Assembly (NCBI GenBank): GCA_022841505.1 | Contig: JALHRK010000016.1 | Location: 1-40,125, forward strand | DNA from: Saprospiraceae bacterium | GTDB lineage: Bacteria > Bacteroidota > Bacteroidia > Chitinophagales > Saprospiraceae | Direction: 5' to 3' | DNA: 40,125 bases | Shown here: piece by piece, positions 1 through 40,125 of the stretch | How the letters are laid out: each line of letters starts with the position of its first letter | Position numbering within the stretch: position 1 is the stretch's first letter | Program-made: the position numbers and the translations under genes | Notes under the pieces: generated by a model | Database searches by the model: none | What the model saw: the letters and a program-made list of their open reading frames with translations, nothing else | Told to the model about the DNA's origin: nothing

Positions 1-1
1 C

Positions 2-505
2 CTCAACGAAGCCATCAAAAATACGCCTTTCGCAACCATGGAAATTGAAGAGATTTTAGCCAAAGTCACCGATAAATTTCCGGCCATCCGTAACAACGGC
101 GGCGGTCATTACAACCATACCCAGTTCTGGCTTTCGCTTGCTCCAAAAGGAGGCGGGCAGCCTTCCGGCAAATTGGCCGACGCGATCAATGGAAAATTTG
201 GCTCCTTCGACAAATTTAAAGAGCTGTTTGCCAAAGAAGGGGCATCCCGGTTTGGATCCGGCTGGGCCTGGCTCGTAGTGGATAAGAAAAAAGGCCTTTT
301 CCTCACCTCGACAGCTAACCAGGACAATCCGTTGATGGCAAAATTGGTCAAGAAGCAAAAAGGAACGCCGATTCTTGGACTGGACGTTTGGGAACACGCT
401 TATTACCTGAAGTACCAAAACCGCCGCCCCGAATACATTGCCGCTTTTTGGAACGTAGTCAACTGGGAAGAAGTCTCCCGCCGTTACGAACAAGCGATTC
501 TATGA
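2..505 (+). CDS. sodA: Superoxide dismutase, Mn-type (5' end outside window)
   Basis: Converts superoxide to O2 and H2O2, probably in the cytoplasm. The frame is open from base 2, reading [13 protein letters not shown] before the first ATG at 38, so the N-terminus lies outside the window. Visible metal-site elements are HYNHTQFW (second His ligand) and DVWEHAYY (Asp and His ligands). Gly-Gly before HYNH and Gln in TANQDNPL match the Mn pattern. Fe enzymes instead usually carry Gln before WNH. The metal choice is inferred from these residues and could be cambialistic. The stop codon overlaps the next gene's start in ATGA (502-505), so SOD and the copper ATPase are probably translationally coupled. 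Confidence 0.95.
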
Positions 506-2628
506 AATCCGGAGAAATTATTGAGTTGACCGTAGAGGGTATGGATTGCAACAATTGTGCAACCAGCATCTCCCGGTTTTTGGAGCGCAAAGGATTGGAG
601 GACGTATTTGTCAATTTTCAGACGAAAGAAGTCCGGTTCAGGGAGGATGAAGGCAAAATCAGCATGGAAGCCGTAAAATCGGGGATCCATAAGCTGGGGT
701 ATACCGTTGTGGAGTCTGACACAAAGGAACCCTGGTGGACGCTGGAGCGCAAATTGTTGATCAGCGCCGCCTTCACCCTGCCTTTACTGCTCGGACATTT
801 GTTGATGTCCTTTGGGGTACACTTCAGTCTGATGCACAATTTTGTTGCTCAATTGTTGCTTTGCCTGCCTGTTTTTGTGATCGGGGTCGCACATTTTGGA
901 AGAAGCGCCTGGCTGTCTCTGCGCGCCGGCGTTCCCAATATGGATGTCCTGATTTTTATGGGAAGTACCGCCGCTTTCATCTACAGCCTAATCGGTACGC
1001 TAACAAATGAAGCCCAGTATATTTTTTATGAAACGGCTGCCAGCATCATCACGCTGGTGCTGATCGGAAACTGGTTGGAAAAGCGGGCTGTGGCCCAAAC
1101 CACCACCGCAATCGGCGAATTGAGCCGCCTTCAACCCCGGAAAGCCAAAAAAATCATGCCTTCCGGAACCATCATTAGCCTCGATCGGGATGAAATTGAA
1201 AAAGGCGACCTTTTGCAGGTCAATGACGGCGACACCATTCCCGCCGATGGCGTGATTCAAAGCGGCGAAGCGACTGTGGACGAATCCATGCTGACCGGCG
1301 AGAGCATGCCAATCTCCAAACGGGAAGGCGACTCCGTCATCGGGGGCGCCTTGTTGTTGTCCGGAAATATCCGGGTAACCGTTCGGGCGGTTGGCAAAGA
1401 CACGGTACTCAGCCAAATGATCGAATTGGTGAAAACCGCCCAGCGCGACAAACCGGATATCCAAAGGTTGGCAGACCGCATCAGCGCCATTTTCGTCCCG
1501 GCTGTGGTTGGGATTTCTGTGCTTACTTTGTTGTTGGGCTATTTTGTGTTCGACCTGGCGTTCCGGCAAGCCCTGCTCAATGCCATCGCGGTCCTGGTCA
1601 TTTCCTGTCCCTGCGCGATGGGCCTGGCAACGCCAACCGCTGTCATGGTAGGGGTGGGGCTCATGGCCCGAAACGGCATTTTGATCAAAGGCGGGCAAAC
1701 GCTGGAAGTCCTGTCGCGCATCCAAAATTTTGTTTTTGATAAAACAGGTACGCTGACGACCGGTGATTTTAAAATCAGCCATATCCAGTGCGCCGCTGCC
1801 GATAAGCCGAAAGTGTATGCCTTGATTCACACCTTAGAGCATTATTCTTCGCACCCGATTGCAAAGGCTTTGGTACAGGAAACGGCGCAATACCAGGGCA
1901 ACGGAGCATTCGATCCCGGCGAGTTGTTCATACGGGAAGAAAAAGGGATAGGAGTGGTGGCATCATCCAAAGATGGCCGGGTCTATAAATTGGGTTCGGA
2001 GCGCATTTTAGCGGATTCAACCCTGGCTACACCCCGGGGAGCAGTTTACCTGACGGAAAATGACCGCCTGCTTGCCGTGGTGGAAATCGAAGACGAACTG
2101 AAACCCGAAACCCGCCAACTGATCCAATTGCTCCACGCTTCCGGTAAACAAACTGTGCTGTTGAGCGGCGATAAACGCGAAAAAGTGGAGGCCGTTGCGC
2201 AGCAGCTGGGTATTCAACGGTTTTTTGCTGCCCAATTGCCGCAGCAGAAATTGGATCTGATTGGGACGATGTCGAGCGACGCGCCCACCGCCATGATCGG
2301 CGACGGCATCAACGACGCGCCTGCTTTGGCAAAAGCAACGATCGGTATTTCGCTCAGCAATGCTTCTCAGGTCGCCATACAATCCGCTCAGGTGGTGTTG
2401 ATGAACGGCAATGTCCAGCGCCTTTCCAGGGCGTTGAACATCAGCGAAAAAACGGTGCAAACCATCCGTCAAAATCTGTTTTGGGCTTTTGCCTACAACG
2501 TCGTGGCGATCCCCATTGCCGCAATGGGCTATCTGAACCCAATGTGGGGCGCTTTATTCATGGCTTTTTCTGACGTTGTGGTCATCGGAAACTCGATTCG
2601 GCTGAAATATCGTCGTTTGGACAATTAG
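502..2628 (+). CDS. copA: Copper-type P1B ATPase with N-terminal HMA domain
   Basis: Predicted ATP-driven heavy-metal (Cu+) exporter of the inner membrane, 708 aa. One HMA domain (about residues 6-70) has GMDCNNC. TGES marks the actuator domain. The TM6 metal site is CPC at residues 369-371 in [11 protein letters not shown]. The phosphorylated Asp is D413 in [11 protein letters not shown] lies in SSHPIA, and GDGINDAP spans 600-607. The start at 502 is chosen because it overlaps the SOD stop (ATGA) and places the HMA domain at the N-terminus; an in-frame extension to 388 would lie inside the SOD gene. The last helix reads MAFSD where Cu-ATPases usually have MxxSS, so Cu specificity is likely but not certain. 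Confidence 0.93.
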
Positions 2629-2694
2629 TTAGGGGAGTTGGCAGTTTGCTGATGTACAGTTTTTTACATTTGCAGATTGCGAACATACCAAAGG

Positions 2695-3426
2695 ATGAGA
2701 ATTGCACAAATTACGGACTTTCACATTGGAAAGGAAGGAGAAGACACGCACGGCGTTGACGTGCGCGCCAATTTTTTGAAAATACTGGAAGCCGCATGCG
2801 CTGTAAATCCGGATGAACTAATGCTTTCCGGCGACCTTTGCTTCGATAAAGGCGAGGCGGAAATCTACGACTGGATTCGACCGCATTTAGAAAAGCTGGG
2901 GCTGCCTTACCGGCTGATTTCGGGAAACCACGATGATCCGCAGTTGATGGCAAAGGCCTTTGCTCTGGATCCATTGCTGAAAAGCGGTGAATTGTATTAC
3001 CGCGCAGATTACGGGCCTTTTCCTGCGCTTTTTCTGGATACAACGCTTTATGCTGTTTCCGCAACCCAATTAAACTGGTTGTCGGATCAATTGGCTACGC
3101 ACTCCGGAGACTGGATCATTTTTATGCACCACCCGCCGTTGCTGGCTGGCGTTAAGTACATGGATGACAACTATCCGCTGAAAAATCACGCCGAAGTTTT
3201 GGCTCTGCTGCAGAAACAACCAGGCCGGATCCATGTATTTTGTGGTCATTATCACGTTGACCGCGTGGTTGCTGCGGGCAATGTCACGGTTTATGTGACG
3301 CCTTCCTGCTTTTTTCAGATTCATCCTTATGCAACAGCTTTTACGGTAGACCATTACCGGATCGGGTTTAGGGAAATTGAACTCCGCGACGGGCATTTGT
3401 TAACGACGATTCGCTATCTTGATTAG
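2695..3426 (+). CDS. Calcineurin-like metallophosphoesterase
   Basis: A 243-aa dinuclear-metal phosphoesterase resembling the CpdA/Icc cyclic-nucleotide phosphodiesterase group. The five metal-binding blocks are in order: TDFHIG (D-x-H), LSGDLCF (GD), SGNHDD (GNHD), MHHPPL (H) and CGHYHVD (GHxH). No signal peptide is visible, so it is probably cytoplasmic. ATG at 2695 is preferred over an upstream TTG at 2677 because the first beta strand (MRIAQITDFH) begins there. The substrate cannot be read from the sequence; cAMP, another phosphodiester or a sugar phosphate are all possible. It is followed after 4 nt by the DUF4112 gene, suggesting co-transcription. Confidence 0.88.
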   Translation: MRIAQITDFHIGKEGEDTHGVDVRANFLKILEAACAVNPDELMLSGDLCFDKGEAEIYDWIRPHLEKLGLPYRLISGNHDDPQLMAKAFALDPLLKSGELYYRADYGPFPALFLDTTLYAVSATQLNWLSDQLATHSGDWIIFMHHPPLLAGVKYMDDNYPLKNHAEVLALLQKQPGRIHVFCGHYHVDRVVAAGNVTVYVTPSCFFQIHPYATAFTVDHYRIGFREIELRDGHLLTTIRYLD

Positions 3427-3430
3427 TAAA

Positions 3431-3934
3431 ATGGAAAAAACCAGAGCACAAGTCCTACCCGCACAGGAAATACCCGACAAGCGATTGGTATGGATCGAGC
3501 GCTTAGCGGCGCTGATGGACAATCGGTTTCGCATTCCGGGAACCAACATTCGCTTTGGCCTGGACTTTATCATCGGACTTTTTCCCTACCTTGGCGATAT
3601 TGCTACTTTCGGAATTTCTGGCATCCTGCTCATTATGATGGCCCGTTACGGGGCAAGCGGCATGGTCGTTGTCAGAATGCTGGGGAACATTTTGCTGGAT
3701 ACTGTTGTCGGCCTGGTTCCTTTTCTGGGCGATTTGTTCGATTTGAAATTCAAATCCAATACCCGGAATGTGCGCCTGCTGAAGGAACATTACGAAGAAG
3801 GCAAACACCAGGGCAGCGCCTGGGGCGTCGTTTTCCTGATTTTATTTGCCTTGTTCGGACTCTTGGTTTTTGTGATCTGGGTGAGCTGGAAAGTGATGGC
3901 CTGGTTTTGGGGGATGATTTTTTTCACCACATAG
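3431..3934 (+). CDS. DUF4112 family membrane protein
   Basis: A 167-aa protein matching the DUF4112 pattern: a short polar N-terminus, then RFRIPGTNIRFGLDFIIGL, FPYLGDIATF and VPFLGDLFDLKFKSNTRN, with the repeated PxLGD motif that marks the family. Two hydrophobic stretches fall between these motifs, and a strongly hydrophobic C-terminal segment (about residues 135-165) is probably a further membrane helix. Function is unknown. ATG at 3431 is used; a TTG at 3419 would overlap the preceding stop. Its stop codon lies in a CACATAG word that also begins the following palindrome. Confidence 0.85.
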   Translation: MEKTRAQVLPAQEIPDKRLVWIERLAALMDNRFRIPGTNIRFGLDFIIGLFPYLGDIATFGISGILLIMMARYGASGMVVVRMLGNILLDTVVGLVPFLGDLFDLKFKSNTRNVRLLKEHYEEGKHQGSAWGVVFLILFALFGLLVFVIWVSWKVMAWFWGMIFFTT

Positions 3935-4045
3935 TTTTTTTACCACATAGTTCACAGTAGGGGTTTTCACATAGGTCACGTAGGCGGCATCCCAGTACTA
4001 TGTGTTCTATGTGAAAACAACTATGTGCCCTATGTGGTAAAAAAA
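3935..4045. repeat. Word-based inverted repeat, CACATAG type
   Basis: Outer arms TTTTTTTACCACATAG (3935-3950) and CTATGTGGTAAAAAAA (4030-4045) are perfectly complementary (16 bp). Inner arms GTTTTCACATAG (3963-3974) and CTATGTGAAAAC (4007-4018) add 12 bp. Each arm is made of four CACATAG-like words starting at 3944, 3953, 3968, 3977 on the left and 3998, 4007, 4021, 4030 on the right, giving spacings 9-15-9 and 9-14-9. As RNA, the U-run precedes the stem in both directions, so it is not a standard intrinsic terminator. It shares its layout with the element at 29893-29986. Confidence 0.85.
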
Positions 4046-4060
4046 ATAAAAACACAGCTA

Positions 4061-4753
4061 TTGGAAATTATCAAAGATCAAAAAACGGCCTTGCTGCTTG
4101 GCGCCTCCGGGTTGGTTGGCGGCTATTGCCTGCGGCTTTTGCTGGATCACGGCGCTTACGAAAAAGTGGTTGTGTTTACCCGCAGGGCATTGCCCGTTTC
4201 GCACAGCAAATTAGAGCAGCATGTGGTGGACTTTGACCTCCCCCAAACGTTTTCCCATTTGTTAAAAGGCGACGACTTGTATTGCTGCCTTGGCACCACC
4301 ATGGCAAAAGCAGGTAGCAAGGAAGCATTTTTCAAAGTGGATTATACCTATGCCTATGAGGTAGCGCGTGCTGCCGTTGAAAACGGAGTCAACCAGTTCC
4401 TGCTGGTGTCTTCGGTCGGCGCCGATGCCAATTCCATTTTTTATTACAGCCGGGTGAAAGGCGAGTTGGAAGACGCGGTGAAACAATTGCCTTTTTGGGC
4501 GGTTCATATTTTTCAACCTTCTGTCTTACTGGGTGAACGCAACGAAAACCGATGGGGTGAGCAGTGGGCAGCTAAAATCGGCAAGCGCATTGATGCCCTC
4601 ACCGGGGGCTTGTTGAGCAAATACCGTCCGGTAGAAGCCGAAGTTGTCGCCGCTGCGATGGTAAGTGTGGCGCAGCAATTTCAACCTGGGGTACAGGTCT
4701 ATCCTTCGCATTATTTACAACAACTTTCTGAGCAATTGCCGGCTATTCGGTGA
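4061..4753 (+). CDS. TIP30/HTATIP2-like NAD(P)-binding protein
   Basis: A Rossmann-fold protein of about 230 aa. The nucleotide-binding loop GASGLVGG lies close to the N-terminus, followed by VVVFTRR, LGTTMAKAGSKEAF, VSSVGADANS and the YSRVKGELE segment (YxxxK, as in atypical short-chain dehydrogenases). This order fits the HTATIP2/YwnB-like NAD(P)-binding family. The reaction is unknown. No ATG precedes the Rossmann motif. TTG at 4061 is used because it lies outside the upstream palindrome; GTG at 4025 is possible but would place the first codons inside the right arm of the repeat. The true start is uncertain. Confidence 0.82.
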   Translation: MEIIKDQKTALLLGASGLVGGYCLRLLLDHGAYEKVVVFTRRALPVSHSKLEQHVVDFDLPQTFSHLLKGDDLYCCLGTTMAKAGSKEAFFKVDYTYAYEVARAAVENGVNQFLLVSSVGADANSIFYYSRVKGELEDAVKQLPFWAVHIFQPSVLLGERNENRWGEQWAAKIGKRIDALTGGLLSKYRPVEAEVVAAAMVSVAQQFQPGVQVYPSHYLQQLSEQLPAIR

Positions 4754-4754
4754 C

Positions 4755-4823
4755 GTGATGATCGGTTGTTAGTTACGTGTCGGACACTTCCAAAGTGTCC
4801 GACACGTAACAACCGATCATCAC
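4755..4823. repeat. Long hairpin between convergent genes
   Basis: TTACGTGTCGGACACTT (4773-4789) pairs perfectly with 4793-4809 around a 3-nt loop. After a 4-nt bulge, GTGATGATCGGTTG (4755-4768) pairs with 4810-4823, for 31 bp in all. It sits between convergent genes and its right arm contains the aldose epimerase stop codon (4820-4822). No T-run follows, so a bidirectional transcription-stopping or RNA 3'-end role is inferred rather than shown. Unlike other junctions here it shows no clear 7- or 9-base word period. Confidence 0.85.
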
Positions 4824-5758
4824 CCCGTGAATTCCATCCCAAATTTAGCGCGGATTTCTGCGCCCGGTTCTATCACCGCAAGGCCCTCCCCGTTGTTGAA
4901 GGCATCAATATTACAAGTCATAGGCTCAATCGCTATGGAGCCGCGGTGAGCCGGCGTGAAAACTTGCAAAAAATTGAATTTACCCGGCCCGGTTTCCTGC
5001 CAAAAGCGCAATTCATGGCTTTCCCGGCGAAGGAAAATTTCAGCAATGCCTTCTGCATCAGGCAGCGCAAAACAGTTGTCCAGCACGGTTGTTCCAATTT
5101 TTTTGAAAACGGCAAATTCGTCGTACGCGTACCGTTTACCGGTTGGAATCATCGCTGAATCAATGCCGACCAATTGGCAGTCTGGCATCTGCAAGGCGGT
5201 GTCTTTTATCTGATCATAACCGAGATGAAAATAGGGATGCCAGCCCAAACCTGCCGGGAGCGCGCGGTCTCCATCATTGCGGAAAGCCAGCGTAATCGTA
5301 AGCCGCCCTGGGTGCTCGATTTTAAAAACAGCCGTAAACGTAAAAGGAAAGGGGTAGTAGGGATAGTCGCCTTCGCTTTGAAACTGGCAAACCGCCGTTG
5401 CTTCATTTTCGCCCACTTCATAACCAATGAGTTCGATGTCTTTGTCCATCCCCAAACCATGAAGCGCCGTGCCGGTCGCCGGATCGTTGACTGGAAATTC
5501 AAAAATTTCACCCCCCCATTCATAACGGCCATCGCGCAGGCGGTTTGGGAAAGGAAACAGCATCCCGCTTTTCCCCCAGTTGTTTATCGAAGCTTCCACA
5601 GGCGTTTTACAGCCATCTAAGACCGGCCTTCCGTGGAGCACCAGGTCGGTCAGACAAGCCCCGCAACCCGGAACCAGCGAAAAAAGCGTTTTGCCGGAAG
5701 CATGCTGGAAAATATGTTTTTCATATTTGCCAAAAGAAACGAGTTGGTGCCTGAACAT
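4820..5758 (-). CDS. Aldose 1-epimerase family protein
   Basis: A 312-aa galactose-mutarotase-like protein that would interconvert alpha and beta anomers of a sugar. Recognisable elements are FPFPNRLRDGRYEW (substrate-binding Arg region), TALHGLGMDKD (first catalytic-site His), GLGWHPYFHL (second His) and AIEPMTCNIDAFNNGEGL (catalytic Glu). No signal peptide is seen. ATG at 5758 is preferred because an AGGA-like sequence lies just upstream; the TTG at 5800 would add an unlikely hydrophobic stretch. The gene stands alone on this strand, convergent with the TIP30-like gene, so the sugar cannot be deduced from context. Confidence 0.88.
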   Translation of the reverse strand: MFRHQLVSFGKYEKHIFQHASGKTLFSLVPGCGACLTDLVLHGRPVLDGCKTPVEASINNWGKSGMLFPFPNRLRDGRYEWGGEIFEFPVNDPATGTALHGLGMDKDIELIGYEVGENEATAVCQFQSEGDYPYYPFPFTFTAVFKIEHPGRLTITLAFRNDGDRALPAGLGWHPYFHLGYDQIKDTALQMPDCQLVGIDSAMIPTGKRYAYDEFAVFKKIGTTVLDNCFALPDAEGIAEIFLRRESHELRFWQETGPGKFNFLQVFTPAHRGSIAIEPMTCNIDAFNNGEGLAVIEPGAEIRAKFGMEFTG

Positions 5759-5889
5759 ATCAATCCTGGTTAAAAAAATCAATACCTGATTCGAAAGCAA
5801 CTACACTTTAGTGGCATTTCTTATCAGTGTCGCAAAAATGCTAAAAATCCTGCTAACTTTATCCGGGTAAACTTAAACCTATCCTCATT

Positions 5890-6822
5890 ATGAAACAACG
5901 CGTTGTTTTTCAGTTTTTTATAGCAATTGCACTCTTCGTAACTGCAACAGGCTGCGCAGGATTAAAAGAGTATAAAAAAGCGCAGGATGCTTTTAATCTG
6001 GGGGCAAGCCTCGAAATGAAACAACGGACCGGGCAGGCCAACGATTTACCAGCCTCGGCTGATCTGATAGATTTTTTTCCGACTTCCGGACAACCGGATA
6101 TGAACCTGAAACCGGCATCCTACTATCAAAGCGCTTATGAGCAGGTAAATAAAGCCTTGAAAGCCACCGAAAAACTCAAATCAAATGAAGTTTTGGGTGA
6201 AGCGCTGTCCATTAAAGCGCTTGCTGCCTGGAAGCTTGGAAAGTATGAAGAAGCCCGCGAAGCTGCAAAAGCTGCCGGGGCAGAACTCGAAAAGGAACCG
6301 GACGCCGGGGCGAGGGATAAAGCTTTGATGGCCGCGACCGGTGGGTTAATCGCCATTGATATGGCGCATGACACCATTTCAAAAATGAATAAAACCCTGC
6401 TGGATGCTGCTCAAAAACCAGAAAATTTCACTAAAGAACAAGCTACGGAGTTGTACGAACAATCTAAAATGCACTTTGAACAATTCGTTTTCAGCCGGCA
6501 AATTTCCCGCAACTCTATCTGGCAAGGCATCCAAACGATTGACGAGGCAAAAATGAAGGCAGAACCTACCCACGAAATTCAACGATACCTGTTGATGGCA
6601 CAATTGTCGGGCCTGAAAAACTGGACGGATGCGCTGAATGCCATTGACACGGCGGCAAAGCGCCTGGGGGTTAAAAGCAGCAACAACGCTGCAAAAGACT
6701 GGATTGAAGGCCAGAAATCTTTTTATCGCACAACCCGGGACGGCTATCTGGAAAAATTGGCCGGGTTAATTCCAGGGGGGAAAACTGCCCCGGTTTACGT
6801 GAGCTGGGAAAAAATACTCTAA
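5890..6822 (+). CDS. Alpha-helical lipoprotein of unknown function
   Basis: A 310-aa protein with a lipoprotein signal (basic MKQR, hydrophobic stretch, lipobox TATGC with Cys22). It is therefore probably anchored in the outer membrane facing the periplasm. The mature part is almost wholly helical and Ala/Lys/Glu-rich, with TPR-like stretches such as GEALSIKALAAWKLGKYEEA and a second helical region to the C-terminus. I do not recognise a named family; TPR-type scaffolding is an inference. A hexamer TAACTT within TAACTTTA near 5855 approximates the Bacteroidota -7 element but is not exact. Confidence 0.82.
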   Translation: MKQRVVFQFFIAIALFVTATGCAGLKEYKKAQDAFNLGASLEMKQRTGQANDLPASADLIDFFPTSGQPDMNLKPASYYQSAYEQVNKALKATEKLKSNEVLGEALSIKALAAWKLGKYEEAREAAKAAGAELEKEPDAGARDKALMAATGGLIAIDMAHDTISKMNKTLLDAAQKPENFTKEQATELYEQSKMHFEQFVFSRQISRNSIWQGIQTIDEAKMKAEPTHEIQRYLLMAQLSGLKNWTDALNAIDTAAKRLGVKSSNNAAKDWIEGQKSFYRTTRDGYLEKLAGLIPGGKTAPVYVSWEKIL

Positions 6823-6856
6823 AGAGCAGACACCCGACTAAACGGACGGGCATCAA

Positions 6857-7642
6857 CTAAGTGCTGCGGGAGGAAAAAATCAGCTTGGTAATCATTTCAT
6901 AAAGCTTTGCTTCTTCGGGCATTTCCTGTAAGTAGGCTAAATGGCGGGCAATCGTTTTTTCGTCTCCGCGGGCTGCGGGGCCTGTTTGGGCGGCTTCCGG
7001 CGACAGGTGTCCAACTTTTTCAGCGGTTTCCCGAATAAGCGGGAGCAGCAGGTCGAAATCCAAATGCTCTTTTTGCAGCATTCGCTGGCCTGTTTGGTAC
7101 AGATAATTACTGAAGTTATTAACAAAAACAGCGGCGACATGCAAGGCGATCCGTTGCTGTTCTTCCATGACAACAGCTTGTTGGCCAATGCTTTCTGCGA
7201 TATTTTTTAACAATGTTTCATCTTCCGGCGTCGAAGCCTGTACACAAATGGGGATTTTCGAAAAATCTGGCGTCCGCTGCGGGGAGAAGGTCTGGAGTGG
7301 GTAAAAAATCCCAAACCGCCTGAAATAAGGCTGCAACACCGAAGCCGAAGTGGCGCCAGAGGTATGCGCAAATAACCCTTCGCTTATCCCGGATTCCGAA
7401 ATCTTGCGCCCTGTTTCTGCAATCACGTCGTCCCGGACAGCCAGGAGGTAAAGGCCTCCATGAGCCGAAACTTCAGAAAGTTGATTGATTGCGACCGCAC
7501 CAACGATTTCCGCGAGCGCTTCTGCTTTAGCTTTGTCGCGGCTGAACACCTGTGCCACCTGATACCCCTTTTCGCTCAGGCGCTTTGCCAGATGGGTACC
7601 GACATTGCCGGCGCCGATGAGGGTGATGGGGGGATTTTTCAC
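6857..7642 (-). CDS. Rossmann/DUF2520 domain protein
   Basis: A 261-aa protein. The N-terminal Rossmann domain has LIGAGNVGTHLAKRL (dinucleotide-binding GxGxxG) and resembles NADP-dependent F420 oxidoreductase/ProC-like enzymes. The C-terminal helical DUF2520 domain contains HVAAVFVNNFSNYLY and PLIRETAEKV. The substrate is unknown. The start is GTG at 7642, which overlaps the ccmF stop as GTGA (7639-7642); this indicates translational coupling to the cytochrome c maturation genes. Whether the product works in that pathway is inferred only from this coupling. Confidence 0.85.
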   Translation of the reverse strand: MKNPPITLIGAGNVGTHLAKRLSEKGYQVAQVFSRDKAKAEALAEIVGAVAINQLSEVSAHGGLYLLAVRDDVIAETGRKISESGISEGLFAHTSGATSASVLQPYFRRFGIFYPLQTFSPQRTPDFSKIPICVQASTPEDETLLKNIAESIGQQAVVMEEQQRIALHVAAVFVNNFSNYLYQTGQRMLQKEHLDFDLLLPLIRETAEKVGHLSPEAAQTGPAARGDEKTIARHLAYLQEMPEEAKLYEMITKLIFSSRST

Positions 7643-10533
7643 GAATGGTTATTTTCCGTTGCCACCACATCTTCTTTTTGCACCCGAATCCGACGCCACA
7701 TCCCCAAACCCAAGCCCAGCATCATCATCACCGATCCCAGCCAGAAGAAGTTGATGCCCGGAAACTCGATGGCTTCCAGTACGATATAATCTGAACGCAG
7801 CGAATTGGTTGCAATTTCAATCGGGGCGCTGTTCACGTTGCGGGGTTCCGTTTTTGCAGCCATCAGGGAAATGGTTCCTTTTGCAGGGTCAATCCCCACA
7901 AAGCGCAAATGCAGCCCCAGCGCTTCCACTTCGTCCTTCAGGTTAAACGGCTGGCTTCCACGGATAAAATAAACGGGTTCTGCCTCATAAGTCTGACCAG
8001 ATCCGTCTGTAATCTGCATTTTGGCGCCCACCGCAATATCGCCAGCGGTCGCCTTGTAAAGCGGATGGCCGGGTGTTTTATTGAATGTGGTAAAATGCAG
8101 GGTGAGGCCTTCAAAAGCAAATTTTTCGCCGTCTTTGAACGTCAGCGTTTGATACTTGAGCTGGTCTTCCGGGGTGAACAATTGGCCAAATATGGCGTCG
8201 CTGAGGCGTACCCGGGCGCTCAACTGGTTGATTTGCACCGGATAGGTATACAACAACTCTTCCCGGAGCACAAGCACGGGCATGACCGTGTAAACGCTGT
8301 CATCGTCAGCGCGTTCGATTCGGAACCGGACGCCGATGGCTAAGTCGCCTTCCTGCGGCTTGTATTCAGGATGGGTCGGATTTCGATCCAATCCCTCAAA
8401 AGAGAGCGTGTACCGCTTGAGCACAAAAGTGTCCTGATCTTCGATGCGTACCGTATCTATAAAAGTCTTGGGCCCCCGGTTGTCAATATTGATGAGCCGG
8501 TATCGCAGGCTGTCTTCCCGCTGGCGGCGGAAATCCATGTCCATTTCCACTTGTGGCAGCGACGCGATGTGAGTGAAAACATCCCGCCCGGCATAGCGTT
8601 TGGTTGAAGGGTTGGAAGAAGCAACTTTGGTGAACGTCTTGTCGTAGAGTATATTGGGATGTAAATTGAATTCTTCTTCCACCTGGCCTTTTCCGTCCCG
8701 TCTTTTGTAGTTTACGGTATAGGTTCGGGTAAAGGTTTCCAGCGTATCGTGGGTGTAGGTGATTTCGTAGCCGCTCATCATCGTAGGCGAGCCTTTGAAC
8801 AACAGGACGTTCCGGCGCAGACTTTGCTCGTCCGCCCCTTCTATAAGGCCATCCATTACAAAAGGATTGGAAGAAATCACCTGCTTATTCAAACCCGAAG
8901 CGATTACCCCAACAATCATGAGTCCAAAACCAATATGCGCAATGGCCGACGCGCCGGTTTTCAGGTTCCCTTTCAGAAAAAAGACGATGTAATCGAGGTT
9001 GGTCACCACCGTGAAAATGCCGCTGAACAACAGCAGGGAATATTGCCAGTTGTAGGTGCTGATCCAAAGGGTGGTCAGGCCGGTCAGGGCAGCAGAAATC
9101 GCAATGGCAATTCCCGTGCGGATGTAAAATTTTCTCATCCGGTTTTCCCAGTTGAATTCGCGGAAGCGCAAATATTGCGTAAAGCCCGACAACAAACCGA
9201 TAAAAATCCCAATCCACAACTGGTATTTGTTGTAGTGATCCACCGGATCCGTAATGACGCGCCCCTCAAAAGTGGGGTCAAAAAATTGCACGATCTTATT
9301 GTACACCGGCAGGGAGGTAGAAGCCGTGATCAGTATGGTCGAAAACAGCAGGATCAACGAGCCGATGAACATCCAGAACTCCTTTGAGGCCGCGTGTTCT
9401 TCTTTTGCAGGCGCCGGAATCCCCTTGTACCGCGATGCCAGCAGCCCAATTGAAAGACCGAGGTAAGCAAAAATAAAAAACATCAGCTGCCACTCCAGCC
9501 CCATTTCCGTAAAGGCATGCACAGAAGTTTGGCCCAATACGCCGCTGCGGGTCAGGAAAGTAGAATATACGATCAGCACAAAAGACAGCAGGTAGTAAAT
9601 ATAGGTGCTTCGGATTGCATAGCCGGTATGTCGGGCAATCAGGTTGGTGTGAATGCCGGCGATCAGGATGATCCAGGGCACCAGCGACATGTTTTCAACC
9701 GGATCCCAGGCCCAGTAGCCGCCAAAGCTCAGGGCTTCATACGCCCACGCGCCGCCCATCAGGATGCCGGTGCCCAAAATGGCGCCGCAAAACAGCGCCC
9801 AGGGCAAAGCCGGTTTCATCCATTCGGTATGCCTGCGGGTCCATAAACCGGCCACGGCAAAGCAGAAAGGGATGGACGTGGAAGCAAATCCAAGAAACAA
9901 AGTTGGCGGGTGAATGGTCATCCAGTAATTCTGAAGGAGCGGATTGAGGCCATTGCCTTTGATGAGGGAAACGTAGTTTTCGTTGGCAAAAAGGGGCGCG
10001 TCCATCACTTCACGGAGCAGGAGCGTAGGGTTGCTGCCCAAACGCATCGCTTCTTCTCCAAAGCCGACATAAACGCCCAGGATCATCGAACCGATGACCG
10101 CCTGAATGGACATCAGCGTTGCCATGACGGGCGATTCCCAGGAACCCGATTTAAAAATCAATACGGCGCCCAGGATGATGTGCCAGAACATCCACAACAA
10201 AAAACTGCCTTCCTGGCCTTCCCAAAATGCCGAAAATATGTATTTAAAAGGCAAATCTTCTGAAACGTGTGCCTGAACGTACTGGTACTCGTAGTACTGC
10301 TTGGTCATCACAAAAAAAAGCATGCCAATGATGGCAAACGTACCCGCTGCGTGAGCGATGAAAGCCCCACGGCCTATTTTCTTCCACATCGCAGCCTCCG
10401 GAAGGTCCCTGCGGTTGGTTGCAAAAATATACGCCATCGTGGCGAGCAAACTACTCACAAATCCCAGAAGGACACCAAAATGCCCAATTCTGCCCGGCCA
10501 CAAATGCTCGCCGAAATACTGCATCTCCTGCAT
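7639..10533 (-). CDS. ccmF: Cytochrome c maturation protein CcmF/CcsA family
   Basis: Large inner-membrane haem-handling protein of system I cytochrome c biogenesis, which passes haem from holo-CcmE to apocytochrome c. The WWD motif GGYWAWDPVENMSLVPW lies near residues 269-285, flanked by many membrane helices and the conserved HPPTLFLG and LTRSGVLGQTSVHAF segments. At about 964 aa it is longer than proteobacterial CcmF (around 650 aa). The extra C-terminal part is beta-rich and probably periplasmic, ending in one last membrane helix. ATG at 10533 is used rather than the far-upstream frame start, which would overlap ccmE. It lies 22 nt after ccmE and overlaps the DUF2520 gene by 4 nt. Confidence 0.93.
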   Translation of the reverse strand: MQEMQYFGEHLWPGRIGHFGVLLGFVSSLLATMAYIFATNRRDLPEAAMWKKIGRGAFIAHAAGTFAIIGMLFFVMTKQYYEYQYVQAHVSEDLPFKYIFSAFWEGQEGSFLLWMFWHIILGAVLIFKSGSWESPVMATLMSIQAVIGSMILGVYVGFGEEAMRLGSNPTLLLREVMDAPLFANENYVSLIKGNGLNPLLQNYWMTIHPPTLFLGFASTSIPFCFAVAGLWTRRHTEWMKPALPWALFCGAILGTGILMGGAWAYEALSFGGYWAWDPVENMSLVPWIILIAGIHTNLIARHTGYAIRSTYIYYLLSFVLIVYSTFLTRSGVLGQTSVHAFTEMGLEWQLMFFIFAYLGLSIGLLASRYKGIPAPAKEEHAASKEFWMFIGSLILLFSTILITASTSLPVYNKIVQFFDPTFEGRVITDPVDHYNKYQLWIGIFIGLLSGFTQYLRFREFNWENRMRKFYIRTGIAIAISAALTGLTTLWISTYNWQYSLLLFSGIFTVVTNLDYIVFFLKGNLKTGASAIAHIGFGLMIVGVIASGLNKQVISSNPFVMDGLIEGADEQSLRRNVLLFKGSPTMMSGYEITYTHDTLETFTRTYTVNYKRRDGKGQVEEEFNLHPNILYDKTFTKVASSNPSTKRYAGRDVFTHIASLPQVEMDMDFRRQREDSLRYRLINIDNRGPKTFIDTVRIEDQDTFVLKRYTLSFEGLDRNPTHPEYKPQEGDLAIGVRFRIERADDDSVYTVMPVLVLREELLYTYPVQINQLSARVRLSDAIFGQLFTPEDQLKYQTLTFKDGEKFAFEGLTLHFTTFNKTPGHPLYKATAGDIAVGAKMQITDGSGQTYEAEPVYFIRGSQPFNLKDEVEALGLHLRFVGIDPAKGTISLMAAKTEPRNVNSAPIEIATNSLRSDYIVLEAIEFPGINFFWLGSVMMMLGLGLGMWRRIRVQKEDVVATENNHS

Positions 10534-10555
10534 GGAAGTTCTTTTTGTAGGAAGT

Positions 10556-10951
10556 TTAACTCTCTTTCCCTTTGATGTAAATTTCTTCGTCTTTGTATTT
10601 GGAAGGGCACTTAAGCAGCACTTCTGAGGCAATGAATTCTTCCCCTTTCATTTTGCCGGTCAGCACAATTTGCTCCGACATTTCAAAATCCTGCGGCTTT
10701 TCAGAAAGCAGGACCACTTTCCGCTCTTCTCCCTCGGCATCGCGCACGTAGAAGCTGAAGTAGTTTGGGTCTTTTTCCGGATTGTAGTACATTTCTTTGG
10801 TTTGCACCAGTTGGCCGGCTATTTTTGCCTTGCGGCCACTTTGCGAAGCATCGGCAAAAGAAGCGTACACAGTCAGGTCTTTGGTTGCTGTGGTTAACAG
10901 GTAAATTGCAGCCAAAACCATGGCTCCTGCAATAAGATATGTTTTTTTCAT
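10556..10951 (-). CDS. ccmE: Cytochrome c maturation protein CcmE, Cys (CxxxY) type
   Basis: A 131-aa haem chaperone, anchored by one N-terminal helix (about residues 4-20) with a periplasmic OB-fold beta barrel. Family elements include KIAGQLVQ, YYNPE, FSFYVRD and VLTGKMKGEEFIASEVLLKCPSKY. The haem-attachment residue of classical CcmE is His within HxxxY; here the same place reads C115-P-S-K-Y119, the Cys (CxxxY) variant known from archaea and some bacteria. It is the first gene of the minus-strand operon ccmE-ccmF-DUF2520. No ccmA, ccmB, ccmC or ccmH is in the window. Confidence 0.92.
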   Translation of the reverse strand: MKKTYLIAGAMVLAAIYLLTTATKDLTVYASFADASQSGRKAKIAGQLVQTKEMYYNPEKDPNYFSFYVRDAEGEERKVVLLSEKPQDFEMSEQIVLTGKMKGEEFIASEVLLKCPSKYKDEEIYIKGKES

Positions 10952-10973
10952 AACCGCTTGTTATAAATTTTCA

Positions 10974-10981
10974 CAAATTTA
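10974..10981 (-). promoter_or_regulatory. Candidate -7 promoter element for ccmE operon
   Basis: On the minus strand the sequence reads TAAATTTG, an exact match to the Bacteroidota -7 consensus TAnnTTTG, 23 bp before the ccmE ATG. No TTTG -33 element is seen at the usual distance, so support is moderate. Confidence 0.4.
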
Positions 10982-11038
10982 CGACATGTTTGCCGGCTTA
11001 TGCAGACAATTCAACGTCAAAATGCTGTAATAAAACAA

Positions 11039-11725
11039 ATGGGAAACCTGATCGTTCACCTTTCCGGCGCTTCCATACGCCAACAAGACAACCTTGTGCT
11101 AACCGATGTGGGCCTGAAAATCTCCAAAGGGGAGTTCGTTTATCTGGTTGGCCGCACCGGCAGCGGGAAGTCAAGCCTGTTGAAAACCATCTACGCTGCG
11201 CTTGCCTTAGAAGAGGGCAGGGGAGAAGTGGCTGATTTTGACCTGCGCAGCCTGACCCGTCATACCATTCCACTACTGCGCCGCAAGCTGGGAATTGTTT
11301 TTCAGGATTTTAACCTGTTGGCCGACCGGAACGTAGACCAAAATCTGCGGTTTGTCCTGTTGGCAACGGGCTGGAAAGACAAAGCCCTGATTGAGCAACG
11401 CATCGTGGAGGTGCTTAAACAAGTGGGCTTAGAAAAGGAGCGCTACCGGATGCCGCATGAACTTTCCGGTGGGGAACAGCAGCGGGTGGTCATTGCGCGT
11501 GCCTTACTGAACCGGCCGGAGCTCATCATTGCGGATGAACCGACCGGCAACCTTGACCCGGAGACCTCGGACGATATTTTGTTGCTCTTGCGCCAATTGG
11601 CCCGGCAAAACAACACGGCTGTCCTGTTTGCGACCCACGATTACCGCATCATCGAGCGCTTTCCGGCCCGTATTGTGCGCTGTGTCAAGGGTCGGGTTGT
11701 CAGCGAAGAAGAGTTTGAACTCTAA
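11039..11725 (+). CDS. ftsE: FtsE-type ABC transporter ATPase
   Basis: An ABC ATPase of about 228 aa. It has Walker A GRTGSGKSS, Q-loop VFQDFNLL, signature LSGGEQQR, Walker B LIIADEPTGNLDP and H-loop FATHD. Size and the ADEPTGNLD motif fit FtsE/LolD-like ATPases; in Bacteroidota this form is usually FtsE, which with FtsX controls septal wall hydrolases. No ftsX is adjacent, so the name rests on sequence type alone. ATG at 11039 starts just before the first strand; ATG at 11000 is in frame and would add 13 residues. The gene diverges from ccmE. Confidence 0.85.
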   Translation: MGNLIVHLSGASIRQQDNLVLTDVGLKISKGEFVYLVGRTGSGKSSLLKTIYAALALEEGRGEVADFDLRSLTRHTIPLLRRKLGIVFQDFNLLADRNVDQNLRFVLLATGWKDKALIEQRIVEVLKQVGLEKERYRMPHELSGGEQQRVVIARALLNRPELIIADEPTGNLDPETSDDILLLLRQLARQNNTAVLFATHDYRIIERFPARIVRCVKGRVVSEEEFEL

Positions 11726-11728
11726 ATT

Positions 11729-11851
11729 GTGTCTGTTTTTAGAGTCCGATAGCTGCGTTATGCGAAGGCCCCGAAAACAGTCACTTACGCGAGTAAGCTC
11801 CCATTTTCGGGGCCTTCGCATGCCTTGCTCTCGAACTCTAAAATCAGACAC
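11729..11851. repeat. Repeated long hairpin, copy A
   Basis: Core 11738-11842. Stem GCGAAGGCCCCGAAAA (11762-11777) pairs fully with 11804-11819. An inner hairpin is CTTAC-GCGA-GTAAG (11784-11797). Outer arms GTGTCTGTTTTTAGAGT (11729-11745) and 11835-11851 match at 16 of 17 positions. Copy B at 31301-31403 has the same order and asymmetric flanks (GATAGCTGCGTTATGCGAAG on the + strand in both), with paired changes in the stem. Copy A lies 3 nt after the ftsE stop. No T-run follows the stem. Class unknown. Confidence 0.9.
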
Positions 11852-11870
11852 CAACACATGAGTTCGTACT

Positions 11871-11926
11871 CATCTAACATCTAAAATCTAATATCTAAAA
11901 TCTTACATCTAACATCTTAATTCTAA
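11871..11926 (+). repeat. Tandem heptamer array (NATCTAA x8)
   Basis: Eight consecutive 7-base units: catctaa, catctaa, aatctaa, tatctaa, aatctta, catctaa, catctta, attctaa. The last A is the first base of the rmlC ATG, so the array forms the whole immediate leader of that gene. It is AT-rich with no Shine-Dalgarno. Function unknown; it resembles in period, not sequence, the heptanucleotide STRR repeats of filamentous cyanobacteria. Confidence 0.88.
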
Positions 11927-12474
11927 TGCCTACTGCCTTCCTTGAAACCGGATTTCCCGGCCTTATGCTGTTTGAACCCAATGTGATCGGAGACGATCGG
12001 GGTTATTTTTTTGAAAGCTACAGCCTGCGCGATTTTCACCGCGGCGGAATCAGCGTCGCATTTGTGCAGGACAACCAGGCCCGTTCCGGTTATGGCGTTT
12101 TGCGCGGATTGCATTACCAGGTCGCGCCTTATGCCCAGGCTAAGCTGGTGCGCATGCTCGTAGGCGAAGTGCTGGATGTTGTCGTTGATTTGCGTCCCCA
12201 TTCGCCCACTTACGGCCAGTCGTACAGCGTAGTCCTGAGCGCTGAAAACAAACGACAGTTGTTTGTCCCTCGCGGTTTTGCGCACGGTTATGTGGTCTTA
12301 AGTGAAACTGCGGAATTCTTTTACAAATGCGACAATTATTACTCCCGCCCCCACGAAGGCGGCCTGCGTTACGACGATCCCGCGTTGAATATTGACTGGC
12401 AAATTCCTGCCGCCGACATCGCCCTTTCGGAAAAGGATCGGCTTTGGCCGAAATTTGGGGAGCACCGGGTTTAG
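11926..12474 (+). CDS. rfbC: dTDP-4-dehydrorhamnose 3,5-epimerase (RmlC)
   Basis: Cupin-fold epimerase of 182 aa, which would convert dTDP-4-keto-6-deoxyglucose to dTDP-4-keto-rhamnose for surface polysaccharide. Motifs are DDRGYFFESYS, FVQDNQARS, VLRGLHYQ (catalytic His63), VLDVVVDLRPHSPTYG, FVPRGFAHGYVVLSE and FYKCDNYYS (active-site Tyr region). Length is normal and the protein appears intact. No rmlA, rmlB or rmlD is nearby. It is bracketed by a heptamer array at its start codon and a heptamer palindrome starting at the base after its stop. Confidence 0.93.
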   Translation: MPTAFLETGFPGLMLFEPNVIGDDRGYFFESYSLRDFHRGGISVAFVQDNQARSGYGVLRGLHYQVAPYAQAKLVRMLVGEVLDVVVDLRPHSPTYGQSYSVVLSAENKRQLFVPRGFAHGYVVLSETAEFFYKCDNYYSRPHEGGLRYDDPALNIDWQIPAADIALSEKDRLWPKFGEHRV

Positions 12475-12536
12475 CGGTGGACGAGAGACGGTGGACGGTA
12501 GACGGCCGTCCACCATCTACCGTCCACCGTCTACCG
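12475..12536. repeat. Heptamer-built inverted repeat (CGGTGGA/CGGTAGA)
   Basis: AGACGGTGGACGGTAGA (12486-12502) pairs perfectly with 12516-12532 (17 bp). The left side is four heptamers from 12475: CGGTGGA, CGAGAGA, CGGTGGA, CGGTAGA. The right side, read in reverse complement, is CGGTAGA, CGGTGGA, CGGTAGA, TGGTGGA. It starts at the base after the rmlC stop and includes the stop of the convergent HlyD-type gene. No T-run follows, so a simple intrinsic terminator is unlikely. Confidence 0.88.
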
Positions 12537-13856
12537 ATTATATACCGCATCCAGAAACTGATCAAAAATCCGTTCCAGCAGGCTGCGTTTTTCGGTAATG
12601 ATGCGCGCAGTGGCGGGCATTTCCTGCTGTGAGGGTAAAGTGATGCCGTAAGTGGTAACCAAATTTCCGGTCAGCTCAATTTCAGCCAAATAGCGCAATT
12701 GCTCCTGCGGGTTCCCGGTGGGGACGGGCGCCAGGTTTTTGACAACACCTTCCAGGATGCCGTATTCTTTGTAAGGAAAAGCGTCTAAACGCAATTGAAC
12801 AACTGCACCGGGCTTCACCTTGCCCAAGCCATCCGGGGCGATCCAGGTGCGGGCTGATGCGATGCTGGAACCAACCGGGAGGATCGTAAAGGCCGCTTCA
12901 CCCGCCTGGATGTACTGTTGGGCCGTCCAGGCGCCCTCCGCAAAAACCACCCCGGGCGTTGGAGCGATGATGCCGTGATTTTGTTTCCAGGTCTGGATGG
13001 CTGCCGATACGGTGGCTGCGCTTTCGCGCAAAAGCAGTTTTTCCGTGCGCAGGCGTTCGTCGGCGATGCGTTCCAGGCCAAGTCGTTCAGAACCAATGCG
13101 CGTGATGGAAAGCCGGTTGGTGAGTATTTCCGCTTTTTTGGCTTCCAACTCGCGTTGATAACGCAGGTAAGCCGCTTCCGCTCTTTCTTTGTCTTCTTCA
13201 CTGTTGGCGCCAGCCTCGTAGAGCCGTTGCATCAAGGTTGCGTGGCGTTCGGCCAGGTCCACTTCCTTTTTCAGCGTATTGACCTGGCGGTCCAGCGATT
13301 GATTGGACGCTTCCAGCGCTGCAATTTGCCCGGCCAGCATTTGCAAAGCTTTTTGGGTATGGGTTTCATTCCGGGCATCTAAAAATTCGCCGATATGGCG
13401 TTGTAATGCTGCATAAGGCGTCTGGATTTCGCCCAATTGCAGGAAATGTGGCGGAAGGGTATATGCCGACGTTTCGGACAAACCCGTAAATTGGGTCAGG
13501 ATATGCTCCAATTCGCGCACCTCGGCTGAAGAAGCGGCATTTTCCAGTACCCCCAGGATTTGACCACTTGCAACGGTATCCCCGGGTTTTGCCAATAATT
13601 CACTGATGCGGCCGCTGCGTTGGGCCATCACCCTTATTGGCGGATTGTTGTTTGCAAGAATGGAAGCCCGGCCTGTAATGACATCCGGATAACGTACCCA
13701 GGCGCTGATGAGCAGCAAAATCAAGACGCCCAGCCCGACAAACGGAATGCCCCAGCGCAACATCCAGCCAGGCGCTTGCCCCAGCAGGTTTTGCACTTCG
13801 TCCTGGTCATTCAGGCGAATGTCATTCGGGTTTTCGATGAGTGGGCGTGTTGGCAT
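12531..13856 (-). CDS. HlyD-family membrane fusion (adaptor) protein
   Basis: A 441-aa periplasmic adaptor. It has a short cytoplasmic N-terminus and one membrane helix (about residues 33-53). A biotinyl-lipoyl-like half-motif around GRISELLAKPGDTVASGQILG follows, then a long coiled coil (about 165-295, rich in Leu/Glu/Lys) and the second lipoyl half and beta-barrel region (TPGVVFAEGAW, GAVVQLRLDAFPYKEYGILEG). This matches adaptors of ABC peptide exporters linking inner-membrane transporter to a TolC-type channel. Neither transporter nor channel gene is adjacent. ATG at 13856 is used; TTG at 13862 is the only alternative near it. Confidence 0.88.
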   Translation of the reverse strand: MPTRPLIENPNDIRLNDQDEVQNLLGQAPGWMLRWGIPFVGLGVLILLLISAWVRYPDVITGRASILANNNPPIRVMAQRSGRISELLAKPGDTVASGQILGVLENAASSAEVRELEHILTQFTGLSETSAYTLPPHFLQLGEIQTPYAALQRHIGEFLDARNETHTQKALQMLAGQIAALEASNQSLDRQVNTLKKEVDLAERHATLMQRLYEAGANSEEDKERAEAAYLRYQRELEAKKAEILTNRLSITRIGSERLGLERIADERLRTEKLLLRESAATVSAAIQTWKQNHGIIAPTPGVVFAEGAWTAQQYIQAGEAAFTILPVGSSIASARTWIAPDGLGKVKPGAVVQLRLDAFPYKEYGILEGVVKNLAPVPTGNPQEQLRYLAEIELTGNLVTTYGITLPSQQEMPATARIITEKRSLLERIFDQFLDAVYNR

Positions 13857-13889
13857 GAGCAAGTTTGAATATCTGAATAGTCAAATTTT

Positions 13890-13925
13890 TTCGTAAGTAC
13901 TACGAAGTGTTCTGTGCAAATTTGC
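13890..13925. promoter_or_regulatory. Two small dyads in a divergent promoter region
   Basis: Between the divergent HlyD-type and barrel genes lie TTCGTA-N5-TACGAA (13890-13906) and the perfect palindrome GCAAATTTGC (13916-13925). Either could be an operator. Their closeness to both start codons is the only support. Confidence 0.25.
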
Positions 13926-13960
13926 GTATTCTGCGTCAAATTTTTTAAAAAGTCACGAAT

Positions 13961-15730
13961 ATGATCAAAAGTCGCCTCTGTATATTGATCTTCGCTTGTT
14001 TCCCATTTGCCTTGTTCGCGCAGGGCAGCAACCTCCCGATGGATTCGGAAGCTTATCACCTGCTCGACCGACTGGAGATCGCCAGCGGGACGCCCGCGCC
14101 TTACCATTCCTCACTAAAATATTACAACCGGGGGGATGTGGTTCGGTATGCATTGACCCTTGATTCTGCCCAGGTGCAGTGGCGGAAAGGGGAAAGGGAG
14201 CAATTGGATTTCCTGTTCCACGACAACAATGAATGGTTGGGCGCGCCAGAATTTGCAAAAGAATTGGGCGATTTTAGAAAAAATGGGGGTACTCCACCGC
14301 TTTCCCAAATAGAACTGAGCCTGGCCCATCCAAAATATCAGTTCAGCCGGAAACCCATTTTGAAATATTTTTACAAAACGCCAGCCAACCTCTTTGAAGT
14401 CAACGACAAACATTTTCATTTCCGGCTGAATCCAATGCTGCATTTCCAAATGGGGCGCTCGCAGGACATGGACGAACCGGTTTTTTACAATCTGCGCGGT
14501 CTGGAAGCGCGTGGCGGCGTGGATGACCGCATTTTTTTCTACCTGAACATTACAGAAACCCAGGCCCGTTTCCCGGATTATGTCAACGACCGTATCCTCA
14601 AAGACCGCGCGGTGCCGGGCGCCGGGTTTTATAAATCTTACACCAGCGACATCTTCAAAGTAAAGCAGGGCTATGATATTCTGAACGCGCAAGGGTATAT
14701 GGCGTTCAACATCACGCCGCACGTCGGCGCGCAATTTGGGTATGGCCGGAATTTTATCGGCAACGGCTACCGCTCGCTGCTGCTGTCCGATTTTGCCAAC
14801 AACCACCTGTACTTCAAACTCAACTGGAAGGTTTGGAAGTTTCATTACCAAAACCTGTTTACCGAATTGGCCGTCCGGTCCTCCAAAGCAACCGGGGACG
14901 GGCGTCTGGTGTCGAAAAAATACATGTCTTCCCACCACCTGAGCATCAACCTCGCCCCCAATTTGAATGTCGGCCTATTTGAAACCGTCATTTTCAGCCG
15001 CAACAACCAGTTTGAATTCCAGTACCTCAACCCGCTCATACTATACCGCACCATTGAACAGGGATTGGGCAGCCCCGATAACGTTCTCATTGGTTTGGAT
15101 GGAAAATGGAACTTCCTGAAGCGCTTCCAGCTCTATGGCCAGTTGATGATGGACGAGTTTGTATTCAAAGAATTGTTCATTGAACGACGTGGCTGGTGGG
15201 CGAATAAATACGCCATTCAAATCGGCGGGAAATACATCAATGCCCTTGGCGTGAATGGATTGGACTTGCAGGTGGAATACAACACGGCCCGTCCTTATAT
15301 CTACACCCACCGCGATAGTTCTGCCAGTTATACCCACTACAACCAGCCGTTGGCGCATCCATTGGGCGCTAATTTCAAGGAGACGGTTTTTTTACTGAAT
15401 TACCAGATCTCCAAACGCTGGCGTGTGGAAGCCCGTGCCATCCACGCGGAAGTCGGCGACGACCCCAGTGGCCAGAACTGGGGCAGCAACCTGCTTTTAC
15501 CCCACACGACCCGAGTGCAGGAATACGGCAACGAAATCGGCCAGGGTGTTCCGGGAACCATTGACCTCCAGGGCGTGGAAATCTCTTACCAGCCTTTCCA
15601 CCGGGTAATTCTGGAACTGAGCTGGCTGAATCGCATCAAAAACAGTGCAGACGATGGGTTGGATCAAACGACATCCTATTTCGGGCTTGGTTTGCGGGTG
15701 AATGTGGGGAAGGTGAGGTGGGATTTTTAG
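13961..15730 (+). CDS. Outer-membrane beta-barrel protein, Wzi/RemB-like
   Basis: A 589-aa protein with a signal peptide (MIKSRLCILIFACFPFALFAQ). Many alternating amphipathic strands follow, and the chain ends in an aromatic residue (VNVGKVRWDF), as outer-membrane barrels do. Segments such as AQFGYGRNFIGNGYRSLLLSDFANN and NPLILYRTIEQGLGSPDNVLIGLD resemble Bacteroidota proteins annotated as capsule assembly Wzi family or gliding protein RemB. That assignment is from memory of the family pattern and is moderate; outer-membrane location is firmer. The gene is flanked by secreted or envelope genes. Confidence 0.8.
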   Translation: MIKSRLCILIFACFPFALFAQGSNLPMDSEAYHLLDRLEIASGTPAPYHSSLKYYNRGDVVRYALTLDSAQVQWRKGEREQLDFLFHDNNEWLGAPEFAKELGDFRKNGGTPPLSQIELSLAHPKYQFSRKPILKYFYKTPANLFEVNDKHFHFRLNPMLHFQMGRSQDMDEPVFYNLRGLEARGGVDDRIFFYLNITETQARFPDYVNDRILKDRAVPGAGFYKSYTSDIFKVKQGYDILNAQGYMAFNITPHVGAQFGYGRNFIGNGYRSLLLSDFANNHLYFKLNWKVWKFHYQNLFTELAVRSSKATGDGRLVSKKYMSSHHLSINLAPNLNVGLFETVIFSRNNQFEFQYLNPLILYRTIEQGLGSPDNVLIGLDGKWNFLKRFQLYGQLMMDEFVFKELFIERRGWWANKYAIQIGGKYINALGVNGLDLQVEYNTARPYIYTHRDSSASYTHYNQPLAHPLGANFKETVFLLNYQISKRWRVEARAIHAEVGDDPSGQNWGSNLLLPHTTRVQEYGNEIGQGVPGTIDLQGVEISYQPFHRVILELSWLNRIKNSADDGLDQTTSYFGLGLRVNVGKVRWDF

Positions 15731-15878
15731 GAGGTGCGTTCTGCCTTCAGTTGGCCTAAGATTGTACAGATGCCAACTTTTGCTGAATATCTTCAATTGC
15801 CAAAAACTTAATTTGCAAAAGCATCCGATTTTTTGTAAAATTGTTCTTCCAATCTTCTTACCCACAAAATCCTCCATC

Positions 15879-18800
15879 ATGAAAACCCTTTTACGCGTTA
15901 TCTCCACGTCTTGCTTAAATTCAATTCTCCTCGTAAATCTCTTTTTCATTGTTTTAGCTTCGATGATTGTGTTGCCCGTTTCTGCCCAAATCGCCTGCGC
16001 TGGATTAAATTGCAGTGGAGGCAACCAGGCAACATTTCAGGGTGTACAAATTGGTTCCTGCACAGGAAAATTTTGTGTTTGTGCTACCGGTGGCCTACAT
16101 CTTTGGGATTTTGGAGACGGTGGGAATAATAGCTCCGATCCCTGTATAAGAAGACAAATCACAAATGACCCGAATTTTGCGGTTACTTTTGCGGGATTCG
16201 CCCAAAATCCATTGGTTATTCAGGGCGGTATGTCAGAAAATCCAACGCATATTTTTTCAACAACCGGCACATTCACTGTCAACCATTGGTTTGTTCAAAG
16301 TGGTGGTGTTCAGCATGCGACTTTCAACATAACAATCAATGGCAATGTTATATTCCCCGCAGATTTTACTTACTTGCTTAAAGAATTAACCTGTGAAAAG
16401 GCCGTTTACGACTTCTCCAGTGATTCGGATTTGAGTGGTGTTGATTGCATTACCCATTCCTGGACTTTTGAAAACGGTACGCCGGCCACCTCCAACCTCC
16501 CCAATCCTGGCGGCATCTCTTTTATGCAGGAAGGGTGTTTTGATGTCACGCACACGGTGACAGGTACTTGCGGAAGCAGCACAGATATCATCGAAATATG
16601 CGTTAATTTGCCAGGAGAACCCGTATCGGCTAATTTTTCAATTATAGGCTCATTCTGTGGTACTTTGCCAAGACTGCTTAGTTTTCAGAGCGCTTCCAAC
16701 CCTACAGGAACAACTCATTTCTGGGATTTCGGCAATGGCCAAACAAGTACAGTGGCGAATCCTCCCAATATCCCGTTCACTCAAAACGGTTCTTACACCA
16801 TTGTCCATAGCGTAGAAGATGCTTCGGGTTGTTATAAAGATGAAGTCATACAAACCATACAAATTTATCATCTGCCACCTCCAATAGCAAACTTTACTTT
16901 TACAGGTCAGGCAGTATGCGACAATGGCCTGATCGTTTTCACTGATGCCTCGCAATACGCCGAAACCTGGTTATGGGATTTTGGCGACGGAACATCAAGT
17001 AACCTTCAGAATCCGACGCATGCTTATGCAACAGCTGGGACTTACACGGTGATATTAACCGTTGGCAATGGCTGTGGGAGTGATGTGGAAACGCAGTTTG
17101 TAGTTGCCAATTCAACTGTATTCGATTATACAGTTCCTTTTTCCATGACTTTACAGCAGGCTATCATTGGGCAATACCTGCCTAACCAAACCACGATTCA
17201 GCAAAAAAATATTTTCATAAATGGCCAGCTTACGATTACCAATACCACTCCTTTTTGGGAATTGGCCACCTGTAATGTTACAATGGCGCCTGGGGCGGGT
17301 ATAACTGTCGGCTCCGGGAGTACATTTAAAATTGAACGTTCCAATTTTGCCAGTTGCGACACCCTGTGGCGCGGCATTCAGATGGAATCTGTTAGCGCAA
17401 GCAGTACACTGGAAATGATTTCTGTTTATATCAGCGATGCCGAATACGCAGTATGGCCTGATCTCAGAAGCATCGTAAATATCAGCACTTCGCATTTCGA
17501 CAAGAATTTCATCGGACTATTTTACAATGCGTTCAACGGGTTTGTATTAGGTCCTTTTCATTCAAATAAGTTTACCGCTTCCGCAAATTTGCTACCTCCA
17601 TACAGCGGCCAAATGACGCAACCCGGCTCGAAGCCTTTTGCAGGAATAGATACCCGAAATCAGCTGCTGCTAAATATTGGAGTAATTGGCGGTTTCAGAA
17701 CAAACCTGTTCCAAAACCAATCTAACGGTATTTTAACCGACGGCGCTAATCTGACGGTCGTCAATACCCGCTTTGAAAACATCCTGGAAACAAATGAATA
17801 CGCTGCCACGACCGGTTTTGGCATTTCCTGCCGGGCAGGCAATAACCGCCAGTTGGATCAGGATGGCGTGTTAAGCAACAACATGGCTGGTTTACCTACC
17901 TTCAAAAATTGTACGCAGGCAATTTTAGTACAGAAAATGCGTACCAACGTTTTTAACAACGTGATGGAAGACGTGGTACATGGCATTCGGGTAGAAGGCG
18001 TTTCGGGGCAGGATATTGCACTGGAATTGAACGACATCAATTGCAGGGAAACGGGCATTGAACTGATTGAAAACGACGCAGCAAGCAGGGTATGGGTTTC
18101 ACAGAACACCATTGAAGTGGGCGAATCGGTAAGCGGTGCAATTTTTGGCGCTGGCATTTTTGTGTCGGAAAACGGAGTTGCTCAGGCTGACGCGCAAATT
18201 TTGAACAACACGATCGGATTGCATCATGTAAATGGTGGTATATCGGTCGTGAAAACGAACGGTTATACAGTAGATTTCAATATTGTTAATTTACATTCGC
18301 CTACCCTGAATCTGTTTGGTCTTAACGCCAACGGGGGCGATACAAACACTTTTTCCTGCAACGATGTCACGGGTAGCGGCAGTGGGATTGGCCTTTCTAC
18401 CCTGAGTTCAGCCAATACCACGTGGAGTTGCAATGACATCGAAAATACCTTCACCGGTGCTGCTTTTTATGGCGCCTGTATGGGTACGGGGCTGATTACT
18501 ACTGATTTTACGCCACCATTTAATACCGGGCTTTATTATACGCCATCTCTGATGATGGATCTGCAAATACATCATGGCAATCGGTGGAATACAGGGGCTT
18601 ATACACAAGGCGCAGCGAGATGGGATGGGGTAATGTTTCAACAATTATTTCCTGCTCGATATGAAGTCCATACCCAAATCGCTCCTTTTTATCCTCTTTC
18701 TTTTAATCTTCCAATAGGGATTAATGCAAGTGATTGGTTTATTCCTTCAAATGGTTCCCCTGAGACCTGCTCAGAAGAAACGGACTGCATTCCTTCTGGA

Positions 18801-19802
18801 TTCACTGGCGGCGATGGCGAAACCCGTAAAAAAGTAGCTTCCGGCGAATATACCAATCCACTTTATGATGGCGCAGTGACGTGGCAGTCCCAACGACAGG
18901 TATTTGCCATATTGGATGCCAATTCTGCTTTACAAAACGACTACCCGGAGGTCGGGCAATTCTATCAAGACAACCAACAAAGTGTTATTGGTAAATTGCA
19001 CGGGATGGAAAAAAGCATCGGGCAATTGTATCACTTGTTGCCGGAGACACGGACGGCCATGCGCCTGCTAAGCGAGGACATTAGCAAAAGGATGGCAGAT
19101 TTGCTGGAAATAGACATTAATCTGTCTGGCGCAGAAGGAATTGCATATCAGGAATTAATGTTGCAACGTGAAGCCAAATTAGAGGAAGCAACCGCGCTTG
19201 GACAGGAACTTGACAACCTTGCAGCGCAAGTATTGGCAGCACAAACAATACAAGCAAATGCCTTGATCGTCGAAAATGCCAACATCACAACAAATGCCGT
19301 ATATCAGGCGAATGAAAAAACGGTCAACGATATTTATCTTTCAACATTAGCAAAAGGCGATTTGACTTTTACGCCGACTCAAACAGCAGTTTTAAAGGCA
19401 ATTGCCGAACAATGCCCTTTGTCAGGCGGAATTGGGGTGTATAAAGCCCGCAGTTTGTATGCACTGACCGAACGTACCTACTACGATGATGAGCAACTTT
19501 GCGCCGTGGGTATGCAGCTACAGCAACCTATCAGTCAACCATCACCTGCTAAACCTGACAATGTCTTTAAAGTTTATCCCAACCCGAATAAAGGCGCCTT
19601 TACCCTGGAATATACTGTTGGTACGGTGGCTCAAGTGGTGCTCCATGACCTGACAGGTCACCTGATTTATGAAAAAGTACTTGCGCAGGATGACAGTCGT
19701 CAGGAATTTTCACCCGGCCAATTTCAACCCGGCATTTATTTTCTGAAAATCATGGCCGAAGGACGGATTGTGCATGCTGAAAAAATTATCATTATTCGCT
19801 AA
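15879..19802 (+). CDS. T9SS cargo protein with PKD domains and beta-helix region
   Basis: A 1307-aa secreted protein. A signal peptide ends near VLPVSAQ. PKD-type domains centre on HLWDFGDGG (residue 74), HFWDFGNGQ (280) and WLWDFGDGT (364). Then comes a long region with right-handed beta-helix character (repeats such as LNDINCRETGIELIEN and ILNNTIGLHHVNGGISVV). A helical, coiled-coil-like segment (about 1040-1190) follows, and a type A T9SS sorting domain starts at VFKVYPNPNKG (1229) and ends KIIIIR. It is predicted to cross the outer membrane by T9SS and remain on the surface or be released. ATG at 15879 is used because the signal peptide starts there. The coding region is more AT-rich than its neighbours. 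Confidence 0.88.
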   Translation: MKTLLRVISTSCLNSILLVNLFFIVLASMIVLPVSAQIACAGLNCSGGNQATFQGVQIGSCTGKFCVCATGGLHLWDFGDGGNNSSDPCIRRQITNDPNFAVTFAGFAQNPLVIQGGMSENPTHIFSTTGTFTVNHWFVQSGGVQHATFNITINGNVIFPADFTYLLKELTCEKAVYDFSSDSDLSGVDCITHSWTFENGTPATSNLPNPGGISFMQEGCFDVTHTVTGTCGSSTDIIEICVNLPGEPVSANFSIIGSFCGTLPRLLSFQSASNPTGTTHFWDFGNGQTSTVANPPNIPFTQNGSYTIVHSVEDASGCYKDEVIQTIQIYHLPPPIANFTFTGQAVCDNGLIVFTDASQYAETWLWDFGDGTSSNLQNPTHAYATAGTYTVILTVGNGCGSDVETQFVVANSTVFDYTVPFSMTLQQAIIGQYLPNQTTIQQKNIFINGQLTITNTTPFWELATCNVTMAPGAGITVGSGSTFKIERSNFASCDTLWRGIQMESVSASSTLEMISVYISDAEYAVWPDLRSIVNISTSHFDKNFIGLFYNAFNGFVLGPFHSNKFTASANLLPPYSGQMTQPGSKPFAGIDTRNQLLLNIGVIGGFRTNLFQNQSNGILTDGANLTVVNTRFENILETNEYAATTGFGISCRAGNNRQLDQDGVLSNNMAGLPTFKNCTQAILVQKMRTNVFNNVMEDVVHGIRVEGVSGQDIALELNDINCRETGIELIENDAASRVWVSQNTIEVGESVSGAIFGAGIFVSENGVAQADAQILNNTIGLHHVNGGISVVKTNGYTVDFNIVNLHSPTLNLFGLNANGGDTNTFSCNDVTGSGSGIGLSTLSSANTTWSCNDIENTFTGAAFYGACMGTGLITTDFTPPFNTGLYYTPSLMMDLQIHHGNRWNTGAYTQGAARWDGVMFQQLFPARYEVHTQIAPFYPLSFNLPIGINASDWFIPSNGSPETCSEETDCIPSGFTGGDGETRKKVASGEYTNPLYDGAVTWQSQRQVFAILDANSALQNDYPEVGQFYQDNQQSVIGKLHGMEKSIGQLYHLLPETRTAMRLLSEDISKRMADLLEIDINLSGAEGIAYQELMLQREAKLEEATALGQELDNLAAQVLAAQTIQANALIVENANITTNAVYQANEKTVNDIYLSTLAKGDLTFTPTQTAVLKAIAEQCPLSGGIGVYKARSLYALTERTYYDDEQLCAVGMQLQQPISQPSPAKPDNVFKVYPNPNKGAFTLEYTVGTVAQVVLHDLTGHLIYEKVLAQDDSRQEFSPGQFQPGIYFLKIMAEGRIVHAEKIIIIR

Positions 19803-19810
19803 TTCATTGG

Positions 19811-19844
19811 GGGTTTGGAGTAAACCTTACTCCAAACCCTTTTT
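19811..19844 (+). terminator. Rho-independent terminator
   Basis: GGGTTTGGAGTAA (19811-19823), loop ACC, then the exact complement TTACTCCAAACCC (19827-19839), followed by TTTTT. It lies 9 nt after the stop of the first T9SS cargo gene. This is the clearest intrinsic terminator in the window. Confidence 0.9.
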
Positions 19845-19858
19845 CAATATATCTAAAT

Positions 19859-21667
19859 ATGATGAAATGCATTTTGTGGTGTGGAATTTGCTTTTTCCTA
19901 CTTTCAACTTGTTGTCCTGCTCAAAGCGTCTTCCAGAAAGAAAAGCGGGATTATATTTGGCTTTTAGGTTATGATAACAACCTTACAAATCTGATTTTTG
20001 GAGGAAGCCGGTTAGATTTCAATTATGCCCCGCCTTTGGTTACTTATGACTATAGGGAGTTGAATTTTGATGCAGCCAATGCCTCTATGTGTGATGCTGA
20101 AGGGAGCTTGTTGTTTTATACCAATGGCATTGCCATTCATAATTATCTGGATGAGTTAATCGAAAACGGAGACAGTTTAAACCCTGACCCATATACTGCG
20201 CTTTGGGTGGATGGGGGATATTTGTTGCCGCAAGGGGTACTTATTTTACCTTCCCCAGGCTCTACGGCTAAGTATTACCTCATTTATAGTACAATTACTG
20301 CTGTAATTCCGGCAATTTCGGGTAATAATTACCTTCCTCTGAATTGTTATTTTGCAAGAGTTGAAATGTCGCAGTCAGATACGGCGGGCTATATATTGGA
20401 AAAGAACGCATTAATTCTTTCAGATACGTTTGATTTTGGAAAACTCACAGCTGTTCGCCACGCTAATGGTCGGGATTGGTGGATTGCTATTCAAGAATAT
20501 TATGCAAACCAGTATTATCTGATGCTGCTTACACCGGAGGGCATAAGTGTTGAATCCTCACAAACACTTGGCCCGTCAAGACCCACAGGGCTTGGTCAGG
20601 CTGTTTTTTCACCGGATGGCAAAAAGTATGTGCTTTTTTCAACGATCTCTGTTCAGGATGGTCAGTTCGTTGATGTTTATGATTACGAAAGATGTAGCGG
20701 CCAATTCGATAATCATATTTCGATTATTTACAATGACACTGCTTTTTCCGGGGGCGTCGCTATTTCGCCCAATTCCCGATTTTTGTACGTGTCCTCTAAT
20801 CGTTATGTTTATCAGTATGACCTGGAATCGGAAGATATTGAAGCCTCGCGGGAGGTTGTGGCTGTTTACGATGGATTTTTGGCACCCGATCCATTTCCTT
20901 TGTCGGTAAAATTCTTTCTTTGCCAATTGGCGCCTGACAACAAAATCTACATAAGTGCGACTAACGGCGTCCCTTACCTTCACGTCATCCACAACCCCAA
21001 TGCCAAAGGCGCTGCCTGCCAAATGGAACAACATGGGGTGCAATTACCTACGCTTAATAAATTCGGCATTCCCAACGCCCCCTACTACGGCCTCGGCCCC
21101 GAAGACGGCAGCCCCTGCGACACCCTCGGCATAGACCACCACCCGCAAGCCGATTTTCGGTATATCACCGAAAGTGCGGAGGTCAATTTTTACGATTACT
21201 CCCGTTTCTTTCCCACCGAGTGGTTCTGGACTTTCGGCGATGGCAACACCAGCACGGAGCGCGATCCGGTGCATATTTATGCCGAAAGCGGAGTGTACGA
21301 AGTGTGCCTGATTGTGAGTAACGCTAATGCCAGCGATACGCTTTGCCAGGAGGTGGAAGTGATCGTGACCGGCATAGAGGAAGCGGTGGTGGAAAAAGCA
21401 TTGCTGAAGGTGTTTCCGAACCCGGCAAGGGATTATGTCGTGTTGCAGATTCCGGATGACGAAGCGATCCTTCGACCTGGAGTTGCAGAGCCGCTGACCT
21501 GGACCCTGTACGACGCCTTAGGCCGCGAAGTACGCTGGGTATTGCTGCAACACCCGGAAGCGCAAACGGTGGCGAGTTTGGAAAATGTGGCGGCGGGGAT
21601 GTGTTTTTGGCATTTAACGGCAGGCGGGATGACGGTGCAGACCGGGAAGCTGAGTGTGGTGAGATAA
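19859..21667 (+). CDS. T9SS cargo protein with propeller-like and PKD domains
   Basis: A 602-aa protein. The signal peptide is MMKCILWCGICFFLLSTCCPAQ. The body has propeller-like repeats (AVFSPDGKKYVLFST, VAISPNSRFLYVSSN, LAPDNKIYISATNG). One PKD domain follows around WFWTFGDGN (residue 455), then a T9SS sorting domain from LLKVFPNPARDYV (515) to the C-terminus. It is predicted to be secreted and surface-attached; the ligand is unknown. Base composition changes sharply inside the gene near 20930-21000: the propeller part is AT-rich, while the last propeller repeat, PKD and sorting domain are GC-rich, suggesting a mosaic origin. ATG at 19862 is an equal alternative start. Confidence 0.87.
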   Translation: MMKCILWCGICFFLLSTCCPAQSVFQKEKRDYIWLLGYDNNLTNLIFGGSRLDFNYAPPLVTYDYRELNFDAANASMCDAEGSLLFYTNGIAIHNYLDELIENGDSLNPDPYTALWVDGGYLLPQGVLILPSPGSTAKYYLIYSTITAVIPAISGNNYLPLNCYFARVEMSQSDTAGYILEKNALILSDTFDFGKLTAVRHANGRDWWIAIQEYYANQYYLMLLTPEGISVESSQTLGPSRPTGLGQAVFSPDGKKYVLFSTISVQDGQFVDVYDYERCSGQFDNHISIIYNDTAFSGGVAISPNSRFLYVSSNRYVYQYDLESEDIEASREVVAVYDGFLAPDPFPLSVKFFLCQLAPDNKIYISATNGVPYLHVIHNPNAKGAACQMEQHGVQLPTLNKFGIPNAPYYGLGPEDGSPCDTLGIDHHPQADFRYITESAEVNFYDYSRFFPTEWFWTFGDGNTSTERDPVHIYAESGVYEVCLIVSNANASDTLCQEVEVIVTGIEEAVVEKALLKVFPNPARDYVVLQIPDDEAILRPGVAEPLTWTLYDALGREVRWVLLQHPEAQTVASLENVAAGMCFWHLTAGGMTVQTGKLSVVR

Positions 21668-21778
21668 ACCGCTGGCGCGACGGCTCCGTCCGAGCCAGCC
21701 AGAGGCTAGCAAATAGGACACGCGAGGCGGAGCTTCGACTTCGCTCAGTTACCGCCATCGCGCGAGCGGTATGGGTTT
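21666..21778. repeat. Imperfect long inverted repeat between convergent genes
   Basis: AAACCGCTGGCGCGACGG (21666-21683) is imperfectly complementary to the segment 21755-21778. Inside are further dyads, for example GCTGGC (21671) with GCCAGC (21694), and GGCGG with CCGCC around GCTTCGACTTCGCTCAG. It fills the gap between the convergent T9SS cargo and CoA-transferase genes and reaches both stop codons. It shows no clear word period. Confidence 0.7.
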
Positions 21779-22862
21779 ATGGGGTGGTTTTTATCGTAAA
21801 CGCCACCGTTTTAACCCGTTTGCTTACGCTCCCGTCGGCTAAAGTTTCCTCCAGTACCATGCTTTGCGCAAAAGGCAGCTCAAACACCTCTTCCATATTC
21901 CGCACACTGCCGGCGGGTACGCCATTTTTGTTCAAGGTGCTGATCAATGCTTCGCGTTCAAATTGAAGAAAAGCCGGTTTGAGCGCCTCTACCAACGCTT
22001 CCCGATTTTTGACCCGACCCGGATTCGTGCTAAAGCGTTCATCTTCTGGTAAATGGCCAAGATCTAAGCATTTACACAAATTTCGGAACTGATGATCGGC
22101 GCCGATCGCCAGCACCAGTGCTTTGCCGTCGGCAGTGTGAAAAATATCGCCATACGGTGCGATGTTGGGATGCGCCGACCCCATGCGTTGCGGAATATGG
22201 CCCGCCATGAGCCAGTTGGTGGCCTGGTTGGCCAAAGAAGCCAGCGCTGAGGCCATCAGGGAGGTTTGTACAAAACTGCCTTCCCCGGATCGTTCCCGTT
22301 GGAGCAATGCAATGAGGATTCCTTCTTTCAACTGGTGCGCCGCCAATAAATCAATGAGGGCCACGGGCATGCGCGAAGGCGGGCGGTTGGCTTCGCCGGT
22401 CATGTACAAAAAACCGGCTTCCGCTTGCAGGACGATGTCGAAGGCCGGGATGGTGTCGTCGTGTTCAAAAGCCAATAACTGTGCGTAAATCAGGCGGGGA
22501 TTGGCCAGACGAAGGGTCTCAAAATCCAGCCCGGTTTTTTGAGCAAACGAAGGTTTGAAGTTGCTAATGAGGATATCCGCCTCCAGAATCAGGTTTTGCG
22601 CCGTTTGGCGGTCTTCGGGGGCTTCAAGGTCGAGCAACAGGCTCTCTTTTCCCCAATTGACGCTGCAATAGTAGGCAGAAACCGGCCCTTCGGCGCTTTC
22701 GGTGGGCAGTCGCCAGGTACGCGTCACATCGCCGCCGGTTTTTTTATTTTCAATTTTTATGACCTGGGCGCCAAGCTCTGCAAAAAACATGCCTACTGCC
22801 GGTCCGGCCAATACGCTGGCCAATTCTACAACTTTCAAATCTTTGAATATCAAAGCGCTCAT
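21777..22862 (-). CDS. Class III (CaiB/BaiF) CoA-transferase
   Basis: A 361-aa enzyme of the family III CoA-transferases, which move CoA between carboxylic acids. The N-terminal block is LKVVELASVLAGPAVGMFFAELGAQVIKIE, followed by DILISNFKPSF. The predicted catalytic Asp is D171 in ALIDLLAAHQLKEGILIALLQR, close to the family's Asp169. SGEGSFVQTSLM and NPGRVKNREAL follow. Substrates are unknown. Length is slightly shorter than the usual 380-430 aa but no block is missing. It stands alone with no acyl-CoA genes nearby. Confidence 0.92.
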   Translation of the reverse strand: MSALIFKDLKVVELASVLAGPAVGMFFAELGAQVIKIENKKTGGDVTRTWRLPTESAEGPVSAYYCSVNWGKESLLLDLEAPEDRQTAQNLILEADILISNFKPSFAQKTGLDFETLRLANPRLIYAQLLAFEHDDTIPAFDIVLQAEAGFLYMTGEANRPPSRMPVALIDLLAAHQLKEGILIALLQRERSGEGSFVQTSLMASALASLANQATNWLMAGHIPQRMGSAHPNIAPYGDIFHTADGKALVLAIGADHQFRNLCKCLDLGHLPEDERFSTNPGRVKNREALVEALKPAFLQFEREALISTLNKNGVPAGSVRNMEEVFELPFAQSMVLEETLADGSVSKRVKTVAFTIKTTP

Positions 22863-22917
22863 TTTTTTCGTTCCACTTTTAATGCGAAGGTAGAAGGTAT
22901 CTGCGAATATGCAATAA

Positions 22918-23055
22918 CCCGCTTATGATGGAGCAGAGATCAAAAAATATCGGGAAAGTGGCTATGTACATTTCGTAAAAGCATTACTTTTATCAGACGA
23001 TACCCAACCGGTTTCCAAAATCGGCGTGTTTTTTATGATTGAAACAGAAGTGTAA
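22918..23055 (+). other. Possible gene remnant without a start codon
   Basis: A 45-codon open frame reads PAYDGAEIKKYRESGYVHF and ends FFMIETEV-stop, with protein-like composition. A stop (TAA, 22915-22917) sits directly upstream and the only ATG is seven codons before the end. It may be the tail of a decayed gene or chance. I do not recognise a family. It occupies most of the gap before the iron-binding lipoprotein gene. Confidence 0.22.
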
Positions 23056-23059
23056 GAAT

Positions 23060-24142
23060 ATGTTTGTGACTTTACAACCTGAAAAATTCCGCTGGCCAAT
23101 CCTCGCGCTTTTTTTCTTTGTCCTGATTGGCTGCACACCGCGATCCAAGGAAGAAACCAATGCCGTGGATCCACCAGTATCCCCGGAACGTACGCTGACG
23201 GTTTACACCTTTAGAAATTATCCCAATGATCAGCACCTTTTCCGGCTCTTCGAACAGCGCAGCGGATTCAAAGTCAATGCCATCACAGGAACCGGTGAAG
23301 AATTGTCCCAAAAGCTGCTGACGGAAGGCAACTCCTGCCCGGCAAGTTTGGTCATTTTACCCGAATTGTCTTTGATTTTGCAACTTAAGCAAAAAGGCGC
23401 CCTGCAACAGGGGAAATTTGGCAAACTCAACCTGACCATTCCCTCCCGGTATTCCGATCCGGAAGAATTCTGGATCGGAATGTCGAAATGGACGCCGGCA
23501 TTTGCCTATTCGATTGCTAAAGTGAACCAGCAATTGATCGGACGCTATGCAGACCTGGCCAATCCAAAGTGGAAAGACAAGGTGCTGACCACAAAAGGCG
23601 CCAATTTGATGAATCAAACGCTGGTTGCTTCGATGCTGGCGGCAGAAGGGCCGGAGGCAACAAAGAACTGGCTGGCCGGGCTGGTCGCTAACCTGGCAGA
23701 ACCTCCATTGGATAACGACGCTGCCGTCATTCAGGCCATCGCACAAGGCAAAGGCGATATTGGCTTAATCAACGCTTCCAATTTCATTCAATACCAGCGT
23801 TCCGGCAGTGCGGAAGCTTTCAAACAAACAGAAGGCATCGGACTTTTGTACCCGGTTAGTTCAAGCGGCAGCAGCACTTATTTCAACCTGACCGTAGCGG
23901 GGATTCCAGCCCACGCGCCCAAACCGGATATTGCGCTTAAGTTTCTGGAATTTATGATTGACCAGGAGGTGCAAAAACTGTTTGCAGAAACGTTATACGA
24001 ATTCCCGTTGAATCCTTACAGCGTTCCCCACGATTTTTTAATCGAGCTTGGAGGGTTTAAGGAAAAAGAAGTAAAATTCGACCTTATTGGTCAAAATTTG
24101 GGGCAGGCAAAAGAACTGCTGCAAGCGTCATCCTGGGAATAA
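23060..24142 (+). CDS. Periplasmic iron(III)-type substrate-binding lipoprotein
   Basis: A 360-aa solute-binding protein of the FbpA/FutA/AfuA type. A lipobox (VLIGC, Cys25) follows a hydrophobic stretch, so it is membrane-anchored. Family blocks are LTVYTFRNYPNDQHLFRLFEQRSGFKV, RYADLANPKWKDKVLTTKG and GKGDIGLINASNF, with a C-terminal SSGSSTYFNLTVAG and LKFLEFMIDQEVQKLFAETLYEFPLNP. Tyr residues in the C-terminal lobe could bind Fe(III). No permease or ATPase gene is adjacent, so the transporter partner must lie elsewhere. ATG at 23060 is preferred over TTG at 23039. TATGTTTG overlapping the ATG fits the -7 consensus but lies too close to act as its promoter. Confidence 0.87.
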   Translation: MFVTLQPEKFRWPILALFFFVLIGCTPRSKEETNAVDPPVSPERTLTVYTFRNYPNDQHLFRLFEQRSGFKVNAITGTGEELSQKLLTEGNSCPASLVILPELSLILQLKQKGALQQGKFGKLNLTIPSRYSDPEEFWIGMSKWTPAFAYSIAKVNQQLIGRYADLANPKWKDKVLTTKGANLMNQTLVASMLAAEGPEATKNWLAGLVANLAEPPLDNDAAVIQAIAQGKGDIGLINASNFIQYQRSGSAEAFKQTEGIGLLYPVSSSGSSTYFNLTVAGIPAHAPKPDIALKFLEFMIDQEVQKLFAETLYEFPLNPYSVPHDFLIELGGFKEKEVKFDLIGQNLGQAKELLQASSWE

Positions 24143-24204
24143 GGCTTGTCGCTTTTTCGGCGGTTCATATTTTGGTATGCTCATCAACTCAATCGTTTCA
24201 TCGC

Positions 24205-26058
24205 ATGAAGTACTTTGTTTTTGCCTTGTTTTTGACGCCTGCGCTGCTTAGTGGTCAACCTGACCGGTGGCAACAGGCGGTAAATTATAAAATGGATATT
24301 GACTTTGATGTCAAAACCCACCGATTTGAGGGAGAACAACAACTGACCTATTTCAATAATTCGCCCGACACCCTGCACCGTGTCTTTTACCACCTTTATT
24401 TTAATGCATTTCAGCCGGGGAGTATGATGGACATGCGTTCCCGCACCATTGCCGACCCGGATGGCCGGGTTTCGGACCGCATTTCCAAACTCAATCCGGA
24501 CGAAATTGGCTACCACAACATCTTGTCGCTGAAGCAAAACGGAAAAAAAATCCAGTACAAAGTCGTGGAAACAATTCTGGAGGTGACGCTGGCAGAACCC
24601 ATCCTGCCGGGCAGCCGCACGGTTTTCGATATGGAGTTTGAATCGCAGGTGCCTGTGCAAATTCGCCGCTCCGGGCGCAACAACAGCGAAGGAATTGACT
24701 ATTCCATGGCGCAATGGTATCCCAAACTTTGTGAATACGACTACCAGGGCTGGCATGCGAACCCCTACGTAGGCCGGGAATTTTATGGAATTTGGGGCGA
24801 TTTTGAAGTGACCATTGAAATAGATAAGGATTACCTGATTGGCGGAACCGGATATTTGCAAAACCCGGAAGAAATTGGGTACGGCTACGAAACGCCCGGA
24901 ACGACTGTAAAACAAAAAGGAAAAAAATTGGAATGGCATTTCAAAGCGCCCAACGTCCACGATTTTATGTGGGCTGCCGACCGCGATTATACCCACGATG
25001 TGCTCAAAAGAAAAGATGGCCTGACCCTGCATTTTTATTATCAAAAAAATGACAAAACAACGGCCAATTGGGCGGCTTTACCCGCAATCATGGATCGGGC
25101 TTTTGATTTGATCAACAAAACCTTCGGCCAGTATCCCTACCAGCAGTATTCTTTCATACAGGGTGGCGATGGCGGCATGGAATACCCCATGGGCACGCTG
25201 ATTACCGGCGAACGGGCCCTTGCAAGCTTAGTTGGCGTGTCGGTGCATGAACTCATGCACAGTTGGTACCAGATGGTGCTGGCGACCAATGAAAGCCTGT
25301 ATCCCTGGATGGACGAAGGATTTACGGATTATGCCACCAACGAAATCATGAATCAACTCGCTGCAGAAGGGCTGATCGCGGGCATGCGCCCGCAAGCAAA
25401 CCCCCAGGCGCGCACTTATGGCAGCTATTTCCGGTTGGCAAGCGGGGAAATGGTTAAAGAAGAACCGCTCAGCACCCACGCGGATCATTTTACGACCAAC
25501 ACCGCCTATGGCATCGCATCTTACAGCAAAGGCGCTGTTTTTTTAAACCAGTTGAAATACGTCATTGGTAAAGCAGCTTTTGACAAGGGGATGCTGCGCT
25601 ATTTCCACGACTGGAAGTTCAAGCACCCCAATGTAAATGATTTTATCCGGGTGATGGAGAAGCAATCGGGGTTGGAATTGGACTGGTACAAAGAATATTG
25701 GGTCAACTCCACACATACCATTGATTACGCTTTGGATGCCGTTGAGGAGTCGGCTGCCGCCAAAACGACGATCCGTTTGAAGCGCATCGGCGTCATGCCA
25801 ATGCCCATAGATGTTAAAGTCACTTATGCGGATGGAACTTCGGAAGTTTTGAACATCCCGCTGAGCATCATGCGTGGCAACAAACCGAATGAAAATCCGG
25901 GCGAAAAATACACCATGCTGGAAGGCTGGCACTGGACACATCCGGAATATTCGTTCGACCTGCCGGTTAAACGCGCGGACATTACAAAGGTCGAAATTGA
26001 TCCTACTGGTCGTTTGGCTGACACAAACCGAAAAAACAATTTTGTGCCAGGAGATTAA
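24205..26058 (+). CDS. M1-family zinc metallopeptidase, secreted
   Basis: A 617-aa aminopeptidase-like protein. A signal peptide is visible (MKYFVFALFLTPALLSGQ). The zinc site is HELMH (348-352) with Glu371 in DEGFTDY, giving exact HExxH-x18-E spacing. The exopeptidase motif GxMEN appears as GGMEY (323-327). The N-terminal beta domain is typical of M1 enzymes and the C-terminal region is short. The Asn-to-Tyr change in GxMEN is common in bacterial M1 relatives of this type. It probably acts in the periplasm or outside the cell on peptides. The upstream in-frame ATG at 24172 would delay the signal peptide and is rejected. Confidence 0.92.
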   Translation: MKYFVFALFLTPALLSGQPDRWQQAVNYKMDIDFDVKTHRFEGEQQLTYFNNSPDTLHRVFYHLYFNAFQPGSMMDMRSRTIADPDGRVSDRISKLNPDEIGYHNILSLKQNGKKIQYKVVETILEVTLAEPILPGSRTVFDMEFESQVPVQIRRSGRNNSEGIDYSMAQWYPKLCEYDYQGWHANPYVGREFYGIWGDFEVTIEIDKDYLIGGTGYLQNPEEIGYGYETPGTTVKQKGKKLEWHFKAPNVHDFMWAADRDYTHDVLKRKDGLTLHFYYQKNDKTTANWAALPAIMDRAFDLINKTFGQYPYQQYSFIQGGDGGMEYPMGTLITGERALASLVGVSVHELMHSWYQMVLATNESLYPWMDEGFTDYATNEIMNQLAAEGLIAGMRPQANPQARTYGSYFRLASGEMVKEEPLSTHADHFTTNTAYGIASYSKGAVFLNQLKYVIGKAAFDKGMLRYFHDWKFKHPNVNDFIRVMEKQSGLELDWYKEYWVNSTHTIDYALDAVEESAAAKTTIRLKRIGVMPMPIDVKVTYADGTSEVLNIPLSIMRGNKPNENPGEKYTMLEGWHWTHPEYSFDLPVKRADITKVEIDPTGRLADTNRKNNFVPGD

Positions 26059-26228
26059 GTATGATTTGGCTCCAAAATTTCGTTAAGGAACGGACATACC
26101 GCGCAACAAGAATATGTTAAGGGACAAAAAGACTACCCCTTTTCAATAGGGATATTTAAGCGCCGGTTTTTACCTTTGGGCTGATTTGGGGCTGGACCCT
26201 GAAAAAGCCCTTGAAAATGAAAATGGCA

Positions 26229-26261
26229 TTTGAGAAGACACCTATCAACTATCTAAATTTC
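26229..26261 (+). promoter_or_regulatory. Candidate promoter for glycosyltransferase operon
   Basis: TTTG (26229-26232), 21 bp spacer, then TAAATTTC (26254-26261), one base from the -7 consensus TAnnTTTG. It ends 7 bp before the ATG at 26269, which would give an almost leaderless mRNA. The rest of the 210-bp gap shows no gene. Confidence 0.4.
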
Positions 26262-26268
26262 GGACTGC

Positions 26269-27480
26269 ATGAGAATACTTCAAGTCTGCAAAAAATTCCC
26301 CTTTCCACTTAAAGACGGTGAAGCCATTGCAGTAAATAGCCTCAGTAAAGCCTTGAGCAGTCTGGGATGTGAAGTGACGCTGCTGGCCATGAATACCAGA
26401 AAGCATTATTTCAATCTCCATCAACTTCCCAATGAATTTAACCACTATGCGGATATTCATACCGTAGAGATAGACAACCGCATCAAGCCCCGCGATGCCT
26501 TTCTGAACCTTTTTTCTAAAGAATCTTACCACATTTCCAGATTCGTCTCCACGGCTTTTCAAGAGCAGTTGGTGCGCTTGTTGCGCAAAGGGAACTACGA
26601 CATTGTCCAGTTGGAGACCTTGTATCTTGCGCCTTATATCCCGATTATCCGGCAGCATTCCGATGCGATGATTGCCATGCGGGCGCACAATGTAGAATCT
26701 GAAATCTGGAGCAGGATTGCAGAAAACAGCACCTGGGGGCCTAAAAAATGGTACCTGAACCACCTGACTCAGAAATTGCGGGATTATGAAATTACCCAAT
26801 TGAGCCATTACGACATGCTGGTGGCCATTAGTGCCCGCGATCTGGAAACGTTTCGATCCTGTGCGCCTTTGCAAGCTTCCACGGTTGCGCCGGTAGGTAT
26901 TGATACGGAAGATTACACCCCAAATTACAGCAGTTTTGCAAAACCCCTGACCATGGGGTTCATTGGCTCTTTAGACTGGATGCCGAACCAGGAAGGGTTA
27001 AAATGGTTTCTAAACCAGGTCTGGCCCAAGCTGCACAAACGCTTCCCGAAATTGGTTTTTCATATAGCAGGGCGCAATACGCCGGATTGGATCATGCGCC
27101 TCAATCTGCGCAATGTGACGGTGCACGGCGAGGTTCAGAATGCATCAGAATTTATCAACCAGCACAGCATCATGGTGGTGCCGCTGTTGTCAGGCAGTGG
27201 CATGCGGGTGAAAATTCTGGAAGGCATGGCCCTTGGCAAAGTAGCGATTACTACCCGACTCGGGCTGGAAGGCATTGACGCCCGGCATAAATCCGAAGTC
27301 ATCTTAGCCGACACGGCAGAAGATTTTATTAAAGGAATTGAATTTTGTTACCAAAAAGGCGCTAAATTGGAAAAAATGGGCCGGCGCGCCCAGGAATTTG
27401 TCCTTCAACACTACGACAGCGTGGCAATTGCTAAAAAATTGCTGAAAGCATACGCTGCGATGAGTGTCGAGGCGGTTTGA
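26269..27480 (+). CDS. Glycosyltransferase, GT4-like (GT-B fold)
   Basis: A 403-aa protein with two Rossmann-like halves. The N-terminal half starts MRILQVCKKFPFPLKDGEA and includes MRAHNVESEIW. The C-terminal half has MGFIGSLDWMPNQEGLKWFL, FHIAGRN, VHGEV and the donor-site pattern MVVPLLSGSGMRVKILEGMALGK (G-x-G-x-R-x-K-x-x-E). This fits retaining GT4-type sugar transferases acting at the inner face of the membrane in polysaccharide or glycolipid synthesis. Donor and acceptor are unknown. A GT2 gene follows after 19 nt, so the two probably work in one pathway. Confidence 0.9.
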   Translation: MRILQVCKKFPFPLKDGEAIAVNSLSKALSSLGCEVTLLAMNTRKHYFNLHQLPNEFNHYADIHTVEIDNRIKPRDAFLNLFSKESYHISRFVSTAFQEQLVRLLRKGNYDIVQLETLYLAPYIPIIRQHSDAMIAMRAHNVESEIWSRIAENSTWGPKKWYLNHLTQKLRDYEITQLSHYDMLVAISARDLETFRSCAPLQASTVAPVGIDTEDYTPNYSSFAKPLTMGFIGSLDWMPNQEGLKWFLNQVWPKLHKRFPKLVFHIAGRNTPDWIMRLNLRNVTVHGEVQNASEFINQHSIMVVPLLSGSGMRVKILEGMALGKVAITTRLGLEGIDARHKSEVILADTAEDFIKGIEFCYQKGAKLEKMGRRAQEFVLQHYDSVAIAKKLLKAYAAMSVEAV

Positions 27481-27499
27481 TGAACATCAGGATGAGCCA

Positions 27500-28711
27500 A
27501 TGACGGAATTGATACTGGAATTCATTTTTTGGTCCGGCATGCTTTGTTTTGCTCATACCTATCTGTTATACCCCTTCCTGCTCAAGCTGCTATCCGGGTC
27601 TAAACCCAACAACCTTGTGGTTTTTGAAGACCCACAAACCTTTCCGCAGGTTTCTGTACTAATGTCTGTCTACAACGAGGCGGCAGTCATTGGCGCCAAA
27701 ATAAATTCCCTGCTCCAACTCGACTACCCGCCGGAAAAATTGAGCATCTGGATTGGCTCCGACTGTTCTTCTGATACAACCAATGAAGTGCTTGCCGCTT
27801 TTACCCGCAATGATTCCCGCATCCATTTCTTTCCATTCAGGCAAAGGCGGGGAAAACCGCTCGTGATCAACGAATTGGCACAAAAGGCAATTGAGGCAAA
27901 TTCCGGCGCTTCGAACCTGCATGTGTTTTTGATCACAGACGCGAATGTCATCCTCATCCCGCAAACGTTGAAAGAGTTGGTGAAACACTTCAAAAATGAA
28001 CGCATTGCCGTGGTAGATGCACACATGATACACACCGGCATCAAAGCAGACGGTATTTCGCAAATTGAAGACCAGTACATTTCCACTGAAGTGCAACTGA
28101 AACACCGGGAGGGCATCGTTTGGGGCAAAATGATCGGCCCTTTTGGGGGCTGTTACGCCGTTCGTTCCGATTATTTCACACCGGTGCCGCATAATTTTTT
28201 AGTGGACGATTTTTTCATCACCCTGAAAGCAATCGAACGCGGCGGATTTGCCATCAGCGAACTTAAAGCGATATGCTACGAACCCGTATCGCACGAGATC
28301 GGGGTAGAGTATCGCCGAAAAGCGCGCATTTCTTCCGGAAATTTTCAAAATATGGCGACCTTTCGCCGGCTTTGGTTGCCTCCCTGGCGCAGTTGGCTGC
28401 ATTTTGCCTTTTTTTCGCACAAGGTATTGCGCTGGATAGGACCATTTTTGATCATTGCGGCAGGCCTGAGCTGTGGCTTGCTTGCACTGAATCCGCTGAA
28501 CTTATTTTACCGTTACTCGTTTTTTGTTCTGACAGCTGGCTGTACGGTACTTCCTGTTTTCGACAGAGTGCTTGCCCGCTTTGGTTTTCACATGCGACTG
28601 CTCCGCTCCCTGCGCTATTTCCTGTTGATGAATATGGCGCTGATGGAAGGATTTTTCAAATACTTAAAAGGGATAAAGAACAATGTCTGGGAACCCACCA
28701 AGCGTCAGTGA
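27500..28711 (+). CDS. Membrane glycosyltransferase, GT2 family
   Basis: A 403-aa protein. An N-terminal membrane helix (about residues 4-25) is followed by a GT-A domain: VSVLMSVYNEA, WIGSDCSSDTT, RRGKPLVINE, LITDANVIL (DxN in place of DxD), NFLVDDFFITLKAIERGG (acceptor-site acidic pair) and RRKARISSGNFQNM (related to Q/RxxRW). About three hydrophobic segments follow to the C-terminus, as in processive or polyprenol-linked GT2 enzymes. ATG at 27500 is chosen for its upstream AGGAT-like sequence. The last 29 nt overlap the ribB gene, so the two glycosyltransferases and ribB are probably on one transcript. Confidence 0.9.
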   Translation: MTELILEFIFWSGMLCFAHTYLLYPFLLKLLSGSKPNNLVVFEDPQTFPQVSVLMSVYNEAAVIGAKINSLLQLDYPPEKLSIWIGSDCSSDTTNEVLAAFTRNDSRIHFFPFRQRRGKPLVINELAQKAIEANSGASNLHVFLITDANVILIPQTLKELVKHFKNERIAVVDAHMIHTGIKADGISQIEDQYISTEVQLKHREGIVWGKMIGPFGGCYAVRSDYFTPVPHNFLVDDFFITLKAIERGGFAISELKAICYEPVSHEIGVEYRRKARISSGNFQNMATFRRLWLPPWRSWLHFAFFSHKVLRWIGPFLIIAAGLSCGLLALNPLNLFYRYSFFVLTAGCTVLPVFDRVLARFGFHMRLLRSLRYFLLMNMALMEGFFKYLKGIKNNVWEPTKRQ

Positions 28712-29840
28712 ACTGGCGCAATTGAATACCATAGAAGATGCCGTGGCGGATATCCAAGCCGGCAAAATTGTGATCGTCGTTGACGATGAAGACCGCGAAA
28801 ATGAAGGCGATTTCATTTGCGCCGCCGAGTGCATTACGCCCGAAATCATCAACTTCATGGCAACGCATGGCCGTGGCCTCATTTGTTCGCCCATTGACGA
28901 GCGTCGGGCGGATGAACTGGCGCTGGATTTGATGGTTTCCTCCAATACCGCGCTCCACGAAACGGCTTTTACGGTTTCCATTGATTTGATTGGACGCGGT
29001 TGCTCCACTGGTATTTCTGCCTACGACCGGGCGACGGGGATAAAAGCGTTGGTGGATCCCGAAACCAAAGCGGTTGATTTTGCCCGCCCGGGACACATTT
29101 TTCCTTTGCGCGCGAAAACCGGCGGCGTGTTGCGCCGAACCGGACATACGGAAGCAGCGATAGATTTGGCAAGGCTGGCCGGCTTCTATCCGGCTGGGGT
29201 GTTGGTTGAAATCCTGAACGAAGACGGCACGATGGCGCGGTTGCCGCAATTAATGGAAATTGCCGCCCGTTTTGATTTGAAAATCATCAGCATCAAAGAC
29301 CTGGTCGCCTACCGGATGCGGCACGAGCGGATCGTTAAACGGGAGGATTCCGCAACGGTGACCACCCGACATGGTGATTTTGAGGTCATTGCCTTTCGGC
29401 AAATCACCAGCGGCGACATCCACATTGCCTTAAAAAAAGGACAGTGGGCGCCAGATGAACCAGTTTTGGTGCGGGTACACTCTTCCTCAGCTACCGGGGA
29501 TATTTTGGGCACGTTGGTGGAAGATTATGGCAGCCACCTGAACAAGGTGATGGAAATCATCGCAGAAGAAGGCCGGGGCATCATCATTTGTATGCGCCAC
29601 AGCGAAAAAAGCGATGCCATATTACACCGGATCCAGCAGTACCGACTGCAACATGAAACGGGCAACCCTGCAATTTTTGAAAGAAAACAGGAAATAGAAC
29701 AACGCGATTTTGGCGTTGGCGCGCAGATTCTCCGGGATTTAGGCGTCACCAAATTGCGGCTGATTTCCAACAACCCGCGCAAGCGCATCGGGTTGATTGG
29801 GTATGGGCTCGAAATCGTAGAAAGCATCGAGTTGAATTAG
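28683..29840 (+). CDS. ribB: DHBP synthase RibB with degenerate RibA-like domain (RibBX type)
   Basis: The N-terminal half (1-200) is 3,4-dihydroxy-2-butanone-4-phosphate synthase: DDEDRENEGD (34-43), GCSTGISAYDR and GHIFPLRAKTGGVLRRTGHTEAAID. It makes the four-carbon riboflavin precursor from ribulose 5-phosphate. The C-terminal half (about 210-385) aligns with GTP cyclohydrolase II (ATGDILGTLVEDYGS, EEGRGI, NNPRKRIGLIGYGLEIVE) but lacks every zinc cysteine. HSECLTGD has become HSSSATGD and RCDCG has become VEDYG. The second activity is probably lost, as in RibBX of other bacteria. A true RibA should exist elsewhere. Its start overlaps the GT2 gene by 29 nt. Confidence 0.9.
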   Translation: MSGNPPSVSELAQLNTIEDAVADIQAGKIVIVVDDEDRENEGDFICAAECITPEIINFMATHGRGLICSPIDERRADELALDLMVSSNTALHETAFTVSIDLIGRGCSTGISAYDRATGIKALVDPETKAVDFARPGHIFPLRAKTGGVLRRTGHTEAAIDLARLAGFYPAGVLVEILNEDGTMARLPQLMEIAARFDLKIISIKDLVAYRMRHERIVKREDSATVTTRHGDFEVIAFRQITSGDIHIALKKGQWAPDEPVLVRVHSSSATGDILGTLVEDYGSHLNKVMEIIAEEGRGIIICMRHSEKSDAILHRIQQYRLQHETGNPAIFERKQEIEQRDFGVGAQILRDLGVTKLRLISNNPRKRIGLIGYGLEIVESIELN

Positions 29841-29856
29841 TGTCTGATTTTATAGT
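29840..29856. repeat. End fragment related to the repeated hairpin
   Basis: GTGTCTGATTTTATAGT differs at one position from the reverse complement of the right outer arm of copy A (11835-11851). It begins on the last base of the ribB stop codon. A 5-bp hairpin CCCGT-TGC-ACGGG follows at 29860. It may be a truncated third copy; 17 bp is short, so chance is not excluded. Confidence 0.45.
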
Positions 29857-29892
29857 CTTCCCGTTGCACGGGACAAGTTTTGGTAGAGATTA

Positions 29893-29986
29893 TTTCCCGC
29901 AAAGGGCGCGAAGGTTTCGCTAAGTCCGCAAAGCGTGACGCCCTCCTTAGCGCCCTTTGCGAGGCCTTAGCGAACTTTGCGGGAAA
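29893..29986. repeat. Word-based inverted repeat, CGCAAAG type
   Basis: Outer arms TTTCCCGCAAAG (29893-29904) and CTTTGCGGGAAA (29975-29986) are perfectly complementary. Each arm holds four words, at 29898, 29907, 29918, 29927 on the left (CGCAAAG, CGCGAAG, CGCTAAG, CGCAAAG) and 29946, 29955, 29966, 29975 on the right (CTTAGCG, CTTTGCG, CTTAGCG, CTTTGCG). Spacing is exactly 9-11-9 on both arms. This mirrors the CACATAG element at 3935-4045. It lies between ribB and the VTC gene, 24 bp before the latter. Confidence 0.88.
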
Positions 29987-30010
29987 CTTCAGACGTAAAG
30001 GATAGAAAAC

Positions 30011-30652
30011 ATGCGGTACGAACGAAAATACAAAGTCGAAGGGTTGGAGCGCGCCGCATTGGAGCAGATGATCCTGGTTCATCTTGCCGCTTTTGAAATA
30101 GCTTTCCCAGATCGGCAAATCAATAATGTTTACTGGGATACGCTGAACTGGGACAATGCCCAGGACAGCCTAAACGGAGTTTCCATGCGTACCAAAATCC
30201 GGGTGCGTTGGTACGGAGCCATTGAGGACCTCATCAAAAATCCGGTATTGGAAATTAAATCCAGATCAAATCAGTTGGGTGGAAAAACCCTGGAGCCGCT
30301 TCCGGATTGCACCTGGCAAGAATTACAATCGTTGGTGGAGGAACGCCTCCAGTTATGGTTTCCTGATAAATCGTACCAGGCGGCTCTGGTCAATACCTAC
30401 CAAAGGGCCTATTACAAGAGTATGGACGGCAAATTTCGCCTGACCCTTGACGGGGAAATGGCTTATGGCCCTTGTTTGCCCTGGCGCTTTGCTACCCCAT
30501 TTGAAGACACCGGAATGGTAGTTGAATTAAAATACGACGCGCCGGAAGACGCAGCCGCGGATGAAATTGCCGCGTACCTGGCTTTGCGCATGACCAAACA
30601 CTCCAAATACACCCGGGGTGTTTCGCTTGTTTGCAATACGGCAGTGTATTGA
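30011..30652 (+). CDS. VTC-domain protein (polyphosphate polymerase-like)
   Basis: A 213-aa protein matching the VTC/CYTH-like tunnel fold: MRYERKYKVEG at the N-terminus, RTKIRVRWYG, VLEIKSRSN, NTYQRAYYKS, FRLTLDGEMAYG, MVVELKYD and KHSKYTRGVSL. The paired basic and acidic strands match the phosphate-binding tunnel of VTC4-type polyphosphate polymerases. In bacteria this domain often accompanies CotH or DUF4956 membrane proteins; none is adjacent here. Polyphosphate synthesis is therefore a family-based inference. It follows ribB after a repeat element and is convergent with the YciO-like gene (10-nt gap). Confidence 0.85.
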   Translation: MRYERKYKVEGLERAALEQMILVHLAAFEIAFPDRQINNVYWDTLNWDNAQDSLNGVSMRTKIRVRWYGAIEDLIKNPVLEIKSRSNQLGGKTLEPLPDCTWQELQSLVEERLQLWFPDKSYQAALVNTYQRAYYKSMDGKFRLTLDGEMAYGPCLPWRFATPFEDTGMVVELKYDAPEDAAADEIAAYLALRMTKHSKYTRGVSLVCNTAVY

Positions 30653-30662
30653 TTCCGAACCT

Positions 30663-31277
30663 TTACCACTTCAGGGCCTGTGGCCCTTCCCGAACCACTT
30701 CAGGTTCATTGCCCGTATTGTTGATGAGCGCCGAAGGCAGGATGCCGCCGGGTCCGCTGTCAATGACAACGTCCACCAATTTTTTATAAATTTCGTAAAT
30801 TTCCGTAGGATCGGTATAGTATTCCAGAATGTCGTCATCCGATTTAAGGGAAGTCGTCAGGATTGGGCGCCCCAGCTCCTCCACAAGATCGAGGGGTACC
30901 CGGTGGTCTGGGATACGCACCCCGATCGTATTTTTTTTGTTTTTCAGCAGCTTGGGCAGGTCATTGTTCGCTTCCAGAATAAAGGTAAACGGCCCCGGCA
31001 GGTTGTTGCGGAGCAATTTGAACGTTGGGGTATTGATCGGTTTAGTATAAATGGCAATCTGGCTGATGTCCTTGCAAATACAGGAAAGCATCGCTTTTGC
31101 CGGGTCAAGCTTGCGAAGCTGGCAAATGCGCTCAACCGCCTTTTGCTGAAAAATGTCGCACCCGAGGGCATAAACGGTATCGGTCGGATAAATGATGATT
31201 CCACCTTTGCGTAAAATCTCCACAACCTGGCTGATCTTTCTGCCTTCGGGATTGATAGGATTGATGTTTAGAAGCAT
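30663..31277 (-). CDS. YciO/Sua5 family protein (threonylcarbamoyl-AMP synthase-like)
   Basis: A 204-aa YrdC-fold protein. Typical blocks are GGIIIYPTDTVYALGCDI, ERICQLRKLDPAKAMLSCICKDIS, LPGPFTFILEAN, NTIGVRIPDH, GRPILTTSLKSDDD and VDVVIDSGPGG. Length and the spacing NPEGRKISQVVEILRKGG fit the YciO subgroup, close to but distinct from TsaC/Sua5, which make threonylcarbamoyl-AMP for tRNA t6A. Its exact substrate is therefore uncertain. The start at 31277 has the expected N-terminus. Copy B of the repeated hairpin lies directly upstream. Confidence 0.88.
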   Translation of the reverse strand: MLLNINPINPEGRKISQVVEILRKGGIIIYPTDTVYALGCDIFQQKAVERICQLRKLDPAKAMLSCICKDISQIAIYTKPINTPTFKLLRNNLPGPFTFILEANNDLPKLLKNKKNTIGVRIPDHRVPLDLVEELGRPILTTSLKSDDDILEYYTDPTEIYEIYKKLVDVVIDSGPGGILPSALINNTGNEPEVVREGPQALKW

Positions 31278-31294
31278 GGTCCGCTGATTTATCG

Positions 31295-31410
31295 TCTGTC
31301 TTTAGAATCCGATAGCTGCGTTATGCGAAGACCCAAAAAGCGTCATTTACACGAGTAAACTCCGATTTTTGGGTCTTCGCATGCCTTGCTCTCGAACTCT
31401 AAAGCCGAGA
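31295..31410. repeat. Repeated long hairpin, copy B
   Basis: Core 31301-31403. Stem GCGAAGACCCAAAAA (31325-31339) pairs fully with 31366-31380. The inner hairpin is TTTAC-ACGA-GTAAA (31346-31359). Compared with copy A, two G-C stem pairs became A-T, one C-G pair is missing from both arms, and the inner C-G pair became T-A, so pairing is kept. The flanks GATAGCTGCGTTATGCGAAG and GCATGCCTTGCTCTCGAAC are identical to copy A. It lies between two minus-strand genes, 17 bp upstream of the YciO-like start. Confidence 0.9.
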
Positions 31411-31462
31411 CTCTGAACTAAATGAGCAAGCACTATTCAGTACTTTGTCGCGAATCTACACA

Positions 31463-32944
31463 TCAATCCTCATCTTCGTCAAATAAATCGTCGTCGCCGA
31501 GCATATTGGCCAGTACATCCCGGAAAGAAAAGCTGGATTCCAGGGTTTCTTTGCTCAAAATATTGAATGTGGCTAACCCGTGCAGGACTAACTCCATGTA
31601 GGTATAAACTTCGGGCCCCTGAATTTTCATGACTTGTTCCACCAATTTGCGCAAACCGGCTACCTTATCCAGAGCAGCATGAAAGTCGGCATCGCTGCAA
31701 TCGTTCATCAGGTCAATCGTATTTCCGCCGGCAAACCAGGCACGGGTTGCCCCGTACGGGTCGCGATCCTGTCCTTTTTTAAGGCGATCCGGGTTGGGAA
31801 AGTGTTCCAGAAACATCGTTTTGATGGCCTGATTCAACAAGACCATGGCCACGGCATAAGGCCCTTCCTGCTCGCCTTCATAGACCAATTCGACCTTGCC
31901 GGTAATGGCAGGCACGATGCCCCAGAAATCGGTGATCCGGGCCGATGTTTTGGTTTCTCCGTTGATGAGCATACGTCGTTCGGCGGTACTGACTAAGTTT
32001 TCGAAAGCAGAAATGCTCAAACGGGCCGACACGCCGCTTTTATCGTCCACCAATTCGCTGTCCCGGGCCTCAAAAGCAATGCGCTCCAGCAGAATGTGCA
32101 ACACTTCCGGCATGGCAATCGCCTCTTTTTGTTCCTCCGCTAATTGGGCTTCCTGCTTTGTGATGCGTTGGGCAATTTCTATGGTTTTTGGATAGTGGGT
32201 GAGGATCTGGCTTTCGATGCGGTCTTTCAGCGGCGTAATGATGCTGCCCCTGTTGGTATAATCCTCCGGGTTGGCCGTGAACAAAAATTCGATGTCCAAC
32301 GGTAAACGAAGTTTGAACCCGCGAATTTGCAAATCGCCTTCTTCCAGGATGTTAAACAAGGACACCTGAATGCGTGCCTGAAGGTCGGGCAACTCGTTGA
32401 TCACAAAAATGCTGCGGTGCGCCCGGGGTACCAGGCCAAAGTGGATGACCCGTTCGTCGGAGTAGGGGAGCTTGAGGGTCGCAGCTTTGATCGGGTCCAC
32501 ATCGCCAATCAGGTCGGCCACGCTCACATCAGGGGTCGCCAATTTTTCTACATACCGGGCGCTTCGGTGCAACCAGTCCACCGGCGTGGCGTCGCCCATT
32601 TCGGCAATGAGGTCTTTACCATACCTGGATAATGGCTGCATGGGATCGTCATTCAATTCGCTTCCGGCGATCACTGGCACGTACTCGTCGAGCAAATTAA
32701 TGAGCAACCTGGCGATCCGGGTCTTTGCCTGGCCGCGCAAACCAAGGAGCAGGATGTTGTGGCAAGACAAGACCGCTCGCTCGATATCGGGCAATACAGT
32801 ATCTTCAAATCCAATGATGCCTTCAAATACTTTTTCCTTCGATTTTAATTTACCGATCAGATTGGCTCTCAATTCTGCTTTGATAGAGCGCGGTTGGTAT
32901 CCACTTGCTTTCAGCTCGCCAAGTGTTACGGCCCGATTTGTCAT
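31463..32944 (-). CDS. MoxR/ChlI-like AAA+ ATPase
   Basis: A 493-aa AAA+ protein of the MoxR/magnesium-chelatase-like group. Walker A is unusual: G68-L-R-G-Q-A-K-T75 (Ala for the second Gly). The Walker B region reads IFVINELPDL with Asn for the usual Asp. ILEEGDLQIRGFKLRLPLDIEFLFTANPEDYTNRG includes the sensor region, and ITPLKDRIESQI follows. The C-terminal part is helical and ends in an acidic tail (DDDLFDEDED). Such ATPases usually act with a VWA-domain partner as a chaperone or activator; no VWA gene is adjacent. A chelatase role is unlikely from context. Start ATG at 32944 is clear. Confidence 0.85.
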   Translation of the reverse strand: MTNRAVTLGELKASGYQPRSIKAELRANLIGKLKSKEKVFEGIIGFEDTVLPDIERAVLSCHNILLLGLRGQAKTRIARLLINLLDEYVPVIAGSELNDDPMQPLSRYGKDLIAEMGDATPVDWLHRSARYVEKLATPDVSVADLIGDVDPIKAATLKLPYSDERVIHFGLVPRAHRSIFVINELPDLQARIQVSLFNILEEGDLQIRGFKLRLPLDIEFLFTANPEDYTNRGSIITPLKDRIESQILTHYPKTIEIAQRITKQEAQLAEEQKEAIAMPEVLHILLERIAFEARDSELVDDKSGVSARLSISAFENLVSTAERRMLINGETKTSARITDFWGIVPAITGKVELVYEGEQEGPYAVAMVLLNQAIKTMFLEHFPNPDRLKKGQDRDPYGATRAWFAGGNTIDLMNDCSDADFHAALDKVAGLRKLVEQVMKIQGPEVYTYMELVLHGLATFNILSKETLESSFSFRDVLANMLGDDDLFDEDED

Positions 32945-33068
32945 ATTGCTGTTGGGTTGGATGATTGAAATAAAGATTTTGAAACGTTTAAACCAAGGGA
33001 TAGTTTTTGAAAAGAAGGCCCGGCTTTGTTTTTTCTGCCCGGCATCTTCTACTTTACCTGAATTGGCT

Positions 33069-33076
33069 TACTTTTG
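33069..33076 (+). promoter_or_regulatory. Candidate -7 promoter element
   Basis: TACTTTTG matches TAnnTTTG exactly, 34 bp before the ATG of the Met-rich lipoprotein, a suitable distance for a short leader. No -33 element is seen at the usual spacing. Confidence 0.4.
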
Positions 33077-33110
33077 GGTTCAATTTATCGAAAATCTTAA
33101 ATATCCGACC

Positions 33111-33872
33111 ATGAAAAAATGGATGTTCCTGTTAGTATGTACCTGTTCGCTTTTCCTCACCGGGTGTATCAATATCCTGGAGGAAGTATTCCTGAACCGC
33201 GATGGTTCCGGCAAATACACGATTACCATGGATATGAGTGAAATGATGAGCAACCCGATGATGAAAGGAGCGTTGCAGGAAGCTGCCGAGGACGCGCCGG
33301 AAGGAACGCTCCCTGAAAAACTCGAAAAAGATACTGTCATGTACTTTACGAGTATGGCCAAGCCCGGCCAGTTGACAGCGGAAGACGCCCGTTTGTTAAA
33401 AGACGTTGTGATGAAGATGAAAATGAGCGAGTCAAAAAATGAAATGTTCATTACGATTGACATGCCCTTCAAGCAAATTGACGATTTGGCAAAAATTGGT
33501 GCAGCCATGCAGAAAATTCAACCCGAGGAAGGGGATGAAGCGGCTGGTGGTCCACTTGGCGGTATGGGCGCTATGGGCAGCATGGCCTCGTCTGAAAAGC
33601 AGTTTGAATTGAACAAAAAAACGTTGGTGCGTTTGCCGGTAGCTACTCAGGCTCAGATGATGAAAGAAATGTTTGGCGAAGAACAGATGGAAATGGCAAA
33701 AATGCTGTTCGGTTCTGCGACCCACAAAACGGTATATCACCTTCCGGGCAAAGTGAAAAAAGCGAAAATTGCCGGCGCAGTTGTGGATGGCAACACGGTA
33801 ACCGTAAGCAATGGGTTTATTGACATTCTGGAAGGCAAAGCCAAATTTGACGGTGAGATCAAATTCAAATAA
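33111..33872 (+). CDS. Methionine-rich lipoprotein of unknown function
   Basis: A 253-aa protein with a lipoprotein signal (MKKWMFLLVCTCSLFLTGC, Cys19). After a first part reading VFLNRDGSGKYTITMDMSEMM the chain is unusually rich in Met (MMSNPMMKGAL, MKMKMSESKNEM, GGMGAMGSMASS, QMMKEMFGEEQMEMAKMLFG), in helices and a Gly-rich linker. I do not recognise a family. Periplasm-facing anchoring is inferred from the signal. The frame continues open upstream to 32472, but the signal peptide fixes the start at 33111. It is followed after 3 nt by the next gene, so the two are probably co-translated. Confidence 0.85.
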   Translation: MKKWMFLLVCTCSLFLTGCINILEEVFLNRDGSGKYTITMDMSEMMSNPMMKGALQEAAEDAPEGTLPEKLEKDTVMYFTSMAKPGQLTAEDARLLKDVVMKMKMSESKNEMFITIDMPFKQIDDLAKIGAAMQKIQPEEGDEAAGGPLGGMGAMGSMASSEKQFELNKKTLVRLPVATQAQMMKEMFGEEQMEMAKMLFGSATHKTVYHLPGKVKKAKIAGAVVDGNTVTVSNGFIDILEGKAKFDGEIKFK

Positions 33873-33875
33873 GCC

Positions 33876-34301
33876 ATGATAGACAAACTCATGCGATCCT
33901 TGCAGGACGCGGGCGATCTGCTGCGCGATCAGGCAAACTCTTTCAAAGAAGGCGCCAAAGACAAAGGTTATCAGATCATTGATGACTGGCTGCAAATTTT
34001 TCCCAAACTGGAAATCTACGGGCTGGAAATCACCAGCTTTGCGCTGAGTGTGGCCATCAGTCCTTCTTTGGAGGTGGAATTGCGCGGCAAAAACGCCAAT
34101 TTTTCGCAGGAGCGCCTGCAGCAAATTCTCGATGAGAACAAAAAGAGCGCTGCCATGACTTCGGTTTTCAGCACCATCAAAACGGCGTATGCCCTGCACC
34201 GAAGGGCTTATGCGACGTTGCGGGATCCGCTGATCGTCAAAATCCGAATCCGCATCTCCCCTGAAATTAAGGTGATTATTGGAATGCCTACGATGGAGTA
34301 G
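33876..34301 (+). CDS. Conserved-looking small protein, function unknown
   Basis: A 141-aa protein with no signal peptide or membrane helix. The N-terminal third is amphipathic helix (MIDKLMRSLQDAGDLLRDQA), then beta-like segments (LEIYGLEITSFALSVAISPSLEVELRG) and a basic C-terminal part (IVKIRIRISPEIKVIIGMP). I do not recognise a family. It starts 4 nt after the stop of the Met-rich lipoprotein, so they probably function together. It is convergent with xisI across a hairpin. Confidence 0.75.
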   Translation: MIDKLMRSLQDAGDLLRDQANSFKEGAKDKGYQIIDDWLQIFPKLEIYGLEITSFALSVAISPSLEVELRGKNANFSQERLQQILDENKKSAAMTSVFSTIKTAYALHRRAYATLRDPLIVKIRIRISPEIKVIIGMPTME

Positions 34302-34322
34302 GGGACAATACTATGATATGAT

Positions 34323-34358
34323 GGTGGAAGGTTTTAAGCAACAGCAAAGCCTTCCACC
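34323..34358. terminator. Hairpin between convergent genes
   Basis: GGTGGAAGG (34323-34331) pairs with CCTTCCACC (34350-34358), nearly extended inward by TTT/AAA. Its right arm is made of the last xisI codons. A shared bidirectional terminator is plausible; no long T-run follows. Confidence 0.5.
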
Positions 34359-34678
34359 CACTCTCGTTCGATGGGAGATTTAAAACCTAATACAATATCT
34401 TGTTGTGAAATACCGCGCTTGATCAGTTCGGTGGCAATGGAAAGATCCGTTCCATCATGCTGTATCCACACCTTGCCATCTTGTTTTACGTCAATATGCA
34501 CAAAACTCCCGTAGTGCCACTGACGGTTGTGCCATCCTACTGACATAAGGACATAGTGGCCTTTTTTTGGATCTGTAATAATTTGGGTTTCAATGTCTTT
34601 GAAGGAAGGGTTCGCGATGCTCCCAATCTCCTCGACAAGTTTTTGCACGATGTTATTATGAGCTGTTACCTTATCCAT
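34334..34678 (-). CDS. xisI: XisI family protein
   Basis: A 114-aa protein matching XisI, first known as a factor controlling excision of the fdxN element in Nostoc/Anabaena. Family blocks are FKDIETQIITDPKKGHYVLM, VGWHNRQWHYGSFVHIDVK, GKVWIQHDGTDLSIATELI, GISQQDIVLGF and a C-terminal EGFAVA. It appears intact. Its start overlaps the end of the xisH reading frame by 13 nt, the usual gene order. No XisF-type recombinase or excision element is visible, so its present role is unknown; in many genomes xisH/xisI pairs occur far from any such element. Confidence 0.9.
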   Translation of the reverse strand: MDKVTAHNNIVQKLVEEIGSIANPSFKDIETQIITDPKKGHYVLMSVGWHNRQWHYGSFVHIDVKQDGKVWIQHDGTDLSIATELIKRGISQQDIVLGFKSPIEREWVEGFAVA

Positions 34679-35083
34679 CTTTTTATAATTGGATTGAATT
34701 CGTCGTAAATTAGGATGCTAATTCCAGTATCTTCCATGAGTTCCACAAAGAATACTTCCTGAAAAAAACGATCGTAGAAAACTGCAGGAATAGCCAGATA
34801 CAGTTTGCGATCAGGTTCCTCTTTTTTCAGGGCAAGTCGGTATCGAATAAACTGCCCGGTGGCTTGATCCAAATCTTGTAAATCGGACATTCCTGAAAAC
34901 GTCTTGATCTCTACGGCAATTTTATCATTACCCCGTTGCGCTCCTAATTATAAGGCGTTCAGCACCAAGGTCGATGTACGCCTTACGACCACCCATGGGT
35001 ACCTGATATGGATCAGCCGTAATTGTCCACCCATCGTTTTCAAGCGCTTGACGCACAAGGTTATGAAATTTGTCTCTTGCCAT
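34666..35083 (-). pseudogene. xisH: xisH interrupted by a frameshift
   Basis: Two frames together make one XisH protein. The N-terminal part (35083 to 34928, MARDKFHNLVRQALENDGWT to GAERLI) ends at a TAA soon after the break. The C-terminal part (GAQRGNDKIAVEIKTFSG to VKRWIR-like NPIIKRWIR, ending 34666) lies in the +1 frame. The break falls at the CTTATAATTAGGAGCG segment on the minus strand; removing four bases (ATTA) would restore a family-typical LIGAQRGN. The intact protein would carry D38 in YIDLGAE and VEIK, resembling a PD-(D/E)xK nuclease core. No classic slippery heptamer is seen. A sequencing error is possible. Confidence 0.85.
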
Positions 35084-35155
35084 GTCCTTGTAATTACACA
35101 AAAATAAGGGTAAAAAGTGAGTTTTGCGCAAGAATTATTGCTATCGCCAGGTGAC

Positions 35156-35872
35156 TTACAACCCAAGCACATCTTTCATCTCAAAACACCCTTCCTTTCC
35201 TACAATCCACTCCGCTGCAACCAGCGCCCCGTGTGCAAACCCTTCCCGGGAATGCGCCTCGTGCCGAATCGTAATGGTGTCAATTGCACTGGTGTAACGG
35301 ACCTCGTGGGTGCCAGGGACCTCGCCGGATCTTTCAGAAAGGATGGACAATTCGTCCGGAGCGCCTGAAGCCGTATTTACCCATTTTTGTTTTTTCGGAA
35401 GGGCGGCCATCAGGTCTTCTGCCAGCGTAATTGCGGTGCCGCTTGGCGCATCCAATTTATGGATGTGGTGAATTTCAAGCAAACTGGGTGCGTATTGCGG
35501 ATAATTGGTCATCAACCGGGCCAATTGCCGGTTCAGGGCAAAAAATAGATTCACCCCCACACTGAAATTGGAAGCGTACAAAAAAGCGCCTTTGCGATCC
35601 AGACAAATCGCTTTTACGTTTTCAAGTTTGTCCAACCAGCCCGTGGTGCCACAAATGACCGGCACGCCAGCTTCTAAGCAACGACAAATATTGTCGTAGG
35701 CACTTTCCGGCCTGGAAAACTCAATGGCAACGTCCACCGCCTTCAACCGGTCTGCATTTAAGTCTTCGGTGTTGCCCCGGCCTATTTTTAAAACGATCGA
35801 ATGCCCGGCTGCAAGGGCTATGCGCTCGATGGTTTTTCCCATTTTCCCGTAACCGATGAGGGCGATGTTCAT
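35156..35872 (-). CDS. dapB: 4-hydroxy-tetrahydrodipicolinate reductase
   Basis: A 238-aa NAD(P)H-dependent enzyme of the lysine/diaminopimelate pathway. The N-terminal Rossmann motif is LIGYGKMGKTIE. Others are IEFSRPESA, CGTTGWL, YASNFSVGVNLF and the catalytic/substrate block EIHHIHKLDAPSGTAI (His-His and Lys-x-Asp). The C-terminal part has IRHEAHSREGFAHGALVAAEWI. It is slightly shorter than proteobacterial DapB (around 270 aa), as usual for Bacteroidota. It lies downstream of mutS on the same strand, separated by a heptamer repeat region. Confidence 0.95.
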   Translation of the reverse strand: MNIALIGYGKMGKTIERIALAAGHSIVLKIGRGNTEDLNADRLKAVDVAIEFSRPESAYDNICRCLEAGVPVICGTTGWLDKLENVKAICLDRKGAFLYASNFSVGVNLFFALNRQLARLMTNYPQYAPSLLEIHHIHKLDAPSGTAITLAEDLMAALPKKQKWVNTASGAPDELSILSERSGEVPGTHEVRYTSAIDTITIRHEAHSREGFAHGALVAAEWIVGKEGCFEMKDVLGL

Positions 35873-35878
35873 GCTGGT

Positions 35879-36008
35879 GATTTGAAAATTTGAAATTTGA
35901 GGATTAAAACAAGGTTAAAGGTTAAAGTAGAAAGTATAAAGGAGGATACGTAATATCATGGTGAGAACGAAATCTCTCTTTTAACCTTTCTCCTTTAACC
36001 TTATTTTC
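35879..36008. repeat. Heptamer-periodic inverted repeat (GGTTAAA/GGAGAAA)
   Basis: Left side from 35879, ten units of seven bases: gatttga, aaatttg, aaatttg, aggatta, aaacaag, gttaaag, gttaaag, tagaaag, tataaag, gaggata. Right side (35974-36008): ctctctt precedes ttaacct, ttctcct, ttaacct, tattttc in the same 7-base step. The two sides are roughly complementary (AAGGTTAAAGG against CCTTTAACCTT). It fills the 137-bp gap between mutS and dapB, reaching almost to both. No T-run after the stem on either strand makes it a typical terminator. Confidence 0.75.
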
Positions 36009-36009
36009 A

Positions 36010-38673
36010 TCAATCTTCTTCCACCATTTTTTTTAACTCGCTCAGGCGCATCATGCATTCGATGGGGGTCATGCCGTTGAGGTCGAGTGCAGACAGGGCC
36101 GCTCGAATTTTTCCAACGGAAGGATCCACGGTTTCAAAAATACTGAGCTGGATGGCTGGATCTACAGAGATGGCGCCGGTTTTGGCTTTACGCACTTTAG
36201 GCCCCTGCGCTTTGTCGCTGTCGGTTTCGATGTGCTTTTGCTCCAATTGTTCCATGATCTGCCCGGCCCGTTCCACAATAGGTTTGGGCATGCCCGCCAT
36301 TCGGGCCACATGGATGCCAAAACTGTGCTGACTACCGCCCGGCACGAGTTTGCGCAGAAAAACAACTTTTTGGCCGAGTTCTTTCACGGCCACGTTGTAG
36401 TTTTTGATCCGGGGCAATTTGCCTTCCAGTTCGCTCAGCTCGTGGTAGTGCGTTGCAAACAGGGTTTTCGGGCGGGCAAACCCGTTGTTGTGCAAATACT
36501 CTGCAATGGCCCAGGCAATGGAAATGCCGTCGTAGGTGCTGGTGCCCCGGCCAATTTCATCTAAAAGAATCAGGCTCCGGTCCGACACATTATTCATGAT
36601 GCTGGACGTTTCATTCATTTCCACCATGAACGTTGATTCGCCGGAAGATATATTATCAGAGGCACCAACGCGGGTGAAAACTTTGTCTAATAAGCCGATG
36701 CGCGCGCTTTTTGCCGGAACAAAGCTGCCCATTTGGGCCATCAGGCAAATCAGGGCAGTCTGGCGCAGCAAGGCCGATTTTCCGGCCATATTGGGGCCGG
36801 TAATCATCAGAATCTGTTGGTCTTCGTTGTCTAAAAAAACATCGTTGGGCACATATTCCACGCCGGGTTCCAATTGCTGTTCAATGACCGGATGCCTCCC
36901 CGCTTTGATGTCAATCACTAATGAATCATCCATTTGTGGGCGGCAGTACTGGTTTTTTTCGGCAATTCTGGCAAACGCAATCAGGCAATCCAATTGGGCG
37001 ATCAGCGCAGCATTGTGCTGCACCGGCTGGATGTAGTCGTTCAGTGAAAGGACCAATTGTTCAAAAAGCCGGACTTCCAATTCCAGAATCCGTTCTTCTG
37101 CACCCAGAATTTTCGCCTCCAGGGTTTTCAGTTCTTCTGTGATGAAGCGCTCGCCATTGCTGAGCGTTTGCTTGCGGATCCATTCGGGCGGCGTTTGGTC
37201 TTTGTATTTGTTCGTCACTTCCAGGTAATATCCGAAAACGCTGTTAAATCCGATTTTCAAACTGGAAATGCCGGTACGCGTGATTTCTGCCTGCTGGATT
37301 TCTAGCAGCAATTCTTTGCTGTTGTTGATGACGTGCCGCAATTCGTCCAATTCCGGGGAACATCCTTCGGCGATGACGCCACCTTTGGCAATATTGACGG
37401 GCGGTTCTTCCACCAATTGCCGTTCGATTTCCTGGCGCAGCAAATGGCAGGGATTCAACCCTTCGGCTACTTTTTGTAAAAACAGGTTGTCGCTTGTCGC
37501 TAAAGCATTTTTGATGGGCTCGATGGCGCTCAATGCCCGCTTGAGCTGTACGGCTTCCCTTGGATTGATTTTGCCAAGCGGGACTTTAGAAATCAACCGC
37601 TCTAAGTCGCCAATCTGCCGGATTTGGTGTTCAATATCCGCACGCAGCGTTTGTTCTTTTAAAAAATACCCGACCATATCCAACCGGGCTTCGATGGCTT
37701 GCTGCGACTTCAGGGGCAACACAACCCACTTTTTGAGCAGGCGCGCGCCCATGGGCGAAATGGTATGATCCAGAATCTGCAACAAAGACACCCCGGTTTC
37801 GTGGGGTGAACGGATCAGTTCTAAATTCCGGATGGTGAAACGGTCTAACCACACATATTTTTCCGGCTGAATCCTGCTGAGGGCGCTGATGTGGCGCAGG
37901 TTTCTGTTTTCTGTTGTCGCCAGATAATGCAGCGCACCGCCAGCTGCGACCTGGGCCAATTCCAGTTCTTCCACCCCAAAACCTTTCAGGCCATGCACTT
38001 CAAAGTGGGCCAGTAGTTTTTCGCGGGCGTAGTCTATGGTATAAATCCAGTCGTCGAGCGCAAACGTGTAATGGCGGTCTCCAAAACGCCGTTCAAACTC
38101 TTTTTTGGCGCCTTTTGAAAACAAGACCTCGGAAGGATTAAAGCTTTGCAGCAGTTTGTCGGCGTAAGAAAAATCGCCTTCACAAACTAAAAATTCGCCG
38201 GTCGAAATGTCTAAAAAAGCCATTCCCAGCATGTCGTTTTTACCAAAATAAAGGGAAGCGAGGTAGTTGTTGGTTTTGTGATCGAGTAGTTTGTCGTCTA
38301 CCGCGACGCCAGGCGTGACCACTTCCGTTACCCCGCGTTTCACAATTTTTTTCAGCGGACTCGGCTTCTCCAACTGTTCGCAAATGGCCACCCGGTAGCC
38401 TGCGCGCACCAACCGCGGCAAATACAAATCTACCGAATGAAAAGGGAAACCGGCCAATTCCACGTCGGCACCGCCATTGTTTCGTTTGGTGAGTACAATG
38501 CCGAGGGCTTTGGATGCTGCAATGGCGTCTTCGCCGAAAGTTTCATAAAAATCACCCACGCGAAACAGCAGGATGGCGTCCGGATATTTTGTTTTTACCG
38601 TTGCATACTGCTGCATCAGTGGCGTCACTTTGCCGGGCTCGTCGGTGGTTGTCGTTAATTTTTCTTTTGCCAA
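36010..38673 (-). CDS. mutS: DNA mismatch repair protein MutS
   Basis: An 887-aa MutS1. The mismatch-contact motif F-x-E is F42-Y-E44 in RVGDFYETF. Connector, lever and clamp regions follow in normal order. The ATPase has Walker A TGPNMAGKSALLRQ (about 623-636), SGESTFMVEMNETSSIMNN, Walker B LILLDEIGRGTSTYDG and the signature FATHYHEL. The C-terminal region (ECMMRLSELKKMVEED) carries the dimerisation-type helices. It recognises mispaired bases and recruits MutL. The start codon appears to be TTG at 38673, since the conserved TPLMQQY segment needs the residues upstream; ATG at 38619 would cut this. It diverges from the ferredoxin gene. Confidence 0.97.
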   Translation of the reverse strand: MAKEKLTTTTDEPGKVTPLMQQYATVKTKYPDAILLFRVGDFYETFGEDAIAASKALGIVLTKRNNGGADVELAGFPFHSVDLYLPRLVRAGYRVAICEQLEKPSPLKKIVKRGVTEVVTPGVAVDDKLLDHKTNNYLASLYFGKNDMLGMAFLDISTGEFLVCEGDFSYADKLLQSFNPSEVLFSKGAKKEFERRFGDRHYTFALDDWIYTIDYAREKLLAHFEVHGLKGFGVEELELAQVAAGGALHYLATTENRNLRHISALSRIQPEKYVWLDRFTIRNLELIRSPHETGVSLLQILDHTISPMGARLLKKWVVLPLKSQQAIEARLDMVGYFLKEQTLRADIEHQIRQIGDLERLISKVPLGKINPREAVQLKRALSAIEPIKNALATSDNLFLQKVAEGLNPCHLLRQEIERQLVEEPPVNIAKGGVIAEGCSPELDELRHVINNSKELLLEIQQAEITRTGISSLKIGFNSVFGYYLEVTNKYKDQTPPEWIRKQTLSNGERFITEELKTLEAKILGAEERILELEVRLFEQLVLSLNDYIQPVQHNAALIAQLDCLIAFARIAEKNQYCRPQMDDSLVIDIKAGRHPVIEQQLEPGVEYVPNDVFLDNEDQQILMITGPNMAGKSALLRQTALICLMAQMGSFVPAKSARIGLLDKVFTRVGASDNISSGESTFMVEMNETSSIMNNVSDRSLILLDEIGRGTSTYDGISIAWAIAEYLHNNGFARPKTLFATHYHELSELEGKLPRIKNYNVAVKELGQKVVFLRKLVPGGSQHSFGIHVARMAGMPKPIVERAGQIMEQLEQKHIETDSDKAQGPKVRKAKTGAISVDPAIQLSIFETVDPSVGKIRAALSALDLNGMTPIECMMRLSELKKMVEED

Positions 38674-38698
38674 GATGCTTATGATTTTTCAAACTGGC

Positions 38699-38706
38699 CA
38701 AAGATA
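38699..38706 (-). promoter_or_regulatory. Candidate -7 element for mutS
   Basis: On the minus strand the sequence reads TATCTTTG, an exact TAnnTTTG match 26 bp before the mutS start. With the next element it forms a perfect 9-bp inverted repeat, CAAAGATAA (38699-38707) and TTATCTTTG (38719-38727). Confidence 0.5.
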
Positions 38707-38719
38707 AGGAATATCGCTT

Positions 38720-38727
38720 TATCTTTG
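38720..38727 (+). promoter_or_regulatory. Candidate -7 element for ferredoxin gene
   Basis: TATCTTTG, an exact match to TAnnTTTG, 54 bp before the ferredoxin ATG. It mirrors the mutS element 11 bp away, so the two promoters would overlap back to back and may compete for RNA polymerase. Confidence 0.5.
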
Positions 38728-38781
38728 CGCCCGCAAACCATTAAGGTTGGCAAGTGTTTAAAGAAAAAATAAGCGGAAGAT

Positions 38782-39129
38782 ATGGCCATCATGATTACGG
38801 ATGAGTGCATCAATTGCGGCGCCTGTGAACCGGAGTGTCCAAATAATGCCATTTATGAAGGCGGCGTGGAATGGGCCATTGCCGACGGCTCGACAGTAGA
38901 GGGCGTTTATGTGCTCGAAGACGGAAGAACTGTGGAGGTGAAAGCCAAGCAGGCGCCTGTTTCAGATGATTTTTATTTCATTGTTCCCGATAAGTGCACC
39001 GAATGTGTGGGCTTCCACGAAGAGCCCCAATGTGCGGCGGTTTGTCCGGTGGATTGTTGTGTTCCGGATCCGGAAAGGGTGGAAAATGAGGAGATTTTGC
39101 TGGGACGGAAAGAGCGGCTACATTTGTAG
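38782..39129 (+). CDS. Ferredoxin with two 4Fe-4S motifs
   Basis: A 115-aa ferredoxin, a soluble low-potential electron carrier. The first cluster motif is C9-I-N-C12-G-A-C15-E-P-E-C19-P. The second is C72-T-E-C75, an insert GFHEEPQ, then C84-A-A-V-C88-P with further C92/C93. Between them is a 50-residue loop with ADGSTVEGVYVLEDGRTVEV. This two-part pattern with PVDCCVPD is typical of the Bacteroidota 8Fe (or 7Fe) ferredoxins that serve pyruvate or 2-oxoacid oxidoreductases. Partner enzymes are not in the window. The ATG at 38782 has an AGGA-like GGAAGA sequence just upstream. Confidence 0.93.
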   Translation: MAIMITDECINCGACEPECPNNAIYEGGVEWAIADGSTVEGVYVLEDGRTVEVKAKQAPVSDDFYFIVPDKCTECVGFHEEPQCAAVCPVDCCVPDPERVENEEILLGRKERLHL

Positions 39130-39224
39130 TACAGAGCGATTTTTCTTTATTAACTTTGTTATAGGTTGCTGACGGATCATGCCAGCAAGGTGGTTGAAAG
39201 TTCCTTTCACGCAAAAACAAAGTT

Positions 39225-39995
39225 ATGACCTTCCTTCAAATTGGGCTGTTTCTTGTCCTTGTGATCTTATCCGGATTGAGAATTGCCCAGGAATATCAAA
39301 GAGCCATCGTTTTCAGGTTGGGTAGGTTCACCGGTACCAGAGGCCCTGGCCTATACTGGATCATTCCGATAATTGAACGCCAGCGCACGATTGATATCCG
39401 TACCAAAACGGTTGACCTGGAACAACAGGAAACCATTACAAAAGACAGCGTCACCATTAAAGTGAATGCAGTACTTTGGTTTAGGGTCACCGATCCCGAA
39501 AAGGCAATCATTAAAGTGGCCGATTTCAACTCGGCGGTTTATCAATTTTCAGTAACGGCACTGCGCAACATCATTGGTCAACACCTGTTAGATGAGGTGT
39601 TAAAAGAACGGGAAAAAATCAACAATACCCTGCAACGAATCGTGGACAGCGCCACTGAGCCCTGGGGCATCAAGATTGAAATGGTGGAAATGAAGGATGT
39701 GGAAATCCCCCTGGCCATGCAACGAGCCATGGCCCGCGAAGCCGAAGCCATTCGCGAAAAAAGAGCCAGAATCATCAAAGCCGAAGCAGAACTGGAAGCT
39801 TCCATCAAACTGACACAAGGCGCCAAACAAATGGAGGATAGTCCTTTTTCACTGGAACTGAGGAGGATGCAAATGCTTTCTGAAATTGGCATTGACAACA
39901 ATACCACAACCATCATTTTGATGCCGTCTGAGTTTACGAATGCGGCAAGGAGTTTTGTGGAGTTGACGGAGCGGCAGAATAAGGGGAAAGAATGA
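39225..39995 (+). CDS. Slipin (stomatin-like SPFH/band 7 protein)
   Basis: A 256-aa membrane-associated SPFH protein. One N-terminal hydrophobic hairpin (about residues 3-20) is followed by the band 7 domain: EYQRAIVFRLGRFTGTRGPGLYWIIPIIERQRTIDIRT, LEQQETITKDSVTIKVNAVLWFRV, LRNIIGQHLLDEVLKEREKIN and WGIKIEMVEMKDVEIPLAMQRAMAREAEAIREKRARIIKAEAE. The last part forms the helical oligomerisation stretch. Slipins build ring assemblies at membranes and often pair with NfeD proteases; no nfeD is visible here. Length and order are normal for a p-type slipin without a long tail. Confidence 0.93.
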   Translation: MTFLQIGLFLVLVILSGLRIAQEYQRAIVFRLGRFTGTRGPGLYWIIPIIERQRTIDIRTKTVDLEQQETITKDSVTIKVNAVLWFRVTDPEKAIIKVADFNSAVYQFSVTALRNIIGQHLLDEVLKEREKINNTLQRIVDSATEPWGIKIEMVEMKDVEIPLAMQRAMAREAEAIREKRARIIKAEAELEASIKLTQGAKQMEDSPFSLELRRMQMLSEIGIDNNTTTIILMPSEFTNAARSFVELTERQNKGKE

Positions 39996-40011
39996 CGTAT
40001 ATCAAGTACCC

Positions 40012-40125
40012 CTAAAAATAATACCCCACCGACAGCACGGCATTGCGATTGAAAACCCGATACCCATTGGCTTTATTTGCCTGGTTCAACAGACCAAAAT
40101 TGCCGGAAAGGCCCACATTCCAATG
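40012..40125 (-). CDS. C-terminus of an outer-membrane beta-barrel protein (partial)
   Basis: The minus strand is open from the window edge for 37 codons: HWNVGLSGNFGLLNQ, then ANGYRVFNRNAVLSVGYYF and a TAG stop. Alternating hydrophobic strand residues and the terminal Phe after Tyr-Tyr are typical of the last strand of an outer-membrane barrel, where the aromatic end is read by BamA. The rest of the gene is outside the window, so no function can be given. It is convergent with the slipin gene (16-nt gap). Confidence 0.75.
   Translation of the reverse strand, partial: HWNVGLSGNFGLLNQANKANGYRVFNRNAVLSVGYYF

Follow-up and report, generated by a model that had tools for sequence, protein, structure and literature searches.

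Bacterial MITEs such as ERIC, RUP and Correia/NEMIS are palindromic elements of 100-200 bp that bear target repeats and often lie beside genes, as far as the excerpts of two accounts used here describe them (PMC2229807, PMC3733652), and the excerpt of the first account has ERIC elements altering upstream transcripts depending on their orientation (PMC2229807). REP elements, which are associated with RAYT proteins, are high-copy intergenic palindromes that form a strand-specific hairpin, and their recognition is single-stranded according to the excerpt of the second account (PMC3733652). Here we describe an imperfect palindrome of about 142 bp from a genome of the Saprospiraceae (G000). It shares size, palindromic form, gene adjacency and, in some copies, target repeats with ERIC, RUP and Correia/NEMIS as those excerpts portray them, but it combines a core kept under changing ends with an exact position at stop codons, which the same excerpts do not mention for the three families (PMC2229807, PMC3733652). 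In comparison with REP elements and RAYT, it likewise is a high-copy intergenic palindrome with a strand-specific hairpin, but it is longer, has a partly preserved target-site repeat and has no RAYT gene beside its copies, and no GTAG-type tag was seen by eye at the hairpin foot in the copies inspected. Among titles and abstract openings of the open-licence literature we found neither the stop-codon placement nor the common core described. The kind of element, a small palindromic mobile repeat, is a known one, and its apparent novelty would lie in a wide-ranging core under changing ends and in the exact placement at stop codons.

Two further families resemble the core itself. sX9 (Rfam RF02228), a Xanthomonas sRNA, is like the element in the apical hairpin and the motif that follows it (AUGUAC..GUACACUCCGG, ...CCGUCCG), on the gene-sense strand. 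The sX9 model matches the core of nine of the 12 phylum-sample loci scanned (L372, L373, L375, L377, L390, L393, L399, L402 and L410), all of the matches falling at the core position of the gene-sense strand and every score lying below the gathering score (best 35.6 bits versus 44, E 0.0021). It gave no match at L371, L374, L406 or the order-level relative L115, nor, at E up to 5, at the core of the own copy B locus L030 or at L114 and L121, so the link to sX9 runs through the phylum-sample copies. Three E. coli loci also match sX9 below its cut-off. An E. coli intergenic repeat (for example L417 1501-1560, qseE-qseG, and L418 1501-1562, ycbX-rlmKL), which may be the 'box C' repeat, has 85-90% identity to a phylum-sample core over ~60 nt and the same apical motif. 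Our core model R2 finds its ycbX-rlmKL copy at E 1e-4, another copy at E 0.007 and the qseE copy in part only (E 0.23), and with a 121-nt E. coli query the repeat was located in 5375 of the 5426 genomes of that species, at a median of 5 places per genome. Behind qseE the repeat is codirectional, its start lying roughly 10-20 nt past the stop codon; it differs from the element in its other outer arms, its few copies and the position of the ycbX-rlmKL copy, which lies upstream of rlmKL and not behind a stop. These likenesses suggest that sX9 and the E. coli repeat are distant homologues of the element, related to it by common descent. A preliminary description of the locus had found no repeat class to match it; this needs qualifying in view of the two apparent relatives, although neither family can take in the element, and Rfam at gathering score returned nothing in the window or in eight other loci.

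The window is the whole stretch analysed, 40,125 nucleotides of contig JALHRK010000016.1 (assembly GCA_022841505.1). It holds two copies of the element, A and B, together with the following features.

11000..11725, + strand: FtsE-like ABC ATPase ORF, immediately upstream of copy A (Pfam ABC_tran; best NCBIfam hit FtsE, 223 bits, below its cut-off of 264.85)
11723..11728, + strand: TAAATT, the stop TAA of the FtsE-like ORF plus 3 nt, presumed left target copy (the element-free sister genome G001 has a TAA stop at the same place)
11729..11851, + strand: copy A in the extent of model R1, with left end, hairpin core and right arm to the first CAGACAC (cmsearch R1, 134.2 bits, and comparison of copies)
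11738..11842, + strand: copy A core, whose better folding strand is the - strand
11760..11821, + strand: main stem and inner hairpin CTTAC/GTAAG of copy A (inverted repeat I2, fold)
11926..12474, + strand: dTDP-4-dehydrorhamnose 3,5-epimerase, downstream of copy A (family matches)
30663..31277, - strand: L-threonylcarbamoyladenylate synthase, its start adjoining the left end of copy B (family matches)
31286..31291, + strand: GATTTA, left flank of copy B (right flank TATTCA at 31434-31439; no clean target duplication)
31292..31433, + strand: copy B including its 3' tail ACTAAATGAGCAAGCAC (cmsearch R1, 134.0 bits for 31292-31413; tail matched in L030)
31301..31403, + strand: copy B core (sequence read, fold)
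31463..32944, - strand: Mg-chelatase-like AAA ATPase, its stop facing the right end of copy B (weak family matches)

Both hairpins that the preliminary description reported, at 11738-11842 and 31301-31403, were confirmed on reading the sequence, as were the four paired changes between them: GGC/GCC to GAC/GTC, CG/CG to CA/TG, one C-G pair gone from both arms, and an inner hairpin pair changed from C-G to T-A. These positions are real but mark only the middle of a longer element that starts with GTGTCTG at 11729 (copy A) and TCGTCTG at 31292 (copy B). The flanks and asymmetric parts had been called identical; the flanks in fact read TTTTTAGAGT and CTTTAGAAT, and a few unpaired bases beside the inner hairpin also differ. 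The element is palindromic over its whole length, with ends GTGTCTGTC...GACAGACAC, and alignment of own-genome copies gives the layout GTGTCTGTCTTTATAGTCCGATAGCTGCGTTATGCGAAGG plus stem, inner hairpin, and stem plus CCTTCGCATGCCTTGCTCTCGAACTCTAAAGAACAGACACC.GACTAAATGGACAGACAC. Comparison of copies indicates that the better-kept ones finish with a second GACAGACAC ~20 nt past the first, in a 3' tail that is not recognisable in copy A. The core, with two conserved internal loops, is kept while the outer arms vary by group, beginning GTGTCTGTC... here and GGGTGCTTCTAAAAACC... in genome G061, and reading as GGGCACCTCTAAAAA in many phylum-sample copies.

That the two copies might be the only ones in the genome is not borne out. 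A pattern search of the own genome with one 25-base part, allowing up to 3 mismatches, gave 145 matches and its reversed control none, and R1, a covariance model built from 40 copies, has at least 150 matches there, since the best 150 of 2357 first-look candidates all match. As in a MITE, small size (about 142 bp) is thus joined to many copies, and the ends are terminal inverted repeats, GTGTCTGTC/GACAGACAC in the own genome and other paired ends elsewhere.

Not one of 200 shuffles folds as well as the two window copies, the RNA z-scores of which are -12.2 and -8.5 on the + strand and -13.0 and -10.9 on the - strand. The - strand also has the lower RNA energy (-79.5 versus -66.7 kcal/mol for copy A, -64.1 versus -50.6 for copy B). 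Two kinds of hairpin were set aside by eye: the element is not an intrinsic terminator, since no T run stands behind the hairpin, the following sequence being CTCTAAAGAACAGACAC, and an integron attC site has its box order the other way round, although GTTATGC is present.

A covariance model with a genome scan bears out the proposal that the paired changes reflect selection on a folded nucleic acid. Copies are many and their pairing is kept, with two-sided changes in 12 of 33 pairs against a shuffled mean of 4.8, a value reached in none of 500 shuffles. In an alignment of 27 cores from four genomes (G000, G001, G058 and G061), 24 of 32 pairs show two-sided changes, which occupy 142 cells against 42 after shuffling, and the covariation is 0.515 as compared with 0.03-0.18 for slid partners. 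Compensatory changes therefore exceed both shuffles and slid controls, as befits a structured RNA or single-stranded DNA, and they do so within the genome and across the four genomes, with covariation seen also in a wide sample. These alignments were pruned: A2 omits six of 46 extracted copies (one truncated, five with inserts), A6 omits two reverse-strand rows, and A7 omits four rows (two reverse-strand, one cut, one repeated locus) as well as identical rows.

Mispairs indicate which strand is folded. When the strand antisense to the upstream gene is read, 104 distinct aligned copies hold 190 G-T mispairs and 42 A-C mispairs, in an alignment that was fitted to a model of that same strand and whose copies are related and so not independent. 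Leaving out one pair that is mostly T-G brings the figures to 125 and 41, with 22 pairs having more G-T and five more A-C; an earlier set of 107 rows gave 160 and 52, 90 of these G-T coming from one pair. In RNA energy the antisense strand lies below its complement in 103 of the 104 copies, and it is probably the folded one. Mutation is blind to the folding strand, so the G-T excess argues for selection on one single strand, be it RNA or DNA, and homogenisation of the arms alone would not give such an excess. In the wide sample conservation is highest within the two asymmetric parts, over CTGCGTTATG / GCATGCCTTG, or CAAGGC.TG / CATAACGCAG on the other strand. The parts under strongest conservation have little or no pairing and read, on the better folding strand, CAAGGC.TG opposite CATAACGCAG and, around the apical hairpin, GGAG-TTTAC-NNNN-GTAAA-TGA. 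It is plausible from this conservation that a protein recognises the asymmetric parts, as had been proposed.

A second property of the element is its position. The 3' end of the upstream gene faces the left end in 58 of 67 own-genome copies, within 60 nt in 51 of these 58. Counted from the first base of the stop that ends a codirectional ORF, the element begins 2-9 nt downstream in 58 of 80 own-genome copies (60 of 80 by a slightly different count). ORFs were called mechanically at 100 codons or more, copies with under 300-500 nt of upstream sequence were omitted, and the copies, being related by descent, are not independent observations. A few loci appear in more than one set (L160 and L178 are one orthologous place, and L319 repeats L119). 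The two commonest cases are a TAG at -2, the G of which is the first base of the element (25 copies), and a TAA at -6 (13 copies), and a stop occurs at the same offsets in 14 of 188 TAAWTA sites outside elements. The right end touches the stop of an opposite gene in 11 of 43 copies, so what is preferred is a gene end, met far more often by the left end of the element than by the right. Three sets from elsewhere show the same bias: 22 of 37 copies against 0.64 expected and 2 on the opposite side (interval of ~15 nt), 29 of 59 against 2.9 and 5 (~60 nt), and 23 of 45 against 3.9 and 9 (~45 nt). Copy A is of the stop-codon type, behind the FtsE-like gene, and copy B is not at a stop codon.

Element-free counterparts in the sister species G001 make two native stop codons visible as targets. 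At the site of copy A, with codons read by hand, G001 has the empty site ...GAAGAGTTTGAAATT-TAA-TCACC where the own genome has ...GAAGAGTTTGAACTC-TAA-ATT-GTGTCTG. At the site of the copy on contig C178, the empty GGA-AAA-TAA-GCTTATGTTC of G001 corresponds to GGA-AAA-TA|G-TGGTGCC... in the own genome, so TA and the element's G restored a stop, and the protein end is alike in both genomes (SGYIELL.GGK*). A third empty site in the sister species is not at a stop codon. The flanking 6-mers are identical on left and right in 10 of 45 copies (TAATTA in 6, TAAATA in 3, TATTAA in 1), where 3.5 are expected for shuffled pairs; a first test gave 9 of 37 against 2.5. Concordance exceeds chance at positions 3-5 and is no better than chance at 1, 2 and 6, consistent with a partly preserved 6-bp target repeat, TAAWTA. 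The right copy fits this consensus better than the left, so the duplication may measure 6 bp or just a 2-bp TA, or the right site may be borne by the element.

Copies have also changed in place. Insertions L023/L113 and L046/L118 are common to species and have the same upstream flank, and several of their stem positions differ on both arms, which suggests either copy-to-copy exchange or rapid paired change. In genomes of another class (L374, L376 and L402) the element lies behind the same gene, the proteins being about 89% identical; one outer-stem pair is C-G, T-A and A-T among these three, its neighbour is G-T in one, and another has one mismatch. At L375 and L406 it lies behind another shared gene (83% identity over 52 residues), and here the outer stem differs yet is fully paired and runs through the stop codon. 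Orthologous retention with compensated stems favours a constraint acting at the site.

The distribution was surveyed by scoring the best 150, 44 or 10 candidates per genome, so all counts are lower bounds and a genome without a match need not lack the element. R1 matches at least four of 80 relatives, the own genome included. R2 finds multi-copy relatives in at least 31 of 395 genomes and 22 of 197 genera of a class sample, and in at least 44 of 395 genomes of a phylum sample, 40 of which belong to one family of another class. An exact core motif, searched in one genome per species, occurs in at least 109 stretches. The 80 of these that were listed are by title nearly all from Bacteroidota, among them Marinilabilia, Cryomorpha, Alistipes, Barnesiella, Parabacteroides and Chitinophaga, the exceptions being two 'Chlorobiota' contigs, one 'Chromatiaceae' and one bacterium MAG. 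Two exact patterns had 0 matches in viral contigs. In a plasmid collection one 251-base core query found no match, and another core query, at E up to 1, found 22 records, mostly enterobacterial.

The high copy number, inverted ends, partly kept target repeat, empty sites and a distribution that is patchy among the best-scored candidates all point to mobility. With a probability of roughly 0.55, we favour the reading that this is a non-autonomous, MITE-like mobile hairpin, a selfish element that is moved in trans, is read as a single strand and lands harmlessly at stop codons. The folded strand, which runs antisense to the upstream gene, would be recognised in the form of a single-strand hairpin by a protein supplied in trans. 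The element would insert into the TA of a TAA or TAG stop, or just behind a TAA, and its first base, G, would complete the TA to a new TAG, leaving the host gene unaltered in frame and length. We propose that covariation of the stems reflects the need of the hairpin to stay foldable if it is to be recognised, and that the loops carry the sequence signal. Against mobility stand the exact target repeat in only 10 of 45 copies, the position of copy B and of one of the three empty sites away from stops, and the lack of a recurring neighbour gene or of a mobiliser among the Y1_Tnp and DDE_Tnp_1 families searched.

The same stop-codon position, together with the fixed orientation, would also suit a host-selected 3'-end element, in which the hairpin acts in the mRNA (in stability, in processing or as a 3'-derived small RNA) and selection keeps those copies that lie at stops. 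The paired stems retained at orthologous places (L374, L376 and L402; L375 and L406) look like host function and count against mobility, as does the relative sX9, whose annotation is that of an sRNA from the opposite, gene-sense strand. The orientation-dependent effect of ERIC on upstream transcripts, as given in the excerpt cited (PMC2229807), offers a precedent. The gene-sense strand, however, is the one that folds worse in 103 of 104 copies, no T run was seen by eye after the hairpin, 76 of 80 relatives have no match among the candidates scored, and L023/L113 and L046/L118 show, from one species to the other, differences on both arms that look like an exchange of stretches among copies. We regard a 3'-end role as the main rival, less likely than the mobile reading; it and the mobile hairpin may each apply to different copies, and their odds overlap.

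A bolder proposal, which we put forward tentatively and would not expect to hold, is that from Bacteroidota to Pseudomonadota this hairpin family finds gene ends, its insertion being guided to native stops, in frame and in orientation, by the sensing of transcription or translation termination, with the conserved core rather than the exchangeable ends as the guide. More generally, should the relationships described here hold, several dispersed intergenic repeats would belong, together with one or more annotated sRNAs, to one old family of structured elements, and exact stop-codon placement would represent either an unusual, host-harmless target choice of a mobile element or a widespread 3'-end function.

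The special case of the mobile reading in which a Y1 tyrosine transposase moves the hairpin as single-stranded DNA, in a REP/RAYT or TIRYT system, seems unlikely. Y1-type enzymes read strand-specific folds and unpaired conserved positions, both of which the element offers, and 18 of 20 carrier genomes have Y1 genes. So, however, do 16 of 20 genomes without a match among the best candidates scored, and G061 and G229 carry cores and have no Y1 match. A link to a RAYT-type transposase, suggested in the preliminary description, fared no better in the own genome, where two Y1-transposase genes are each surrounded by different repeats of their own. These Y1/RAYT-like genes lie at L093 (G000:C308, about 3990-5110) and L094 (G000:C197, about 5100-5340); the nearby repeats, for example CGCAAGTCAGAGACTTGCC, have no R1 or R2 match, and the core nearest to an own Y1 gene lies ~2.4 kb from one of them. 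No core was found beside 30 further Y1 loci (16 from carriers and 14 from others, ~1.5 kb each side), no GTAG tag was seen by eye, and the target repeats argue for a double-strand cutter.

Three further comparisons yielded no mobiliser. The DDE_Tnp_1 family had no match in seven of 16 carrier genomes and 22 loci in the 16 together, one of which has a faintly similar end. An autonomous partner with the same ends was absent from these 22 loci and from the 20 fetched end sites that are not beside a listed core, in a draft assembly that may lack one; the own genome has 42 exact WAWTAGTGTCTGTC end sites, and the 20 regions fetched held core-bearing copies, relatives with another or no interior, or single ends. 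Among neighbouring genes there is no conspicuous candidate in either of two sets of loci: in the first at most three loci share a gene, and these overlap the element itself, and in the second at most six share one, which is ABC-transporter-like by eye.

Template switching or gene conversion between the arms, by which bacterial palindromes can be corrected, could make both arms change together between orthologous copies without selection, but is a most improbable source of the paired changes, because the internal loops have not been perfected but remain unpaired and conserved, and because the excess of G-T over A-C mispairs is not expected of a strand-symmetric process.

Several observations concern neighbouring or related repeats. 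One DDE_Tnp_1 insertion sequence, with an IS4-like label (L192, G427:C49, 1215-2610), has 22-bp inverted ends, ATCATTAGTGTCCGGTAAAAGT, that contain TTAGTGTC as the element does, only that short stretch being common to the two. In gut Bacteroidales (L276, L284, L286, L299, L314 and L317) the right tail is like GGGGCTGCGCCAAAAT, with variants, and resembles an insertion-sequence end by eye, a lead towards a mobiliser. Among the own-genome relatives with the same ends and another or no interior, L134 (about 1970) and L144 (about 2039) are ~70-bp versions with both ends and no hairpin core, bounded by TAAATA-like sites. At L031, L038, L044, L055, L135 and L138 a second hairpin or half-hairpin (TTCGACTNCGCTCA, TGAGCGNAGTCGAA) is nested in copies, often behind TGCGTT or AGTCCGAT. 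Within the window, AT-rich short repeats (ATCTAACATCTAAAATCTAATATC...) occupy 11871-11932 directly behind copy A, and similar strings follow another copy (L016). Positions 29893-29986 hold another long inverted repeat, with 41-nt arms that are 78% complementary (TTTCCCGCAAAGGGCGCGAAGG...) and a weak R1 match (E 0.036), and it possibly belongs to a different repeat class.
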